From: Armatimonadota bacterium | Lineage (GTDB): Bacteria > Armatimonadota > UBA5829 > DTJY01 | Length of the DNA: 64,000 nucleotides | NCBI GenBank assembly: GCA_023511795.1 | Contig: JAIMAU010000010.1 | Location: forward strand, 1-64,000 | Direction of reading: 5' to 3' | Shown here: positions 1 to 64,000 of the stretch, piece by piece | Numbering within the stretch: position 1 is the stretch's first letter | How the letters are laid out: each line of letters opens with the position of its first letter | Notes under the pieces: model-generated | What the model saw: the letters and a program-made list of their open reading frames with translations, nothing else | What the model was told of the DNA's origin: nothing | Databases searched by the model: none | Translations under genes and position numbers: made by a program

Positions 1-26
1 CTCTAGCCAAACTGAGCTACACCCCG
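1..26 (-). tRNA. 5' part of a tRNA, probably tRNA-Pro (cut by window edge)
   Basis: Read on the minus strand from base 26 down to 1, the sequence gives a 7-base acceptor strand CGGGGTG, then T8-A9, a D-stem GCTC, a D-loop with the GG pair, and the start of the returning GAG. This is the canonical first third of a tRNA. A C at position 1 with a run of G is typical of bacterial tRNA-Pro, so the identity is an inference; the anticodon lies outside the window. Confidence 0.7.
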
Positions 27-166
27 ACAAAACAAATTATATCATTACTCGCCAAACAATGCAAGTAAATCGAATCGCAGAAATCTGTTCTCAGATGCGT
101 TTGGAGGTTTTATATACGCGAGTGTTTAAAATAAGCTTATCACTTGAAAGCCGGAGATCCCCAAAC

Positions 167-1492
167 TTGAGAAGTCTTTGGAACTTATCATTCATTACAT
201 TTTTCCTTTTTCTACTAGCCAATCTTGCCCAATCGGACCCAACCGATATGTTAGTAGCTAAGCTGCCAAGCGGCTTGACTGTCATCATACGTGAGAAGCA
301 CACAATCAACCTAGCGGCGGTTGATATTTGGATTAAAGCTGGTAGCATTAATGAGACAGAAGAGAATCGTGGTGTTTCTCATTTCGTTGAACATATGATC
401 TTTAAAGGCACGCAAAAGTACGGTCTTGGCGAGATCGACCGCACTGTCGAAGGAATTGGCGCCGAGCTGAATGGCGGTACATCAAAAGATTATGTACATT
501 TCTACACAACGGTTGCTAGTGAGTACCTGCCGGTAGCATTGGACGTTTTAGCAGATGCAATTATTAACGCACGCTTTGCACCAGAAGATTTTGAAAAGGA
601 GCGTGGCGTCATTCTAGATGAGATTGCACGTGCAGAGAGCGACCCTTCCCAAAAAGCAATCAGCTTGTTCATGGAGACAGCCTACTCGGTTCATCCTTAC
701 CGGTTTCCTAGCACCGGAACGCGAGAATCTGTCCAAAAGCTTACTTTAAAGGATTTAGATGAATATTATTTAGCCCACTACACACCGGAAAACACCTGCA
801 TAGTAATAGTAGGGGATGTAAACTCTGAAGTGGCGCTCAATCTTGTAAAGACAAAGTTTGCAGATTTTCGCATGAAATCATCTAGGGCCGTGCAAGTCCC
901 GCAAGAGCCCCTGCAGACAAAGCCAATTGTTCGAAGGGTTCATATGGATATCGACCAGGCTTACATTGTTCTGGGTGTGCGGGCACCCTCGGCATCCGAG
1001 TTCAAGGATATATGCGCACTTGACATACTTCTTGGTGTGCTGGGGGACAGCTACCGTGGACGGTTGTCCTCGATATTTACCGAAAAAGGGATACGGTTCA
1101 CGAAAATTGACCCTGATTTCACGACTCGACGAGATCCAACTGTTTTCTTAGTGCTCGTAGCTGTTGACCCTGAGGATGCAAAAGAGGCAGAGACGGCTCT
1201 TCTGGGCGAATTTGATAGGCTTGCCCAGGAAGGATTGTTGGAATCGGAGATAGGCCAAGGCAAGCGTCTCGCCGTGGGAAGCGACCTTTTCGAGCGGGAA
1301 ACTTTCTCTGGCGAAGCGCGGACGCTTGGTCTTGGCTATGTGCTTGGATTGCCCGAACTGGCATCGCACTATGCAGAGACCGTTCAGAACCTCGCCCGTG
1401 CCGAAGTTAACGCTGCCGTTCGGAAGTACTTTGGCGGGAACAAATATACTCTTGTGATAATAGAACCGCAAGTTTCAATGGAAGGAAGTTAG
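167..1492 (+). CDS. M16 family zinc metalloprotease (catalytic member), exported
   Basis: Predicted exported zinc endopeptidase of the pitrilysin/processing-peptidase family, 441 residues from the start chosen here. The inverted zinc motif HFVEH lies at residues 72-76, and the downstream acidic ligand region (VILDEIARAE, near residue 152) is in place, so the protein should be active. A hydrophobic N-terminal segment ending at LANLAQS looks like a signal peptide. The frame is open back to an ATG at 59, but that start has no clear ribosome site and would put 36 polar residues ahead of the signal; the TTG at 167 has GGAG ten bases upstream. The next gene begins directly after the stop and encodes an M16 homologue without the zinc motif, the usual catalytic/non-catalytic pair arrangement. 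Substrate unknown; small peptides are likely from family knowledge. Confidence 0.88.
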   Translation: MRSLWNLSFITFFLFLLANLAQSDPTDMLVAKLPSGLTVIIREKHTINLAAVDIWIKAGSINETEENRGVSHFVEHMIFKGTQKYGLGEIDRTVEGIGAELNGGTSKDYVHFYTTVASEYLPVALDVLADAIINARFAPEDFEKERGVILDEIARAESDPSQKAISLFMETAYSVHPYRFPSTGTRESVQKLTLKDLDEYYLAHYTPENTCIVIVGDVNSEVALNLVKTKFADFRMKSSRAVQVPQEPLQTKPIVRRVHMDIDQAYIVLGVRAPSASEFKDICALDILLGVLGDSYRGRLSSIFTEKGIRFTKIDPDFTTRRDPTVFLVLVAVDPEDAKEAETALLGEFDRLAQEGLLESEIGQGKRLAVGSDLFERETFSGEARTLGLGYVLGLPELASHYAETVQNLARAEVNAAVRKYFGGNKYTLVIIEPQVSMEGS

Positions 1493-2806
1493 ATGTATAT
1501 TCGCCCTATCATAATCGCAATTATCATAACATTTGTTTTTAATTTTCCAGTAGCGGCTGCCAATCAGCCTGCTGTAAAAACAATTTTCAGCAACGGCTTG
1601 GTGCTAATAGTCAAACCTGAGCCGGAAGCCTCGACCGTGGCGATTGAAATCTTTATAAGAATGAATGTCAACGGTGAAGATAAGGCCACCCAGGGGTTGG
1701 GGCACCTGTTTGCAGGGTCAATCCTGGGCGGCACGAAAAGCCGCTCGCCTGGGAAAGTAGCACGCCTGTTCTCCGAGGTCGGAGGAAGCTTTCATGCAGT
1801 GTGGCAATGGGACTATCTGGAAATCTATGGTGTGACTGTTCCCGGGATGTGCAATGAGGCGCTGGCTCTGCTAGCTGATTCAGTTCGAAAGCCAGCATTT
1901 TATCCGGAAATAGTGGAATACTCTCGCTCGGTCGTACTCAAACAGGCAAAGGCATTCGAGAGCGAACCCTTCAACGCTGCATATGCCGAGCTCAGAAAGT
2001 CTCTTTATCCAGCAGGTCCTTACAGGCACGCATTTATTGGAGACCCTCAAGCCATTGGTAGGGTATCACGAGAACAGCTTGAAGCTTTCCATAGGCTTTG
2101 TGTAGCGCCAAATGATATAGTAATCTCTATTGCCGGAAAGGTCTCTTTTGAGAAAGTTTCTGAACAGGTGCAGAAACTTTTTAGCAATATGCCCTTTATT
2201 CAAAGGAGCGAAGGCACCCAAAAGTGGGACTCACCGGCTGAAGGCAAATTCGTCGTCAAAAATGTTGGGCCTGCAACATACTTAATGCTTGGTTTCCCTG
2301 CAGCAGGCATGGCATCGCCTGATTATCCAGCATTGGCAGTGGCGAACGTTATGCTTGGCGGCAATAAAAGTTCTATGCTATTTCGCAGACTCCGGGAAGA
2401 ACTAGGAATAGGCTACCAAGTGGGAAGCTTCTATCCGAGCCTGCGAGGGCCAAGCCACATAGTAGCTTTTGTGGGGATGGATTCAGGTCGGGCAACTCAG
2501 CAGGTTATAGATACTGCAAAGGATGCCATCCTCCAGCAAGTGGCCAAACTTAAAGAGGGATTATTCACCGATGATGACCTTGAAAGAGCAAAGCGATATT
2601 TGATAGGGACGTACGCCGTTAAGCACGAAAGAGTAAGAGACCGAGCATTCTATCTTGGCTGGTACGAGATAATTGGCCTCGGTTATCAGTATGACACAGA
2701 GTACGCCAGCAAAATTAGAGCCGTTACGAGGGAGGATATTTGTCGAGTATGTGAGCGATATTTAGGCGTTCCGATAGCTTTTTCTAGTAGCAGTGCTAGC
2801 AGTTAA
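1493..2806 (+). CDS. M16 family peptidase homologue lacking the zinc motif
   Basis: A 437-residue exported protein with an N-terminal signal (IIIAIIITFVFNF...AAA) and the M16 two-lobe organisation. Where HxxEH should stand it has HLFAG (residues 71-75), so the catalytic Glu and the second His are lost, and the downstream acidic ligand segment reads SVVLKQAKA. It should be non-catalytic. Its C-terminal half keeps the GYQVGSFY-type region that shapes substrate binding in M16 partner subunits. The ATG follows the upstream stop with no gap, with GGAAGG just before it, so the two products are probably made in step and form a heterodimer; that is inference from known M16 pairs. Confidence 0.85.
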   Translation: MYIRPIIIAIIITFVFNFPVAAANQPAVKTIFSNGLVLIVKPEPEASTVAIEIFIRMNVNGEDKATQGLGHLFAGSILGGTKSRSPGKVARLFSEVGGSFHAVWQWDYLEIYGVTVPGMCNEALALLADSVRKPAFYPEIVEYSRSVVLKQAKAFESEPFNAAYAELRKSLYPAGPYRHAFIGDPQAIGRVSREQLEAFHRLCVAPNDIVISIAGKVSFEKVSEQVQKLFSNMPFIQRSEGTQKWDSPAEGKFVVKNVGPATYLMLGFPAAGMASPDYPALAVANVMLGGNKSSMLFRRLREELGIGYQVGSFYPSLRGPSHIVAFVGMDSGRATQQVIDTAKDAILQQVAKLKEGLFTDDDLERAKRYLIGTYAVKHERVRDRAFYLGWYEIIGLGYQYDTEYASKIRAVTREDICRVCERYLGVPIAFSSSSASS

Positions 2807-2825
2807 CGAAACCCTTGACTATCTG

Positions 2826-2855
2826 TTGATTTTGCCTATATTGGTGTGCTATAAT
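2826..2855 (+). promoter_or_regulatory. Sigma-70-type promoter for the M28/FtsX fusion gene
   Basis: TTGATT (2826-2831), an 18-base spacer and TATAAT (2850-2855), preceded by TG one base upstream (extended -10). It lies in the gap after the second M16 gene and points at the ATG at 2904, so the fusion gene can be transcribed separately from the peptidase pair. Confidence 0.65.
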
Positions 2856-2861
2856 TCTGGC

Positions 2862-2880
2862 GCTTCAGATACACTGAAGC
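2862..2880 (+). promoter_or_regulatory. Perfect 7-bp inverted repeat in the 5' untranslated region
   Basis: GCTTCAG, a 5-base spacer ATACA, then CTGAAGC. It starts seven bases after the -10 box, so it overlaps the predicted transcription start. It could be an operator or a 5' stabilising hairpin; no T-run follows, so it is not a terminator. Confidence 0.45.
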
Positions 2881-2903
2881 TTAGTTTTAGAAAGGAAAGC
2901 GGA

Positions 2904-5900
2904 ATGTCTGTACGAAGGACTGTCTCCTTAGTTTTCCTGTTTTGCTTTCTAATCTTATCCGTATCCTACGCTGCCGAGCAGACCAAAGTAGATCCGGTTC
3001 TAGCTGCAAACTATCAAAAGCTTGCAGGCGAAGTAAGCGCTGCTAATATTGCCCGGACGATCAATACTCTATCGGCACAAGAGTCCCGTGTTGCCGGTTA
3101 TCCAGGCTGTGATGCGGCAACGCAATATGTGTTAAACGAATTCAAGAAATTGGGGCTTGAGGATATCAAGGTTGAACCCTTTAAGGTTGCCGTCCCTGTT
3201 GATAAAGGTGCATCCCTTGAATTCAATGGAAAGTCCTACCGTCTTTATCCAATATGGCCCAATCTTGTACGGACATCACAACTTCCTAAAGAGGGCATAA
3301 CAGGGCAATTAATTTACGCTGGCTCAGGAAAGCTCGCAGAGTTTGATGGATATGATGTTGACGGAAGCATCGTCATGATGGACTTTAACTCTGGTTCTGA
3401 GTGGCTTAATGCTCCGAGGCTAGGTGCCAAGGCGGTCATTTTTATTGAGCCTGACAGCACGATGCGCGGCGAAGCTGAAGCTAAGTTCATCTCCATCCCC
3501 GTTTCCATCCCTAGATTCTGGATATCGAAGGCAGACGCAGCATCACTTCAGGCACTTTGTGCAGTGAATCGGCCTCCTGTTGTGCGTGTCAAGTGTCGTA
3601 TGCCGTGGGAGCGTCGCACGACCTATAATATTTCAGGCGTCATTAAAGGTACCGACCCAAAGCTTAAAAATCAGATTATAATTATTGAATCTTATTACGA
3701 CTCGACCTCGGTAGTTCCTTCTTTATCGCCGGGCGCGGAGAATGCCTGTGGCATTGCCTCGATGCTCGAGCTGGCGCGAATCTTTAAAAAGCATCCGCCT
3801 GGTAGAACTGTTTGGTTCATAGCGACCAGTGCCCACTTCCAAAGTTTGCAGGGCATCCGTGAATATGTTGACCGCCACCTTCATGAGTTCCAGCGGCCGG
3901 GCACACGCGAGAAAATGGCCGCATGGTTCTCTCGAATCATCCCTGGAATGGGCCATCGGACTGTCCGCAAGCCGCCCCAAATTTATCTATTTGTTGGGCT
4001 GGACCTATCAAGCCAGACAAAGGGAGTTGGCGTTTTCTATAAAGGCTATTTCTATGATTGCAGGGAAGATATTCAAAATAAGTTTTCCGACATTGCCAGA
4101 GTCTGCCGCGAGAACACAGAAAAAATAGGAGCTGTACTTGGCTTTGACCCTGCGAAAGCCTTTGCGGACGGCGTGAACCCAATTGCGGGAAAGAACTGGC
4201 GAAACTTCATTCCAGGCAAAATCGCCCTTGATGCGGAAGCAGTCACGCTTGCGGGAGCTAGAGGAATATCGTTTGTAAGCACAGATGATGGCCGCGCACT
4301 TGTAGATACGCCGTTTGATGTAGCCGAGAAGGTAAACGTAGCAAATCTTGTTCAGCAAACTAGGCTACTTGCATGTCTTTTTTATCACATACTGCATGAC
4401 ACTAATAGCCCTGAGGCTGTGGATGTGCCTAAGTTTCCAATCACCGAGCCGTCAAACTTCGCTCGAATGACGCTTCAGGGCGGCTTCGCCAGGCTTCAAG
4501 GTCAGGTGCTAATCTTAAACCTGAAGAAGAGCTTCATCCCAAACACACCCGTGCCAAACACATTGGTAATAGTTAGACACGTTCATTTAAACAAGACCCT
4601 TATGGGCGTTCGCGGGAACATGATCGGAACTGTAGATAAGGAGGCAAGGTTTAGCTTCCCAGGGGTTGCGCCGCTGACCACATATCCTGGCCCACCCAGA
4701 AAGATGTCCGTGGCGGCTTATCGTCTTGATCCCGACAGCGGCGAGATCATATATTCACCTGACCAAGGCATATGGGGCGCGGATTTCTACCCCACGGAAA
4801 TTCCAATAAATACTGGGATTAAGGACATACCTATTGTTGTATTCAAGTGCCGCTCGACTGCAATTTTCGACCTAATAGATCCCCAGTCTCTGCGCACCCT
4901 GCCGCAAATAGACATCTTTGAGGGCGAATCAAATGCAAGGCCTAGAATGTATGGCGTCTCCCTAGCCGTACCGGAGTGGCAGGTCTCGCACGTTGAAGAT
5001 GTTGCCGTCATCTTTACAATGCCGAACACCCTTTTGAAGATAACAATGTCTGCCGGCCCGGCGGCGACTCGCCTAGTATTAATAAATGCCACAAAAGAGA
5101 AGCCTGAGGGCATAGGATATGTTGTTGGCAATGGCGTGCCGATAAAAAATACCTCCCTCAGGGTTGCAAAAGATATGTGGATTCTCGACGATTTCCGCAT
5201 CAATCGCTTGAGAAAATACCGCATCATAAACGAGGGCATAGACAAACTTCATAAGCTAGCGGCAGACGAAATCAAACTTGCAGAAAAAGCATTGGCTGAG
5301 AAAAAATACTCCGTCTTCGATGCACATGCCCGTGCAGCTTGGGGTTATGAGTCTCGGGCCTATCCCGATGTCCAAAAGACGGCTAAGGATGTAGTAAACG
5401 GCGTCATTTTCTATCTAGCCTTGCTTTTACCCTTCGCATACTTTGCAGAGCGGCTACTCTTTGGGTTCTCGGACCTAAAGCGCCAATTGGCAACAGCGTT
5501 TGCCATTTTCTTGGGAATATTCGCGACTTTCCGATACTTCCATCCTGCGTTCGACATTACAATGAATCCGGTGATCGTGTTTATAGCATTCACCATGCTT
5601 GCGTTAAGCTTCCTTGTCACGGTGCTCGTAACAAACAGGTTTGAGGAACAGTTGAAAGCTCTGAATCGAAACATGAGCGGTGTTCACAAAGTTGACATCG
5701 GTCGGATGAGCATAGCGGCAGCGGCATTCTCGCTGGGCATCTCGAACATGAGAAGGCGGCGGGCTAGGACATTCTTAACATGTATAACGCTTATTCTTCT
5801 AACGTTCACAGTGCTTTCGTTTACATCCATTGTCCAGACGATGCGATTCAACAAAGTCCCAGCGCCAGGAAAGCCTAGGTACAACGGCTTGATGCTCAGA

Positions 5901-7451
5901 ACCGCAATGTGGGAGCAGCTGCAAGAGCCGGCTTACCGGCTCCTCAAGGATGAGTTTGGAGCCACTAGAGCTGTCGCCCCACGGGCTTGGTACTACGGCG
6001 CCGCTCCTGGAGAGCAGACGTTCATGACCCTAAAGCGCAACGATAAGACCTTCGACGCCAGGGGGATTGTCGGATTCACTCCTGAAGAGAAGCGAGTAAC
6101 TCATCCTGAAAAGGCATTGATAAAAGGTCGGTGGTTCAGGCCTAGCGATCGTTATGCAATGATTATTCCAGGGGCGATTGCAAAGGCACTCGAAATCACC
6201 GAGGAGGATGTTGGGAAGGCAAAGGTCACATTTAGCGGCGTAGAGTATACAATTATCGGCATAGTAGACAATGATAAATTTAAAAAGATAACCGACCTCG
6301 ACCGCGAGCCTTTGACGCCAGTTGACTTTATCATGATGCAGAAACTTACCCAGCAGGGCAAGACGATGGGTGAAGCCGGATTCCGAGAATACACCCATCT
6401 TGAACCTGATACCGTCTTCTTCGTACCTTATCAGACTTTAATCAATTTAGGCGGAGAAATTCGCTCCATAGCCATCAACTTTGTAACTCCTGAGGAAGTC
6501 AAAGAGGTTTTGGACAAATTAATGCCAAGGCTTGGATTGAACCTCTATGCAGGGCTTGGCAACCGAACTTTCCGATACAGCTCCATTGCAACTAAATCCG
6601 GCAAGGGGTTCAGTGCAGTATTTATTCCTGTGCTTATTGCTGCCTTGATTGTTCTCAATACAATGTTAGGTTCTGTATACGAGCGCGTTCGCGAAATCGG
6701 CATATTTAGCTCACTAGGCCTGGCGCCAAACCATATTGCTATGCTTTTCATCGCCGAGGCGATGGTCTATGCCGTACTTGGCGCAGTTGCTGGCTATCTA
6801 ATTGGGCAAGGCGCCTCGAAGTTGATTTATACATTCCATCTCTTGCCAGGGCTTTATCTGAACTTCAGTTCGCTATCGGCGGTGCTCTCGACGCTTATAG
6901 TAGTAGGCGTTGTCCTGCTCTCAACAATCTACCCCGCGAGAAAGGCATCAGAGGTGGCAACGCCTGCAATCGAGCGAAGTTGGAAGGTTCCAGACCCAGT
7001 AGGCGATGTTTGGAACATTTCACTTCCGTTTGCAGTAACGGGTGCGCAGGCGACAGGCGTCAACAAGTTCATCGCTGAATGGTTCGAGGCTTATGAAGAA
7101 TACTCAGTTGGCGATTTCGTTACACAAAACGTCGAGACATCGGCATATGACTCTGAGTTTGGGAAAGCTTACCGAGTGCAGTGTAGGGCCTGGCTTGCGC
7201 CGTTTGACCTGGGCGTTAGCCAGGAGGTAATTCTCGATACAATTCCAACCTCGATGGAGGATGTATACGAGGTTCGCTTGACAATCAACCGCGAAAGCGG
7301 AGACATATCAAACTGGAAACGCGTTAACCGCAGGTTCCTAAACACACTAAGAAAGCAGTTCTTGATTTGGCGAACGTTGAGGGCAGAGGAGCGGGAGCGC
7401 TACCTTGCGACAAAGCCCCAAGCTGAGTCGGCATCTGCTCCTCAGGCCTAA
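2904..7451 (+). CDS. Fusion of degenerate M28-like peptidase domain and FtsX-type permease
   Basis: Predicted inner-membrane protein of 1515 residues. The start at ATG 2904 has AAAGGAAAG just upstream and opens a classical signal peptide; the frame is open further up but that part overlaps the promoter. Residues about 40-450 resemble a PA-inserted M28 aminopeptidase, but the metal ligands are altered: YYDS (264-267) replaces HxDS, GAENACG replaces GAxDNASG, and the catalytic Glu-Glu pair reads HF (ATSAHFQSLQG). After beta-rich domains come three helices near 832-905, one near 954-975, a large extracytoplasmic loop, and three C-terminal helices near 1236-1343 with the FtsX/MacB hallmark VREIGIFSSLGL. 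A cytosolic tail of about 170 residues ends it. No ATPase is adjacent. Proposed role: peptide binding or sensing coupled to a permease fold; inference only. Confidence 0.82.
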   Translation: MSVRRTVSLVFLFCFLILSVSYAAEQTKVDPVLAANYQKLAGEVSAANIARTINTLSAQESRVAGYPGCDAATQYVLNEFKKLGLEDIKVEPFKVAVPVDKGASLEFNGKSYRLYPIWPNLVRTSQLPKEGITGQLIYAGSGKLAEFDGYDVDGSIVMMDFNSGSEWLNAPRLGAKAVIFIEPDSTMRGEAEAKFISIPVSIPRFWISKADAASLQALCAVNRPPVVRVKCRMPWERRTTYNISGVIKGTDPKLKNQIIIIESYYDSTSVVPSLSPGAENACGIASMLELARIFKKHPPGRTVWFIATSAHFQSLQGIREYVDRHLHEFQRPGTREKMAAWFSRIIPGMGHRTVRKPPQIYLFVGLDLSSQTKGVGVFYKGYFYDCREDIQNKFSDIARVCRENTEKIGAVLGFDPAKAFADGVNPIAGKNWRNFIPGKIALDAEAVTLAGARGISFVSTDDGRALVDTPFDVAEKVNVANLVQQTRLLACLFYHILHDTNSPEAVDVPKFPITEPSNFARMTLQGGFARLQGQVLILNLKKSFIPNTPVPNTLVIVRHVHLNKTLMGVRGNMIGTVDKEARFSFPGVAPLTTYPGPPRKMSVAAYRLDPDSGEIIYSPDQGIWGADFYPTEIPINTGIKDIPIVVFKCRSTAIFDLIDPQSLRTLPQIDIFEGESNARPRMYGVSLAVPEWQVSHVEDVAVIFTMPNTLLKITMSAGPAATRLVLINATKEKPEGIGYVVGNGVPIKNTSLRVAKDMWILDDFRINRLRKYRIINEGIDKLHKLAADEIKLAEKALAEKKYSVFDAHARAAWGYESRAYPDVQKTAKDVVNGVIFYLALLLPFAYFAERLLFGFSDLKRQLATAFAIFLGIFATFRYFHPAFDITMNPVIVFIAFTMLALSFLVTVLVTNRFEEQLKALNRNMSGVHKVDIGRMSIAAAAFSLGISNMRRRRARTFLTCITLILLTFTVLSFTSIVQTMRFNKVPAPGKPRYNGLMLRTAMWEQLQEPAYRLLKDEFGATRAVAPRAWYYGAAPGEQTFMTLKRNDKTFDARGIVGFTPEEKRVTHPEKALIKGRWFRPSDRYAMIIPGAIAKALEITEEDVGKAKVTFSGVEYTIIGIVDNDKFKKITDLDREPLTPVDFIMMQKLTQQGKTMGEAGFREYTHLEPDTVFFVPYQTLINLGGEIRSIAINFVTPEEVKEVLDKLMPRLGLNLYAGLGNRTFRYSSIATKSGKGFSAVFIPVLIAALIVLNTMLGSVYERVREIGIFSSLGLAPNHIAMLFIAEAMVYAVLGAVAGYLIGQGASKLIYTFHLLPGLYLNFSSLSAVLSTLIVVGVVLLSTIYPARKASEVATPAIERSWKVPDPVGDVWNISLPFAVTGAQATGVNKFIAEWFEAYEEYSVGDFVTQNVETSAYDSEFGKAYRVQCRAWLAPFDLGVSQEVILDTIPTSMEDVYEVRLTINRESGDISNWKRVNRRFLNTLRKQFLIWRTLRAEERERYLATKPQAESASAPQA

Positions 7452-7484
7452 CCAGAGCTGCGTAATAGAAAGGAAGAGTTTAGG

Positions 7485-9485
7485 TTGCCGGTCGAAGAAA
7501 GTTCCATAGAAGCGGCCCGAGAAAGGGCTGAAGAAGCATCGTCTGAGGAAGGGCAGACTGAGAAATTTGAGGAAGGTTTTACTGGGAAGGCAATTGTAGG
7601 GGCGTTATTTATTGCCTTTATAATGCTTCCCGGTGCGTTGTATCTGGGTTTAGTCGCAGGCCAAGGACTTGGCCCAGCTGCACAATGGGTAACTATTGTT
7701 CTTTTCGCAGAAGTAGCCCGCCGCTCATTCATGCCCTTGAAGCGCCAAGAAATTTACATTTTATTCTACATTGCAGGCGGCCTTGCACACATGACAATGG
7801 GCGACCGCGGTATCTCCGGTGGGCCGTTTGGCACGCTGATATGGAACCAATACTTTGTGCAGAGCCCTCAAGCAGCAGCAATAGCCCATGAAATTCCCAG
7901 ATGGGTTGTGCCCCAGCCTGGTTCTAAGGCATTAATCGAGCGGACTTTCTTCCACGCGGACTGGCTTGCCCCCATTCTTCTTTTGATAGTTGGCGAAATC
8001 CTCGGAAGGATGAATTGGATAGGCTTAGGTTACGCGCTTTTTAGGATTACCTCCGATGTTGAAAGGCTCCCCTTCCCGATGGCTCCAGTCGCGGCCTCGG
8101 GAGCAACCGCATTGGCGGAAGCATCTACTAAAGAGGAGTCTTGGCGGTGGCAGGTATTCTCGATTGGAACGATGGTTGGGCTAGTATTTGGCTTCTTCTA
8201 CCTGGCGGTGCCGATTTTTACAGGTGTTGTGTTGAGCAAACCACTCATGTTGATACCAATTCCGTTTATTGATTTTGCGCGTAATACGGAACGCATACTG
8301 CCCGCTGCGTTGACCGGGATATCAGGCGACCTGGGAGGCGTTTTGACTGGCTTCGTGCTTCCATTCCAGATAGTCGTTGGGATGTTTATAAGCTCCATTG
8401 CATGTCAAGTAATCACAAATCCAATATTGCAAAGGCATGGTTTACTTCCAACTTGGCGATATGGAATGGATTCGATCAACACCCACCTATCGGTAAGTAT
8501 TGACTTTTGGATGAGCGTTAGCGTAGGCATTAGTGTTGCGGTGGCTGTAATTGGCATATATGCAGTAATATCCTCGGCGGTTAAAGCCCGCGCCAATGCT
8601 CGCGAAAGCAGATTGGCACCGTACAGAATACCAGCTGGGCGCGGAGATTTTCCAATCGTAGTTGCAATTGCAGCATGGTTCTTTGCCACGCTAGGTTATA
8701 TAATCATCGCACATCGACTTGTGCCGTTGTTTCCACTTTGGATTCTGATTGGCTTTGGTTTCTTCTATTCGCCGATCATGTCGTACGTTTCCGCTCGAAT
8801 GTTCGGCTTGACTGGGCATGGCGTTGGCTTTCCATACGTAAGAGAAGCAACAGTCATCAAGAGTGGTTACCGTAATGCAGACATCTGGTTTGCGCCAATC
8901 CCCATTTATGATATGGGCTGGGCTGCGGCAAGATTTCGCGAAGTTGAACTCACGCGAACAAAATTTACAAGTGTTCTAAAGGCAGAGGCGCTGATGTTGC
9001 CTGTTATGCTAGTGGCGAGCTTCTTGTTCTGGGCTTTCTTTTGGCACACAAATCCAATCCCATCGCCGCAATTTCCCTATGCACAGAAATTCTGGCCGCT
9101 TTCGGCCACATTCCAATCCATATGGCTGACGGCAAACAAAGCTGGGGAAAGCAATTTCTTGCTTCAGGCGTTAAAGCCGAAGCTCATGGTCTATGGCGGC
9201 GTTGGAGCGTTTATGGTATTTACAATTTTGGCAATGGCAAGGGTGCCCCAGCTTTACTTCTATGGACTAGCAGGAGGAGTGGGTGCGTATCCCCACAGCA
9301 CTATACCGCTTTTCATTGGGGCACTGCTAGGGCGGTACTATTTCGGAAGGCGGTTTGGTACGGATAAGTGGAGGATGTACACTCCCGTGTTATTGGCGGG
9401 ATACTCCTGCGGTATGGGACTAATGGGTATGAGTGCTATTGCCCTTGCTTTGATTTCGAAGTCCGTCCAGGCGTTGCCATATTAG
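7485..9485 (+). CDS. OPT/DUF6785-like membrane transporter, probably peptide
   Basis: A polytopic membrane protein of 666 residues with an acidic, charged cytoplasmic N-terminus (about 35 residues) and roughly twelve or more hydrophobic helices. The segments RLPFPMAPVAASGATALAE (about 195-213) and GGVLTGFVLPFQIVVGMF resemble the oligopeptide transporter (OPT) superfamily, where related uncharacterised members are called DUF6784/DUF6785. The TTG start at 7485 has AGGAAGAG eight bases upstream, and the gap to the fusion gene is only 33 bases, so co-transcription is likely. With two M16 proteins and an M28-like domain upstream, uptake of peptides released outside is a reasonable reading; the substrate is not visible in the sequence. 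Confidence 0.75.
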   Translation: MPVEESSIEAARERAEEASSEEGQTEKFEEGFTGKAIVGALFIAFIMLPGALYLGLVAGQGLGPAAQWVTIVLFAEVARRSFMPLKRQEIYILFYIAGGLAHMTMGDRGISGGPFGTLIWNQYFVQSPQAAAIAHEIPRWVVPQPGSKALIERTFFHADWLAPILLLIVGEILGRMNWIGLGYALFRITSDVERLPFPMAPVAASGATALAEASTKEESWRWQVFSIGTMVGLVFGFFYLAVPIFTGVVLSKPLMLIPIPFIDFARNTERILPAALTGISGDLGGVLTGFVLPFQIVVGMFISSIACQVITNPILQRHGLLPTWRYGMDSINTHLSVSIDFWMSVSVGISVAVAVIGIYAVISSAVKARANARESRLAPYRIPAGRGDFPIVVAIAAWFFATLGYIIIAHRLVPLFPLWILIGFGFFYSPIMSYVSARMFGLTGHGVGFPYVREATVIKSGYRNADIWFAPIPIYDMGWAAARFREVELTRTKFTSVLKAEALMLPVMLVASFLFWAFFWHTNPIPSPQFPYAQKFWPLSATFQSIWLTANKAGESNFLLQALKPKLMVYGGVGAFMVFTILAMARVPQLYFYGLAGGVGAYPHSTIPLFIGALLGRYYFGRRFGTDKWRMYTPVLLAGYSCGMGLMGMSAIALALISKSVQALPY

Positions 9486-9557
9486 GGTTTCAATTTACAT
9501 GATACCAAAACTTGCAAAAGTTTGACCACCTGCGATCAACAGTTATAAAATGGAGGT

Positions 9558-10469
9558 ATGAAAAAAGAGAAAATTAGACGCACACTCGTCGGCTGGCAGG
9601 GAATTGTCGCAGAGGTTCCCTGTGATTGGAGCCTTGCCTCAATCGGAGGTGACGGGAAAAGCGGATACTTTCGCGTTGACAGCCCGCATAGCTTATCGCT
9701 CGAAGTTAAATGGTTCACTGGTTCTTCTGAACGGATTGACGTCCGCAGGCGGCTTGAGGAGTTTCTGAAAGATCTCGGAAGGAAAGCCAAAAAGCGCAAG
9801 GTTAATTTCGAACATAAGATAAAGTCGAAAGAAGACGGAACCATATCGTTTACATGGCAGGCTGATCGCAAAGCGGTTGGGAAACTCACGAGATGTGATC
9901 ATTGCAGGCGTATCCTGATCGCCCAAGTAAGTGGTTTGAGCTCTGACAATGTTTCCGGTGTTGCATCCCAGATCCTGTCGTCGCTCATGGACCATTCCGA
10001 GGATGGTTGGCAGACATGGGCGGTTTATGATTTAATTGCCGAAGTGCCGCCTGACTACCGGTTGGAGAAACACCAACTAATGGCCGGTTATATTAGGCTT
10101 AACTTTCGCAAAGGTGTAAACCGTCTAACAATCGAACGATGGGGGCTTGCAGACGTAGCTCTGAGGAAGTGCACTTTTACTGAGTGGTATGCGGACAGGG
10201 TGCGTTATGATTTCCGCCCATTCCGATATTCTATGCAAGAGGTTGACTTCGATGGCGAGAGTGCTATCGAGGTTACGGGAAGGCGGCATGGGTTGAAAGA
10301 AATATTAAGGTCGGCTAGCGAGCTTCTCCGAGGAAAAAGTCCGGCTATATTTCTGGATGCTTGTGCTTGGGTTTGCGAGGAATCGAATAAGATATATGCG
10401 GTCCAAGCTGTACATTCACGGCAAGAGAAAGTATTTGACGAAGTAGTAGATAGAGTGGAGTGTCATTAG
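9558..10469 (+). CDS. Protein of unknown function with an internal duplication
   Basis: A 303-residue soluble protein without signal peptide or membrane helix. I do not recognise the family. Two halves look related: residues about 12-140 and 155-303 both open with a trp-containing strand plus an (I)AEVPxDxxL motif (GIVAEVPCDWSL and DLIAEVPPDYRL), followed by a GY(F/I)R strand and an amphipathic strand, and both close with a Cys-containing strand (RCDHCRRILIAQVSG and CAWVCEESNKIYAVQAV) and a helix. ATG 9558 follows TGGAGG closely. It heads a set with a PqqD-like protein, a small FtsX permease and an ABC ATPase; the next gene begins immediately after its stop. The CxxC in the first half might bind metal, which is a guess. 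Confidence 0.75.
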   Translation: MKKEKIRRTLVGWQGIVAEVPCDWSLASIGGDGKSGYFRVDSPHSLSLEVKWFTGSSERIDVRRRLEEFLKDLGRKAKKRKVNFEHKIKSKEDGTISFTWQADRKAVGKLTRCDHCRRILIAQVSGLSSDNVSGVASQILSSLMDHSEDGWQTWAVYDLIAEVPPDYRLEKHQLMAGYIRLNFRKGVNRLTIERWGLADVALRKCTFTEWYADRVRYDFRPFRYSMQEVDFDGESAIEVTGRRHGLKEILRSASELLRGKSPAIFLDACAWVCEESNKIYAVQAVHSRQEKVFDEVVDRVECH

Positions 10470-10907
10470 GTGGGTTCGCTTTATACTATCGCGGCTCAAT
10501 ATCTGCCTTTTATTAGAAAGAAGCCAGCGCTGAGCCGCCAACAAGCGCTCAAGACTCGGCCTATCAGGAATCCGCTGGTTGAATGGACGAAGGACGAACT
10601 GGGTGAGGTAAGCTTGTTTATTCCTAGGCGAAAAGACCGCATAGCGCGGATTCTGTGTTGGCTGTTTCGTGCGCCTGAAAAGCGCGAGATTGTGCTTGGT
10701 GAAGTCGGCGGCTTTGTCTGGGAGCTCTGCGATGGTGAACACAGCGTTGATTCGATAGTTTCAGCAATCACCAGTCGGTATAAGATTACACGACGAGAAG
10801 CAGAAGCGTCGGTGGGCGTATACCTGAAGATGCTAGCCGACCGAAAGCTTCTTGGTTTTCGAGTTGGAGGCAGTGGCAAGAAAAATGAACAAACCAGTCG
10901 AAAGTAA
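10470..10907 (+). CDS. PqqD family (RRE-like) protein
   Basis: A 145-residue protein starting at the GTG that follows the previous stop directly. Residues about 60-140 (LFIPRRKDRIARI..., VLGEVGGFVWELCDGEHSVDSIV, then a helical pair ending MLADRKLLGF) match the PqqD pattern: a winged-helix-like fold with the G-x-xWxLCDGxxSv core. PqqD domains bind precursor peptides in PQQ and other RiPP pathways (RiPP recognition element), but many stand-alone members have no known peptide. No short precursor-like gene or radical SAM gene is adjacent. Its 3' end overlaps the FtsX-like gene, so the products are probably made together. Confidence 0.8.
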   Translation: MGSLYTIAAQYLPFIRKKPALSRQQALKTRPIRNPLVEWTKDELGEVSLFIPRRKDRIARILCWLFRAPEKREIVLGEVGGFVWELCDGEHSVDSIVSAITSRYKITRREAEASVGVYLKMLADRKLLGFRVGGSGKKNEQTSRK

Positions 10908-11514
10908 AGAAATTGGTCGGCAAATTCAGCTTCCATTGAGCAAAGCTTTCAGGATTAGCCTGACAAGTATAAGAATCAGATTTTGGCGCTCTATGATTAC
11001 AGCTGGCGGCATATTTTTGGGAATCGCATTTCTTGCGTCAGTGCTTACGACTGCGCTAATCCAACAACATCTGCCAGGGCCTTCTGACCCTGCGGTTGCG
11101 GCGGAAGCAGCAAATCGTCGAACTTGGTTAGTAATCATGTCGCTAGTGGTCTGCACTGTGGGCATCACGAATTCCATGCTTATGTCTGTTACCGAAAGGT
11201 ATAAAGAAATTGGCACAATGAAATGTTTGGGAGCGCTTGATATTTTCGTTGTGGAGCTTTTCTTATTGGAGGCGCTAATTCTTGGAATCATAGCGTCGTT
11301 CCTTGGTTGGATTGTAGGTTTCGGAAGTATCTCTCTTCTTGCACTGGCTACCCATGGCTGGGCGGTGGTTGGCAAGATTCACTCAATCCAAATATTAGAA
11401 CACCTGGGGCTGTCCATGTTGGTTGGCGGATTGCTGACGGTAATTGCGACAATACCACCTGCAATAAGAGCGGCGAAAATGCCACCCGCAATTGCCTTAA
11501 GGGTGGAAATATAG
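10885..11514 (+). CDS. Minimal FtsX-like ABC permease
   Basis: A 209-residue membrane protein with the four helices of an FtsX/MacB-type permease: one near residues 33-52 and three near 80-103, 125-150 and 170-192. The hallmark VTERYKEIGTMKCLGA sits after the second helix. The extracytoplasmic domain that normally separates helix 1 and 2 (200 or more residues in MacB/LolC) is reduced to about 30 residues. Start ATG 10885 has GGAGG 14 bases upstream; an in-frame TTG at 10852 is an alternative. It overlaps the PqqD-like gene and precedes an ABC ATPase, so together they could form a complete two-component transporter or mechanotransmitter. Substrate unknown. Confidence 0.8.
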   Translation: MNKPVESKEIGRQIQLPLSKAFRISLTSIRIRFWRSMITAGGIFLGIAFLASVLTTALIQQHLPGPSDPAVAAEAANRRTWLVIMSLVVCTVGITNSMLMSVTERYKEIGTMKCLGALDIFVVELFLLEALILGIIASFLGWIVGFGSISLLALATHGWAVVGKIHSIQILEHLGLSMLVGGLLTVIATIPPAIRAAKMPPAIALRVEI

Positions 11515-11632
11515 CTTTAACTTTAGTTTGTCGGTTATGGGAAGCTTGGCGGGGCGGAGCAAATTCGTTCTGTCGTCTTTCTTGAAAAAGCATTATTTGC
11601 AGCCAACAGTAATTCTAAAGGGTGATAGACGA

Positions 11633-12373
11633 ATGGCATCAAACGAGTATGTAGTTAGAACAAAGGACCTCTGCAAAGAGTTTGTTATGGGCGACACAGT
11701 TTTGCGGGCGCTCGATGGTGTGCAGCTCGATGTGCGCAGGGGTGAGTATATCTCAATAATGGGCCCCTCTGGCTCGGGGAAGTCTACGCTGTTTAACATG
11801 ATTGGCGGGTTGGATAAGCCAACATCAGGTTCTGTATTTATTAATGACGTAGACATGGCACAGCTTGATGCACATGAGCTTGCTTATCTGCGGTGCAGAA
11901 CCATCGGCTATATTTTCCAAACTTTCAACTTAATACCAGTGATGACAGCCCTAGAAAACGTCACCTTGCCGACAGTTTTCGCCGGAACCCCCACAGACGA
12001 AGGTATCGAGAAAGGTATAAAACTTCTGACTCTTGTTGGACTTGGTGATAGATTGCATCATAAGCCCTCTGAGCTTTCGGGTGGTCAGCAACAGCGCGTT
12101 GCTATCGCCCGAGCCTTAGCGAATGACCCCGCCATAATTCTTGCCGACGAGCCAACCGGAAACCTTGACCTCAAGACGGGAAAAGAAATAATACTGCTTC
12201 TAAAAAGGCTCAATCAGGAACAAGGGGTAACTATTATCTCCGCGACCCATGACCTTAAGATGATTGACGTCTCCGACCGCGTTGTCTGGATACGAGATGG
12301 CAAGATAGAGCGCATCGAGGAGAGGTCGGAAATTGAGCTAAAGGTAGGCGAACTTGAGGGCGTCGAGCAGTAG
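11633..12373 (+). CDS. ABC transporter ATPase of the LolD/MacB type
   Basis: A 246-residue ATP-binding subunit. Walker [10 protein letters not shown] is at residues 44-52, the signature LSGGQ at 148-152, and Walker B ILADEPT near 169-175, followed by the NLD D-loop and the H-loop SATHD. The IFQTFNLIP stretch is typical of the LolD/MacB/FtsE group that powers FtsX-type permeases, matching the permease gene just upstream. ATG 11633 is preceded by AAAGGGTGA; the frame extends to a TTG at 11528, which would add 35 unmatched residues. The 118-base gap to the permease stop is unusually long for a set that is otherwise overlapping. Confidence 0.9.
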
Positions 12374-12454
12374 GCAGTACCGCTAAGGATTTCGTTCATA
12401 GGGGACAGGCTGTCAATCACGCGCTGTAAAAGCAAATAGGCGTTTTCTGTGTTT

Positions 12455-15127
12455 TTAACCGCGCCGAAGGTCTTGGTCGATTGTACGTGCTGCGCGCATG
12501 CCCTCCGCAACCGCCTGCACGACAGTAGAGCCACCATTAACTACATCTCCGCCGGCATATACTCGGGGCCGTGAAGTTCGGCAATGCTCATCAACCTTAA
12601 TCAGCCGGTCTTTGGTAAGTTCTACACCTGGAATTAGGTCTGCTATATCAGGGGAAAGCTCCTGACCGAGCGCCTCAAGCACCAGGTCGACCTCCAAAAG
12701 GGATTCGCTTCCAGGCAAAACCTTGGGCTTGCGCCTTCCCGATGCATCCGGTTCTTGCAGTACTGTGCGAGCAATCTTAATCCCAATCAGCCGCCCTTCA
12801 GCGTCATACTCATATCCTAGCGGTTGTGTAAGAAGCAGAAAGTGGATGCCAAGAGCCAGAGCCTGAGTCCTTTCCGCTGGCCATGCGGGCATCTCAGCGA
12901 ACGAACGCCTATAGATGAGGTAAACGTCATGCGCACCAAGAAGATTCGCCTGGTTGGCAGCATCCATGGCGGTGTTTCCTCCGCCGATTACAGCAACGCG
13001 AGAAGGCATGCTCACTTTTCCCTTTTTGCATAGATATAAGAATCTGATGGCTTCTTCAACTCCTAATAACCGGCCAGCCGTATTAAATTTGCCCTCAGTT
13101 ATGGGAAGAGACCAACTTTGCGTTTTCCAGTTAGTTAACTTCCCCGTTAGGCCAATGCCAAGGAAAACAGCGTCATATTCCTCAAGGAATTTGTCAAGCT
13201 GCCGTTCTTTGGACAACCCCTGGCCTTTGCGGATTTTTATGCGGTCTTTGGGAATGCCTGCTAAAATTGCTTCGAGCTCAGCTTCGAAGTCGCTTTGTTT
13301 AATGCGGTTGTTAGGAATTGCAGTGGCCGCTATGCCGCCGATTTCATCCTTTTCAAATATATCAACAGAGTGTCCTAAGCGGAGGATTTCGATTGCACAT
13401 GCAAGTCCTGCTGGACCCCCACCGATTACTGCAATGCGCTTTCCGGTCTGCTGGGCACTTAGGTGAAGAGCTGATAACCCTCTTTCCCGTGCGACTTTTG
13501 AGACATAGGATTGAAGCTGGCGAATAGGAACCGGGTTCTGAGAGAATATGTTTTCAATACAGTGGCCCTCGCATTGTATTTCTGACGGACACGTGCGCCC
13601 ACATAATTCGGGAAGGACATTCTGTTCACTAAGGGTCGCATACGAGCGCTCAATATCACCATCCGCGAGAGCGCGAACAAATTTCGGAATATCTACTCCG
13701 GCTGGACATCCATCTCTACAGCGAGGGTCGAAGCAATTCCAGCAACGTGAAGCTTGGGCACGAATATATTCTAGGTCGTTTTGCCTTCCCTCACGATAGA
13801 TTGGAGCATACACCTCGCTGTCGAAAGGCACGCACCCAGTCATACCGCCATCACGCATAATCTGCGTGCATGAGGAGCATGTGATGCAAGTGTGGCGGCG
13901 GTCGAGCCGACCGGTCTCTATAATCTCTTTGGCAAAGCTTGGAAATGCAAATGCTTGTCGTCCTAAGCCAACCATTTGGATACTGCCGCGCTTAATCTCG
14001 GCAGCTGCCACGTGGGGCCAATGGTGGCGCAGCCATGAATATCCGCTACCGACAACTTTGATATCTGGCAGGCCTTCGCGAACTTGGCGTACAAGTTTAA
14101 TTAATCTTTCCTCGCCGACAAGTGGGTGTTCCTGTGGAATGGAGCCGCCTGCAATTGGGCGGTCGAATGGGCGGTTAATATGGGGATTGTAGTAAGGATT
14201 GCCCATAGTCATGTTGATTAGTGTTATGCCCATCTCGCTCAGTTCTTTTACCAAGCGTTTGGGCTCATCTAGATTTGGCTTGGTGGGTTCACTTGAATCC
14301 ATTCCCCAACCGTAGGGATATGGATGTGCATCATGGATGTTCAGGCGACAAGTGATGACCTTATCCTTTCCAAGATTGTTTTGTATCTTGAGAATGATAT
14401 TCTTTAGAAACCGAGTGCGATTCTCGTAGCTTCCGCCATACTTTCCTTCCCGAGTATGCGCCGCGAGGAGCTCATTCACCAAATATCTATGGCAGGCTTT
14501 TACATCTACCGCATCAAATCCTGCTAGAAACGCTAGTCGAGCCGCCTCAACATAAGCATCCTCAAGAGCCTCTAGTTCGTCATCGGAAATGATGGGCTGG
14601 TCGGGGGATATGCCGCGTGTAGGGTCGAGATAGGGATCATGGTAAGCAATAATCGGTGCTGGGTCGCATCCAGGCTTGCTATACCTGCCGGAATGCGTGA
14701 GTTGAAGCACGAAGAAGGGACAATGCTGATTGCCCATTGAGTCGGCTGCAGCCAGGCGAGCCTGCTCAAGCATCATGGCAAATGCGTCGACTGTTCCTTT
14801 GTGTATCCATAGTTGGCGAGCATTAGCCCGGCCTTCTGGGACAACAGCACAAGCCTCAACCCAAAGCAATCCGGCTCCACCTGCTCCAAACCTTCGATAG
14901 CGGCGATTGGTAAGCTCGCCAGGCGCACCCTCAGCGGTTCCGTCGCACCCTTCCATCGGCTGAATTGCCATACGGTTTGGTATGAGTCGCCCGGTAATTT
15001 CAATCGGCTCAGTTAGGCAAGTGATATCTTCCTCGATTGAAATGTCCAAGGCAAGCTTATGGATTGCAGCGCGAAGATCGTCTAGAGTGTTTAGACTAAA
15101 GGTTCCATGGACTGCTCGATCTATCAT
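12455..15127 (-). CDS. Fusion of Old Yellow Enzyme-type flavin oxidoreductase and GltD-like FAD/NAD(P)H reductase
   Basis: A cytoplasmic redox enzyme of 890 residues. Residues about 40-395 form an NADH:flavin oxidoreductase (OYE) TIM barrel (MAIQPMEG, HSGRYSKPG, VKACHRYLVNELLA). A Cys set CxxCxxC-x11-C near 412-430 resembles the 4Fe-4S site of 2,4-dienoyl-CoA reductase. A second region (CWNCFDPRCRDGC near 463 and CGRTCPSEIQCEGHC near 510) matches the N-terminal 4Fe-4S domain of glutamate synthase small subunit, followed by FAD (VIGGGPAGLACA) and NAD(P)H (VIGGGNTAMDAA) sites. The ATG at 15127 has GGGGGA seven bases upstream; a TTG 42 bases earlier is less likely. Substrate unknown; an enoyl or steroid-like acceptor fits the family. 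It runs convergent to the ABC ATPase and divergent from the GH106-like gene. Confidence 0.88.
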   Translation of the reverse strand: MIDRAVHGTFSLNTLDDLRAAIHKLALDISIEEDITCLTEPIEITGRLIPNRMAIQPMEGCDGTAEGAPGELTNRRYRRFGAGGAGLLWVEACAVVPEGRANARQLWIHKGTVDAFAMMLEQARLAAADSMGNQHCPFFVLQLTHSGRYSKPGCDPAPIIAYHDPYLDPTRGISPDQPIISDDELEALEDAYVEAARLAFLAGFDAVDVKACHRYLVNELLAAHTREGKYGGSYENRTRFLKNIILKIQNNLGKDKVITCRLNIHDAHPYPYGWGMDSSEPTKPNLDEPKRLVKELSEMGITLINMTMGNPYYNPHINRPFDRPIAGGSIPQEHPLVGEERLIKLVRQVREGLPDIKVVGSGYSWLRHHWPHVAAAEIKRGSIQMVGLGRQAFAFPSFAKEIIETGRLDRRHTCITCSSCTQIMRDGGMTGCVPFDSEVYAPIYREGRQNDLEYIRAQASRCWNCFDPRCRDGCPAGVDIPKFVRALADGDIERSYATLSEQNVLPELCGRTCPSEIQCEGHCIENIFSQNPVPIRQLQSYVSKVARERGLSALHLSAQQTGKRIAVIGGGPAGLACAIEILRLGHSVDIFEKDEIGGIAATAIPNNRIKQSDFEAELEAILAGIPKDRIKIRKGQGLSKERQLDKFLEEYDAVFLGIGLTGKLTNWKTQSWSLPITEGKFNTAGRLLGVEEAIRFLYLCKKGKVSMPSRVAVIGGGNTAMDAANQANLLGAHDVYLIYRRSFAEMPAWPAERTQALALGIHFLLLTQPLGYEYDAEGRLIGIKIARTVLQEPDASGRRKPKVLPGSESLLEVDLVLEALGQELSPDIADLIPGVELTKDRLIKVDEHCRTSRPRVYAGGDVVNGGSTVVQAVAEGMRAARTIDQDLRRG

Positions 15128-15260
15128 GTAGTTATCCCCCATAGCAAATTTAACATAATCGCCCGACAAATGTCTTGTGCAGGAGGTAGAAAGGGTGAAT
15201 AAGAAGAACGATTAGGTTGCGAGAGACTTTTCTTGGAAATGCGAGAAAGGAAGGTTCCAC

Positions 15261-18200
15261 ATGGAGTTCAGCAAATTTCAGAAACCGGAAAATATACTCC
15301 GTCCCGCGCCTTTTTGGGCTATCAATGATCGGATAACTCCTGAAGAAACTGCCCGGCAGTTGGAAGATATGATAGATGTTGGCCTTTCGGGTGGCTTCTT
15401 TCATTCGCGTGCGGGTCTCATAACCGATTATTTAGGTGAAGACTGGTTCAAGGCAATGAGGGCTGCTCTTGACGTAGCAAAAAAGAGGGATGGATACCTT
15501 TGGCTTTATGACGAAGACCTCTGGCCAAGTGGGAACGCTGGCGGCCAAGTAGCAGGAATGAAGGATGAGTACCGCCAAGCTGGTCTCCAAGCAGAGTTCG
15601 TCCCGGTTGGCAGAGAAGCACTACCAGATGGCAATGATGAGCCCAAGGCGGCGTATGTTCTAGTTGGCCGAAAAGGTGCAAAAATTGAACGAGCTGAGCA
15701 AATTGACTTTGATAAAGCGAGAACTTATACCGATTACGAACGTCTTCTATTTCGCCGCCACTATGCTGATAAGACCCCGTGGTGGGGAGGAGAGTCATAT
15801 GCAAATCTTCTCAATCCGGAAGCAATGCAGCAGTTCATACAGCTGACGCATGAAGTCTATAAGTCCCACCTGAGCTCAGAGTTCGGCAAGCGTATACCTG
15901 GTATATTCACCGATGAGCCACACGTTCGCCAGGGTGGGAACACAATGGCTTGGTGGGAAGGACTGCCAGATGCCTATAAAAAGTGGTATGGACGCGATTT
16001 TTGGGCGGACCTACCCTACCTCTATTTCGATGGGCACGAATGCCGCAAGATTCGGCTTTTCATCCACCGCACCATACACCGGCAGTTCCAGGAAGCTTTC
16101 AGTAAGCCCATTTACGAATGGTGTGAAAAGAACGGCTTGGAACGTACGGGCCATTATCTTATGGAGGACAGTTTTGAGGGCCAAATTTCATGCTGCTATG
16201 GCGGCGTAATGCCGTTCTATCGATGGCACCAAGCTCCAGGGATTGATCACCTTTGCCGACAGGTTGACGGCATACTCCTAACGGCAAAACAAGTTGGCTC
16301 AGCGGCGAGGCAGCTGGGGAGAAAGCGTGTGCTGGATGAAATATTTGGTGTTACACGCCACACAAATACCTTTGAGGACTTCAAGTGGATCGGCGACTAT
16401 GATCTTGCGCTTGGCGTGAACTTTTTCTGCCCTCATTTGACATTGTATTCGATTCGCGGACGGAGAAAACGCGATTACCCTCCAAATTGGAACTACCAGC
16501 AGACTTACTGGAAGGAACTTAAGCCTCTCAATGATTATTTCACCCGACTGGCGCAGGTCCTATCGAGTGGGAAGGCGAAGCCTGATGTGCTTATCCTTCA
16601 CCCAATTGAAAGTGGCACTTCGGGCCACAGGTTTGGTATCAATCCGCCACGGAAATACGGTGTGAAAGATACCAAGGAGCTCCTTATGCCTGTTGATCTC
16701 CCGGGCGAGGAGTGGGGTCCTGCACGACATTTCGATGGCTTGCTTAAACGCACGCTGGATTCGGTGCTGAACGCAGGTTATGATGCTGACCTTGGTGATG
16801 AAAGCTTTCTAGAAGAAATGGGGGCAGTTGAGGGTGATAGATTACGCGTTGGCGAAATGACTTACCCTGTGGTAATACTTCCTCCAGCCCAAACCTGGCG
16901 ACCTAAGACATTTGAGATGCTCAAGCAGTTTGCGGCGAATGGCGGGAAGGTGCTTATCCTAGGCAAACTTCCAACCGAGTTGGACTGCGATGATGCAACA
17001 AACAAATGGAAGGATTTCGCCTCATCCTTGAATGTATATCCTCTTCCATGTGGAGCAAAGCACATCCAAGAGGCACTCGACAGAATCACGCCGAGGTCGT
17101 ATTCTCTGCGGGGTGCAGATGGCCACCCCGTGCCGAAGTTGTACCTCCAGCATAGGGTTGACGGTGAGGATGAAATATTCTTTATCGTGAATTCCGACCG
17201 AGACCGGGCGCATGATTATGTGCTCACCTTCTTAACTAGAGAGGTCGAGGAAAGGGAAATTGCTATTTGGAACCCGCTGGATGGAACGCGCAAGAGAATA
17301 AGGCCAGAGAAAGTAGGCGACAATCTTCGCTATGCTTTCAGCTTGCCGCCAGCCGGTTCGATTCTTATTGTTGCTGGCCCAAACGCAGCTGGTGATGCAC
17401 CCGATGCCGACATACCACCTTGTCTTAGCCTTGGAGAAGTTATGCGGCTGCCGGACAGCTGGCAATTTGCTCGCTCAGAAAAGAATGTACTGGTTATGGA
17501 TCGCTTAGCTGTTTCGGTGGATGGGGGCAAGACCTGGTGGGACGAAGATATGGAGTTTCGTGTGCGCCGCCGACTAGCAGAGCACTTTGGCACGAGTGAC
17601 GCCCTCCATTGGCAACCGTGGGTTGCCATTCGAAAGGGTGCATTTAACGGCAAAGGCGGCCCCGTGATTCTCCGGTACAAATTCAAGAGTGTCATTGCGC
17701 ACCCGAAAAGCGCGTACCTGGTAATGGAGGACATGGATAAAGGCCGGGTAGTTGTTAACGGCGTAGCTATTGACCTATCAAATATGGGGTGGTACTGGGA
17801 CCGGAGCTTTGGAATGGTGGAGATTACTAATCTAGTGCACAAGGGCATTAATTTGGTTGACTTCCACTTTGATTATAATTTCCTAAGCGAAGTGGAGGCG
17901 GCATATATAGTAGGCGACTTCGGCGTTAGGCTTGTTAACCCTTATGAAGGTGAAATTGTCGAAGAGCCAGCTGAAATTTCAAACGGTTCGTGGATAGTTC
18001 AAGGTTATCCATTCTATTCGGGGATTATAACTTATCGAACTCTTGTGCATGTTCCTGCTGATGGCAAGCGCACCTTTCTTCGACTTATTCACCCATCAGG
18101 GATAATGTATAAGGTTCGTGTAAATGGGCGGAAGGCAGGAAAGATTCTCGGGCGGCCTTTCGAACTTGAGTTGACTAATTTGCTAAACGGTGGCATGAAT

Positions 18201-18383
18201 GAACTTGAAATCGAGGTAGTGGGAAGCAGGCAAAATACTTTTGGCCCGCTTCACGAACGCGATGGTGAGGATTTCCCGTACTGTGGTCCGAATGCCTTCG
18301 AGGACGAAAATGCTGTCAAACCAGAGCTGAGTTTATTCGATTATGGTTTGCTTGGTGGAGCAGAGTTGGTCAGGGTTAAATAG
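15261..18383 (+). CDS. GH106-like glycoside hydrolase (alpha-L-rhamnosidase-related)
   Basis: A 1040-residue protein with no signal peptide, so probably cytoplasmic. The N-terminal part (RPAPFWAINDRITPEETARQ, GGFFHSRAGL, WLYDEDLWPSGNAGG) and the middle (FEDFKWIGDYDLALGVN, GRRKRDYPPNWNYQ) have the look of GH106-related hydrolases with a TIM barrel, followed by a Rossmann-like segment (about 430-600) and C-terminal beta-sandwich domains resembling galactose-binding modules (about 790-1010). Exact specificity cannot be read; rhamnose-type linkages are the family precedent. Start ATG has GAAAGGAAGG upstream. A UroD-like gene follows 31 bases later, and the pair faces the six-gene minus-strand glycan operon. 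Confidence 0.75.
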   Translation: MEFSKFQKPENILRPAPFWAINDRITPEETARQLEDMIDVGLSGGFFHSRAGLITDYLGEDWFKAMRAALDVAKKRDGYLWLYDEDLWPSGNAGGQVAGMKDEYRQAGLQAEFVPVGREALPDGNDEPKAAYVLVGRKGAKIERAEQIDFDKARTYTDYERLLFRRHYADKTPWWGGESYANLLNPEAMQQFIQLTHEVYKSHLSSEFGKRIPGIFTDEPHVRQGGNTMAWWEGLPDAYKKWYGRDFWADLPYLYFDGHECRKIRLFIHRTIHRQFQEAFSKPIYEWCEKNGLERTGHYLMEDSFEGQISCCYGGVMPFYRWHQAPGIDHLCRQVDGILLTAKQVGSAARQLGRKRVLDEIFGVTRHTNTFEDFKWIGDYDLALGVNFFCPHLTLYSIRGRRKRDYPPNWNYQQTYWKELKPLNDYFTRLAQVLSSGKAKPDVLILHPIESGTSGHRFGINPPRKYGVKDTKELLMPVDLPGEEWGPARHFDGLLKRTLDSVLNAGYDADLGDESFLEEMGAVEGDRLRVGEMTYPVVILPPAQTWRPKTFEMLKQFAANGGKVLILGKLPTELDCDDATNKWKDFASSLNVYPLPCGAKHIQEALDRITPRSYSLRGADGHPVPKLYLQHRVDGEDEIFFIVNSDRDRAHDYVLTFLTREVEEREIAIWNPLDGTRKRIRPEKVGDNLRYAFSLPPAGSILIVAGPNAAGDAPDADIPPCLSLGEVMRLPDSWQFARSEKNVLVMDRLAVSVDGGKTWWDEDMEFRVRRRLAEHFGTSDALHWQPWVAIRKGAFNGKGGPVILRYKFKSVIAHPKSAYLVMEDMDKGRVVVNGVAIDLSNMGWYWDRSFGMVEITNLVHKGINLVDFHFDYNFLSEVEAAYIVGDFGVRLVNPYEGEIVEEPAEISNGSWIVQGYPFYSGIITYRTLVHVPADGKRTFLRLIHPSGIMYKVRVNGRKAGKILGRPFELELTNLLNGGMNELEIEVVGSRQNTFGPLHERDGEDFPYCGPNAFEDENAVKPELSLFDYGLLGGAELVRVK

Positions 18384-18414
18384 TCTGACGCAAAATTTCA
18401 GGGGGTGAGAAGCA

Positions 18415-19647
18415 GTGAAATTTGAGCGTAAAGATAAGGAAATTTTGCGCGAGCTTGCAGGCAAAGTTGCAGAGGCTGCGGCCCATCCACGGCAGGCTAA
18501 GCTACGGGAGATGTGGAAACGTCACAACCGATTAGAAAAGGTAAAGCCGATGGTTCTAGTCTATCCCGAATGCTCGTGGATGGAAATACTTCCCGATTCT
18601 GCTCTCCAGTGCACTAATGATTTGGCAAGAAGATACGAGAAACAGCTTCGCCAGCGCATTTACTATTGGGAATATCTGCGCGATGACAGCGTACAGGAGC
18701 CTTGGGTGAAGGTGGATTTGTGCTGGTGGACTACGGGCTGGGGTATTACTCCTACCACAATTCCGAGTCCAGTGGAGCGCGGTGCTTGGGCTTTCAATCC
18801 ACCAATCAAAGAGGAATCGGACATTGAGAAGCTCGAATTTCCAGACCTTGTTATTGATGAGGAAAGAACACAACAAAACTTCGAGGCGCTTCACGACGCA
18901 ATTGGCGACATCCTAGAAGTTAAGATTCACCGGAGGATTTTTGCTTGGAACTTTACTGGACTGGCGAACATTTTTATATACCTTCGCGGCCTTGACCAGA
19001 TGATGTGGGATATGGTTGAGCGTCCGAAATGGTTACATCGTGTCATGTCATTCCTGGCAGAAGGGAATATGCGACTTCTTGACCAAGTGGAAGCTTACGA
19101 CAAACTCGACTTGGTGAACACCGATGATTATGTTGGCTCGGGCGGATTGGCGTATACCGATGAATTGCCAGGGCCAGGGTTCCAAGGGCGAGTGAGACTT
19201 CGCGACCTATGGGGATTTGCCGAGGCACAAGAGCTGGTTGGCGTATCACCAACAATGCACGAAGAGTTCATCTTTCAATATCAGCGGCCATTGCTAGAAC
19301 GATTTGGCTTGAACTGCTATGGTTGTTGTGAGCCAGTTACTGACCGCTTGGACTATGTATTCAAATTTGCGAGGATGCGCAGAATCTCAATTAGCCCTTG
19401 GGCCGATCGCCGCATAGCCGCAGAGAAGCTCCAAGATAAGTATATATACTCATGGAAGCCAAATCCTGCGCATCTTGTGGGTGGTTTTGACGCTGATTTT
19501 ATTCGCAGGTATATCCGAGAAACGCTCGAGATTGCGAAAGACTGTATATTGGAGATTATTCTTAAGGACGTTCACACGGTTGAATACCATCCCGAACGCC
19601 TTTGGGAGTGGGTGCGGATTGCACAGGAAGAGACTGGTGGATTCTAG
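18415..19647 (+). CDS. Uroporphyrinogen decarboxylase (UroD/MtaA) family protein, probably a methyltransferase
   Basis: A 410-residue soluble protein of the UroD superfamily, starting at GTG with CAGGGGGTGA nine bases before. The C-terminal half has GLNCYGCCEPVTDRL (near residue 300) and RRISISPWAD, seen in a UroD-like group that is not the haem enzyme; the Cys-Cys-Glu-Pro segment falls where MtaA/CmuA corrinoid methyltransferases carry zinc ligands. No haem gene is adjacent (hemB is about 30 kb away). Placement behind a GH106-like hydrolase suggests work on a sugar or its methyl ether, for example moving an O-methyl group; this is inference and no corrinoid protein is seen nearby. Its last four bases overlap the end of the convergent gene. 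Confidence 0.75.
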   Translation: MKFERKDKEILRELAGKVAEAAAHPRQAKLREMWKRHNRLEKVKPMVLVYPECSWMEILPDSALQCTNDLARRYEKQLRQRIYYWEYLRDDSVQEPWVKVDLCWWTTGWGITPTTIPSPVERGAWAFNPPIKEESDIEKLEFPDLVIDEERTQQNFEALHDAIGDILEVKIHRRIFAWNFTGLANIFIYLRGLDQMMWDMVERPKWLHRVMSFLAEGNMRLLDQVEAYDKLDLVNTDDYVGSGGLAYTDELPGPGFQGRVRLRDLWGFAEAQELVGVSPTMHEEFIFQYQRPLLERFGLNCYGCCEPVTDRLDYVFKFARMRRISISPWADRRIAAEKLQDKYIYSWKPNPAHLVGGFDADFIRRYIRETLEIAKDCILEIILKDVHTVEYHPERLWEWVRIAQEETGGF

Positions 19648-22600
19648 TTTTTTGCCTTTGTGCTTCTATCAACCTTCAATTCCTTTACGACGCATCCCAC
19701 ATCCCTTGGGCCAATTTCTAACGTAAGGTAAGCAATCTCGCCTACGATGCGGGGCTTGAGCTCACGGCCATTCCATACGTCGTAATACTTAGCACCTGGG
19801 GTATGCTCGACGGCTAATAGCTCTCCACGCACTGTTGAATAGTTTGCATTAAAAAGCGTCCAAAGTGTGCGCTCCTTCGCCGGGAATTTGTTTGCAAATA
19901 CTAACTTCTGCCCCGTCGGAACAAGCGGCACCGGTGATAAGGATGTGAAGCAATCTTCGTATTTTCGCATCACTTTATGCATCTTGCGGATGAAAGCTAG
20001 TACTTGTGGCGCAAACCATTTGTCTGCTGGTCCTTCCAACCAAATACCTTCGCCGTTGAAGAAGATTTGACGCACAGCAGTCAAACGGTCTCCAAGGGGT
20101 TTATCACACACAATGATTTCAAAGGTCTTAAAATCCAGCAATGCAAAGCGAGTTAGATTTATATGCGAGGGCGACCAGGCATCCGAAACGCTTGAGATTG
20201 CGTAGGTGAAGCTTCCATCTTGATGTTGAGTATTTACATCAGCAGGTGTTTCTTCGGTATAGAGGGCGACGTCTGGACCTAGCGCCTGCCTAATTTTCTT
20301 TAGAAGGTCTCGCTGTCCCCTAAGCGGTGGCTCTGGCACGGAATGTCCATGATTTTCGGCGTAGCAGAAGTGCCCTGGGTCTGCAAATCCCATTTCATCG
20401 CAGTAATAGCCTAGTGCGTGGGTTTTTTCCTTTATGGTGCTGTAGACCGAAGCAAGGTAATCCTGCCATTCTTTCACCGCTGAGCACATGTTTAACGCCG
20501 GTGCAAAGAATGGAAGGGGCTTGCCATCTTTGCCGATAATTTGCCACTCTTTACCGTGAGCTTGAGCTATGCGCGACTGCGGGTCAACCAAGTAGCCTTC
20601 GATATAAAGGCCCACAGGAATTCCAGATGCTTGCGTCTTTGTAATTGCGTCGCGGAAAGCTTCTACACCGCCAATCTCATCCCAGGGGTCGTAGTCACCG
20701 CACCTGCCCCACTTTTCTGAAGCACCCCAATCGAAGAGATGGAGATAATCAACGCCGCCGAATGCCTTTGAATCCTCGGCAATGCCTTCAGCAAAAGTGT
20801 ACTTTTTCTTTTCCTTGTTGTAATACTTTTCCCCGCCTGGTATGTAGAACCGCAAAAACTGCTGGCGGAAGTTGAATACTTTACGGAACCAATCCTTGCG
20901 TGGCGCATCAGGCTTATACCATGTGCCAATCCATTCCTTGTACGCATTAAATGCCGAGTGCCAATCGCCTTTGTGGAACCCAATTGTTGTTGCTGGAGAA
21001 GTGAAGCGCGCCCAGGGAAGCACTTCCTGCTCTAGATACTCCACGCTCATTGAAATGCCCTTGGCATCCTTTCGCAGGTGGAAGTAGCGGTACGTTGCTA
21101 ATGTGTCCATCGTTATTAGGTACATTCCACCGTCAGGACCATAGACGTCCATGAACTGCAAAGGCATTAAGCCGGAATACGGTTCGCGGAGTTCAATGGG
21201 AATGTCGTTGATGACTGCCCCGCGTCTTGGAAAACAATACGAGAGGTTTGCACCCCGCAGACTTTTGATTTCTGATATCGTCGGAAAGTCTACTTGAATT
21301 TTGCTTTTCTCTTTTGTCCAAAGGTCTAACTGAAAATGGATGCGGTCACCCGATTGAGGTGTTATACTCAGTAAGCCGTTGATGCCAAGGCCTTTTCGGT
21401 CAGTCAACTCAAGAGTGGAGAATACGCCACGTGACTCGACTACTGAGCCTTCGAAATCCGTGGATTCGAGAATCTGGTCGCCCATGCGAACTCGCCAAAA
21501 ACTTCCTTTGGCTGATATGCTTGGCGGTCCCTCTTCGCCTCTTATTTCGATTGAGACGCCTGGTCTATAGCGAACCACCACTCGAGTTTCGCCATTGAAT
21601 ATCTCGATTCGCTCGCTAATAGGACTCACATAAGCATTCCAATTGTAGTTTCGCTTTGCCTCTGAATAAATATGGGCCTTTGCGCCGCCTACCTTCAAAG
21701 GTCGTGCATGTGCGGCAATATTAGAATCAAACCCAATGGTCGCCGAAATTAGGTAGAGCGACACGCTAGGTATGTTTTCTCTGATTATCAGCTCTTTGAT
21801 GGGATGCTCTCTTGAGGTGGTTATGGCATAGACCCCAAAGCCCTGAGCAAGCCCAAATCCTTCGGGAATTCGCGCTGGTATGGTTTCATCCGCCATGGCA
21901 CGCGAATACACAATCTTTGCAGAAAACAAATGAGGCTCAGGGGAAAGGCTGACTGCATCTTTATTTTTTGATGCAGTGGCTATAAGCAAGAAGATTTCTG
22001 AGGCCCTGACCTCATTAAGCGGGATGTGAAGTTCTGTGGGCTTGTCAGCATAGGTCATGGCAAGGCTTTTGGGACCGGAGTAGATTCGGAAGGGTATGCC
22101 CGAGACTATGATTTCATTCTCTTTTGACCACTCGCTTATGTTCAACTCTTCCATTAGAACTTTGTGGCTGGAGTTGAAAATGGAGCGCAAGTCAACAGGC
22201 TTAAAATTTTTGCCAGCTTTCTGCTTATCCGTTGCCAGAAGCTCTGCAAACGTTAGTTTGGGGGCATTTTCATGAAATTCCAAGCGTGATATTTCGATTG
22301 TTCCATTGGGACGGGCAGCCTGCAGCTGAACTGCAAGCATATCTGCCATGACAGGGTTAGCCTGTTTCACCAATGTATGCCATCTTCCGTCAGATATAAA
22401 ATCGCTCGGCTCGGCGATAAACTGCTCCTCGCCCTTTGTTCCATGGATGTAGACAAAGTACCCCAGTGGATGGTCGGCGCCAATCGCACGATAGCGTATC
22501 AGCAACCAAGGGGTCTTCGCCAAATCAAGTGGTTGCGAAATCTCGGCAGTCCACTTCATTCCTCTTCCAGGTTGTTTGACTTCAAAGCGGGTGACCTCGG

Positions 22601-22757
22601 GCGAACTGCTAACTTTATGAAAGTCCGCTGGATTGTGAACCCAATCGGGGCGAGCGTTCCAGATTAACTCGGATGTCAGGTTCGCCCCGACTGCATTGCA
22701 ATCTAGCGTTAGGGCTAGCAAAAAGGTTAATGTAGGGATGATTTGAAATACTGTCAT
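19644..22757 (-). CDS. Exported glycosidase-like protein with DUF6259-type TIM barrel
   Basis: A 1037-residue protein with a Sec signal peptide (IIPTLTFLLALTLDCNAVGA). N-terminal half: beta-rich modules (residues about 30-480) with a carbohydrate-binding look. Middle (about 600-900): a TIM-barrel hydrolase-like region with YLHLFDWGASEKWG, IPVGLYIEGYLVD, GYYCDEMGFADPG and ALYTEETPADV, similar to the uncharacterised DUF6259 group. The acidic residues in CDEMG and TEET are candidate catalytic positions, unproven. C-terminal beta domain closes it. Last gene of the minus-strand operon; the gap to the previous gene is 57 bases. Ribosome site before the ATG is weak. Confidence 0.7.
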   Translation of the reverse strand: MTVFQIIPTLTFLLALTLDCNAVGANLTSELIWNARPDWVHNPADFHKVSSSPEVTRFEVKQPGRGMKWTAEISQPLDLAKTPWLLIRYRAIGADHPLGYFVYIHGTKGEEQFIAEPSDFISDGRWHTLVKQANPVMADMLAVQLQAARPNGTIEISRLEFHENAPKLTFAELLATDKQKAGKNFKPVDLRSIFNSSHKVLMEELNISEWSKENEIIVSGIPFRIYSGPKSLAMTYADKPTELHIPLNEVRASEIFLLIATASKNKDAVSLSPEPHLFSAKIVYSRAMADETIPARIPEGFGLAQGFGVYAITTSREHPIKELIIRENIPSVSLYLISATIGFDSNIAAHARPLKVGGAKAHIYSEAKRNYNWNAYVSPISERIEIFNGETRVVVRYRPGVSIEIRGEEGPPSISAKGSFWRVRMGDQILESTDFEGSVVESRGVFSTLELTDRKGLGINGLLSITPQSGDRIHFQLDLWTKEKSKIQVDFPTISEIKSLRGANLSYCFPRRGAVINDIPIELREPYSGLMPLQFMDVYGPDGGMYLITMDTLATYRYFHLRKDAKGISMSVEYLEQEVLPWARFTSPATTIGFHKGDWHSAFNAYKEWIGTWYKPDAPRKDWFRKVFNFRQQFLRFYIPGGEKYYNKEKKKYTFAEGIAEDSKAFGGVDYLHLFDWGASEKWGRCGDYDPWDEIGGVEAFRDAITKTQASGIPVGLYIEGYLVDPQSRIAQAHGKEWQIIGKDGKPLPFFAPALNMCSAVKEWQDYLASVYSTIKEKTHALGYYCDEMGFADPGHFCYAENHGHSVPEPPLRGQRDLLKKIRQALGPDVALYTEETPADVNTQHQDGSFTYAISSVSDAWSPSHINLTRFALLDFKTFEIIVCDKPLGDRLTAVRQIFFNGEGIWLEGPADKWFAPQVLAFIRKMHKVMRKYEDCFTSLSPVPLVPTGQKLVFANKFPAKERTLWTLFNANYSTVRGELLAVEHTPGAKYYDVWNGRELKPRIVGEIAYLTLEIGPRDVGCVVKELKVDRSTKAKN

Positions 22758-22814
22758 TGTGATTTGCCCATTTCTTAATACTTTTCACGAACCCTATTCT
22801 CTTATTTTTGGACC

Positions 22815-24563
22815 TTAGTAGTATCCTTCTTGAAGAACCACCACATGCTCTTTGTGCTCTGGCGAGAATGGGATGGTTACGACAATCCTGCCTTCCTCAA
22901 TAGTTGCGGAGCCATCTTTGCGATAGGGATTGTGAGGCAAAACAGGCCAAGTCACGCTAGACCCCTCGGGTAGCGAGAGCTTCCACCCCGCGTGTGCTAT
23001 CCATCCCCCAGCATTACGGCTTGACAAAGTGAATCCCTCTTCGCCTAAGAGCTTCTCAGCCATTTTCTCAGCGCGAAACGGCTTGCCGATATGTGGTATT
23101 AGAGTTAAGTGTGCAGCGACCGGCAAGCCCGATTTATTTGTCGCCATTAAGCGAATTTTTAGTGTGGAAGCGTCTACTGGCTCCACCTCAATTGAGCATT
23201 TTTCCTCGCCATATACCAGCCCCAAGCCGGGTGGATCCGTCTTTTTAAGCCCAGCCACGGAAGGCACGTGGAATAGTTGTCCTTCAGGCATAAAGTTCGG
23301 ATTCTCATCACCAGGCTTGTGTTTCAGAAGAGAGATATCCCCAACAGTAAAAGTGCTCCAGAGTGGTTGGAGTTTCGTATTTCCACCGCCAACAATAAGA
23401 CCGCAATTGTCGTGAAATATGCTTACCAAGTTTTGTCGGTCTTGTAGCCATCGACTTTTTGGAATAGGACAATGGTAAGCTGAAAGGCAAATGAACCATG
23501 GGCCTTTGCGTCGTATCAGCGACTTTCCATCGCTTGTTATGAACGTTCGGTCGGATTCCTGAGCTGCTGTTGGGGTGACTGGGCCTTCTTGACCGTACAT
23601 GAGAAAGCTTGCACATGAATCCGCCGAAACTTTGCCGCCACTCTTGGCAAGCAGGTTGAGCTCCTGAAGCACATATCCCCTGCCCTCTGGCGTGAGCGTA
23701 AAGGCAACGTTGGGGAATCTTATCCTGCGGTGGTAGGGTGTCCGCTCATCGACAGTCTCAACGGAGGTGCCATCGGGATATGTAAAGTTTGTATGAAATC
23801 GAATTGCCCGCTCGATTGCCGGAAGTACGGTTTCATCGTGTGAAACCGCATAGTATATTCCTAGCGCGTTTGTATAAACATTTCCATATCCTACCACTGG
23901 GCCGCAGTTCTCGGACCAAAAACCTGCCGGGTCCTGTGCCGCGACTACTTTCGCCATGAACTCCTTTGCCTGTTTGCACCATTCTGGACGGTCGAACACT
24001 TGACCAGCGATGTATAGGCCCATGGCATGATGGGTAGGGATATTGTGAACCCGCTTCAGAGCTGTTTGCGAAATCCCAGTGTATCCATGAATTAGTGCAT
24101 CATCCCAGCGCTTCTTTTGCGAAGGAGTCATGCCTTCGCGAACAAGTCCATAGGACATTATCCAAGCTGAATACGTCCATGGCATGTAAATGTTGCCCCA
24201 GGTCGAGCCATCTTTCTTGCGAAATTCCCACTGTCCATCAGGCTTTGCCTCGGCGATTAGTGCGTCACCAGCCTTGACAACAGCCTCCAGTACTTTTGGA
24301 TCATGGTAGTATGGGTTCGCTGGCGACTTCAGCGCCCACGCTACTGCAAGGCTGAACATTATGTTCTGGTCGTTTACAATCCATATGCCTTTTCCAAAGC
24401 GTCCTGTTTTAGGGTCCTGGTCCTTTAGAATATCAGGCACCGATGCCACGAGCATTCGCAGGAACTCGTCCTTGAATCGCAGTTCTTGTGGTTGTTTATC
24501 TGATGAAGCATAAACGCCTACAGCAAATATAAGAGTCAAGATTGCAAAAAGGTACTTTTCCAT
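22815..24563 (-). CDS. Exported alpha/alpha-toroid protein, polysaccharide-lyase-like
   Basis: A 582-residue protein with an N-terminal signal (LFAILTLIFAVGVYAS). Residues about 25-300 are a run of amphipathic helices with aromatic and polar glycan-binding residues (WTYSAWIMSYGL, HNIPTHHAMGLY, GYGNVYTNALGIYYAVSHDE), typical of the (alpha/alpha) toroid domain in heparinase II/III, alginate or chondroitin-AC type lyases. Residues 320-582 are beta-rich, as in the second domain of those lyases. A conserved Asn-His region (NIPTHHA) and Tyr residues could be catalytic. Family assignment is by pattern only; a lyase would produce unsaturated uronic acids that can feed KDG metabolism, for which genes exist at 44.8-46.4 kb. 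Confidence 0.6.
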   Translation of the reverse strand: MEKYLFAILTLIFAVGVYASSDKQPQELRFKDEFLRMLVASVPDILKDQDPKTGRFGKGIWIVNDQNIMFSLAVAWALKSPANPYYHDPKVLEAVVKAGDALIAEAKPDGQWEFRKKDGSTWGNIYMPWTYSAWIMSYGLVREGMTPSQKKRWDDALIHGYTGISQTALKRVHNIPTHHAMGLYIAGQVFDRPEWCKQAKEFMAKVVAAQDPAGFWSENCGPVVGYGNVYTNALGIYYAVSHDETVLPAIERAIRFHTNFTYPDGTSVETVDERTPYHRRIRFPNVAFTLTPEGRGYVLQELNLLAKSGGKVSADSCASFLMYGQEGPVTPTAAQESDRTFITSDGKSLIRRKGPWFICLSAYHCPIPKSRWLQDRQNLVSIFHDNCGLIVGGGNTKLQPLWSTFTVGDISLLKHKPGDENPNFMPEGQLFHVPSVAGLKKTDPPGLGLVYGEEKCSIEVEPVDASTLKIRLMATNKSGLPVAAHLTLIPHIGKPFRAEKMAEKLLGEEGFTLSSRNAGGWIAHAGWKLSLPEGSSVTWPVLPHNPYRKDGSATIEEGRIVVTIPFSPEHKEHVVVLQEGYY

Positions 24564-24573
24564 TTTATCGCTC

Positions 24574-26571
24574 TCATTCTAGCTCAATGCCGAAGCCAGA
24601 TGCTACGCATTGCATCTCACCAATCATGCGGGTAATAACTGCGATTTGTTTGCCAGTAAAAATTTCATTAGGCGACCTTCCTGGTACAAGCGCTTCCCAG
24701 TTCGGAAGTTGGCTGACCACCTGGTTAAGGCCATCCACGTAAGCCTTGAAGTAGTCTAGTGCTTTTCCCTTGTTTTCAGGAGCTATGCCCTCTGGCTTAA
24801 CAATCTTCCTGAGTTCCCACAGAGCATTTAGAGAGTTTATGTATCCCTGGATGATTAGGCTCTCGCTCACTAATATTGGGATTTCTATTTCTTTTGCGAG
24901 TTTGACAGCTTCCGCAGCGGCGGCAACGTCATTTTTTAGTTGCTCCTCGCTTTTGATGTCTCCGAATGGCAATCGGTAGGCATCCCAAAGGACGAATCCC
25001 AGTTCGGGCAGTGTGCCCTCTTTGAGTCTTTTTGCAGAGTGGCCAGGTGTGTTCCTTTGTTCTCCAGCTGGCCAATGAGAGCCATACACATCCCACGCAA
25101 CAGGACTGATAAGCTCCACCCAGTCTGCGAACTTCTTGGGGTCCTTTAGTCCTTCACGAACGGCCCACGATTCGGCAAATTCACGTGGTGTTCGCCCCTT
25201 GGAATTCCACGACCATTCGGCGGCTGCCTCAACATTGAACCTGTTGTAGTGGACCCGCGGCGTGGCATATCCCAGCAGACCCGAAAGGCCCTTATCAACG
25301 AACTCGTTCATGCGATAATGGATGAAATGAGGACCAGTAAACGGGCTTGTCCAATGCACACCAGCGTCAAGGTTCGGCACAACGCCCAGCCAATGGCCGC
25401 TCTTTGCATAATCCTCTAGGTATTTGCGGAGCATGGGTACTTCGCCGTTGTCGTAGGTCAACAGGCTATGATAGTACCAGACTTTGACTTCCTTTGGAAG
25501 TTCTTTGAATATCAACTGGTTACTACTTTCCGTTTCTTCACTCGTGAGGATTCTAAGGCCTAGATGAGGAAGTTTTTTCTTTGCTTTATTCCAGGCGGCT
25601 AAGACGGTGCGAGCTTCAAGGACGCTTCGGTCTACCTTCTTGCATTCTTCGCATGTGCATCCGCCTTGTTGATCAAGGTTTTCTGCAAGCCACACGTCAA
25701 CTTCACGAACATGTGGTATCTTTCCAAGCGAAACTATCCAATCTGCTAGTACATCTACAAATTCAGGCTGTGAGTAGCAGATTGCACCCTCGCCACCGCC
25801 CTTTGCTTTGAGATTAGGATAGGCTGCGAATACGCCTTTGTTGCCAACCTGCTCGAGGTGCAGGACTACCGGAACGAAATTTATTCCGTAGAGTGGCCCC
25901 TCCGTAAATAAGGGCTCATGGCCATCCTTTGGCCTAGCTGTTGCGATTTTCCTCTCATCAACGCTGACATAGCAGATTTGCTCAACAATGTTCATCTTCC
26001 GGTCTGCAAGCCACTTCAGGTGCAGGAAAGAGTCCGAGCCCCACAATCCCCTGTCTGCAAGGTCGGGCCAGTCGGTTATTTCGGCTATTGGCATATCAAC
26101 CTTTCCCGCGGCGGCGTGCGCCTTTATAAGCTGCTGGAGGGTTTTCGCAGCGTAATATAATCCTCTGGGGGTTTGGGCAATGAGGCGCAGTGTCTTTCCA
26201 CTTGCATCGGGGACAATCTTATAGGCTTGGTCAGAGTTCTTTAGGCTTTTGAGACTTGATGCTTCCGGCCCGCCTAGCTTGAGAACGATTGTGAATGCTG
26301 GTTTTGAAGGCGACTTAGCTTTATTTGGTATGCCGATTGCCTGCCGAAGTTCCGCACATGCCTGAACAACTACCGGGTCGGTGCTGTCAGCCCTGATTAT
26401 GACTTGGTCGGCAGGAATGGTGTTTTTTGCTGTAATCTTAACTGACTTTGGCAGAGGAACAAGATGCATAATCCATGCCTTGGCTTGGTCAGGTTGTATT
26501 GGTGAAACTGCTCCTAAAATTGGCGTGGCTAGAAGATAACAAATAATTATTCCCATAATAACTCTTAGCAT
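24574..26571 (-). CDS. Exported GH20/GH84-like glycoside hydrolase
   Basis: A 665-residue protein with a signal peptide (IMGIIICYLLATPILGA). Residues about 35-170 (LVPLPKSVKITAK..., AYKIVPDASGKTLRLIAQTPRGLYYAAKTLQQLI) form the GH20b-type N-terminal domain of hexosaminidase-related enzymes. The next region (about 180-500) is a TIM-barrel with DLADRGLWG, CTCEECKKVDRS and VKVWYYHSLLTYDN, closest to DUF4838/GH20-like uncharacterised hydrolases; the usual catalytic Asp-Glu pair of true GH20 is not recognisable to me. The ATG has AGGAGG about ten bases upstream, and only seven bases separate it from the stop of the preceding gene, so translation is probably coupled. An active glycosidase on amino-sugars is possible, not certain. 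Confidence 0.65.
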   Translation of the reverse strand: MLRVIMGIIICYLLATPILGAVSPIQPDQAKAWIMHLVPLPKSVKITAKNTIPADQVIIRADSTDPVVVQACAELRQAIGIPNKAKSPSKPAFTIVLKLGGPEASSLKSLKNSDQAYKIVPDASGKTLRLIAQTPRGLYYAAKTLQQLIKAHAAAGKVDMPIAEITDWPDLADRGLWGSDSFLHLKWLADRKMNIVEQICYVSVDERKIATARPKDGHEPLFTEGPLYGINFVPVVLHLEQVGNKGVFAAYPNLKAKGGGEGAICYSQPEFVDVLADWIVSLGKIPHVREVDVWLAENLDQQGGCTCEECKKVDRSVLEARTVLAAWNKAKKKLPHLGLRILTSEETESSNQLIFKELPKEVKVWYYHSLLTYDNGEVPMLRKYLEDYAKSGHWLGVVPNLDAGVHWTSPFTGPHFIHYRMNEFVDKGLSGLLGYATPRVHYNRFNVEAAAEWSWNSKGRTPREFAESWAVREGLKDPKKFADWVELISPVAWDVYGSHWPAGEQRNTPGHSAKRLKEGTLPELGFVLWDAYRLPFGDIKSEEQLKNDVAAAAEAVKLAKEIEIPILVSESLIIQGYINSLNALWELRKIVKPEGIAPENKGKALDYFKAYVDGLNQVVSQLPNWEALVPGRSPNEIFTGKQIAVITRMIGEMQCVASGFGIELE

Positions 26572-26578
26572 TTCTTTC

Positions 26579-27970
26579 TTACCTCCTAAATCTATCCTCT
26601 TCGCCGAGATAAGCTCCTTGAGCGATTAGCTGTTTTTGAATATCGCGAATTGGTACCTGCTCGGCGGGTGTGTTTGATTGAGCTCCCAGGGCAGCTGCTA
26701 CTCCTGCTGCTTCGCCTAACGTCATGCATCGAGACATTCCTCTAAGAAGTCCAACAGGGTCTGTGGAGACGCTCTTCCCGCTGGCAACTAGAAGTCCCTC
26801 TACTCTTTTTGGAGCCATTACGCCGAATGGAATCTCGACTCCATAGGGCGGTTCACCAGGCGCTTTGAGAGGAAATCGGCCGATTACATCGTCCCACTCT
26901 CTCCCATCTGCTACGTCATCCTTGGTGAGGGTTGATCTTCCTTCAATAAGTCGGTTTCGGCGCTGCCCCCAATCTTCTGCCGTCTGAATTACTACGGCGT
27001 TTTCGAAGCCTGGGAGGTGCTTTCGTAGGAACTCGGCCACTTTGTGGCACATTCGCCGCCCTTCAAGCTCAGCACGAGTATACTGGCGTGCGTCTACGTC
27101 GGTCAACCAGAGGTAATTCGAGTTGATGACAACCGTGCCGTCGCCAGCTAGCCCATACATCCCAAAGGCATTCAGAGCATACCAATCGCCGTCCTTTTCA
27201 GAGTATTCTCCACGCTCGATGGCATCATTCCAAGGTTTGAACGCCTTGCCACCATGGTGGGGGAAGAAGAAAAATCCAAACTCTTTCCAATTTCGACGGA
27301 AAGTATCGTAATCTTTTACTCCGTCGCTGTTGTTTGGGAATGAATCACGGTGCTCGCCAATCCAATCAACTGCGCGGTCGAGATCAACATTCGCCAGCCT
27401 GAAGAGCATGCTCCCGCCACTTGCGACAATCCGGCAAGGGGCCCCAGCATAAGAAGCAATGTCGGCCTCGCCGGTCGCATCGATTACGTTTTTCGCAATT
27501 GCTGCCTGCCGCCCGCTTTTACTCTCAATAAGAACTCCAACAACCCTGTTGCCCTCCTTAATTGCCCCAACCGTTAGCGCGTGAAGCAGAACTTCCACGC
27601 CTGCTTCGCGGAGCATATCAATAAGGACAAGCTTCATTTTTTCAGGATCAAAAATGACGCCAGGTTGTTCGGGTCGGTGCCAGCAAGGTTTTGTGCCGCC
27701 CTCAAATACTAATCGCTCAACAACTTCGCGAGGGATTCCCCTTACCACGGGAAAGTTTTCGTTCGTCATGAATGCGTTCCCAATATTCGCCATCAATCCT
27801 GCAGTGGCCGTTCCACCCACAACGCCATTGCGCTCGATGAGCAGAACCTTCGCTCCGTTTCTAGCTGCCGAAATGGCTGCCGAACACCCGGAGACTCCTC
27901 CGCCAACAACGATGACGTCGGGTTCATAAACAATTGGTATATCACGAGATGGCTCATGGTAGGTTTTCAT
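26579..27970 (-). CDS. FAD-dependent oxidoreductase (FAD_oxidored family)
   Basis: A 463-residue flavoprotein. Residues 18-46 hold the Rossmann dinucleotide motif VVGGGVSGCSAAISAARNG with the acidic end of the second strand (LIE), then GGTATAGLM, and the C-terminal SGKSVSTDPVGLLRGMSRCMTLGEAAGVAAA that closes the FAD site in this family. No signal peptide. Relatives often lie in glycan-degradation loci of Armatimonadota, Planctomycetota and Lentisphaerota; their substrates are unknown, sugar alcohol or hydroxyl oxidation being a guess. GGGGAGA lies six bases upstream of the ATG. Third gene of the minus-strand operon. Confidence 0.82.
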   Translation of the reverse strand: MKTYHEPSRDIPIVYEPDVIVVGGGVSGCSAAISAARNGAKVLLIERNGVVGGTATAGLMANIGNAFMTNENFPVVRGIPREVVERLVFEGGTKPCWHRPEQPGVIFDPEKMKLVLIDMLREAGVEVLLHALTVGAIKEGNRVVGVLIESKSGRQAAIAKNVIDATGEADIASYAGAPCRIVASGGSMLFRLANVDLDRAVDWIGEHRDSFPNNSDGVKDYDTFRRNWKEFGFFFFPHHGGKAFKPWNDAIERGEYSEKDGDWYALNAFGMYGLAGDGTVVINSNYLWLTDVDARQYTRAELEGRRMCHKVAEFLRKHLPGFENAVVIQTAEDWGQRRNRLIEGRSTLTKDDVADGREWDDVIGRFPLKAPGEPPYGVEIPFGVMAPKRVEGLLVASGKSVSTDPVGLLRGMSRCMTLGEAAGVAAALGAQSNTPAEQVPIRDIQKQLIAQGAYLGEEDRFRR

Positions 27971-28016
27971 TGTCTCTCCCCTTATAGTAAAAGAGTAGTC
28001 TATGGTGTTTGCGGTG

Positions 28017-29183
28017 TCAATCTCCTTCTAATTTGGTAATTTTAGGAGGTCTGGGGTGCTGGATGGGTATGAAAAAGACATCGTCTTTTATGAGGCCGTC
28101 AGAACGCAGTATGTTTGAGCGTGCAATGCGTAAGCACGTGGGGATAAGGGTTGAAAAACTATACGGGACATACGAGAACTGTTTATCAGAAATTGCAGGG
28201 ATGCCGCTCTTGTATTCGTCAGGGATGGCGTTATAGCCAAGGATTGTGCACAGTATCCCAGCTGCGGTCGAGGGATTACAGTCAGAGTCTTGCCCGCAAC
28301 GCGTTGATATCTCGAGCGTCTTGGACAACGAGCCATTGCCGTAGAGTAATCCAATTACAACGTAGGCACCGTTTAGACTTGCGTCTATATTGAATCCATT
28401 TGGGTCCGAGGAGCAGTGACCGCTGGGTTTGGAAGCCCATTTTTCCTGAACTCTCTGCCAGGTTTTGCGCCAATCGTCTGGATATACCCAATGCCAAATG
28501 ATAACATCGCGAATAGTTTTGGCATAAGTGCTGTTCGGCGGAATTGCGCGAAGACCGAAGCGCACAACCTTTTCAACGTCGGTTTCAAAGAAAGCAGACG
28601 TGTACATCGCGGCGGTGAACATTCCTCCATAGAGACCATCTTCAGAATTCATTAAGCGGCCAAGTTTGTTGCACATTTCATTCGAAGAAAGCGGCATACC
28701 AGGGCTAATCAACCCAAAGAGGTCAGATTCGATTTGGAAATCAATGTCGGCATAGTGGGCATTGTACTTCGGGCTTCCGGAGTCGGGCGGCATGATTCCT
28801 TTGCGCACATTCTCTCTGCCTTCGTTGTTTGCATGCCATAGTTTGAACTTAGTGGCTGCAAAAGCCTTTCCAATTTGCTCATTTGAGATGTCGAGCCCAT
28901 ACTTTTCGATTGCCTCGAGGAAACTAAGTTCAACGTAGATATCATCCTGTCCAAGAGAGTTGGAGACGTTTTCCGGCGACCACTTTATCGGCTCGTCGAA
29001 AGTTCTGCCGCACGCTTTGAACTCCGTGGGAGCACCGTATGAGACGCCGATCATCTGACCAGCCCATCCACCCTTCATTTTGTCTAGATAAACGCTGACT
29101 GGCAAAGTCCTAAACTGTGCTCCGTGAGCTGTTTTGAGCATTCCAAAAATTAAAATTAATGAAAAATATTTGCTCTTTCTCAT
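28017..29183 (-). CDS. Exported ADP-ribosylglycohydrolase-fold protein
   Basis: A 388-residue protein with a signal peptide (SLILIFGMLKTAHGA) followed by the ARH fold: GGWAGQMIGVSYGAPTEF, then GQDDIYVEL (residues 78-86) where cytosolic family members usually have TDDT, and GQDSDCNPSTAAGIL (297-311) for the second metal-site motif GxDxDT. The metal-binding aspartates D80, D81, D299 and D301 are therefore kept, while the Thr residues are replaced. A signal peptide is unexpected for an enzyme that removes ADP-ribose from proteins, so another substrate, for example a glycan bond, is likely. GAGGAGG lies seven bases before the ATG. It sits among glycosidase-like genes in the same operon. Confidence 0.8.
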   Translation of the reverse strand: MRKSKYFSLILIFGMLKTAHGAQFRTLPVSVYLDKMKGGWAGQMIGVSYGAPTEFKACGRTFDEPIKWSPENVSNSLGQDDIYVELSFLEAIEKYGLDISNEQIGKAFAATKFKLWHANNEGRENVRKGIMPPDSGSPKYNAHYADIDFQIESDLFGLISPGMPLSSNEMCNKLGRLMNSEDGLYGGMFTAAMYTSAFFETDVEKVVRFGLRAIPPNSTYAKTIRDVIIWHWVYPDDWRKTWQRVQEKWASKPSGHCSSDPNGFNIDASLNGAYVVIGLLYGNGSLSKTLEISTRCGQDSDCNPSTAAGILCTILGYNAIPDEYKSGIPAISDKQFSYVPYSFSTLIPTCLRIARSNILRSDGLIKDDVFFIPIQHPRPPKITKLEGD

Positions 29184-29213
29184 TTGCTAGCCTCCTCGGT
29201 GAATGAAAAATTA

Positions 29214-31841
29214 TCAATTGCCGGGTAATGTTGGTAAAATTTCCACAACCGCCACTTCTTCAGGGTAAAGTGCAATCAGTATGTCACCTTTATCAACGAA
29301 GAGCGGCTGTTTTCCAGGCAATTTGAAAGCTGATTTTGGCTTGCCGAGTTTAGCGTCCAGTCTCAGCCTGGCAGTTACGCGTTTATCACCCCTGTTGCGC
29401 ACGGTAAAGTACAATGTGCCATCCTTGCCCGGTCCAAAGCGTTCAATTTCAACCCTTGAATCAGAGGTCCTAGCCATCGTTACCGGCTCCCAGCCGGCTC
29501 GCGCGATCTTTTGAATTACTGGTAAATACTTTTTAAATAGCTCACGGTCTCGTTCATAGTATTTTTGTTGCTCGAAATAAAGACGAGTTGCCGCATCTGG
29601 GCTGAAAAATCCTGGGAACATTCCCCAGAACATGCACCGCTGGAAGTATTTTTCGACCAGGCTATGGTCGAAAGCCTCATAATCTGTGTTCATGAGGTAG
29701 CAGAACGGTTTTTTATAGCAAAGCGTTCGCCTAAAGTCCATAACATCGTCGGGCAGAGGGTTGTATTTTCCATTTGAAAGCCAGTTGGTTTCGATACCCA
29801 TAACATCTAAGAGATGTGCCATGAAACCAAAGCTTGTCGGTATGCCGTTTGCCATCATGAGCTTCCCCATCTTGCGGATGTCGTCGGCCATTGTTTTTGC
29901 AAACTCATAGGTAGAAAGTATCTGAAGGATAGCAGGTTTCTTTGTTCGCCTGCAGAAGGATAGAGGACGAATGGCATATTTGAAATGCTCTCGGCGAGTG
30001 TTGACATATGGTGCCCCCATTTCCGCAGAGTCCAAATACTCCCCAGAAAGTTGGGGCTTTGTCTTGTCGCCATAAAGCTTCTCAGCTATTTCTTTGTTCC
30101 AAGATATACTAGCACGTGTGGCAGGCATATCACCCTTTGGAATCGCTGGGTTAGGGTTGAGTAAGAACATTGCCCCATCGCACCAGGGAGCGTCGAAGAA
30201 AAACAGCCGGGGTTTGCCATATTCGTCGAGGGTCAAACAAGTCTTCACCGCAGAAGCCCAATCCCGAAGTGCGACGTCATTGGTTTGCTTTAGATTTTCC
30301 TCTATCATTTTGAATGCCTGCTCTTGAGTTCGCGGCAGGCTTTTCTCCATAGGCATCCAATAGGACATTGGCTCTGTATATCGGAACGAATAAATGCCGT
30401 TTGCCGCATCCCACTCTATGTCATTATCGCCTTCGTGGAATGCAAAGCAAAAGTCCTCCCAACCTCGAACTTTTCGTACCTGCAGGAATGCCATCCAGTT
30501 GCCTTCGCGCTCAACTCTTTTCTCGAAGTATTCTGGGAAAATGCGGTAATATTTCTCAACTGCTTCCCTCATGCCTCCAGCGCTGGTGGTTTTGTAAATA
30601 AGGAACGAGAACTTTTGTTTTACAACACCCTGCTCGGGGCAGAAGCCGAGGTCGAAGGCAATGTAGTACCACCTAATTGCACCATTATATCCAATACGAT
30701 AAACACATGGTTCGTCCATGGGGATCGCAAGATTGATCGCATCATTACGTCCACTCATGCAGGAAAATGGATATTTTGACATAAGTCCCACTGCTCCGGC
30801 TTCTATGGGGACGCCGTCGCAGAAGGAATTGTCGTCTGATGTCTTCTCCGACGACCGTATACTATGCCACCAGTACCAGTCCTCTTTTGGCATTGGGATT
30901 GCAAAGCCAATCGTTAGCGCACGGTCACAGCCCGTCTCATCTTTGGCCTCGCAGTCAAAACGTATATGATTCTCGCTAGCGGTTGCGGTGGCATTAATCG
31001 AAAGCCTTAGCTTGCTACAGCTACCGGAAAGTATCCATTTCCGCTGGGATGTCCTCTGTATATTGAGCTTATCTAATCCTAGCACATCTGACCCGGCGGC
31101 TACGTCCCTCAGGTAGAACCCTCCGCCCGCAGGTAGAACGGTTTTACCAAGCCGTCCGCTTAGAATCGAGCCGTCTTGTGCGAGAATTAGATCAATCCCA
31201 TCGAGGGATGTGAGCCTGACTGCCTGCTTGCTTTTCTCTAAAATTGGCCTCGAAACAAACATTCCATCGAATAATGCTGTGTTTCCTTTTGCCCTGATTT
31301 CCTCAAGCCGGCAATCATCGAACCATGCTTTCCCAACACATCGGCGGAGCAGAAGATACACGTTTACTAGCTTAATTGGTTTTTCTGGATCAAAATATAC
31401 CTCGCCGCGCTGCCAGCCATGAGTTCCGCTATTGAAGTCGTAAAGTTGCCCCCAAATCCATGTACCATCAGCGTATTGGATGTCAAGGTAGAGCGCATAA
31501 TCACCTTTCCAAGCCGGGCCCACGCCTCCTGCTTTGCTCCATACGCTCGCTCGAATAGCTTTGGGAGACTTCTGATTCAGGACAACGGTTTGAAAAGCTC
31601 CTGCCTCGATTTCTGAAGATGAATTCTCACAGCGAATGCTCATCCTGCCAGCGCGTCGCACGGAAGAGTCGAAGGAGAATCCCTTGCCAAATGGTTTCCA
31701 ACCTGACTCTTTCTTCTCAAAGCTAGAATTCACGAGCAAGTTTTTACCGACGCCTGGTCCTACAATATGAAGCAACGTCCGACTTTCGGCAACAGTGGGA
31801 ATCATTGAAAGAAGACTCACAAGTGCAATAATAAACCTCAT
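29214..31841 (-). CDS. Exported multi-domain glycan-active-like protein with N-terminal carbohydrate-binding module
   Basis: An 875-residue exported protein (signal MRFIIALVSLLSMIPTVAES). Residues about 32-180 look like a CBM4/9-type jelly roll (NLLVNSSFEKKESGW, FQTVVLN, GWQRGEVYFD, KAWFDDCRLEEI). Residues 200-430 are a beta-sandwich, and 430-800 a probable TIM-barrel hydrolase-like region (LRDWASAVKTCLTLDEYG, GEYLDSAEMGAPYVN, GLMTNTDYEAFD-like LMNTDYEAFDH, GMFPGFFSPDAA). The C-terminal part is beta again. I could not name a GH family; residues such as the Glu and Asp in GEYLDSAE are candidates. Two ATGs are present; the second (31841) has GGAG at the usual distance. First gene of the minus-strand operon. 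Confidence 0.65.
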   Translation of the reverse strand: MRFIIALVSLLSMIPTVAESRTLLHIVGPGVGKNLLVNSSFEKKESGWKPFGKGFSFDSSVRRAGRMSIRCENSSSEIEAGAFQTVVLNQKSPKAIRASVWSKAGGVGPAWKGDYALYLDIQYADGTWIWGQLYDFNSGTHGWQRGEVYFDPEKPIKLVNVYLLLRRCVGKAWFDDCRLEEIRAKGNTALFDGMFVSRPILEKSKQAVRLTSLDGIDLILAQDGSILSGRLGKTVLPAGGGFYLRDVAAGSDVLGLDKLNIQRTSQRKWILSGSCSKLRLSINATATASENHIRFDCEAKDETGCDRALTIGFAIPMPKEDWYWWHSIRSSEKTSDDNSFCDGVPIEAGAVGLMSKYPFSCMSGRNDAINLAIPMDEPCVYRIGYNGAIRWYYIAFDLGFCPEQGVVKQKFSFLIYKTTSAGGMREAVEKYYRIFPEYFEKRVEREGNWMAFLQVRKVRGWEDFCFAFHEGDNDIEWDAANGIYSFRYTEPMSYWMPMEKSLPRTQEQAFKMIEENLKQTNDVALRDWASAVKTCLTLDEYGKPRLFFFDAPWCDGAMFLLNPNPAIPKGDMPATRASISWNKEIAEKLYGDKTKPQLSGEYLDSAEMGAPYVNTRREHFKYAIRPLSFCRRTKKPAILQILSTYEFAKTMADDIRKMGKLMMANGIPTSFGFMAHLLDVMGIETNWLSNGKYNPLPDDVMDFRRTLCYKKPFCYLMNTDYEAFDHSLVEKYFQRCMFWGMFPGFFSPDAATRLYFEQQKYYERDRELFKKYLPVIQKIARAGWEPVTMARTSDSRVEIERFGPGKDGTLYFTVRNRGDKRVTARLRLDAKLGKPKSAFKLPGKQPLFVDKGDILIALYPEEVAVVEILPTLPGN

Positions 31842-32028
31842 AGCCATAACTCCAAAATTAGGATTATCCGGAAGCTGGCTTTAAACCTCCTAGTGCTTAG
31901 CTTGCCTGTTTGACTTTCGATTAATCTGCTGAAACTGCATTTGCGGTAGAATTTTTGTAAAACAAGGCTTTTTTGCCACATTCTAGGTTTAAGGTGCCGC
32001 AAAATATGGAGCAACCATTGCAATCGTG

Positions 32029-32037
32029 GTATAATAG
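32029..32037 (+). promoter_or_regulatory. Extended -10 promoter for vanW
   Basis: TGGTATAAT (TGn plus a perfect TATAAT at 32032-32037) stands 72 bases before the vanW start. No good -35 lies 17 bases upstream, consistent with an extended -10 type promoter. The 267-base gap 31842-32108 holds this site and otherwise shows no gene. Confidence 0.5.
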
Positions 32038-32108
32038 CAAGGCAATTGTAAAAGGCGTTGCGTTTAGTAGTGCAAGTTGATGCAGATTTGTTGTTTAAGG
32101 AACAAGTG

Positions 32109-33200
32109 GTGAATCCTCGAGTCCATTTTGGCGTGAAGCTAGCCCTGAGCCTATTTCTCACGGCACTTGTTGTGTGGGATTTTGGTACGGTTGAACTAGC
32201 CGGCTCCCAACAGAAAACGAATCAGCCAACGCCGGCGCCATCTGTCAGCCTACCTGATATTGTGCTGACGCAATTTGGGGCTATTCCTGCTTCAAGTGTG
32301 CCTGATGATGCTCGCGAATCTAAGCTGTTGAGCAGGGCATTTGCCGCCCGCACATCCGAACTCATTGGCTCATGGGTTATCCCGCTCGACTCGAAAGGCG
32401 ACAATGTAGTTACAAATATCTCATTGGCTTCGGAAGCGGTAGATTTTACAATTCTGCGTCCGAATGAAATTTTCTCATTCAATGAAATAGTTGGACCACG
32501 CACGACGGAAAAGGGCTACAAACCGGCAGCACAGTATTCAAATGGTGAGATGGTTATTGGGATTGGCGGGGGGATATGTATTCTCTCTACAGCCCTCTAT
32601 AACGTGGCGCTTGAGACCGGACTTGAAATAGTAGAGCGCCATCCACACTCAGGTCCTGTGAAGTATGCGCCGCCAGGGAGGGACGCGGCTGTATCGTTTG
32701 GTTGGGCGGACCTGCGTTTTAAGAATGATACTGGGAATGTGCTCTTTATAAGATCAAAGGTCGAAGACTACCGTTTGGTAGTTGCATTCTATGGCACAAA
32801 GATCCCCGGCAGAACGGTAGAAATTCTTTCAGAGGACTACGAAGAATTGCCATTTAAGGTTATCGAACATGAAGACGAAAGCGTTCCCGAGGGTGAGGTT
32901 ATCGTAAAGAAAGAACCACGGCCCGGTTTCGCTGTTACTATTGTTCGGTTGATTCGACAAAATGGAAAGCTAATCAAGCGTGAGGTCATAAGTCGTGACA
33001 CTATCTTGCCTAAGGATAAGGTGGTTCTTGTTCACCCGAAGAAAGATACAAATACGGAACAGGAGTTTCCTGACCTCAATCTTCCACCCGTAATCATCCC
33101 GCTACCCGACCTGCCACCCAAACCAAATCAAACGCAACCTTTGCCAATTAGCCCAACAGATGCTGGCCAGCCGTCTGCTGCTCAAGACCCAACTTCGTGA
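32109..33200 (+). CDS. Exported VanW family protein with G5-like C-terminal domain
   Basis: A 363-residue protein. Start chosen at GTG 32109, with AAGGAA six bases upstream and a signal peptide directly after (VKLALSLFLTALVVWDFG); the frame also opens at TTG 32058. Residues about 100-240 match the VanW domain: FSFNEIVGPRTTEKGYKPA, GGGICILSTALYNVALETGLEIVERHPHS and AAVSFGWADLRFKN. Residues 240-320 look like a G5/YabE-like beta domain, and the tail is Pro-rich, suggesting a cell-envelope or peptidoglycan location. VanW's biochemical role is not settled; it is named from vancomycin-resistance clusters, but no other van gene is present here. Divergent from the glycan operon. Confidence 0.85.
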   Translation: MNPRVHFGVKLALSLFLTALVVWDFGTVELAGSQQKTNQPTPAPSVSLPDIVLTQFGAIPASSVPDDARESKLLSRAFAARTSELIGSWVIPLDSKGDNVVTNISLASEAVDFTILRPNEIFSFNEIVGPRTTEKGYKPAAQYSNGEMVIGIGGGICILSTALYNVALETGLEIVERHPHSGPVKYAPPGRDAAVSFGWADLRFKNDTGNVLFIRSKVEDYRLVVAFYGTKIPGRTVEILSEDYEELPFKVIEHEDESVPEGEVIVKKEPRPGFAVTIVRLIRQNGKLIKREVISRDTILPKDKVVLVHPKKDTNTEQEFPDLNLPPVIIPLPDLPPKPNQTQPLPISPTDAGQPSAAQDPTS

Positions 33201-33283
33201 AAGCAAGTGAATCATTCAGAGGATTCAAAGTTTTCGTTTTTGAATGAGTTTGCATAATTTTCACATACCAATATTTTACTCCA

Positions 33284-33305
33284 ATCGTCTCTTCAGCGAG
33301 ACGAT
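33284..33305. other. Perfect 8-bp hairpin between vanW and cinA
   Basis: ATCGTCTC, a loop TTCAGC, GAGACGAT. It ends eight bases before the -35 of the cinA promoter. A T-run does not follow, so intrinsic termination is weak; it may be a 3' stabiliser of vanW mRNA or an operator. Confidence 0.45.
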
Positions 33306-33313
33306 CTAGCAAG

Positions 33314-33342
33314 TTGAATTCCTTATACAAAATAGCTATAAT
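33314..33342 (+). promoter_or_regulatory. Sigma-70 promoter of the cinA-recA cluster
   Basis: TTGAAT (33314-33319), 17-base spacer, TATAAT (33337-33342), 26 bases before the GTG of cinA. I see no LexA-type palindrome overlapping it. Confidence 0.7.
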
Positions 33343-33368
33343 ACTTATCGAAATATCGGAGGACGTGT

Positions 33369-34613
33369 GTGCGCGCTGAGATAATCTCAGTCGGAACCGA
33401 ATTGCTTTTGGGGCAAATCATAGACACGAATGCCCCCTACCTTGGGAGAGTGCTCTCCACTCTGGGAATCGATGTCTACCATCGGACTACCGTTGGTGAT
33501 AATGCTTCACGGCTTGCGGATGTGCTAAAGACCGCCCTCTCACGAGCAGATCTCGTAATCACGGTCGGCGGTCTAGGGCCTACGATGGACGATCTCACAA
33601 AGGAAACCATCGCAGAGGTCCTTGGCGAAAAGCTCGTGTTGGATTTAGATTCTGAGAGGGCAATACGCGAATTTTTCGAGCGCAGAGGAATCAAGCTGGT
33701 TGCAAGCAATTTTAAACAAGCACTGAAGCCTGAATCCGGGACTGCCTTGCCGAACTCCGTTGGGACGGCGCCCGGTGTGCTTGTCGAGAAGGAAGGCAAA
33801 ATTGTGGTTGCTCTTCCAGGTCCCCCAGGTGAGCTCATTCCCATGGTTGAAAACTATGTGGTTCCATATTTGGAACGCAGGCTTTCAGGGGTCCGCTCAG
33901 TTATTGAATCTCGTGTGCTTAAAGTATGTGGGATTGGCGAGTCAGCAGCTGAGGAAAAGGTTAAAGACCTGCTTGACAGCGAGAACCCAACGATTGCACC
34001 TTACGCAAAAAGCGGCGAGGTTCATTTCAGAATCACAGCCAAAGCAAAGGATCATGAAACTGCAGTACGCATGATCTCTGGGCTCGAGGAAGAGGCTAGG
34101 AAGCGGCTAAGCGATTATGTTTATGGGGTAGATGACGAAACTCTTGAGTCGGTAACAGTGCACATGCTAATAAACCGAGGTTTAACACTTGCATTAGCGG
34201 AATCATGCACCGGCGGTCTTGTTTCAAACCGAGTAACCAATGTCCCAGGAAGCTCTGAAACGTTCCAAGGTTGTGTGGTAGCATATAGCAACCGGGTGAA
34301 GACGGAGCTACTGGGCGTATCCAATGAAATGATTGCCAAGTATGGTGCAGTGAGCTCCGAGGTGGCGCAAGCTATGGCTGAAGGTGCGGCCACTCGGATA
34401 GGCGCCGATGTTGCTTTAGGTCTCACGGGTATTGCAGGACCTAGCGGCGGAACTGCGGAAAAACCAGTGGGTCTCGTGTATATTGGGCTCAAAACTCCCG
34501 AAGGCACAGAAGTTACCAGGAACATATTCGGGGGCAGTCGTGAAGAGATCAAGCTAAGGGCGTCCACGGCGGCACTTAATCAGCTAAGGATGTACCTGCT
34601 GAAGACGCCTTAA
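33369..34613 (+). CDS. cinA: CinA: nicotinamide-nucleotide amidase/competence-damage protein
   Basis: A 414-residue cytoplasmic protein, GTG start with GGAGGA upstream. The N-terminal MoCF-like domain (residues about 1-170) has GTELLLGQIIDTNAPYL, TVGGLGPTMDDLTKE and ALPGPPGELIPM; in other CinA proteins this part is an ADP-ribose pyrophosphatase. The C-terminal PncC domain (about 255-410) carries AESCTGGLVSNRVTNVPGSS and GLTGIAGPSGGT, the nicotinamide mononucleotide deamidase site used in NAD recycling. Length is normal for the full two-domain form. It leads the set with thpR, recA and recX, a neighbourhood known in many bacteria. Confidence 0.95.
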   Translation: MRAEIISVGTELLLGQIIDTNAPYLGRVLSTLGIDVYHRTTVGDNASRLADVLKTALSRADLVITVGGLGPTMDDLTKETIAEVLGEKLVLDLDSERAIREFFERRGIKLVASNFKQALKPESGTALPNSVGTAPGVLVEKEGKIVVALPGPPGELIPMVENYVVPYLERRLSGVRSVIESRVLKVCGIGESAAEEKVKDLLDSENPTIAPYAKSGEVHFRITAKAKDHETAVRMISGLEEEARKRLSDYVYGVDDETLESVTVHMLINRGLTLALAESCTGGLVSNRVTNVPGSSETFQGCVVAYSNRVKTELLGVSNEMIAKYGAVSSEVAQAMAEGAATRIGADVALGLTGIAGPSGGTAEKPVGLVYIGLKTPEGTEVTRNIFGGSREEIKLRASTAALNQLRMYLLKTP

Positions 34614-34705
34614 GTTGGAAGCCATAGAGAGCAATAAAAGCATAGATAAAAACTCCAGGCAAAACATCAAGGTTAATATTGTGAATTTGTTATTTAGCAT
34701 TGAAG

Positions 34706-35275
34706 ATGGAAAAGATACGAACGTTCATAGCAGTCCTTCTGCCAGCGGAAGTTCGGTCTCGACTGGCGGAAGTCAAGAAACAGCTAATTGCGACTAAAGC
34801 TGACGTTAAATGGGTTTCCGAGGAAAACTTCCATATAACACTTAAGTTCCTCGGCAGTATAGACGCAGCAAAACTCGATGCCGTCACCGATGCGGTGCGA
34901 GAAGCCGTAGAATCTATGAATAGGTTTGAAATATTTTTAGAAGGTGCTGGTGCGTTTCCAAGGCCTAGTAGTCCGAGAGTTATCTGGGTTGGTGTCAAAA
35001 CTGGCAAAGACCAGCTAAAGGAAATCGCGAGGCGCGTCGACACAGCTTTGGAAAAGCTCGGATTTCCACGCGAAGATCGTCCATTCACTGGCCACGTCAC
35101 GCTGGGCCGGGCTAGAAGTTCCCAAGGCGTGGCCCCGCTTCGAGAAAGTATTGATAAGCTTAGAGACGAGTCCATTGGCACTGTAATGGTGGATTCGGTT
35201 GCAGTGATGAGGAGCGATCTTCACCCGACGGGCCCAATCTACACCGCTTTGAGAAAGGTTGAACTTGTAGCATAA
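34706..35275 (+). CDS. thpR: RNA 2',3'-cyclic phosphodiesterase (2'-5' ligase-like)
   Basis: A 189-residue 2H phosphoesterase. The two catalytic HxT motifs are HITLKFLG (His43, Thr45) and HVTLGRAR (His130, Thr132). Opening residues RTFIAVLLPAEVRSRL match the ThpR family. ATG 34706 is chosen because the family begins here; a TTG six bases earlier is possible and neither has a strong ribosome site. The family hydrolyses 2',3'-cyclic phosphate RNA ends and catalyses 2'-5' RNA ligation in vitro. It lies between cinA and recA, an arrangement often seen. Confidence 0.92.
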   Translation: MEKIRTFIAVLLPAEVRSRLAEVKKQLIATKADVKWVSEENFHITLKFLGSIDAAKLDAVTDAVREAVESMNRFEIFLEGAGAFPRPSSPRVIWVGVKTGKDQLKEIARRVDTALEKLGFPREDRPFTGHVTLGRARSSQGVAPLRESIDKLRDESIGTVMVDSVAVMRSDLHPTGPIYTALRKVELVA

Positions 35276-35387
35276 GAAGAACTGGCATCCTAACAGATAA
35301 GCCGTGGTATTGTGGAAGAGCAGAAATTCGTTGGGAAAAAGGATGGCTTAGTGATTAGATAGCGACTAAAAGATGAGAGGAGATCAA

Positions 35388-36425
35388 GTGTTGGATAAAG
35401 GTAACGGCAAAGAAAAAGAACAAGCGCTCGAACTGGCTTTGAGCCGAATCGAGAAGCAGTTTGGCAAAGGTGCAGTAATGCGGCTGGGGGAGGCGTCGCG
35501 GCTGAATGTCTCGACGATTTCTACTGGTGCTTTAGCGCTTGATATTGCTCTTGGCGTAGGCGGCATCCCCAGAGGGAGGATTACCGAGATATATGGCCAA
35601 GAGTCGTCAGGTAAGACAACCATCGGCTATCATATCATTGCTGAAGCCCAGAAGGCTGGCGGAATTGCCGCCTTTGTGGACGCTGAGCACGCGGTTGATG
35701 CCTCTTATGCGCGGAACCTTGGCGTAGATGTAGACTCGTTGTTGGTATCCCAGCCCGACACTGGCGAAGAGGCCCTCGAAATTATAGACGCGCTTGTCAG
35801 AAGTAATGCGGTTGATGTCGTGGTTCTGGATTCTGTTGCCGCGCTTGTGCCCAAGTCTGAAATTGAAGGCGAGATGGGCGATTCTCATGTAGGCCTTCAA
35901 GCGAGGCTAATGTCGCAAGCTCTTAGAAAGATTGGCGGTTCTGTCAGTAAGTCAAACACAGCCGCTGTTTTTATCAACCAAGTTCGCGAAAAAATAGGCG
36001 TAATGTTCGGTAATCCCGAGACAACTCCAGGTGGGCGCGCTCTAAAGTTCTGGGCATCGGTTCGTTTGGAAGTGCGAAGGGTTGAGACCCTCAAGGTAGG
36101 AAACGAAATGACTGGCACTAGGGTGAGGGTTAAAGTAGTGAAAAACAAAGTCGCTCCACCTTTCAGGCAGGCTGAGTTTGACATCATGTTTGGCAAAGGC
36201 ATCTCGAGGTCGGGAGGAGTTATTGACATCGGCACAGAACTAGGATTTATAAGCAAAACCGGCACTTGGTTCACATACGGCGATATAAGACTTGGCCAGG
36301 GGCGTGAGAACGCAAAACAATATCTGGAAGAGCACCCCGAACTGATAGATGAATTGGAAGCCAAAATACGCGAAGAGGCCGTCGGAAAGGTGTTTCTTGC
36401 TCCGGCGGCCGCTATTGAGGATTAG
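35388..36425 (+). CDS. recA: RecA recombinase
   Basis: A 345-residue RecA with Walker A GQESSGKT at residues 70-77, the VDAEHA segment, Walker B ([11 protein letters not shown]), the L2-like region [27 protein letters not shown] and the short C-terminal lid. It drives homologous recombination and LexA-type co-cleavage. GTG 35388 is favoured because AGAGGAG lies five bases upstream; ATG 35373 would add five residues. No intein. The upstream 112 bases show no recognisable SOS box. Confidence 0.98.
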
Positions 36426-36506
36426 CGGGAATCCTTATAATTTGAGGCAATTGGACTTCAATTTAGCCCGCAAAACATTGCTTTTCTACGTGAACTAGGT
36501 AGAAGG

Positions 36507-37157
36507 TTGACCGCACATCAGCATAGAATAACAGCAATAGAGGCACAGGAGAAGCGGCAAAACCGTCGGTCTATTTTCGTTGATGGCAAATTTGTGCTAG
36601 CTGTGGACGCGAATGTAGTTGATGACCTTGGTCTTCAAATTGGCCAAGAGATAAGCGAGGAGCGGCTCAGAGAAATCGTCTACGCTGAGCAGTTAACGAA
36701 AGCCAAGAAAAAGGCGCTTAATCTACTTGGTTATAGGGCGCGCAGTCGGGCTGAGATTGCGCAAAGCCTTAGGCGAGGTGGGTTCGCCGAAGATATTATT
36801 GAGGATGTTCTAGCATACCTTGAGCGGCTTGAACTCGTAAATGATGAGCAGTTTTCCCAAGCGTGGGTGAAGAGCCGGTTGGTCGGCAAAGGTATGGGAA
36901 AACAGCGAATCAAATGGGAACTCAAGCAAAAAGGTGTGCCAAACAACGTGGCAGAGGATGCTCTGTCTGAAATTGATGAGGAGACAGAATACCAAACAGC
37001 GCTTGATTCCGCAAAGCGCCGCTGGGCCAAATATAAAGATGCGGAGGTTAATACCAAACGGCGCAAATTGGCATCATTCCTGCGAAGGCAGGGCTTCGGT
37101 TGGGAGGTTATATCGCAAGTATTGGGCGAACTTTCCACCGATAACGACGAGGAATAG
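36507..37157 (+). CDS. recX: RecX, regulator of RecA
   Basis: A 216-residue helical protein from a TTG start, with AGG seven bases upstream. The three-helix repeats are visible: KKALNLLGYRARSRAEIAQSL (about 72-92), NDEQFSQAWVKSRLVGKGMGKQRIKWELKQKGV (112-144) and KLASFLRRQGFGWEVISQVL (188-207). RecX inhibits or trims RecA filaments. It lies 81 bases behind recA, the usual place. Confidence 0.95.
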   Translation: MTAHQHRITAIEAQEKRQNRRSIFVDGKFVLAVDANVVDDLGLQIGQEISEERLREIVYAEQLTKAKKKALNLLGYRARSRAEIAQSLRRGGFAEDIIEDVLAYLERLELVNDEQFSQAWVKSRLVGKGMGKQRIKWELKQKGVPNNVAEDALSEIDEETEYQTALDSAKRRWAKYKDAEVNTKRRKLASFLRRQGFGWEVISQVLGELSTDNDEE

Positions 37158-37338
37158 GTCCATCGAATGTTGTGCGATGGCTAAGATTCAAACATGAAGA
37201 TGCTTTATGGAAAGGGTAAGGGGGAATTTATCTGCATCGCGGAGGCGAACTTTAGCGCCCCCGCGCTAGGTCAGCCGGATTCAAAGGTCCTGTTCGCTCA
37301 GCCTCAATCCGACTTTTCGGGGAGAGGAGGCCGACCTT
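37158..37338 (+). other. Leader region before rny with candidate RNA structure
   Basis: 181 bases without a gene. It holds a 6-bp stem CCATCG/CGATGG near 37159-37179, a GC-rich stretch around 37230-37266, and a CGGATT (37276-37281)/AATCCG (37306-37311) pairing followed by ACTTTT. These could form an mRNA leader with a terminator-like fold. No known riboswitch consensus was recognised. Confidence 0.3.
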
Positions 37339-38877
37339 ATGAATACATTGTATGCCGTCGGATGCGTCATAGCATCCCTGGCGATTGTCTTGCTGGGATT
37401 CGTTTTCTGTGTTCTTCCAGCAAGGCGCAAAGCGGAAGAACAGTTATCGGAAGCTCAGAGGATTAGAGAGCAAGCCGAAAAGGATATCGAGACAAAAAAG
37501 AAAGAGATCCTTCTTGAGGCAAAAGATGAAGCCTACAAACTCAGAGCAGAGATCGAAAGGGAAAATCGCGAAAAGCGAGCTGAAATACAGAGGTTAGAGC
37601 GAAGGCTGACGCAGAAAGAAGAATCCCTGGATCGCAGGTTGGATAACCTGGAGAAAAGGGAGAAAGCATTAAGTGTAAGGGAACAAGAAAACGCCAAAAT
37701 AAGAGAAGAGTTAAACAGCATTTTGGAAAAACAGCGTGCGGAGCTTCAGCGCATAGCTGGGCTTACTACGGAAGAGGCAAAAAACCTCCTATTAAAAATG
37801 GTCGAGGAGGAGTCTCGTCATGAGGCCGCCAAGCTGATACGTGACATAGAAGCCCAAGCTCGTGAAGAAGCTGAAAAACGTGCGCGCGATATTATTACGC
37901 TTGCAGTTCAGCGCTGTGCAGTTGACCAAACTTCAGAAACGACGGTCTCGGTGGTGCCCCTGCCTAACGATGAGATGAAGGGCAGGATCATTGGCCGTGA
38001 AGGAAGAAACATACGAGCATTTGAGACACTCACCGGCGTGGACCTAATCATTGACGACACGCCAGAAGCCGTCGTACTTTCTGCGTTCGATCCAGTTCGC
38101 AGAGAAATCGCGCGAATTGCATTAAGTAACCTAATATCGGACGGGCGCATTCACCCAGGGCGAATCGAGGAAACAGTTGCAAAAGCAACAGCTGAGGTCG
38201 AGGAGCAAATACGACAAGCAGGTGAGCATGCGGTATTTGAGACAGGTGTTACTGCTCTCGACCCTGAGATTGTGAAGCTACTCGGGAAACTAAAGTTCCG
38301 CACAAGTTATGGCCAGAATGTCCTTGACCATTCCATCGAAGTGTCCCATCTTGCAGGTGCAATGGCGGCCGAACTTGGCGCAAACGTGTTGCTTGCTCGA
38401 CGGGCAGGACTTCTGCACGATTTAGGGAAGGCAGTGGATTTTGAGGTTGAGGGGCCGCATGCGGTCATCAGTGCGGATATCTGCCATCGGTATAATGAGC
38501 ATCCAGAGGTGGTTCATGCAGTCAAAGCACATCATTCGGATGAAGAACCCGAAACCATTGAGGCTGTTCTTGTATCGGTAGCAGACGCCATCTCAGCGTC
38601 AAGGCCTGGCGCTCGGCGTGAAACCCTGGAAACTTATGTTAAGCGTCTACAGAGGCTGGAGACAATTGCGGACTCCTTTGCCGGTGTTGAAAAGACGTAT
38701 GCTGTGCAGGCGGGGCGGGAAATCCGAGTGCTTGTAAAGCCGCAGGAAATTGACGACCTTGCCGCGGCAAAGCTAGCCCGCGATACTGCTAGGAAAATCG
38801 AGGAAGAAATGGAATACCCCGGCCAAATCAAGGTCACCGTTATTCGCGAAACGAGGGCTGTGGAGTATGCCAAGTAA
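37339..38877 (+). CDS. rny: Ribonuclease Y
   Basis: A 512-residue membrane-anchored endoribonuclease that starts mRNA decay. Domain order: one N-terminal helix (residues about 5-25), a long coiled coil (26-190, rich in EKR), a KH domain (about 205-265, [21 protein letters not shown]), and an HD domain (about 330-425) with [23 protein letters not shown] and HHSDEEPE. Length and order match the family. ATG has GGAGAGGAGG upstream. ymdB follows within 20 bases. Confidence 0.97.
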
Positions 38878-38895
38878 AAGTCTGGAGGCAGCTGC

Positions 38896-39681
38896 TTGCG
38901 GCTTCTGTTTATAGGAGATATAGTGGGAAGGCCGGGACGAGAGGCCGTTTCTCAGTTGCTACCGGCACTAAGAGAAGAATACTCGCCCGATTTCATCGTT
39001 GCGAACGGCGAAAATGCGGCAGGAGGTATGGGAATCACCAAGGAAACTGCCGCCGAGGTCTTCCAATCTGGCGTTGATGTTGTAACCCTTGGCAATCACG
39101 TTTGGTCAAAAAAGGAAGTCTATACTTATCTCGATGAGGAACAGCGTTTGCTTAGGCCGGCGAACTATCCAGTAGGTGCGCCCGGCCGGGGATGGAACAT
39201 ATACCTGACTAAGAGTGGCATTCGCATTGGAGTTATCAATTTATGCGGAAGAATCTTCATGGAAAACCTTGAAGACCCATTTCGGACAGCGGATGCTATA
39301 CTTCTTGAGATCGGTCAGCATACGAATTTAATTTTCATTGATTTCCACGCGGAGGTGACATCAGAGAAAAGTGCTCTAGGATGGTACCTTGACGGCCGCG
39401 TCACTGGCGTGCTCGGCACGCATACCCATGTCCAGACTGCCGATGAGCGAATTCTGCCAGGGGGAACCGCTTTTATAAGTGACGTTGGAATGACTGGCCC
39501 AATAGATTCGGTTATTGGTGTAAAAAAAGAGCTTATTATCTCCAGGTTCATTACGCAAATGCCGACAAAATTTGAGATAGCCGAAGGAAAGGCAATGCTT
39601 TCGGCTGTTCTGGTTGAAGCAGACTGCAGTACCGGGCAGGCATTGAGCGTTACGAGAATCCAAAGAAACCAGTCGGCATAG
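38896..39681 (+). CDS. ymdB: YmdB-type metallophosphoesterase
   Basis: A 261-residue cytoplasmic enzyme of the TIGR00282 family, from TTG with TGGAGG six bases ahead. Dinuclear-metal motifs are visible: GDIVGRPGRE (7-16), ANGENAAGG, TLGNHVWSKKEV, FHAEVTSEK and GTHTHVQTADERI. In Bacillus this protein is a 2',3'-cAMP phosphodiesterase that affects biofilm and motility, and its gene often lies next to rny, as here. Confidence 0.93.
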   Translation: MRLLFIGDIVGRPGREAVSQLLPALREEYSPDFIVANGENAAGGMGITKETAAEVFQSGVDVVTLGNHVWSKKEVYTYLDEEQRLLRPANYPVGAPGRGWNIYLTKSGIRIGVINLCGRIFMENLEDPFRTADAILLEIGQHTNLIFIDFHAEVTSEKSALGWYLDGRVTGVLGTHTHVQTADERILPGGTAFISDVGMTGPIDSVIGVKKELIISRFITQMPTKFEIAEGKAMLSAVLVEADCSTGQALSVTRIQRNQSA

Positions 39682-39758
39682 GGAACCGAAGTAGTGCGGT
39701 TGGCAGTCGAATACATGGGCGTTTTACTAAAAAACGATTGAGGTGTGAGTTAGTCAAA

Positions 39759-40667
39759 ATGTGGACATTATTGACAAATCGAAGAGTAAGCGCTGTCCTT
39801 TTGCTCGGCGTTGTGATTTTCTGCAGAGCATGCACATCTGCGCTAGCTCAGTTTTTCGAAGAAGAAGGTTTGGTGCTCTACAATGGCGACCCAGCAGACC
39901 AGGCAGGTTTGAAAATAGGCAGTTGGGGCAGTGGAAAATATGAGGAAAACCCCCGCCTCGCCTTCAGCGGAAGGTTCTCGATAAAGGTTAGCGGACGTAG
40001 CCTGTATGATGGTGTTAGGTTGGACTTTCAGGATGCCCCAGACATCACGGCCTATTATAATGACAAGAACGGCTATATCCAGCTTATAGCCAGGTTCCGC
40101 GTGCAGGGCGAAGACACTACATATGGCTACAGTAGCACATATGGCACGAGTTCTTCTGCTACCAAACCAATTCGGAGGGTCAGGGTTGCCATGACCCTTA
40201 ACGGAGAATGGGTGGAGGGCCAAGTGCCCCTCTCAGCATGCCAGGTCGGTGAAGATGGATGGATGCGCATTTCAATTCCATTTGCGGCATTGAAAGCTAA
40301 TAATGGTTTAAAAGAGGCTAGGTTGAAGCGCTTGGTGATTACTGGTGACGGCAATGAATCTTTCTACATTGGCGCAATCCGGGTAATCACCGACAATTCT
40401 GAAATTCAGGTATTCCCCAACGAAGACCAGTACGTCGCGGTTGGAGATGACGTCATGTTCAGGGCTTCTTGTAATCCGGGGGCAGCAGCGGTAAAGTATT
40501 CATGGGATTTTGATGCTTCAGATGGTATTCAAGAGGATGCCGTGGGTGAGCTTGTCTATCATAAGTACCGAAAATCTGGTGAATACACGGTTACTCTGAC
40601 AATATCTGATCTTTTCGGTGTTAAAAAGAGCGTTAGCACCCAATCAAAGGTAACCGTCTACGACTAG
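39759..40667 (+). CDS. Exported protein with C-terminal PKD domain
   Basis: A 302-residue protein with signal peptide (VSAVLLLGVVIFCRACTSALAQ). Residues about 30-210 are a jelly-roll-like beta domain (KIGSWGSGKYEENPRLAFSGRFSIKVSGRS...) that resembles carbohydrate-binding modules. Residues about 215-302 form a PKD fold: YSWDFDASDGIQ, then YRKSGEYTVTLTISDLFGVK. No catalytic domain is visible, so it probably binds a surface polymer. ATG 39759 is favoured because the signal begins there; TTG 39738 is in frame. Confidence 0.75.
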   Translation: MWTLLTNRRVSAVLLLGVVIFCRACTSALAQFFEEEGLVLYNGDPADQAGLKIGSWGSGKYEENPRLAFSGRFSIKVSGRSLYDGVRLDFQDAPDITAYYNDKNGYIQLIARFRVQGEDTTYGYSSTYGTSSSATKPIRRVRVAMTLNGEWVEGQVPLSACQVGEDGWMRISIPFAALKANNGLKEARLKRLVITGDGNESFYIGAIRVITDNSEIQVFPNEDQYVAVGDDVMFRASCNPGAAAVKYSWDFDASDGIQEDAVGELVYHKYRKSGEYTVTLTISDLFGVKKSVSTQSKVTVYD

Positions 40668-40672
40668 GTGAT

Positions 40673-41545
40673 GTGTTGATAGCCACGATTCTTCAAGCAA
40701 TGCGGCCGCGACAATGGTCGAAAAACCTGTTCGTGTTTGCCGGCCTGCTTTTTACTTTGGATCGCCAGCACCCTGTTTCTGATTACGCTAAGGTCGTGCT
40801 GGCTTTTGCCTTGTTCTGCATTTTGTCTGGGAGTGTGTACATAGTAAACGATATCTTAGATGTAGAACGTGACCGGCTGCATGAGAAAAAATCACAGAGG
40901 CCCATTGCATCTGGCAGGCTAGCTATTCGAACAGCGTGGATTGTGGCCACGCTCCTCTGCATAGGAAGTTTGATACTCTCCTTCGCACTTGACTTTAGGT
41001 TTGGTAGCATTAGCCTTGCGTATCTAGGACTTATAACAGCTTACTCACTTGGGCTAAAAAAGATAGTTATCCTGGACGTTTTAGTAATCGCGGGTGGGTT
41101 CGTTCTTCGAGCGGCAGCAGGGGCGGCGGCAATCAGTGTGTCAGTGTCTCCTTGGCTGTTTGTCTGCACAGTGCTTCTTGCCTTATTTCTTGGACTAGCC
41201 AAGCGACGGCAGGAGCTTCTAGTTGTCCAAAAAGCACAAGAACATAGGCCAGTGTTGGAGCAGTACTCGATTCCACTTCTCGACCAATTAATCAATATCG
41301 TCGCTTCTACAACAATCACGGCTTATGCGTTGTACACCTTTTTCTCGAGAACTGGAGCCGCACATCCCTACATGATGGTCACATTGCCTTTTGTCATATA
41401 TGGCGTCTTCAGATATCTGTTCCTAATCCACAACAATTCGGGTGCCGAAAGCCCGGAAACATTGGTAATTACAGACAAACCTCTTCTGGTTTGTATTATC
41501 CTATGGGCTCTAGCTGCTGGCCTCATAATTGGTTTAGGAAAATAG
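40673..41545 (+). CDS. UbiA-type prenyltransferase (decaprenyl-phosphate phosphoribosyltransferase-like)
   Basis: A 290-residue polytopic membrane enzyme. Motifs RPRQWSKNLFVFAGLLF (11-27), NDILDVERDRLHEKKSQRPIASG (about 60-82) and a second helix-loop with YSLGLKKIVILDV fit the UbiA family branch that transfers phosphoribose to decaprenyl phosphate (arabinan precursor pathway). True substrate unproven. The start GTG 40673 overlaps an AGGTGA ribosome site; TTG 40676 would have a better distance. Five bases after the PKD-protein stop. Confidence 0.8.
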   Translation: MLIATILQAMRPRQWSKNLFVFAGLLFTLDRQHPVSDYAKVVLAFALFCILSGSVYIVNDILDVERDRLHEKKSQRPIASGRLAIRTAWIVATLLCIGSLILSFALDFRFGSISLAYLGLITAYSLGLKKIVILDVLVIAGGFVLRAAAGAAAISVSVSPWLFVCTVLLALFLGLAKRRQELLVVQKAQEHRPVLEQYSIPLLDQLINIVASTTITAYALYTFFSRTGAAHPYMMVTLPFVIYGVFRYLFLIHNNSGAESPETLVITDKPLLVCIILWALAAGLIIGLGK

Positions 41546-41628
41546 ATAAGCTTATGTAAAATTTTCCTCGTTTATGCCTTGCTTCTGCTTAGAGCTTCTA
41601 AATTAGCATCTTTATAAACCTTCATTGC

Positions 41629-41657
41629 TTGACAAACGAGTAGCAATCCTGTAATAT
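41629..41657 (+). promoter_or_regulatory. Sigma-70 promoter of the BlaI-like regulator
   Basis: TTGACA (41629-41634), exactly 17 bases, TAATAT (41652-41657). The predicted transcript starts about 60 bases before the ATG. The rest of the 180-base gap shows no gene. Confidence 0.7.
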
Positions 41658-41725
41658 ATTGCCATGCAAACGATTTCACAGATAACCTAAAAGTTGCTGT
41701 TTTCCAATTGAAAGGAGAAGTACTA

Positions 41726-42169
41726 ATGTCTTTAGTAGATCGCCTATACAAGGCAGTAAAAAAAGACGATAAAGCTGAAGGCGGGGCGCCAGCAGTTTCT
41801 ACTTACTCCCTTGGGGAGCTCGAAGCACAAATCCTCGATGTAATTTGGGACCTTGAGCCACCCGTCAATAGTACTCAAGTATTCAAGATAATGTATCCTA
41901 AACGCGAACTTTCTTACTCTACCATCATGCTTACAATGGCAAAGCTTGCCAAGAAGGGCATACTAACACAAACGAAAACAGGCGATAAGAAGACCGACGC
42001 TTTCGTGTACACGCCAAACATCACTCGCGAGCAGATGGGCAAACTGCTCCTAGATGAGGTTTGTCGGAAGGTTCTCGGTAAGCCATTATATAAAGCAGTA
42101 CGTGACCTCCTCCCTGATTACTCAGAAGAGGAACTCAGGAAAATTGAAACTGCCCTCCGCGATGAGTAA
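41726..42169 (+). CDS. BlaI/MecI/CopY family transcriptional repressor-like protein
   Basis: A 147-residue DNA-binding protein with AAAGGAGAA eight bases upstream of the ATG (a TTG 18 bases earlier is less likely). The winged helix is YSLGELEAQILDVIWDLEPPVNSTQVFKIMYPKRELSYSTIMLTMAKLAKKGIL in pieces over residues about 28-85, with LSYSTIMLTMAKL as the recognition helix; the C-terminal helices would dimerise. The N-terminal 25 residues are charged and Ala/Gly rich, longer than usual. No BlaR1-type sensor protease or beta-lactamase is adjacent, so its target is unknown. Confidence 0.82.
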   Translation: MSLVDRLYKAVKKDDKAEGGAPAVSTYSLGELEAQILDVIWDLEPPVNSTQVFKIMYPKRELSYSTIMLTMAKLAKKGILTQTKTGDKKTDAFVYTPNITREQMGKLLLDEVCRKVLGKPLYKAVRDLLPDYSEEELRKIETALRDE

Positions 42170-42181
42170 TTTCTAGAGCAG

Positions 42182-42199
42182 CACGGTTTTGCAACCGTG
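42182..42199 (+). other. Perfect 7-bp hairpin after the BlaI-like gene
   Basis: CACGGTT, loop TTGC, AACCGTG, twelve bases after the stop codon. No T-run follows; the true terminator comes 38 bases later. It may protect the mRNA end. Confidence 0.45.
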
Positions 42200-42236
42200 G
42201 CTACTTAGATAACTAGAACCAAAGCCATTGACCAAT

Positions 42237-42271
42237 CGGCCATCTGCTAAATAGATGGCCGGTTATTTTTT
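42237..42271 (+). terminator. Intrinsic terminator of the BlaI-like gene
   Basis: Stem CGGCCATCT / AGATGGCCG with loop GCTAAAT, followed by GTTATTTTTT. A nine-pair stem with U-tract is a strong Rho-independent signal and separates the two regulator genes. Confidence 0.8.
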
Positions 42272-42293
42272 CTAACCTTTAATTAATTAGCTA

Positions 42294-42322
42294 TTGACAA
42301 ATTAGTGTTCTACCGATATACT
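42294..42322 (+). promoter_or_regulatory. Near-consensus sigma-70 promoter of the HTH gene
   Basis: TTGACA (42294-42299), 17 bases, TATACT (42317-42322). One mismatch in total from the consensus hexamers, implying strong expression unless repressed. Confidence 0.75.
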
Positions 42323-42331
42323 TTTAATGGT

Positions 42332-42343
42332 AGACAGATGTCT
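42332..42343. promoter_or_regulatory. Small palindrome at the predicted transcript start
   Basis: AGACA-GA-TGTCT lies nine bases after the -10 of the HTH gene and ahead of its ribosome site. Its position suits autoregulation by the encoded regulator; inference only. Confidence 0.35.
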
Positions 42344-42367
42344 CCTATTTTATCCCAGGAGGGCCAA

Positions 42368-42934
42368 ATGTCCAGAGAATTGTGTCCAAAGAACAACGCT
42401 AGAACGCTAATTGGCAAGCGGCAAATGCATCCCGAGGTTATGGAAGTAATCGCCGATGTTTTACTTGCCTGTCATGCTGAGCGGAATCCTGACTGCCCTA
42501 CTTATACAGAGCGGCAACTCCTCAGGAAGTGTCGCAAGGCGGCTTCCCTGCCTGAAGGGTTTACATATGGTTCCGCCGAGGTAGATTCAGACGAACTATT
42601 TAATATCGAAATGTCTTTAGTAAGCCACCATACACGAATGTCCTCGTCTGAGAAGCGTGCTTGGCAATTGTATGCCATTGGTTACAATTTTAAGGAAATT
42701 GCAAAACTTATGGGTGTAAGCCAGCCGACCGCTGTTAGATTTGTTCGTTCAGCCGCTCGCAGGGCAGATGCTGATGACTCCAGGTATAAAGGCTTGCGCA
42801 GCGTATACCGTCAAGAGACGAGAAAGTATATATATCACAAGCCAAAGCACTGTGATGAACGCCACTGTGAAAAGCTTGGCTACTGCCGATTTGCACTTCG
42901 CGGAAAAAGCATTTTCGAAGAAGGCGCACTTTAG
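42368..42934 (+). CDS. HTH protein of unrecognised family with Cys/His-rich tail
   Basis: A 188-residue basic protein. ATG 42368 has AGGAGG five bases upstream; earlier in-frame starts overlap the promoter. Residues about 103-146 (SSSEKRAWQLYAIGYNFKEIAKLMGVSQPTAV) form a helix-turn-helix of the sigma-70 region 4/LuxR type. Residues about 163-183 include HCDERHCEKLGYC, a possible zinc knuckle. The N-terminal part (ERNPDCPTYTERQLLRKCRKAASLPEG) is helical. No region 2, so it is not a sigma factor. Target unknown; it stands alone between the BlaI-like gene and a flavoprotein. Confidence 0.75.
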   Translation: MSRELCPKNNARTLIGKRQMHPEVMEVIADVLLACHAERNPDCPTYTERQLLRKCRKAASLPEGFTYGSAEVDSDELFNIEMSLVSHHTRMSSSEKRAWQLYAIGYNFKEIAKLMGVSQPTAVRFVRSAARRADADDSRYKGLRSVYRQETRKYIYHKPKHCDERHCEKLGYCRFALRGKSIFEEGAL

Positions 42935-43019
42935 ATTGCCATTAGAATTGCCTGCGTGCGTTGACACCTTTCTGCTACTCCGTTATAGTTAACCGTAAGG
43001 AATTGGAAAGGGATTAGAT

Positions 43020-44762
43020 ATGCTAGAGCTTGAGGCTGACGTAATAGTAATTGGTGCTGGCGGCGCAGGATTGAGGGCAGCTGTTGCAGCCAAAGAAGCG
43101 GGTGCCGACGTGCTTGTTTTAGAAAAAGGCATTGCTGGCAAGAGTGGGTGCACCCAAAATTCTGCTTCAGACTGGATGGCATATGGAGCAGCATTCGGCC
43201 ATGCCGACCAGAGGGACAATCCGCACGAACACTGGCTCGATATAATGATAAAGGGCGCATTAGTTGCGCGCCCTGAACTTGCACGCAGGATTGCTTATGA
43301 ATCACCCCAGAGGCTGCTTGACCTTGAACGATGGGGAGCGTCGTTCGACAAGAAAGATGGCAAGTTTGTGCAAATACTTTCCGACGGCGCACGCTTTCCC
43401 AGGGCATGTGGGAAGGGAACAAACACCGGGCCCGAAATCGAGCGTGTTCTGCTAGAAAGAGCACGCGACCTTGGCGTTAGGTTTGTAGAAGGAATTATGA
43501 CCGCCGACTTAATTATGGCCGGGGAGCAGCCCGGTCGGGTAATTGGGTGTTGGGGAATTACTGAAGGTGGTAGAGAGTTGGCGGTGTTCGGCGCCCCAGC
43601 CATCATATTAGCTACAGGTGGCGCGGGCGAGCTGTACTCCTTCAATGTTTTTCCTGAAGACATGACTGGCGATGGCATGGCGATGGCATACAGAGCAGGG
43701 GCGGAGCTTGTGAACATGGAATTCATACAAATCGGTCCTTGCATCATCCATCCGTTAAAGTTTGCCCTTTCTGGTGTTTTCTGGCGAATGAACCCTCGTC
43801 TTTTAAACGGCAATGGTGAGGAATTCCTGTCGAAACGCATCCCAAAGGGCATTAACATTGGGAATGCACTTACACTAAAAGGAGTTTCATTCCCGTTTAG
43901 TGTTCGAAATGAATCCATGTACATAGATATCGCTGTCTACGAGGAGATTGTAACAGGCGTGCCAGGCCTTCATGGTGGAGTTTATCTCGATATCTCGCAC
44001 AACTCATCAGCCGAAATCGAAACAAGAGCTCGCGTGCCCTTTGAGCATCTTTTGGCACGTGGCATCGACATCAGGAAGGAACCAGTGGAGTTCGCACCGA
44101 GCGTTCAGCACTTCAATGGCGGTGTGCTTATTGACGAGCGGGCATCAACCAAGATTAAGGGTCTTTATGCGTGCGGTGAAGTGGCAGGCGGACAGCACGG
44201 AGCTGACCGTCCTGGAGGAAATGCGCTTGCAGATTCGCAAGTCTTTGGGGCAATTGCTGGTGCCGAAGCGGCGAATTATGCCATCGGACAGAAAGTTCAG
44301 CCAGAATTAGTCAAGGTGATAGTTGAACAGCAAGTTCGATCTTATCAAGCGGTTCCAGTGAATGAGCAGATTGAATGGGAGGCATTGCTCACGTCAATTC
44401 AAAGAGCGATGTGGAGAAACGTATCCGTCGTCCGGACAGAGTCGAGATTAGGCATGATGGAGGCCTCAATCAGAGAAGCAAAATCTATTTTAGCCAAAGC
44501 CAGGCCGGCTGATATGCGTCGCTATTTTGAGATGCGGAACATAATTGATGTTTGCCATATGATTGTAACGGCTGCCAGGGCGAGAACTGAGAGCCGAGGA
44601 ACCCACTATCGAGCTGACTATCCTAGAAGAGACGATGGCAACTGGCTTAAACAAATAATTCTAACGCGCGCTGATAAAAAGCCGCATGTCAGCATGGAGA
44701 GGATTGAGGTCCCTAACGATATTATCGACGGTCTTCGAACAGGAACATTAGTGATGGATTAG
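43020..44762 (+). CDS. SdhA/fumarate-reductase-type flavoprotein
   Basis: A 580-residue cytoplasmic FAD enzyme with GGAAAGGGA upstream of its ATG. FAD motif VIGAGGAGLRAAVAAKEAGADVLVLEK at residues 9-35 (in part), SGCTQNSAS, and the C-terminal HFNGGVLID...GLYACGEVAGGQHGADRPGGNALADSQVFG (about 360-410) place it with succinate dehydrogenase, fumarate reductase and L-aspartate oxidase flavoproteins. No iron-sulphur or membrane-anchor subunit is nearby, and no nadA/nadC, so the partner and substrate cannot be stated. It precedes eda-kdgK but runs opposite to them. Confidence 0.85.
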   Translation: MLELEADVIVIGAGGAGLRAAVAAKEAGADVLVLEKGIAGKSGCTQNSASDWMAYGAAFGHADQRDNPHEHWLDIMIKGALVARPELARRIAYESPQRLLDLERWGASFDKKDGKFVQILSDGARFPRACGKGTNTGPEIERVLLERARDLGVRFVEGIMTADLIMAGEQPGRVIGCWGITEGGRELAVFGAPAIILATGGAGELYSFNVFPEDMTGDGMAMAYRAGAELVNMEFIQIGPCIIHPLKFALSGVFWRMNPRLLNGNGEEFLSKRIPKGINIGNALTLKGVSFPFSVRNESMYIDIAVYEEIVTGVPGLHGGVYLDISHNSSAEIETRARVPFEHLLARGIDIRKEPVEFAPSVQHFNGGVLIDERASTKIKGLYACGEVAGGQHGADRPGGNALADSQVFGAIAGAEAANYAIGQKVQPELVKVIVEQQVRSYQAVPVNEQIEWEALLTSIQRAMWRNVSVVRTESRLGMMEASIREAKSILAKARPADMRRYFEMRNIIDVCHMIVTAARARTESRGTHYRADYPRRDDGNWLKQIILTRADKKPHVSMERIEVPNDIIDGLRTGTLVMD

Positions 44763-44765
44763 CTT

Positions 44766-45749
44766 CTACCTTTGTATCCTTATGCCACCTCCTTTTAGAA
44801 GATTCTCAACCTCTTCTAGCGTTGCCCAATTGAGGTCGCCGGGAATTGAATGCTTGAGTGCTGAAAATGCTGCACCATAATCCACGCCTTTACGAACATC
44901 GCCTGTAAGGTATCCGTATATGAAACCGGCTGTGAACGAGTCTCCTGCACCTACGCGGTCTATTAATTCGCAAGGGTATTTCGCACTTTCATAGAGTTCC
45001 CCATGCGAATGTGCAAAGGCAGACCAATTGTTGCGCAAAACTGATAGGTCTTCCCGCAAAGTTATTGCTACAACATCGAACCCAAATTTCTCATGAAGCT
45101 TGATAGCGACATCCTGATAGCTGCTCTCTCGTATGCCAAAAACAATACCTGTGTCTTCCTCTGTGGTAATCAAGAGATCAACAAACTCCATCATCGGCAC
45201 AAGGCAGGCGTTTGCTTCCTCAGGAGTCCACAATTTCTTGCGGTAGTTGACGTCAAAGCTCACCTTTGCACCTGCATCTTTTGCAGCTTTTACAGCCTCC
45301 AAGGTTGCTTCTGCACATGACTTGCTCAATGCGGGCGTGATGCCACTTACGTGGAAAATGCTACATCCTTCGAGTGCTTTTTTCCAGTCGACCTCCCCAG
45401 GAGCGAGCGTGCTAACCGCCGAGCCTGCGCGGTCATATAGAACGCTCGATGGCCTGGGGCTTGCACCAAACTCTAGGAAATAGATGCCGACCCGCCCTGA
45501 TTTTGTCCAGACAATGTGCGAAGTATCGACACCTTGCTCGCGTGCCTTGTTGCGCACCAACCTACCAAGCGGATTGTCTGGTAGCTTGCTAACCCAGCTG
45601 CTTTTGAGTCCAAGCCGGGCAATACCCACCGCTACGTTTAACTCTCCACCGCCAACCTTTAAGTCGAACGAGTTGGCCTGCTCCAATCTGTGGAAGTCTG
45701 GCGGCGAGAGCCTTAGCATTGCCTCACCAAGGGTGACAACATCTGCCAT
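44766..45749 (-). CDS. kdgK: 2-Keto-3-deoxygluconate kinase (PfkB family)
   Basis: A 327-residue sugar kinase of the ribokinase fold. The N-terminal GGGELNVAVGIARLGL (33-48) and the C-terminal DRVGAGDSFTAGF with catalytic Asp270 are in place. LSPP...RLEQANSF near the N-terminus and FDVNYRKKLWTPEEA (165-179) resemble KDG kinases, which make KDPG from KDG. Placement right after the KDPG aldolase gene supports this. AAGGAGA precedes the ATG. Ends four bases from the convergent flavoprotein gene. Confidence 0.88.
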   Translation of the reverse strand: MADVVTLGEAMLRLSPPDFHRLEQANSFDLKVGGGELNVAVGIARLGLKSSWVSKLPDNPLGRLVRNKAREQGVDTSHIVWTKSGRVGIYFLEFGASPRPSSVLYDRAGSAVSTLAPGEVDWKKALEGCSIFHVSGITPALSKSCAEATLEAVKAAKDAGAKVSFDVNYRKKLWTPEEANACLVPMMEFVDLLITTEEDTGIVFGIRESSYQDVAIKLHEKFGFDVVAITLREDLSVLRNNWSAFAHSHGELYESAKYPCELIDRVGAGDSFTAGFIYGYLTGDVRKGVDYGAAFSALKHSIPGDLNWATLEEVENLLKGGGIRIQR

Positions 45750-45787
45750 TTATTCTCTCCTTGAAGTGTGAAGTGTTCCCAGCGTAT

Positions 45788-46435
45788 TTAATCCCTAAAT
45801 TGCTTAACTATTTGCATAAACCTTTGGGCTCGCTCTTTGATTTCTGTGAAATTGCCCTCGTCCATCAATTGTTTGTTAATAAGGTCGCTGCCTACACCTA
45901 GAGCAGAGGCGCCGTTCTCAAGGTATGCCTTCGCTGTATCAAGAGTAACGCCGCCAGTTGGTATGAACTTTACCTCAGGAAGTGGCCCACGAAGGTCTTT
46001 GAGATATGTTGGCCCCATAACGTTAGCTGGGAAGATTTTTACCATATCTGCTCCAGCTTGCCAGGCGGTAACAACTTCGGTTGGAGTCAGTGCTCCCGGA
46101 AATACAGGGGCACCAAGAGACTTAGCTTTGTCAATTACCTCGAGATTTGTGCAAGGACTTACTATAAACTGTGCACCTGCTTGGATTGCATCCTCAGCCA
46201 TTTCGGGCGTAAGAACCGTGCCTGCACCTAATATTACGTCATCTCCAATATTTGCCGAAAGATGCTTGATAATTTCCAGTGCGTTCGGCACAGTAAATGT
46301 AATCTCTATGACGACTACACCGCCTTCCAAGGCTGCCTCGATAGCCTTGAGAATTTTTTCCGCAGATTGTCCTCTTACAATTGCGGCAATTCCGCATTTT
46401 ATTATCTCATCCAAAATCTGCTGTTTGTTCATCAT
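45788..46435 (-). CDS. eda: KDPG/KHG aldolase
   Basis: A 215-residue class I aldolase. Schiff-base lysine is Lys133 in MVKIFPA; the general acid/base is Glu44 in VIEITF, and Thr/Arg phosphate-site pieces are present (AIVRG, TLDTAKAYLENGASALGVGSDL). It splits KDPG to pyruvate and glyceraldehyde-3-phosphate, the last step of uronate and Entner-Doudoroff routes. ATG 46435 has GGAGG at five bases; the frame runs further upstream but overlaps the promoter. kdgK follows after 38 bases. Confidence 0.92.
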   Translation of the reverse strand: MMNKQQILDEIIKCGIAAIVRGQSAEKILKAIEAALEGGVVVIEITFTVPNALEIIKHLSANIGDDVILGAGTVLTPEMAEDAIQAGAQFIVSPCTNLEVIDKAKSLGAPVFPGALTPTEVVTAWQAGADMVKIFPANVMGPTYLKDLRGPLPEVKFIPTGGVTLDTAKAYLENGASALGVGSDLINKQLMDEGNFTEIKERAQRFMQIVKQFRD

Positions 46436-46452
46436 GTTCGCCTCCATCTCGA

Positions 46453-46482
46453 AATGTAGCAAACTGAGCCCGAAAAGGTCAA
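46453..46482 (-). promoter_or_regulatory. Candidate promoter of eda-kdgK
   Basis: On the minus strand: TTGACC (46482-46477), 18 bases, TACATT (46458-46453). The transcript would begin just ahead of the GGAGG ribosome site, a very short leader. Confidence 0.4.
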
Positions 46483-46500
46483 GTGTTTTATCGTTTGTCA

Positions 46501-46515
46501 TACCCAAGGTGGGTA
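46501..46515. promoter_or_regulatory. Palindrome in the eda / GHL10 divergent region
   Basis: TACCCA-AGG-TGGGTA lies midway between the two divergent genes, 19 bases upstream of the eda -35 and directly ahead of an extended -10 like sequence (TGGTAGAAT, 46521-46529) for the GHL10 gene. A regulator bound here could control both directions. Confidence 0.45.
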
Positions 46516-46576
46516 AAATATGGTAGAATATCAGGCGTACGGAAAGTAACCTATTTTAGTTAGGAGAGATTATTAT

Positions 46577-47770
46577 ATGAGATCTAGATTTTTTGCTCTA
46601 ACGTTGCTGTATTTTGCGATGTTAGAAAGCTTGTATGCTGCCGCTAAGCCAGAGTTTCGAGCAGTAGGTGTGCATACGTGGATACCAGGCATGTTAAGCA
46701 AAGCTGAGCTCGACGATACAATCCGATGGGCAAAAGATTGCAATATGAATGTGCTAGTTGTTCAAGCGCGCCGAACAGGTGATGCGTTCTATAATTCGGC
46801 AATAGAGCCTCGTTCGGCAGATATTAAAGAAAAAGACTTCGACCCAATTGGTTATGCAGTCGAGCAGGGCCACGCAAACAACTTTGAGGTGCATGCTTGG
46901 TTTAATGTGTTCCGTGTATGGGGAAGCTCCAAGAACCCTCCATATCCAAATCATGTAATCAACTTGCATCCTGAATGGCTGTGTAAGGATGTCAATGGTA
47001 ATACAGCGTCGAAGGACGGTCGTTTTCTTGACCCGGGAGTCCCGGAAGTCCGCGAATACACAATTAAAGTGCTTACCGATTTGCTTACCAAATATGATAT
47101 CGATGGCATTATGTTGGATTTTATTCGCTATCCTGGTCGAGAGTGGGGATACAACGACATTGCTGTGGCTAGATTCAACAAAACGTATGGCAGAACCGGC
47201 AAGCCAGCTCCTGAAGACCCCCTTTGGGGACAGTGGCGACGGGACCAGGTTACGCAGATGGTGCGTGACATCTATAAAACTATTCAGAGAGTCAAACCTC
47301 ATGTAAAATTATGCGCTGCGACAATTCCCTGGGGCGATTGCCCATCCGACTTCAAGAAGACCGACGCTTACGCTTGGGTCTTTCAAGATTGGAGAGGTTG
47401 GATGCAGGAAGGCATTCTCGATGCAAATATGCCTATGAATTACAAAGATCCTTCCAAACCCAATCATCACCGAATGTATCTTAACTGGCTTGACGGGATG
47501 AAAAGATGGTCATATGGCAGGCATGCTTACACGGAGAACATGGTTTTTTGCAACAACATTGAAGGAGCGATTGAGCAAATCAAGCAGGCGCGGAAGAAAG
47601 GAATTTTGGGCGTCTTTGGATTTGCCTTTAGTCAGTCCCAGTGTCGAGAAGCTCTCGGCAAGGCGCTGAAGGAGCATGTCTTTCAGGAGCCTGCTCCTGT
47701 TCCCGAGATGCCTTGGAAGCCAAAGGCAAAAAAGCAAGCGGATTCCAAACTTGAAGCTACCAGCAAGTAG
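46577..47770 (+). CDS. Exported GHL10 family glycoside-hydrolase-like protein
   Basis: A 397-residue protein with a signal peptide (FFALTLLYFAMLESLYAAA). The TIM barrel follows the PF02638/GHL10 pattern: RAVGVHTWIPGML, NVLVVQARRTGDAFYNS, EVHAWFNVFRVW, FLDPGVPEVREYTIKVLTD, YDIDGIMLDFIRYPG (catalytic-site strand with Asp) and WVFQDWRGWMQEGILD. Related proteins act on peptidoglycan-like or other glycans; the real substrate is unproven. AGGAGA lies eight bases before the ATG. The Lys-rich C-terminal tail is not part of the barrel. Confidence 0.85.
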   Translation: MRSRFFALTLLYFAMLESLYAAAKPEFRAVGVHTWIPGMLSKAELDDTIRWAKDCNMNVLVVQARRTGDAFYNSAIEPRSADIKEKDFDPIGYAVEQGHANNFEVHAWFNVFRVWGSSKNPPYPNHVINLHPEWLCKDVNGNTASKDGRFLDPGVPEVREYTIKVLTDLLTKYDIDGIMLDFIRYPGREWGYNDIAVARFNKTYGRTGKPAPEDPLWGQWRRDQVTQMVRDIYKTIQRVKPHVKLCAATIPWGDCPSDFKKTDAYAWVFQDWRGWMQEGILDANMPMNYKDPSKPNHHRMYLNWLDGMKRWSYGRHAYTENMVFCNNIEGAIEQIKQARKKGILGVFGFAFSQSQCREALGKALKEHVFQEPAPVPEMPWKPKAKKQADSKLEATSK

Positions 47771-47786
47771 CTTGAGGCGCTAAAGT

Positions 47787-48509
47787 ATGGCCGGAATGTT
47801 GAGGGGAATTCTGGCGTCGGGTGCGTCAGAGCTGGGGATTCATTTGGATGAGAAACAGCTTGACGCATTTGATATCTTTACGTCTCTTCTTTTGGAATGG
47901 AACAAGAAGTTTAATCTCACCCGCATTACGAATCCAGAGGAGATAGCAATAAAGCACCACCTTGATTCTCTCGCGTTGTTAAAATTCGTCGAGATACCTC
48001 ATAGCTCATCGCTTATAGATGTCGGCACGGGGGCAGGTTTCCCGGGGATACCACTAAAGATAGCATGCCCAGAGCTGAAGCTAAAACTTCTTGACTCTGT
48101 TCGGAAAAAGCTTGTTTTCCTTGAAGTTGTTGTCGAGAAAGTAATGCTAAAGGACGTTGAGCTGGTGCATGGGCGTGCGGAAGATATTGGAAGGGTACAA
48201 TCTTATCGAGAGTGCTTTGATTTTGTTGTTTCGAGAGCTGTTGCACGGTTGAATGTGCTGGCAGAGCTTTGTCTGCCTTTCTGTCGAATTGGCGGCTTAT
48301 TCGTGGCTTACAAAGGGGCGCATATAGAGGAAGAAGTGGAAGGCGCCCAAAGGGCGATTGGAATTCTCGGTGGCGAAAAACCTATCATAAATGAGCTTGT
48401 GATTCCACACAGCGACGTGCGGCGTACACTGGTGATTGTTCGGAAATGCCGAAGCACGCCAGCAGCATATCCAAGAAAAGCTGGCGTGCCCGAACGGAAT
48501 CCGCTTTAG
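47787..48509 (+). CDS. rsmG: 16S rRNA (guanine-527-N7)-methyltransferase RsmG
   Basis: A 240-residue class I methyltransferase. The SAM motif LIDVGTGAGFPGIPL and the preceding WNKKFNLTRITNPEEIAIKHHLDSL are the RsmG signature, with VVSRAVARLNVL and FVAYKGA further down. Methylates G527 of 16S rRNA; loss gives low streptomycin resistance in other bacteria. The last 20 residues (after IVRKCRS) are extra. Usual partner mnmG is absent. Confidence 0.95.
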   Translation: MAGMLRGILASGASELGIHLDEKQLDAFDIFTSLLLEWNKKFNLTRITNPEEIAIKHHLDSLALLKFVEIPHSSSLIDVGTGAGFPGIPLKIACPELKLKLLDSVRKKLVFLEVVVEKVMLKDVELVHGRAEDIGRVQSYRECFDFVVSRAVARLNVLAELCLPFCRIGGLFVAYKGAHIEEEVEGAQRAIGILGGEKPIINELVIPHSDVRRTLVIVRKCRSTPAAYPRKAGVPERNPL

Positions 48510-48520
48510 GAGGCGGTGAT

Positions 48521-49997
<1,477 letters not shown>

Positions 49998-50031
49998 CTA
50001 CCTTCTCTCACCCAACTTTTTTATAAAATTC

Positions 50032-50856
50032 CTAACAGAGAGGTTCTAATATTTTTATTGCATGTTTGATATCAATGATTTGTTGTTCGCCACTAATTTC
50101 TCGCTCTATTGTAAGTGCACCTGAGAATCCAAACGACTTTAGCTTCGGGATGAGCACTGGGAAGTTAACCCTTCCCTGGCCCAAAGGCTTCTCGATGCCG
50201 AGTTTTCCTGGGTCGGTGGGATACTCGCCGTCCTTTGCATGGACTCCGCGGATATACGGGCCAAGAACATCAAGTGCGTCAATGGGGTTGGCTTTTCCAT
50301 ACATTAGCAGGTTTGCGGGGTCGAGGTTCACACCGAGGTTGTCTGTTCCAATGTCCTTAATGGCTCGAAGAAGCGTAATAGGCGTTTCTTGCCCAGTCTC
50401 AAAACAGAAACATATTCCGGCGCGCTTGCAGTGTTGTGCAACTTCTGACAATGCTTTGATCGTGCCTGCATATAGTGGATCTTTTGGGTTCTCTGGTATG
50501 AAGCCTGCATGGGTAGTGATAGAGGAAATTCCCGCTTTAGCGGCGAAGTCAGCAGCTTTCTTCAAGGCATCTACTCGCATGCTTCGATATTCGGGAGGCA
50601 CTAAGCCTATTGTTGCAGGGCCATCTATGAAGTTCCAAACTGCCGGTCCAGGATATCCTGCCCAAACTGAAGTTACTTCAACGCAGTATTTCTCGCAGGC
50701 ATTCATAAGTTCCCTCAGAGTGTTATCATTATATATATTAGGGTTCCAACATGATACCTGACAAGTAGGGAGCCCCAAATCATGCACCTTCTTTATCTCG
50801 ATTTCCGCGCCCTTTGCAAGCCCCACTATCACTCCCAAACGCAATTTGTTGCTCAT
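50032..50856 (-). CDS. Sugar phosphate isomerase/epimerase-like TIM barrel
   Basis: A 274-residue protein of the xylose-isomerase-like AP-endonuclease-2 fold. Metal ligands fit FCFETGQET, NLDPANLLMYGK, VHAKDGEYP and TIEREISGEQQ. ATG 50856 is preceded by GGAGGA; the frame extends a little upstream. No signal peptide. It could isomerise or dehydrate a sugar; specificity unknown. Confidence 0.82.
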   Translation of the reverse strand: MSNKLRLGVIVGLAKGAEIEIKKVHDLGLPTCQVSCWNPNIYNDNTLRELMNACEKYCVEVTSVWAGYPGPAVWNFIDGPATIGLVPPEYRSMRVDALKKAADFAAKAGISSITTHAGFIPENPKDPLYAGTIKALSEVAQHCKRAGICFCFETGQETPITLLRAIKDIGTDNLGVNLDPANLLMYGKANPIDALDVLGPYIRGVHAKDGEYPTDPGKLGIEKPLGQGRVNFPVLIPKLKSFGFSGALTIEREISGEQQIIDIKHAIKILEPLC

Positions 50857-51079
50857 GAACTTTCCTCCTTCAGTATTCACTAGGCAATTACTTCAATAAA
50901 TGGGCTTAAGTATCCTTCGCATTTTTAATTTTCTGCTCCGTATTACTGGGAACGCCAAATGATAGAGCAATAATTTTCGTTTGCGTTTTGACACAATTAG
51001 GGTATTTTTTCTCTCAAATCCCAGTAAAAGTATGGAAGAACTTTCCTTGGAAGCGGCGACACGAGAAAGGAGTTGGGCT

Positions 51080-51343
51080 ATGACGGCTGTGACTATGCCC
51101 CAAGTTCGAGAGGATAGAACCATCCGACTTACCAAGCGGGAGATTGAGGTTCTATCGCTTGTAATCGAGGGGAAGTCGAGCAAAGAGGTGGCGGAGGAGC
51201 TGTACGTGAGCAAGCGAACAGTGGACTTTCACCTCGCAAACATCTACGAGAAGTTGCAGGTAAGCAACAGAGTACAAGCCTACCGCAGAGCAACCAGCCT
51301 CGGCCTAATACCGCTCGAGCCTGCTGAGGTTAGATCGAAATAA
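51080..51343 (+). CDS. Small LuxR-type DNA-binding protein
   Basis: An 87-residue stand-alone GerE/LuxR helix-turn-helix: LTKREIEVLSLVIEGKSSKEVAEELYVSKRTVDFHLANIYEKLQVSNRVQAY in pieces over residues about 17-69. ATG 51080 has AAAGGAG seven bases upstream; the frame is open 99 bases further but that part carries no conserved domain. No receiver or sensory domain, as in GerE of Bacillus. Followed by a strong terminator. Target unknown. Confidence 0.85.
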   Translation: MTAVTMPQVREDRTIRLTKREIEVLSLVIEGKSSKEVAEELYVSKRTVDFHLANIYEKLQVSNRVQAYRRATSLGLIPLEPAEVRSK

Positions 51344-51437
51344 TCGCCCGATGCGGTCTAACCTGCTCCAATTGGTGGGGTGGGAGTAATGTGCCGAAAT
51401 GGCGAGTGTAGCTTTGCCGTGTCGCACTACAAAAGTT

Positions 51438-51476
51438 AATCTCCTCCGAGGTTACGTCGGAGGAGATTTTCTTTTT
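51438..51476 (+). terminator. Strong intrinsic terminator after the LuxR-type gene
   Basis: A perfect 12-bp stem (51438-51449 with 51457-51468), a 7-base loop GGTTACG and a TTCTTTTT tail. The 94 bases between the stop and this stem hold no gene I can see. Confidence 0.88.
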
Positions 51477-51556
51477 GCAACGCTGAAATCACGCTGAATC
51501 CTCGCACTTCACAACAAACCGGAGCACTTCAAACATGCATGCGAACAATGCATTTC

Positions 51557-51585
51557 TTGACCGGTGCGCTTCTCTCTGATATACT
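51557..51585 (+). promoter_or_regulatory. Sigma-70 promoter of the ftsK operon
   Basis: TTGACC (51557-51562), 17 bases, TATACT (51580-51585), 21 bases before the ftsK ATG. Confidence 0.7.
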
Positions 51586-51606
51586 TAGCCACAAGAGGCT
51601 GATTCC

Positions 51607-53817
51607 ATGAATCGCACGCGGCGGAAAATCCAGAATGATTCCCTAATGCAAGACATCGCCGGCATTGCTTGTATCACCTTCGGCGGTATCCTTTTTGTTG
51701 GAATCGTTGCCCCACAGAGCGGTCTACTTGGAGGAGCACTGGGTGTGGGAGCAAGGATGGTCGTCGGCCTTGGCGCATACGTTGTGCCCTTTCTCTTCAT
51801 TATAGCAGGCGGTGTTCTTGTTACAGGTGCGCCTCGGTCGGCAACAACTACAAGGTTAATTGGCTTCTTTCTTCTTTTTTTGGTATTTGTGACATGGTCG
51901 CAATTTGCTCGCACTGCAAGTGTGACGGCGCTATTCTCCCAACCTAGAATTGATCCGCTGGACGTTCAGCTTGGGGGTGGATACCTTGGCCTCGGCATGG
52001 GATATCTCCTTGAATTAATACTTGGGCGCATAAGTAGTCACATCTTCCTAACAGCTGTATTGATTATTTCACTTGTGCTGATTACAGGTGTGCCTTTTAT
52101 GATGTTAGTTGCACTCCCTGTTGCAGGCATACGGCTACTGTTTTCAGGCAGAGGAAAACTGCGAGGGTTCGATGTCCGGCGGCCAGTCGAGCTAGAGCGC
52201 AACGGCTCTGAGAAGAAGGAACGTCCCAAAGTACTCACCATTCTTAAAAAGCCGGTGGTCGTCAACGGTGAAAAGTCAGACGTTGTCACAGGTGCGGTCG
52301 TTACGGGCAAGATAGACCGCGGCCAGTCTGCGGCTGCTCAGCTACCTCGGGAAAGCAATGCTGAGTTCCAATTGCCGCCCGTTACCTTGTTAAATGAGCC
52401 GCCACCGCCGCCAAAACGAATTCAATCCGAGCTTAATTACAAGATTGATGTTATTGAACGCACACTTGAGGAATTCAAAATCGAAGCAGACGTTGTCGAA
52501 GTTTGCCACGGCCCTACGGTAACGCGGTATGAGATTCAACTTGCGCCTGGAATTAAGGTCAACAAAATTGTGAGCCTAGCAGATAACCTTGCAATGGCGC
52601 TTGCAGCAATTGATGTTCGCGTGGAAGCGCCCATCCCAGGGAAATCAGCGATTGGCGTCGAAGTGCCAAATAGTAATCCTGGTATAGTTACGCTTAGAGA
52701 AGTCATAGACAATGAGGAGTTTTGGAATGCGCCCTCAAAGCTGACGTTCGCGTTGGGCAAGGATATTGCCGGCGAACCGAAATTTGCCGATTTAGCTAAG
52801 ATGCCGCATATGTTGATTGCGGGCGCTACCAATGCTGGAAAAAGTGTATGCCTTAACTCAATGATCGCAAGCTTGCTTTTCCGAGCCACCCCGAAAGAAG
52901 TTAAGTTTATACTAATCGACCCAAAGCGAGTTGAACTAAGCTTATTTGATGGAATTCCACATTTGTGCACGCCAGTTGTGAGAGATATTAGGCAGGCGGC
53001 GGGGATACTCCGTGCAACCCTTAAAGAAATGGAGCGGAGGTATGACCTCTTTGTTCAAATGGGTACGCGGAACTTTGACGGATACAACGCGAAGGCGAAG
53101 CCCGAGGAGCGTCTCCCATATTTGGTTTTAATAATTGACGAGCTTGCCGACCTAATGATGCAGGCTGGCCCGGAAGTAGAGTTTGCGATTTGTCGCCTAG
53201 CACAGCTTGCCCGTGCTACTGGTATCCATCTCGTAATAGCTACTCAGCGTCCTTCGGTCGATGTGGTTACCGGCACTATTAAAGCGAATATCTCCTCCAG
53301 GGTGGCGTTTGCAGTTAATTCGCAAGTAGATAGTCGCACAATCCTCGATATGGGCGGTGCAGAACGGCTTATTGGTAGGGGCGACATGCTATTCAAGCCT
53401 GTTGACGCTGCCAAGCCTGTTAGAATCCAGGGTTGTTTGATTACCGAAAGAGAAATCGAGTCGCTTGTGAAGTTCCTGAAAGACCAGGGGTCGCCAGTAT
53501 ATACAATGGAGCCAGCTCAAATCACCGATGTTGCTGGCGCCGCTGACGATGGAGTAAAAGACGAATTCTACGAACCAGCGGTGCGATTGGTAGTGACCCA
53601 AGGCTATGCATCAACATCAATGATCCAAAGGCGTTTCAAGATTGGCTATACCCGTGCTGCAAGGATTGTTGATGCAATGGAAACCCAAGGTATCGTTGGC
53701 CCGCCCGATGGCGCTAGGCCAAGGGAAGTGCTAATCACAGCCGAGGACTTAGACCGTGTGCTAGGCGGTGCTACTTTCGGAGAGGAAACGAACAACTTCG
53801 ACGAAGAGGACAATTAA
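51607..53817 (+). CDS. ftsK: FtsK/SpoIIIE DNA translocase
   Basis: A 736-residue membrane-bound DNA pump for chromosome segregation at division. Four to five helices within residues 15-185, a short linker (about 190-270, instead of the long Pro/Gln linker of E. coli), then the alpha/beta motor with Walker A GATNAGKS near 406-413 and Walker B LVLIIDELADL near 505-515, and the DNA-reading gamma winged helix near 668-735 (EFYEPAVRLVVTQGYASTSMIQRRFKIGYTRAARI in pieces). AGAGGCTGA precedes the ATG. First gene of ftsK-rimO-unknown-gltX. Confidence 0.96.
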   Translation: MNRTRRKIQNDSLMQDIAGIACITFGGILFVGIVAPQSGLLGGALGVGARMVVGLGAYVVPFLFIIAGGVLVTGAPRSATTTRLIGFFLLFLVFVTWSQFARTASVTALFSQPRIDPLDVQLGGGYLGLGMGYLLELILGRISSHIFLTAVLIISLVLITGVPFMMLVALPVAGIRLLFSGRGKLRGFDVRRPVELERNGSEKKERPKVLTILKKPVVVNGEKSDVVTGAVVTGKIDRGQSAAAQLPRESNAEFQLPPVTLLNEPPPPPKRIQSELNYKIDVIERTLEEFKIEADVVEVCHGPTVTRYEIQLAPGIKVNKIVSLADNLAMALAAIDVRVEAPIPGKSAIGVEVPNSNPGIVTLREVIDNEEFWNAPSKLTFALGKDIAGEPKFADLAKMPHMLIAGATNAGKSVCLNSMIASLLFRATPKEVKFILIDPKRVELSLFDGIPHLCTPVVRDIRQAAGILRATLKEMERRYDLFVQMGTRNFDGYNAKAKPEERLPYLVLIIDELADLMMQAGPEVEFAICRLAQLARATGIHLVIATQRPSVDVVTGTIKANISSRVAFAVNSQVDSRTILDMGGAERLIGRGDMLFKPVDAAKPVRIQGCLITEREIESLVKFLKDQGSPVYTMEPAQITDVAGAADDGVKDEFYEPAVRLVVTQGYASTSMIQRRFKIGYTRAARIVDAMETQGIVGPPDGARPREVLITAEDLDRVLGGATFGEETNNFDEEDN

Positions 53818-53831
53818 TCTTTAGATAATCA

Positions 53832-55190
53832 ATGGCTAAAATAGGAGTAATAAATCTCGGGTGCCCAAAGAACCGTGTTGACGCTGAGGAAATACTTGGG
53901 GAAGCTGATAAGGCGGGCTACGAAATTGAGAACGACCCGTCGCGGGCAGACGTCCTCATTGTAAATACTTGCGGTTTCATTGAGAGTGCGAAGGAGGAGT
54001 CCATCGCAGCAGTTCTAGACGCCGTTCGTTGGAAGGCAAAAGGTGCTTGCCGTTCTGTAATAGTCACTGGATGCCTTGCACAGCGGTATGGCGATGATCT
54101 TGCCAAAGAACTACCCGACGTTGATGCTGTTATTGGCTTGGGTAGGTCAAGCAAGTTTGGTGAGATAATAAAGCAAATTCTCGAAGGCGAACGCGTCGTC
54201 GAAGTCCGGGAACCTGGCAAATGGTGGACGGTACCAAGATGTCGCATGCTTTCGACGCCGCCGTGGACTGCATATTTAAGAATCGCCGATGGCTGTGACA
54301 ACAGATGCTCATACTGCGCGATTCCAAATATCAGGGGCAACTTTGCAAGTAGGGCCGAAGACGATATCCTTGCCGAAGCTGAAGGGCTCGCCAAGCTTGG
54401 TGTGAAGGAGCTTAATTTAGTAGGGCAAGACATTACCAAATATGGTTTCGACACCAATAACGAGTTCCGTTTGGCAAAGCTTATTGAAAAGCTCGCTAGG
54501 CTAAATGGTATTCGATGGATTCGCTTGCTCTACTGCTATCCGACGAGGATTACAGACGAGCTGATAAGAACAATTGCTCAGAATGAGAAAGTCTGCAAAT
54601 ACTTGGACGTACCGCTTCAACACTGCTCAGACCGAATCCTTAGAGCAATGGGCCGCCAAGGAACCGGGGATTCATATCGAAGGTTATTTGAGCGCATCCG
54701 TGGCGTATGTCCGGAGATTGCACTAAGGACGACTTTCATTGTTGGTTTCCCTGGCGAAACCGATGAGGATTTCGAAGAATTGCTTGCGTTCGTGCAAGAT
54801 ATAAGGTTTGACCGGCTAGGAGCATTCGTTTACTCACCTGAGGATGGCACGCCTGCTGCAAGTTTTGACAAGCAAGTAGACAGAAAAACTGCTAACAATC
54901 GACTTCATAAGTTGATGTCGTTGCAGAAGGAAATATCGAAAGAAAAGCACCAAATGCTCGTGGGGACAACGCTTGAAGTGTTAGTTGAGGAGAATGACGG
55001 TCGGCTGGCAGTGGGGCGCTCCTATCGTGATGCGCCTGAAATAGATGGAGTTGTTTATATAGAGGATTGCTTGGAAAAGCCTGGGCAATTTATTCAGGTA
55101 GAAGTTATCGAAGGCAGTGAGTATGACCTATTTTCGCGTCCAATCAAAGCAAGCAAGAGGAGAAAACATAATATGGAGGTACTGAATTGA
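53832..55190 (+). CDS. rimO: Ribosomal protein S12 methylthiotransferase RimO
   Basis: A 452-residue radical SAM enzyme. N-terminal UPF0004 domain with NLGCPKNRVDAE and three ligand cysteines (GCPKN, NTCGF, TGCLAQ), the radical SAM motif CDNRCSYC (in DGCDNRCSYCAIP), and a C-terminal TRAM domain (about 375-440). It beta-methylthiolates Asp of S12. Length and the N-terminal LGCPKN distinguish it from MiaB. Fourteen bases after ftsK; its stop overlaps the TTG of the next gene by four bases. Confidence 0.95.
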   Translation: MAKIGVINLGCPKNRVDAEEILGEADKAGYEIENDPSRADVLIVNTCGFIESAKEESIAAVLDAVRWKAKGACRSVIVTGCLAQRYGDDLAKELPDVDAVIGLGRSSKFGEIIKQILEGERVVEVREPGKWWTVPRCRMLSTPPWTAYLRIADGCDNRCSYCAIPNIRGNFASRAEDDILAEAEGLAKLGVKELNLVGQDITKYGFDTNNEFRLAKLIEKLARLNGIRWIRLLYCYPTRITDELIRTIAQNEKVCKYLDVPLQHCSDRILRAMGRQGTGDSYRRLFERIRGVCPEIALRTTFIVGFPGETDEDFEELLAFVQDIRFDRLGAFVYSPEDGTPAASFDKQVDRKTANNRLHKLMSLQKEISKEKHQMLVGTTLEVLVEENDGRLAVGRSYRDAPEIDGVVYIEDCLEKPGQFIQVEVIEGSEYDLFSRPIKASKRRKHNMEVLN

Positions 55191-57049
55191 ATAACGCGAC
55201 TATTGAGAACCAAATAGAACGGGATGCAATGCGTCTTCTTGAAGACCAGGTTTATATGGTTTTGCTTGGTTACAAGGAGCCAGTGAGATCTGCTGACATC
55301 GCAGGTGCACTTGACAATAAATATTCAGCAAAATTAATCAGGCATGTGTTGGCTGCAAGCCCGAGATTTGCCCAAATCGAGCGCAAGTGGGATCTTGAGG
55401 TGCGCTATGAGGATAAACAGCGGCCGATGGAGCGCGTGCTGCGCGAAATAATCTCTTGGTGCGGGCGCCCAATGTCAATTCAAAATATCGCCAATGAGCT
55501 TTCGCAAGTTTACGAGCGTCCTGCTGACTATTATGAGTTGCTATTACCAAGATTACTCGATAACGAAGAAAAATATTTTAAAACGGAAGACGGCTTATAT
55601 GGGCTTAGTGAATGGTTATTTAAAATAACCTCCGAGCTTGAAGAAGATATTGTCTTTGATAACGAGTTAAGCGAGGATGAAATTCATTCTCTCGAAAAAG
55701 TAGCAGCAAAAGTTGAGTGGACCGATGAAGACATTGCACCGCAAGTTGCAAAGTTCATAGATAACATAAAGGTGCCAGTCAGCAATAAGCTTATCTCATT
55801 GTTCCGTTGGCGTGCGATTGGTGAGGACCTAAACCCAGCCGAGTTCTACAATGAACTATGGAAAAGTGACATGCTTATTTGGATGTCTGATGGGCGCTGG
55901 GCAACTAAGAAGATTACCGAAGGCTTTGAGAAAATGCTCCGCGATCTTGCTGAAAAGCTTGAGGAGGAAATAATTGAGGAAGCGCCGCCTGAGGTAGTGG
56001 AGCGTGCTGAAATTGAAGAGGAAGTTCCACCAGTGCTCACGCTGACTATTTCGGAGAGAGATCTCGATGAGGTGGCAGAAATTGTATCAGCTGAAGGAGA
56101 GGCTAGAATACAAACAATCCTTGAGAAAATATTTGAAATCTCGCCGCGCGACCGCGAGTATGCAATAGCCGCTGAGGGATTGAGTGATGCTATGCGTGCT
56201 GACCCTCGATTTGCATGGATTGGCGGCGAGCGCTGGCGGATGGCGGATACGATTCCTGAATATGTCAAAATTGTTCCACCTGAGTTAGTAATCCCGAAGT
56301 ACTCGTTCGAAACATCAAGCGGCGAAAAGATTGATGTGGAGTTGGACGATGAGGGTCTGGAAGGAACGCTTGCAACCGAAATCAGAAACCCGCTAGTACA
56401 GGATGTTGGCGACGAAGAGGAGATTACCGAACAAGATAAGCTTCCCGTCATGGATTCAGCTAGGTGTGTGCTTAAATATCATCACCAAAAACTTGGAACG
56501 TTCCCACTGTGCCAGATTCCGAAGACCTTTTTCCCTTTGGGACCGAGATTGATACAGGTAACGCTTTGTAATGAAGACAAGCGGGCGGATATATGGGTGA
56601 ACCGCGAGACAAGCCTTATCTACGAAATGGCTCCGTGGTATACCGAGGATATGCCCGAATCTGGCGCAGTGTTTGAGTTGATTAGGACTGATAAACCCGA
56701 TGAGTTTAAATATGTGTATGAAGGTAAAACTGACCCCCTAGTGCATATCCCTTCAAACCGTGTTGCCGAGCTTCTTAGATTGAGGCAGGAGGTTGAGGCC
56801 GAGCCGGTCTCTACGTTCGAGATTATGTGCCGCATCATGCCTGCACATAGGAAAGGCATAGAGTTTGTTACTCTGTTTACAGAGGTAAATTTAGTGCGGC
56901 GGGCAACACGCCGGTTGGTGGCAAGCATTCTAAGTTCATATTATGCTTTCTACCAGAAGCCTAATTCGGCGCTCTGGCACTTTGATGAGAAAAAGGTTGA
57001 CCAGGGCTTTAAAAAGGCCAAAAGGAAGTACGTGCGAAAGGAAGATTGA
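55187..57049 (+). CDS. Unknown protein with four tandem winged-helix-like repeats
   Basis: A 620-residue soluble protein I could not assign. Four segments end in the same aromatic pattern: RFAQIERKWDL (60-70), KYFKTEDGLYGL (129-140), MLIWMSDGRWAT (229-240) and RFAWIGGERWRM (341-352); each is preceded by helices, the layout of the HARE-HTH/RNA polymerase delta type winged helix. Residues 250-290 are strongly acidic. The C-terminal 270 residues form another mixed fold (KTFFPLGPRLIQVTL, LIYEMAPWYTEDMPESG) ending basic (KKAKRKYVRKED). TTG 55187 has GGAGG upstream and overlaps rimO; its stop overlaps the gltX ATG. Likely DNA- or RNA-binding; inference. Confidence 0.75.
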   Translation: MNNATIENQIERDAMRLLEDQVYMVLLGYKEPVRSADIAGALDNKYSAKLIRHVLAASPRFAQIERKWDLEVRYEDKQRPMERVLREIISWCGRPMSIQNIANELSQVYERPADYYELLLPRLLDNEEKYFKTEDGLYGLSEWLFKITSELEEDIVFDNELSEDEIHSLEKVAAKVEWTDEDIAPQVAKFIDNIKVPVSNKLISLFRWRAIGEDLNPAEFYNELWKSDMLIWMSDGRWATKKITEGFEKMLRDLAEKLEEEIIEEAPPEVVERAEIEEEVPPVLTLTISERDLDEVAEIVSAEGEARIQTILEKIFEISPRDREYAIAAEGLSDAMRADPRFAWIGGERWRMADTIPEYVKIVPPELVIPKYSFETSSGEKIDVELDDEGLEGTLATEIRNPLVQDVGDEEEITEQDKLPVMDSARCVLKYHHQKLGTFPLCQIPKTFFPLGPRLIQVTLCNEDKRADIWVNRETSLIYEMAPWYTEDMPESGAVFELIRTDKPDEFKYVYEGKTDPLVHIPSNRVAELLRLRQEVEAEPVSTFEIMCRIMPAHRKGIEFVTLFTEVNLVRRATRRLVASILSSYYAFYQKPNSALWHFDEKKVDQGFKKAKRKYVRKED

Positions 57050-58521
57050 TGAAAGAAGTTAAAGTAAGGTTCCCACCAAGTCCAACAGGTTTTGTTCACA
57101 TTGGGAATATTCGTACGGCGCTCTTTAACTGGCTTTTTGCTAGGCATAGTGGCGGTAAGTTTGTGCTTCGTATTGAAGATACGGACAGGGCCAGGTTGGT
57201 TCCTGGTGCTGAGGAAGAGATTTTCGAGAGCCTAAGATGGATTGGCTTGGTGTGGGATGAGGGGCCGATAGTCGGAGGAGCCTATGGGCCCTATGTACAG
57301 TCTGAGCGATTGGAGATTTACAAAAGGTATGCCGAAGAACTGCTTGAGAAAGGTGCTGCTTATTACTGCTTTTGTACGCCGGAACGATTGGAACAGATGC
57401 GAAGAGAACAAGAAGCTCGTAAAGAGCCTACTGGATATGACCGCACTTGTGCTGCCTTTACTGCTGATGAGGTTAGGGCAAGATTGGAAAAGGGAATCCC
57501 GGCAGTTATTCGCTTCAGAGTTCCCGACACAGGACAGACAACCATCCAAGATTTGGTTAGGGGTGAAATCACCTTCGAGAACCGCTTGCTGGATGATTTT
57601 GTGATTATAAAGTCCGATGGATATCCTACTTACCACTTTGCTAGTGTGGTAGATGACCATGAAATGCGCATTACCCATGTTATTCGCGGCGAGGAATGGA
57701 TATCAAGTACGCCAAAGCATGTGCTTATGTATCAAGCTTTTGGGTGGGAGCCACCGCAATTCGCACATACAACTTCAATTCTTGGGCCAGACCGCACAAG
57801 GTTAAGCAAACGTCATGGAGCAATGCGTTTCCTGGAATATAGGGAGAAAGGCTTCCTCCCTGAGGCTATGGTGAACTATATGGCACTTCTGGGGTGGTCT
57901 TCGGGTGAGGATCGTGATCTTTATACGATTTCGGAGCTAATTGAGCGCTTTAGCATCGAGGGAATTGTTAGAAACCCAGCAATCTTCGACATCCAGAAGC
58001 TTGAATGGATGAACGGTGAGTATATACGTAAGGCAGACCTAGGCCGTATTGCAGACCTTTGCATTCCATTTCTGCGTCAGGCAGGCTTTTTCCCGGAAAA
58101 TCCTACGGTGGAGGATGGGGCATACTTGCGCGAAGTCGTTAATCTTGTGCGCGACCGACTTAAATATTTGGCTCAAATTGTCGAATTTGCTGACTTTTTC
58201 TTTATAAGCGAGCTAAGCTACGAAGAAAAAGGCGTTGAAAAATGGTTGCGGCAAGATTACGTAAAAGAACTACTCTGCAAAATGCTTCCCGCAATACGTG
58301 AGATACCAAAATGGACGGCCGAATCGATAGAAGAAACAGCGCGAAAGGTCGGGGAAGAGATGGGTCTGTCTGGTGGTGCGGTAATCCATCCGCTTCGCAT
58401 GGCTGTCACAGGACGCACAGCGGGCCCTAGCCTTTTTGAAACAATGCGTGTTCTAGGTCGAGAAAGGGTTATAAGTCGTTTAAGCCAGACTCTAGACTTG
58501 TTAACTAGAAATCGGCTCTAA
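57049..58521 (+). CDS. gltX: Glutamyl-tRNA synthetase
   Basis: A 490-residue class I synthetase. HIGH-type motif HIGN (17-20) after RFPPSPTGFV, KMSKS-type motif RLSKRHG (about 251-257), and the Rossmann insertions FVLRIEDTDRARL and YCFCTPERLEQM with Cys residues. The anticodon domain fills 320-490. ATG 57049 overlaps the previous stop as TGATG, with AAAGGAAG upstream, so expression is coupled. Discriminating or non-discriminating type cannot be told; no gatCAB in the window. Confidence 0.96.
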   Translation: MKEVKVRFPPSPTGFVHIGNIRTALFNWLFARHSGGKFVLRIEDTDRARLVPGAEEEIFESLRWIGLVWDEGPIVGGAYGPYVQSERLEIYKRYAEELLEKGAAYYCFCTPERLEQMRREQEARKEPTGYDRTCAAFTADEVRARLEKGIPAVIRFRVPDTGQTTIQDLVRGEITFENRLLDDFVIIKSDGYPTYHFASVVDDHEMRITHVIRGEEWISSTPKHVLMYQAFGWEPPQFAHTTSILGPDRTRLSKRHGAMRFLEYREKGFLPEAMVNYMALLGWSSGEDRDLYTISELIERFSIEGIVRNPAIFDIQKLEWMNGEYIRKADLGRIADLCIPFLRQAGFFPENPTVEDGAYLREVVNLVRDRLKYLAQIVEFADFFFISELSYEEKGVEKWLRQDYVKELLCKMLPAIREIPKWTAESIEETARKVGEEMGLSGGAVIHPLRMAVTGRTAGPSLFETMRVLGRERVISRLSQTLDLLTRNRL

Positions 58522-58635
58522 AAAGTTTCGCGACTTTTGAGGCGTTGAAAAGTAAAGCACAGTAATAGAGGGAAAAATTCAAAAGGTTCGCGATACCTAG
58601 CTTGATTTGGTTTGCTGCTCCATTTCGAGGATTCA

Positions 58636-59544
58636 GTGTTTGAACCATCTTACAAGGAACTCCAAAGAACTGGTGAGCTGCATGAGCGAGTTGAAGCCGC
58701 ATACAGGCTCATGACACCTGCATGCGAGCTCTGCCCGCGATGCTGTGGAATCGACCGCCTTGCAGGTCAAATAGGCGTTTGCCGAACCGGAAAGAATCCG
58801 GTTGTTTCAAGTTATGGGCCGCATTTTGGGGAGGAACCACCACTTGTAGGTTATAACGGCTCGGGCACGATTTTCTTTGGAAACTGCAACTTACTTTGCA
58901 TTTTTTGCCAGAATTATGAAATAAGCCAGGGAGGCGTTGGACACGAGGTTAGTATAGAGAAGCTTGCGGAAATAATGCTGAGTTTAGCTCGCCAAGGTTG
59001 CCATAACATCAACCTTGTTACTCCAACGCATCAGGTGCCGCAAATACTTTCTGCGTTGGAAATAGCAGCTGAGATGGGTTTGGACATCCCATTAGTATAC
59101 AACTGCGGCGGATACGAACCAGTAAAGCTTCTAGCCATCCTTGACGGCATTATTGATATATACATGCCAGATGCAAAATATGGAAGCAACGAAAAAGGTC
59201 GCATCTTCTCAGGTGTGCCTGATTATTGGGACCGAAACCGAGAAGCACTGAGGGAGATGCATCGCCAGGTGGGTGATTTGGTGGTTGATGACCGGGGAAT
59301 CGCACTCCATGGGCTGATTGTTAGACACCTCGTTTTACCGAATAACATGGCAGATACCCAGAATGTGCTTCATTTTATTGCAAATGAGATAAGCCGCGAC
59401 ACCTATATAAATATCATGGACCAGTACAGGCCGTTGGCAAAAGCTATTGGTCATCCCACTATAGGAAGGAGAATAACCTCTGAGGAATACCGAGAAGCCC
59501 TTCGAATTGCTCGTGCCGAGGGTCTATGGCGTTTTGCTGAATGA
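58636..59544 (+). CDS. Radical SAM protein (COG1313, PflX-like)
   Basis: A 302-residue enzyme with CxxxCxxC at Cys84, Cys88, Cys91 (GNCNLLCIFCQN), a preceding Cys-rich entry CELCPRCCGIDRLAGQIGVC, and downstream radical SAM strands (INLVTPTHQVPQIL, YNCGGYEPVKLL, IDIYMPDAKYGS, GLIVRHLVLPNN). Such proteins resemble pyruvate-formate-lyase activating enzymes; their substrates are unknown. GTG 58636 has GAGG five bases upstream; TTG 58612 is an alternative. No glycyl-radical enzyme is adjacent. The 114 bases before it hold no gene. Confidence 0.88.
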   Translation: MFEPSYKELQRTGELHERVEAAYRLMTPACELCPRCCGIDRLAGQIGVCRTGKNPVVSSYGPHFGEEPPLVGYNGSGTIFFGNCNLLCIFCQNYEISQGGVGHEVSIEKLAEIMLSLARQGCHNINLVTPTHQVPQILSALEIAAEMGLDIPLVYNCGGYEPVKLLAILDGIIDIYMPDAKYGSNEKGRIFSGVPDYWDRNREALREMHRQVGDLVVDDRGIALHGLIVRHLVLPNNMADTQNVLHFIANEISRDTYINIMDQYRPLAKAIGHPTIGRRITSEEYREALRIARAEGLWRFAE

Positions 59545-59600
59545 TATTTACATTCGTTCGGAGCTGAGGTAGTTGGGCTAACAACGTTTAAGCTTGGCTT

Positions 59601-60497
59601 CTACCAATACTCCGGCCCTAGAATGCGAATTGTCCTTGGGTATGGTTCCCAAAGTACCCCTGCTCCAAAGAGCGGTACCACATATCTCGGCGGAATGTAG
59701 GTTATCCCACCGTATACATAAGAAGAAATTGGCAGGCAAATTGGCACGCCATTCAGTAGTGCTCTCTGAGTTCCCGCAAATATCTCCAGTGTGACGCCAG
59801 GCTGTCGGAAAATCACCGAGCGGGGTGTCCATGCTATGTTAGCCCCTAGCGCATCGAATACTGGTCTTGCTGGCAGAAGCACAGTATCTCCAATCATATA
59901 CGGTATTACCGGTTCTGGAAGCGGTTGTCCGTTAATAATCGGTTGCAAAGGTTTTCCTGGGCGTGGCACAATAGCTTCAGTATGAGATTTACACCCTATG
60001 ACATTTACTGTTATGGGAGCAATCTGTGGTTTGCCAATTGGTTTGCCGCCTTTCAACAAGGCTGGTGTTAATGTGTGACTGCCTTTGTCGATTATCGTTA
60101 AAAGACCGGTGACGGTGATTGAATCGCCAGGCTCAAGCGTTCCGCGAAATCCCCATCTATAAGGATATCCGTCATTTCCGCCGTTTAAAGAAACGCCGAC
60201 CATATACCGACCTGGTTGGGCTTCGTAGCCAAGATCTCCAAATGTCTTTTGCGATGTATATGTCATGCCTGAGAACGGTCGTTGAGAAGAAATTGGCGTT
60301 GATGTGTTGTTTTTGACACTAAACACAATCCTGATTGGTCGGCATTGTTCGGTGATAGTTGGCAGAACCATGAATCCTGTCAGTGCTACGGTATTTCCCG
60401 TTAGCAATGTGTTTTGTACCAACCCAGCTGGGCTGGCAGCAAATGGCGCGGTGAAAAGTAGCATGAGTATCGAGGCAATTACTATTGACTTTTTCAT
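59601..60497 (-). CDS. Exported protein with copper-amine-oxidase N-domain
   Basis: A 298-residue protein with a signal peptide (KKSIVIASILMLLFTAPFAA). Residues about 35-170 form an immunoglobulin-like domain (RPIRIVFSVKNNTSTPISS, LEPGDSITVTGLLTI). The C-terminal 110 residues fit the copper amine oxidase N-terminal-like module: PYMIGDTVLLPARPVFDALGANIAW and ITYIPPRYVVPLFGAGVLWEP. Such modules act in the cell wall of many bacteria and carry no oxidase activity alone. AGAGGATGGCA upstream supports the second of two ATGs. Confidence 0.82.
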   Translation of the reverse strand: MKKSIVIASILMLLFTAPFAASPAGLVQNTLLTGNTVALTGFMVLPTITEQCRPIRIVFSVKNNTSTPISSQRPFSGMTYTSQKTFGDLGYEAQPGRYMVGVSLNGGNDGYPYRWGFRGTLEPGDSITVTGLLTIIDKGSHTLTPALLKGGKPIGKPQIAPITVNVIGCKSHTEAIVPRPGKPLQPIINGQPLPEPVIPYMIGDTVLLPARPVFDALGANIAWTPRSVIFRQPGVTLEIFAGTQRALLNGVPICLPISSYVYGGITYIPPRYVVPLFGAGVLWEPYPRTIRILGPEYW

Positions 60498-60721
60498 TGC
60501 CATCCTCTATCGCCTCACATTTGTTCCCAATTTTGTATATTCCTTTCCTTAAAGAAGATGAAACAAGATAAGGGGCAGACTTTAAAAGGGAGTGTTGCAG
60601 CAGGTTTTGTGTGCTGAGCTCTTAAATTTGCAAATGAAGGTCACGCCTGGCGTGGATGTGATGCTTACTCGAACAATCTTTGATCATTTGCTTCAGCTTT
60701 TATTAAAAGCTTAAGTATTAT

Positions 60722-61792
60722 TCAGTTAACCCGATTGGTTTTCTTGCATACTGCTCGGTCGCCAGCAACCAGCTTTGATTCATCGGCATAGAAATAAATG
60801 AGGACTATTTTTATGATTACCGCCAAAGGAATTGCTACGAGGGCGCCTACAATCCCAGCTAGACTGCCGCCGATAAGAACCGATAATGCGACTGTTACTG
60901 GCTCCAACCCGACTGCTTTCGCCATTACCAATGGGGCTAAAAGCACATTCTCGACGACCTGCACCAATATTGTAACACCAGCGGCTTTTAAAGCGAGCAC
61001 TGGGTTTATCAATACTGCGACAATAGCGACGATAATGGTTGTCAACACAGGCCCGAAGGTTGGCACTATTTCCAAGAGCCCGGCCACCACGGCAAAGACA
61101 GCCGGATATGGCATTCCTACGAGGTAGAGGCCAATTCCAGTTATCAAGCCGACAGTAAGCATTAGAAAAATTTCGCCTTTGAGAAAGCTGCGAAAAGCTT
61201 GTCCGGCACAAGTTAATAAGTCATCAATGCTTTCCTGGTGTTGTCGCGGCGTAATGGCGAGAATCATTCGTCTGTATCCATTTGCGTTTAGTAGCATGAA
61301 AAAGGTAAGTAATGGAATAAAAATCAAGGCAAAGAAACCGCCGAACAAAGCCGAAACAACCGGCAGAGTCAGGCTTGTCAATTTAATTGCTGCTGTTTGG
61401 AGTTCGGTGAGCCCTTTGTCGACCAATCTCCGCCATTGTCCAGGAAGCGCAAAGTATCGCTCTTGAAGATTGTTTAAGATGTCGCGTGCTCTGGAGAGAT
61501 AATGAGGTATAGAGTCAATAAATTGCTGAAACTGGTCGCTCACAACGGGGGCTAGCAGACCTGTAAGCACGATGATAATAATGACGATTAGTAGATAGAC
61601 GGTGAGGATTGCGAAGATTTTTGGGAGTTTTTTTTCCAGCAGACCAACGAATGGGGCGACGACAAAGGCAAGCAAAGCAGCAAGAACAAAAATGACGAGA
61701 ACATTCCAAAAAAAATAGAGCAGGGCAATGCTTGTTGCAATCAAAATTAGCGGTGTCCAGGATCTTGCGTATTCGGTTTGTAATTTTAGCAT
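60722..61792 (-). CDS. AI-2E family permease
   Basis: A 356-residue membrane protein with about eight helices. The central LTFFMLLNANGYRRMILAITP region and the C-terminal motif VPTFGPVLTTIIVAIVAVLINPVLALKAAGVTILVQVVENVLLAPLVM (in pieces) define the AI-2E family. Members export varied substrates; AI-2 itself is proven only in some. Seven bases after the YihY gene. The 224-base gap 60498-60721 holds no gene. Confidence 0.9.
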   Translation of the reverse strand: MLKLQTEYARSWTPLILIATSIALLYFFWNVLVIFVLAALLAFVVAPFVGLLEKKLPKIFAILTVYLLIVIIIIVLTGLLAPVVSDQFQQFIDSIPHYLSRARDILNNLQERYFALPGQWRRLVDKGLTELQTAAIKLTSLTLPVVSALFGGFFALIFIPLLTFFMLLNANGYRRMILAITPRQHQESIDDLLTCAGQAFRSFLKGEIFLMLTVGLITGIGLYLVGMPYPAVFAVVAGLLEIVPTFGPVLTTIIVAIVAVLINPVLALKAAGVTILVQVVENVLLAPLVMAKAVGLEPVTVALSVLIGGSLAGIVGALVAIPLAVIIKIVLIYFYADESKLVAGDRAVCKKTNRVN

Positions 61793-61799
61793 TCGGGCA

Positions 61800-62678
61800 T
61801 CATCCTTCTTTTTGTTTAGTTCGCTCTACGTATACGGAAGCTACTTCTGCTCCTAAGATCCCTATTAAAGATGTATAGTATATCCACAAAACTAGAATAA
61901 CAACACCTCCAAGTGTGCCGTAAACAGCATTGAAGTTGGCAATGTTTGTGACGTACCACTGGAAACCGTGCTTGGCAATCTCAAACAAGATACCAGCTGT
62001 TAATCCCCCTAATATTGGCCCGCGAAGGCCAACATCTGCCAATGGAAGGTATTTATAAATTAAAGTAAATGCTATAACCGAAATGACAAAAGGAACAAGT
62101 ATTCCAAGAAACACATTCCATACAAGTTGAAAATCCGCAAGCTCTTTCCCTAGTACCTTAATGCCAAATCCTCGGATGATGTCTGCTAATGAGGACATGC
62201 CCACAGAAAGTATAAAAAGAATACCTATTATGATTACCATAGCCAAAGCAGTAGCCCTTGCGCGAAGAAACCCGATGCGCTCTGCACTGCCCAATGCTAT
62301 GTTAATCGCATGTTGCAGGATGACAAACACCTGACTTCCTGTCCACAGTAAGGCTAAAACTCCTATGCCACCAAGAATGCTTGATTGTTTGCTAAGAAGA
62401 ACTAGATTTCGCTCTAGTTCCTCGCGGCCGACGGGTATGAAATTCCTTACAAAAGTTATAACCTGGTGCCTTGTTGATTCCGAACCTAAGATATGACCTA
62501 AAACTGCAATTCCTAGTAGGAGCAGCGGTATAATCGAGATTAGCCCATAAAAGGCAATCGCTGCCGCGAATAATGATCCCCTATCTTTGCTGAACTTGCC
62601 CATGACCTCTTTGGCGAAGCCATGTGTCTGCTTAAGCAGTTTGACCATTCTGCTTTCCATTCCAGTTGCCATTGCCAA
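61800..62678 (-). CDS. YihY/BrkB family membrane protein
   Basis: A 292-residue protein with six helices. DRGSLFAAAIAFYGLISIIPLLLLGIAVLG (in pieces) near residues 30-60 and TAGILFEIAKHGFQWYVTNIANFNAVYGTLGGVVILVLWIYYTS near 225-270 are the BrkB hallmarks. Function undecided: once thought to be RNase BN, now considered a membrane protein of unknown role. The TTG 62678 has AAAGGG five bases before; ATG 62672 is close. Confidence 0.88.
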   Translation of the reverse strand: MAMATGMESRMVKLLKQTHGFAKEVMGKFSKDRGSLFAAAIAFYGLISIIPLLLLGIAVLGHILGSESTRHQVITFVRNFIPVGREELERNLVLLSKQSSILGGIGVLALLWTGSQVFVILQHAINIALGSAERIGFLRARATALAMVIIIGILFILSVGMSSLADIIRGFGIKVLGKELADFQLVWNVFLGILVPFVISVIAFTLIYKYLPLADVGLRGPILGGLTAGILFEIAKHGFQWYVTNIANFNAVYGTLGGVVILVLWIYYTSLIGILGAEVASVYVERTKQKEG

Positions 62679-62746
62679 TTCTACCCTTTTGGCAATATTC
62701 CTTTAGGCTATATTACTGGCCATGGGGTTGATTTACCTTCTTACAG

Positions 62747-64000
62747 CTATCTTCCTGGTTGTTTCCTAACTGTTACAGTGTATGCCGCTGCTTCCTCGCC
62801 TTTCTCATTTAGCACACTGGCTGTAATTGTATAGACTAGCGGATGTTCTGGAAGTCGGTAAAAACTTGATAGTTGCCCATAATCCCAGCCTTTGTCGAAA
62901 GGTATATTTTCCTCGGCGCCTTCCCATGGCACAGTAATTGGCAATGGAGAGGTTCTAAAGCGGCCATCAGCGTCTGCAACCACGTCTTCTACGGCAGTAA
63001 TACCTTGAAGAGGGAGACTGCCTAAGAGGTTTTGGTAGTAGCCGACTGTAACCCTAACTATCGCTCCGGGTTGGGCAAACCCCTCGACCACTAATGGACT
63101 TCTGACTTGCTGCCCTTGGCTAGGATAAGTTATCCTCGGGAGGTAGCCTCCAGAGGTAACAATGCTAATCGGGCGCCTCGAAGTTACGCTATATGAGCGG
63201 CCTTGCGGGTCGATGAATCTAACGGTGACTTTGGCTCCTTGGAGTACATCCCCTTGTTTGACATTATATTCGCCGGCATATACGCCCGGAGAAGTCTCGG
63301 TCATGGGTACGTTTTCTGCAAGCCCAGGAATCGTATAAGTCGCAGTACCTCCTGGGTATGCTAGGAAAGTAATCACAAGTGTGTCGCCTTCTTTAAGTGG
63401 TCCTGTTGTATTAAGACTTAGTGCTGCCTCGCTGTTTGGATTTGGTGGTTCAGGTTGGGAGACAACTCGAATTGCTAGCGCTTCATTGCTACCTGGGATG
63501 ATGCTCGCAATGATCAAATCTCCCAAGCGAAGGTCTGAAAGTTCGCCTGTGATGTCTTCAGGTAGCAGAATTTGTGTATCTTCAGAAATGGCGAGCGTTC
63601 TGCCGGTATCGAGCATTATACTAGACGTGCCGATTGATTGTACTCTTCCACGAATTTCTTGATATTTTGCCCGAATGCTTCTAACAACTTTTCTTTCATC
63701 AAGGGTAAGTACAACTTGATCGCCTGGTCTAATCTCCCCAAGCGTTACCTCTATGCCCCGCTGGCCGAGTGCTCCACGCACAATGACGGCATTGCGGGCA
63801 ACCGTGAATGTTACATTGCGCCCTTGAGTTCTTATAGTTATTCTAGGGTTGCCTGGAGATGGTATAACTCGAATGGCGGTTCCTCGCACGGTTTGCATCC
63901 CAGGTTGAGGTTTGGCAGACGGAGGTTGAGCTACTCCAGGTGGGGGATATAATATTCGAGGTGGTGCATATCTCCCCGGGAAAACAGGCTCGAGCCTAAT
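62747..64000 (-). CDS. Gmad2-domain envelope protein (N-terminus beyond window)
   Basis: The frame is open from the stop at 62747 to the window edge: the 34 codons upstream of the ATG at 63898 contain no stop and encode a Pro-rich stretch, so the true start lies outside. The visible 417 residues hold two beta-barrel-like modules resembling DUF5666 (RGTAIRVIPSPGNPRITIRT, IRGRVQSIGTSSIMLDTGR), an Ig-like domain (LKEGDTLVITFLAYPGGTATY) and a C-terminal Gmad2 domain (ITYPSQGQQVRSPLVVEGFAQPGAIVRVTV in pieces) known from spore germination GerM-like proteins. Probably anchored in the envelope. No sporulation gene was seen. Confidence 0.75.
   Translation of the reverse strand: MRLEPVFPGRYAPPRILYPPPGVAQPPSAKPQPGMQTVRGTAIRVIPSPGNPRITIRTQGRNVTFTVARNAVIVRGALGQRGIEVTLGEIRPGDQVVLTLDERKVVRSIRAKYQEIRGRVQSIGTSSIMLDTGRTLAISEDTQILLPEDITGELSDLRLGDLIIASIIPGSNEALAIRVVSQPEPPNPNSEAALSLNTTGPLKEGDTLVITFLAYPGGTATYTIPGLAENVPMTETSPGVYAGEYNVKQGDVLQGAKVTVRFIDPQGRSYSVTSRRPISIVTSGGYLPRITYPSQGQQVRSPLVVEGFAQPGAIVRVTVGYYQNLLGSLPLQGITAVEDVVADADGRFRTSPLPITVPWEGAEENIPFDKGWDYGQLSSFYRLPEHPLVYTITASVLNEKGEEAAAYTVTVRKQPGR

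Follow-up and report, generated by a model that had tools for sequence, protein, structure and literature searches.

The window analysed here, that is the whole stretch of 64,000 nucleotides of Armatimonadota DNA, contains on its plus strand one open reading frame of 1515 amino acids (2904..7451, ATG at 2904, stop at 7451), whose product, designated M28X, joins an M28 peptidase-type domain to an FtsX permease. It is followed on the same strand by genes for TM666, a membrane transporter of predicted OPT/YSL fold and the nearest partner of M28X according to fold match and co-occurrence (7485..9485); for U303, a conserved protein with cysteines C113, C116, C273 and C302 (9558..10469); for a PqqD-like small protein (10470..10907; Pfam PqqD 7e-13, order conserved); for a small FtsX protein, sFtsX, with hardly any periplasmic domain and with the coupling element RYKEIGTMKCLG (10885..11514; Pfam FtsX 1.1e-18); and for an ATPase of LolD/MacB type with intact motifs, assigned by Pfam and NCBIfam-type models and considered as the partner of the two FtsX units (11633..12373). 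The four cysteines of U303 are invariant or near-invariant in the family alignment and perhaps form a metal site; Pfam gave no match in 26 members of this family, and PDB gave none either.

The ATPase gene lies 4.2 kb downstream of M28X with four co-directional genes between them, and the intergenic gaps along this path are 33, 72, 0, −23 and 118 bp, given start codons of sFtsX and ATPase chosen by eye. The number of terminator-like sites in the region (19) did not exceed that in shuffled sequences (14.1 ± 4.2). The first-pass annotation described M28X as a permease without an ATPase gene and ascribed the closest one, at 11.6 kb, to another operon. The position was given correctly, but the gaps of at most 118 bp and the lack of terminator excess speak against a separate operon, and it is precisely this ATPase gene that ends the conserved M28X cluster. 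Two promoter-like sites with 10/12 matches were found just 5′ of M28X (2815–2855), the regional total of such sites being near chance. Further upstream are two M16 peptidase genes (59..2806, plus strand), whose best model matches, YfmH/YfmF, stay below the cut-offs (2.2e-28 and 9.7e-28) and which are situated outside the conserved module. On the other side of the cluster, a minus-strand open reading frame of 904 amino acids (12455–15169) looks, by eye, like a flavin oxidoreductase with a glutamate-synthase-type FAD domain.

M28X is built, in this order, of a signal peptide, an M28 domain with a PA insert, a beta-rich region, extra transmembrane helices, an FtsX permease and a cytosolic C-terminal domain. 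The periplasmic ectodomain (residues 28–828, 2985..5387) starts with the M28 and PA fold and continues with a beta-rich/helical part. The PA insert (residues 133–215, 3300..3548) was recognized by Pfam with 1.4e-5 and is present in 16 of 45 family members. The Pfam M28 match (4.1e-9, residues 242–324, 3627..3875) covers only profile positions 1–79 of 193, and the family alignment places in it the replaced residues of the site, namely Y264, D266, E279, H311 and F312. Hydropathy revealed a signal segment (1–27) and hydrophobic stretches at about 827–853, 881–913, 953–980, 1231–1260, 1276–1301 and 1316–1346, with a weaker one, read by eye, near 866–884, which is consistent with the seven or more helices counted earlier. 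The extra helices precede the FtsX unit (5388..5642). The latter is represented by a MacB_PCD match (residues 956–1127, 5769..6284), comprising the first FtsX helix and the first part of its periplasmic domain, and by the C-terminal FtsX match (residues 1238–1349, 2.3e-16; 6615..6950) with the coupling element VREIGIFSSLGLAP, which lies in the best conserved (0.75) of 30 blocks of M28X. The fusion of an M28 domain with an FtsX permease, suggested by the first-pass annotation, is real, all these matches belonging to one reading frame.

The ectodomain (residues 28–858, 45 sequences) was modelled by AlphaFold with pLDDT 91.2 and pTM 0.88, and VIA-align superimposed 270 residues of this model on 1AMP (Z 29.5, 2.6 Å). 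The best Foldseek matches were PA-containing M28 aminopeptidases, transferrin receptor and glutamate carboxypeptidase, 2EK8 giving 4.4e-28, while the profile search returned 2EK8 (6.3e-24), YwaD (3.1e-20), nicalin (2e-10, over only about 80 profile positions) and transferrin receptor (3.4e-9). The predicted M28 fold is, therefore, confident, and the proposal of a pseudo-M28 domain is supported in that the entire domain is an M28 homologue of non-peptidase kind. The fold is shared with 1AMP, 2EK8 and YwaD (6HC6), the last two also having the PA insert.

In the Vibrio M28 enzyme we take H97, D117, E152, D179 and H256 to be the metal ligands and E151 to be the general base. Profile alignment placed Y264, E279, H311 and F312 of M28X against H97, D117, E151 and E152, respectively, and alignment by hand placed D367 and A444 against D179 and H256. 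The altered motifs YYDS, GAENACG and AHF, noticed already at the first pass, are indeed present and turned out to be family traits. Site residues were counted in 63 M28X homologue sequences from two phyla. Position 264 is occupied by Y in 46, F in 12, H in two and S, N or W in one each; position 279 by E in 51, N in six, D in four, S in one and G in one; position 312 by F in 50, C in five, G in four, H in three and S in one, so that the ligand Glu is kept in none. Histidine stands at the general-base position 311 in 63/63 and at position 444 in 9/63. D266, H311, D367, E445, R464 and D472 are invariant in the entire set, and among the five presumed ligand positions only D367 is constant. Unlike M28 aminopeptidases, each examined member has other residues in place of the base and of most metal ligands. 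The idea that only this genome carries a degenerate copy was rejected, as H311, D367 and E445 were common to 47/47 and then to 63/63 sequences.

Since the base is always His, the ligand Glu is never kept and six residues do not vary, one deals with a conserved replacement rather than with decay. Judging by the aligned sequences, the dizinc peptidase site is lost family-wide, a site of the kind found in M28 enzymes should be unable to form, and the pocket appears to be under strong selection. A domain that binds and does not cleave, as proposed initially, remains the best reading of a site replaced in 63/63 homologues. One may suppose instead that D266, H311, D367, E445, R464 and D472 form a site catalysing a different reaction, where His occupies the position of the general base. 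Invariance of these residues in two phyla fits this supposition, as does 2ANP, one of the structures matched, which is titled as a functional Glu151His mutant of the Vibrio enzyme; going by this title, the change is the same as in M28X and is a point against calling the site simply dead. Glutaminyl cyclases also have the same fold as the ectodomain. Nevertheless, at positions presumed to hold ligands in the Vibrio enzyme, E152 is never preserved, H97 is replaced by Tyr or Phe in 58/63, the bridging Asp by Asn, Ser or Gly in 8/63, and H256 is kept only in the nine sequences mentioned, which leaves a re-wired enzyme unlikely.

M28X and sFtsX have one FtsX unit each, with a coupling element of its own that is conserved. 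The window ATPase has its closest models in LolD, MacB, YbbA and darobactin export (LolD 1.8e-69, MacB 7.4e-66, below equivalog cut-offs), and in its family Walker A is preserved in 32/33 sequences, while the signature, Walker B and H-loop are preserved in 33/33. Neither permease approaches the lolCE family cut-off of 362: M28X scored 30 bits (28.7 in the genome search) and sFtsX 31.9 (31.4). A search for LolCDE in this genome gave zero matches over the cut-off, a result of little weight, because this cut-off is passed by only 2 of 14 control genomes.

Conservation of the locus was surveyed in 40 loci from 38 other genomes. The order M28X, TM666, U303, PqqD, sFtsX, ATPase was found in 23 of them (in two with M16 genes upstream), sFtsX, ATPase, M28X, TM666 in two, M28X followed by TM666 only in seven, and M28X devoid of module neighbours in eight, one of which is at a contig end (196 bp downstream). 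Accordingly, sFtsX and ATPase genes are beside M28X in 25/40 loci and TM666 in 32/40, the ATPase being absent from the vicinity in 15/40. No other neighbour family is fixed in these loci: the most frequent one occurs in 9/40, its position and strand differing from locus to locus. A RiPP system, hinted at by PqqD and M16, was considered and found no support: no fixed extra neighbour was seen among open reading frames of at least 120 amino acids, and M16 is upstream in only 2/40 loci.

Co-occurrence was estimated in 151 Armatimonadota genomes searched with M28X, sFtsX, TM666, ATPase and U303. All five proteins were found in 112 genomes, none in 27 and a part of them in 12, several of which are incomplete or fragmented assemblies. 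Numbers of genomes with both proteins, M28X only, the other only and neither were 121/3/0/27 for TM666 (missing in G025, G082, G112), 119/5/0/27 for the ATPase clade (G073, G087, G111, G112, G119), 119/5/0/27 for sFtsX (G087, G111, G112, G119, G123) and 117/7/0/27 for U303 (G024, G050, G073, G087, G089, G112, G114). Fisher values, which ignore kinship, are 1e-23 to 1e-27, and a neighbouring control gene outside the module (15261–18383) gave 99/25/16/11 with p 0.04. Presence was accepted below 1e-20 for M28X (best absent 1.5e-10, weakest present 1.6e-21), 1e-25 for sFtsX (4.3e-18 and 2.9e-28) and 1e-85 for ATPase (3.3e-71 and 1.9e-88), any match to 1e-3 being counted for TM666 and U303; all cut-offs were chosen after viewing the tables, G089 and G114 were scored as M28X-positive despite a weak match, and some unmatched genomes (10 for TM666, 14 for U303, 16 for the control gene) were named by elimination. 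The 27 M28X-negative genomes are spread over eight families, so that several losses are needed. Within one genus (g28) two genomes lack all the proteins (G038, G098) and four have them all (G074, G136, G144, G148). In family f16 M28X, TM666 and a U303-sFtsX-ATPase cassette are located apart and still occur all or none, as in G121 (M28X at C14:299209, TM666 at C14:95464, the cassette at C16:70045-72474). The biological unit is the six-gene module.

The first-pass view, according to which M28X is a receptor fused to a permease and operating with no ATPase, finds some ground in the eight loci without module neighbours. Yet f16 genomes with dispersed genes carry the sFtsX-ATPase cassette elsewhere, and the genome survey contradicted the assumed lack of a partner, as a dedicated ATPase and sFtsX accompany M28X in 119/124 genomes each and are found in 0/27 where it is missing. 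An orphan permease is thereby rejected, and the ATPase-free receptor seems to us extremely improbable. The closest partner, overlooked at the first pass, is the adjoining TM666 with its 121/124 and 0/27.

TM666 was modelled with pLDDT 81.7 and pTM 0.82. Among solved structures Foldseek found only barley YS1 (3.2e-10), and comparison with its structure 7WST gave Z 20.7 for 551/601 residues at 4.2 Å, the next row having Z 4.0, at sequence identity of 11–15 percent. NCBIfam and PDB sequence searches with TM666 gave no match, and Pfam OPT was registered in 2/35 members with E values of at most 0.05, the best being 5e-7, but not in TM666 of the window. Thus the model has the OPT/YSL fold, while OPT membership by sequence is weak. 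To our knowledge, barley YS1 has no ABC partner. It shares the fold of TM666 and, according to PMC9691689, is a plant importer of iron-phytosiderophore.

Constancy of TM666 as a partner allows one to think of a scaffold, in which the dead M28 ectodomain would assemble or check membrane proteins, including the OPT protein, as nicalin or nicastrin do. Dead M28 folds serve as scaffolds in eukaryotes, and nicalin was matched with 2e-10. This match is, however, short, and the scaffold alone leaves the dedicated ATPase unexplained; such a role is very improbable. Transferrin receptor and nicalin, both matched by M28X, are non-catalytic M28 homologues; they are eukaryotic and have M28-type ectodomains without an enzyme site, as M28X has, but are not known to have an ATPase.

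One M28X homologue (locus L048) belongs to a genome of a second phylum (G151). There M28X was found in 16/16 genomes, mostly in three copies, and TM666 also in 16/16, with three matches in 14 and four in two. The ATPase clade is present in 15/16, and PqqD, sFtsX and ATPase follow in the window order at 3/3 ATPase loci read. In L123, L126 and L128 TM666 forms a pair with one M28X copy, but it was not seen in the remaining 13 loci read from this phylum. Because M28X and TM666 are both multiplied beside one such ATPase, these data suggest exchangeable M28X/TM666 front ends on a shared engine. G167, which has M28X and TM666 without the ATPase clade, makes ATPase-free use possible and is the second point in favour of the ATPase-free receptor.

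Two FtsX units with coupling elements and intact ATPase motifs are the features that a type VII complex with unlike permeases requires. We give about an even chance to the interpretation that M28X, sFtsX and the ATPase are parts of one type VII ABC (mechanotransmission) complex, in which the non-catalytic M28 ectodomain captures peptide-like ligands for the OPT partner. The two FtsX halves would be supplied by different proteins, like LolC and LolE, and the LolD-type ATPase would close beneath both coupling helices, so that ATP cycles would shift the periplasmic side bearing the M28/PA ectodomain. A peptide or peptide-like ligand might be bound in the former active-site cleft, freed by the ATPase stroke to TM666 and imported by the latter, while the PqqD-like protein and U303 may work at the cytosolic side. 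The data establish the gene set and its joint inheritance, the folds, the fixed replacement of the M28 site and the intact ATPase and coupling motifs, whereas the physical complex, the ligand, the transport direction and the functions of PqqD and U303 are inferred. Import and a peptide as the ligand are the least certain steps, the direction being taken by analogy with plant relatives of TM666.

LolCDE combines unlike permeases LolC and LolE with the ATPase LolD and in this respect resembles the module, but the lolCE cut-off is not reached and both ectodomain and neighbours differ. In MacB the ATPase and permease make one chain, whereas here they are encoded separately. According to PMC12646458, the type VII ABC complex YbbAP-TesA of E. 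coli can pass material to a periplasmic hydrolase. It is akin to the module in having a type VII ABC ATPase, a permease and a periplasmic partner of hydrolase fold; there the hydrolase is active and separate, and here a dead peptidase is fused to the permease and supplemented with a second FtsX and an OPT transporter. This hand-over, together with the FtsX and ATPase motifs, is the ground on which we suggest that ATP drives movements of the ectodomain of M28X, as outlined above.

Known type VII complexes, YbbAP-TesA among them, work in the outward direction, and the ATPase most resembles the models of LolD, MacB, YbbA and darobactin export. The FtsX-ATPase may then pull a peptide, lipopeptide or lipoprotein out of the inner membrane, as systems of LolCDE, MacB or darobactin type do, M28 guiding it outward and the OPT protein making a separate step. 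Such an exporter is conceivable but doubtful: TM666 is the most constant partner (121/124), it is multiplied together with M28X in the second phylum, neither an adaptor nor an outer-membrane factor is a recurrent neighbour in the 40 loci, and all LolCE matches stay below the family cut-off.

Returning to the capture complex, we put forward tentatively its broader version, where an ABC ATPase, acting via a dead-peptidase FtsX receptor, loads a secondary transporter of OPT type or controls its gating, several M28X and OPT pairs can share one PqqD-FtsX-ATPase engine in an ECF-like manner, and the ligands are peptides or peptide-like metal chelates. In group II ECF transporters one ATPase engine serves several substrate units, and the likeness is limited to this, as the proteins are unrelated. 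We know of few type VII ABC systems with established roles. A dead-peptidase ectodomain and an OPT partner in two phyla would, if the proposal is true, give them a task of a new type and link ATP-driven with OPT transport. In animals the M28 fold is known from transferrin receptor and gamma-secretase, and M28X adds an example from bacteria in which a non-catalytic M28 domain is conserved. No description of the six-gene module was found in the open-licence PMC literature, though one may exist elsewhere; the data suggest a multi-part machine of the envelope that has not been described so far and probably serves the capture and uptake of peptide-like molecules.

Some variation was registered in sFtsX. 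In L083, L086, L099 and L100 it has 431–543 amino acids, and its best alignment to the window protein begins at about residue 67–80, which implies loss or gain of a periplasmic domain. A divergent locus, found in G089:C84, G114:C62 and G097:C103, combines TM666 and sFtsX with two tandem ATPase genes.

Follow-up and report, generated by a model that had tools for sequence, protein, structure and literature searches.

We report that a gene in a 64,000-nucleotide stretch of an Armatimonadota contig (the window) encodes a predicted exported protein with the ADP-ribosylglycohydrolase (ARH) fold, and that this protein belongs to a distinct family, the QDD family, which keeps the metal-binding aspartates of the fold and carries an acidic stretch where ARH3 holds ADP. 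We give an even chance to the view that its members are exported binuclear-metal hydrolases that act outside the cytoplasm, breaking the anomeric bond of a ribofuranoside or a closely related furanoside, with the ribose then imported and phosphorylated. A more specific proposal is tentative: the family may represent a new exported glycoside hydrolase family built on the ARH fold, consisting of binuclear-metal furanosidases with Gln and Cys in place of Thr, often with a carbohydrate-binding module (CBM), that target ribofuranosyl polymers or glycoconjugates and not ADP-ribose. We infer that the QDD protein is not an eraser of ADP-ribosylation.

The gene lies at 28017-29183 on the minus strand, as do all features of the window given below. 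Its open reading frame starts with ATG and encodes 388 amino acids, of which residues 38-323 match the ARH profile PF03747 (E 3.2e-29; 103 bits, cut-off 26.2). An AlphaFold (AF2) model shows a confident all-alpha ARH fold (pLDDT 92.5) that superposes on ARH3 with Z 30.2 and an rmsd of 2.7 A over 294 residues, and on DraG, ARH1 and MJ1187 with Z 26-29. Among the sequences of solved structures, the protein alone found no match and a profile found weak motif matches only; NCBIfam yielded no family. ARH-like folds also occur among solved structures in roles outside ADP-ribosylation: the Orf2971-FtsHi motor complex and the trypanosome mitoribosomal small subunit contain such subunits (8xks_Q, 9hny_FP and 6sga_FP). 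Residues 1-21 of the window protein (29121-29183) read as a signal peptide, MRKSKYFSLILIFGMLKTAHG followed by AQF, with a likely cut between AHG and A; diverged relatives keep such a peptide, for example MRRLILSSLICIFIAGAAQA before R and MTRALFIALAAIILLGGIASA before A.

In ARH3, Thr76, Asp77, Asp78 and Asp316 bind the first metal (MgA) and Asp314, Asp316 and Thr317 the second (MgB), with Asp77 and Asp314 touching two hydroxyls of the terminal ribose, 2''-OH and 3''-OH (PMC8141533). Activity requires Ser148, Tyr149 and His182, which bind adenine and phosphate (PMC5727137), and is severely reduced by the G150E substitution (PMC8319183). We mapped these residues through an alignment of four PF03747 groups, by way of canonical relatives that can be aligned with ARH3. 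In the window protein, QDDI (residues 79-82, 28938-28949) replaces TDDT and GQDSDC (297-302, 28278-28295) replaces GGDxDT. By this mapping, Asp80, Asp81, Asp299 and Asp301 would correspond to ARH3 Asp77, Asp78, Asp314 and Asp316, Glu54 (29022-29024) to the flap residue Glu41, and Gln79 and Cys302 to Thr76 and Thr317, and the family appears to keep the metal core with two ligands swapped. The Thr ligands are absent, with Gln79 and Cys302 present instead, in 42 of 42 members of the Armatimonadota set; QDD, DxDC and many adjoining residues are invariant across the 42 aligned family members, which argues that the motifs of the window protein are neither an error nor chance. Glu54 is found in 41 of the 42 rows, the remaining row being partial. 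The position of ARH3 Thr317 is Ser in some canonical relatives, and the Parabacteroides and Spirosoma members have Tyr where other QDD proteins have Gln before the Asp pair.

The ADP side of the site seems to have been lost. Aligned with the ADP-binding loop of ARH3, GNGGxMR, is an acidic loop conserved in the family as DIDxQIE; in the window protein it reads DIDFQIESD (146-154, 28722-28748), of which Asp148, Gln150 and Asp154 are invariant in the family alignment. His182 is replaced by the family-invariant Asn179 (28647-28649). In most of the related NDD and DDD proteins described below, the His and a portion of the Gly/Arg loop are still present; loss of the ADP grip is therefore particular to QDD. 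The preliminary description, made from the DNA letters, had proposed for this gene an ARH fold, a signal peptide, retention of the paired Asp sites and loss of Thr from both TDDT and GxDxDT. All of this is borne out, the four Asp of the metal site and the flap Glu being in place, and the structure prediction it had suggested as a check gave the confident model above.

Across the 291 genomes of the same phylum that we searched, identity to the window protein runs continuously from 97% down to about 45%, with two outliers at 37-41%, and then drops to about 30%, a gap that places the protein in a distinct family. The QDD family comprises 39 core members, nearly all from Armatimonadota, plus two Bacteroidota proteins, both on plasmids: one from Spirosoma and one from Parabacteroides distasonis, which aligns with 95% of the query at 44% identity. 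One more member (L035) comes from a MAG labelled Omnitrophota. A scan of genome contigs, which reaches close relatives only, returned two loci, and no relative was found in the viral contigs searched. We built a tree of 111 PF03747 proteins, almost all of them Armatimonadota sequences, in which eight canonical proteins (T/S-DDT with DxDT/S, short, without signal peptide) split from 103 non-canonical ones (SH-aLRT 100). The latter fall into NDD, DDD and QDD branches, with DxDC in almost every protein, and the 39 QDD proteins are a clade (SH-aLRT 100). In a second tree the Parabacteroides and Spirosoma proteins stay with the 39 QDD rows and the other 32 rows stand apart (SH-aLRT 100). PF03747 is expanded in the class of the window organism (L001, L002 and others), with up to nine matches per genome, and these copies are mostly non-canonical DxDC forms.

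Export is predicted for 35 of the 41 QDD members examined, 33 by an automatic rule and two (L059, L064) by eye with another start, and is thus typical of this branch. In the NDD and DDD branches, which share the Thr losses, signal peptides are mostly absent, indicating that loss of Thr follows the clade and not export. We therefore rejected the Thr losses as an export signature. The preliminary description had read them as the mark of an active site retuned to an extracytoplasmic bond, a reading that does not hold, the same N/D/Q-DD and DxDC motifs running through the whole partly signal-less clade of 103 sequences. Its broader direction, toward a glycoside outside the cytosol, is supported on other grounds, namely the lost ADP-binding residues, CBM-like domains and sugar-transport or ribokinase neighbours. 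Some DDD members also look exported, and export has thus probably arisen more than once. A single genus (f24/g109: L048, L049, L051, L052, L055 and L057) has no signal peptide at any upstream start and retains the CBM-like domain, offering a natural test of the need for export.

This C-terminal domain, of about 160 residues, is conserved in at least 19 aligned members. Its model is a beta-sandwich (pLDDT 90.9) closest to CBM36, CBM35, CBM51 and CBM6 (Z about 10-11), and Foldseek matches it to CBM35 with E of about 3e-5; since a cyclase with a similar fold ranks first in Foldseek, we use "CBM-like" to describe the fold only. Three members (L060, L061, L064) carry a C-terminal Zn_ribbon_2 in its place; both domains are missing from the window protein and the relatives nearest to it.

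Six genes on the same strand, separated by gaps of about 7-57 bp, extend from 31847 to 19644 in the window, and the ARH gene comes second. Directly upstream lies a gene for an 877-residue protein with an apparent signal peptide (29214-31847) that matched no Pfam family, NCBIfam family or solved structure and is possibly an undescribed secreted enzyme. Downstream follow an FAD-dependent oxidoreductase (PF12831, 26579-27970), a 665-residue protein with a GH20b domain (24574-26571), a 582-residue protein of no known family (22815-24563) and a 1037-residue DUF6259 protein (19644-22757). The glycosidase operon of the preliminary description thus stands in part: the run of six genes is there and two of them, GH20b and DUF6259, have glycosidase-type domains, but one encodes the oxidoreductase and two are without a family. 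Nor does the operon recur across the exported homologues, whose phylogeny and neighbours that description had proposed to compare: we found this gene order elsewhere in a sister species only (L036), and the glycosidase-containing operon is genus-specific. The operon contains no ribose gene and no ribokinase or sugar transporter adjoins it; the genome does encode a strong ribokinase and RbsB- and RbsC-like proteins, on other contigs.

Clustering of neighbours across the family revealed no widely shared gene and no conserved glycosidase partner, with 133 Pfam families among 99 neighbours. Glycan-type neighbours of other members include GH123, glucuronyl esterase and pectate-lyase-like proteins. 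The context that recurs across the family is ribose-type sugar transport and uptake. RbsB/RbsC-type genes lie within two genes downstream in three Armatimonadota lineages: directly downstream in L047, one gene further in L038, and in L060, L061 and L064 as an RbsB-like gene directly downstream, after which RbsA-like and RbsC-like genes come where the contigs extend far enough. Because such binding-protein genes (PF13407) number only 2-9 per genome, the chance of finding them in three lineages among about 35 loci is low, about 0.0005-0.0015. The RbsB-like neighbours score equally against D-allose and RbsB models, below both cut-offs, and weakly against galactofuranose binders; with this ambiguity between allose and ribose, the transporter genes do not fix the imported sugar. 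In Parabacteroides, the gene order is ribokinase (rbsK), ARH, nucleoside hydrolase and GRP sugar transporter, and in Spirosoma it is ribokinase (rbsK), ARH with its frame broken in the record, and GRP transporter. The Spirosoma plasmid homologue (L155, 14980-16530) is unannotated, and the reading frame is interrupted downstream of GQDSDCNP. A more distantly related protein of DDD type, from Flammeovirga, likewise comes after a ribokinase and a GRP transporter, beside SusC/SusD. On Rhizobiaceae plasmids (L158, 5777-9097; L159, 5861-9181), genes of the ADP-ribosylglycohydrolase family stand in tandem within LacI/sugar-ABC operons, and one of these operons includes a ribokinase. Ribokinase is found in 35 of 42 genomes with the family and 112 of 249 without it (Fisher p 3e-6), a co-occurrence to which we give little weight since the genomes are not independent.

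How might such a protein work? Two divalent metals would be bound in the ARH site, gripping the furanose diol in the manner of ARH3; the places of the two Thr ligands would be taken by Gln79 and Cys302, or by waters, and attack of water on C1 would free the sugar. The bond cleaved may be a riboside, probably alpha as for ARH1 and ARH3, and the product, at any rate in the Bacteroidota members, would probably be ribose, imported and phosphorylated. In Parabacteroides, the nucleoside hydrolase may handle beta-N-ribosides, leaving alpha-ribosides to the ARH enzyme, an assignment that follows from the selectivity of ARH1 and ARH3 for alpha-1'' linkages (PMC7050489). Fold, residues, export signals, domains and neighbours are results of computation; catalysis, metals, anomeric preference and substrate are inferred from them, as is the transfer of this function to the window copy; our literature search found no assay of any QDD-family member. 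We favour a riboside because the metal core is kept, the ADP grip is lost, the protein is predicted to be exported, CBM-like domains are present, and ribose-type transporters or ribokinase adjoin other members. Against it we count the window operon without a ribose gene, the great variety of neighbours, the ambiguous RbsB-like scores, the signal-less genus and the lack of a CBM-like domain in the window copy.

The main rival keeps the same chemistry and changes the sugar: an exported glycoside hydrolase could act on arabinofuranose, galactofuranose, apiose or a cis-diol pyranose in a plant or microbial glycan degraded by the neighbouring enzymes. We regard this as a possible but less than likely explanation. 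The GH20b and DUF6259 neighbours make it a better fit to the window than a riboside, the GH123, glucuronyl esterase and pectate-lyase-like neighbours elsewhere and the CBM-like domain agree with it, and the RbsB-like neighbours are as similar to allose binders and weakly similar to galactofuranose binders; it sits poorly with the ribokinase adjoining the Bacteroidota members and with the want of a conserved glycosidase partner. An extracellular or periplasmic ADP-ribosyl hydrolase, recovering ribose or ADP-ribose from NAD-derived or ADP-ribosylated material, would account for the fold, the Asp quartet and the flap Glu, all as in ADP-ribosyl hydrolases, and for the nucleoside hydrolase and ribokinase of the Parabacteroides operon, but conversion of the ADP-holding loop into a conserved acidic stretch, replacement of His182 by Asn and the CBM-like domains make it improbable.

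Replacement of both Thr ligands and the fusion of many members to a CBM-like domain could also suggest a catalytically dead ARH fold used to bind a sugar or a metal (compare ARH2). Conservation of the four Asp and the flap Glu across about 35-97% identity is unlike a decayed site, and we consider this quite unlikely. The hydrolase of an extracytosolic sugar-phosphate bond that the preliminary description had also entertained we hold to be scarcely credible: we found nothing specific in its favour, the acidic loop D146-D154 sits where the phosphate-binding loop would be, and no phosphate-linked neighbours recur.

Accounts of the ARH fold deal almost entirely with the removal of ADP-ribosylation. 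A conserved exported branch that has retained the metal core, shed the ADP grip and acquired CBM-like domains would bring this fold into carbohydrate scavenging and account for many genes annotated as "ADP-ribosylglycohydrolase" in sugar operons, and it could establish a family of glycoside hydrolases whose chemistry depends on metals. The ribose utilisation system of B. thetaiotaomicron studied by Glowacki et al. in 2020 reportedly includes ADP-ribosylglycohydrolase-family genes in ribokinase operons, and ARH-type proteins in Bacteroidota ribose loci have probably been noted already. A search of the literature on ADP-ribosylglycohydrolases in polysaccharide loci gave nothing useful, and we found no ARH link in the paper on the STM3547 ribose kinase.

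Taken together, the QDD protein resembles ARH3, ARH1 and DraG (PF03747) in fold (Z 26-30), Asp quartet, flap Glu and motif order, and differs from them in having Gln and Cys at Thr76 and Thr317, a replaced ADP loop and His182, and about 12% identity; whereas those enzymes are intracellular, it is predicted to be exported, is often fused to a CBM-like domain and occurs in a sugar-uptake context. The mostly cytosolic NDD and DDD proteins share its DxDC in place of DxDT, but the His and some of the Gly/Arg loop survive in them, and most have no signal peptide. The Parabacteroides and Spirosoma proteins share the QDD core, falling in the same clade with a D(I/L)DxQIE loop, Asn179 and GQDSDCNP; these ribokinase-linked proteins differ in the Tyr that replaces Gln before the Asp pair, the Parabacteroides one being lipoprotein-like, and they sit with rbsK and a GRP transporter, whereas the window copy has neither beside it. 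The Rhizobiaceae relatives are likened to the family by gene context, having sugar-utilisation surroundings in common with it.
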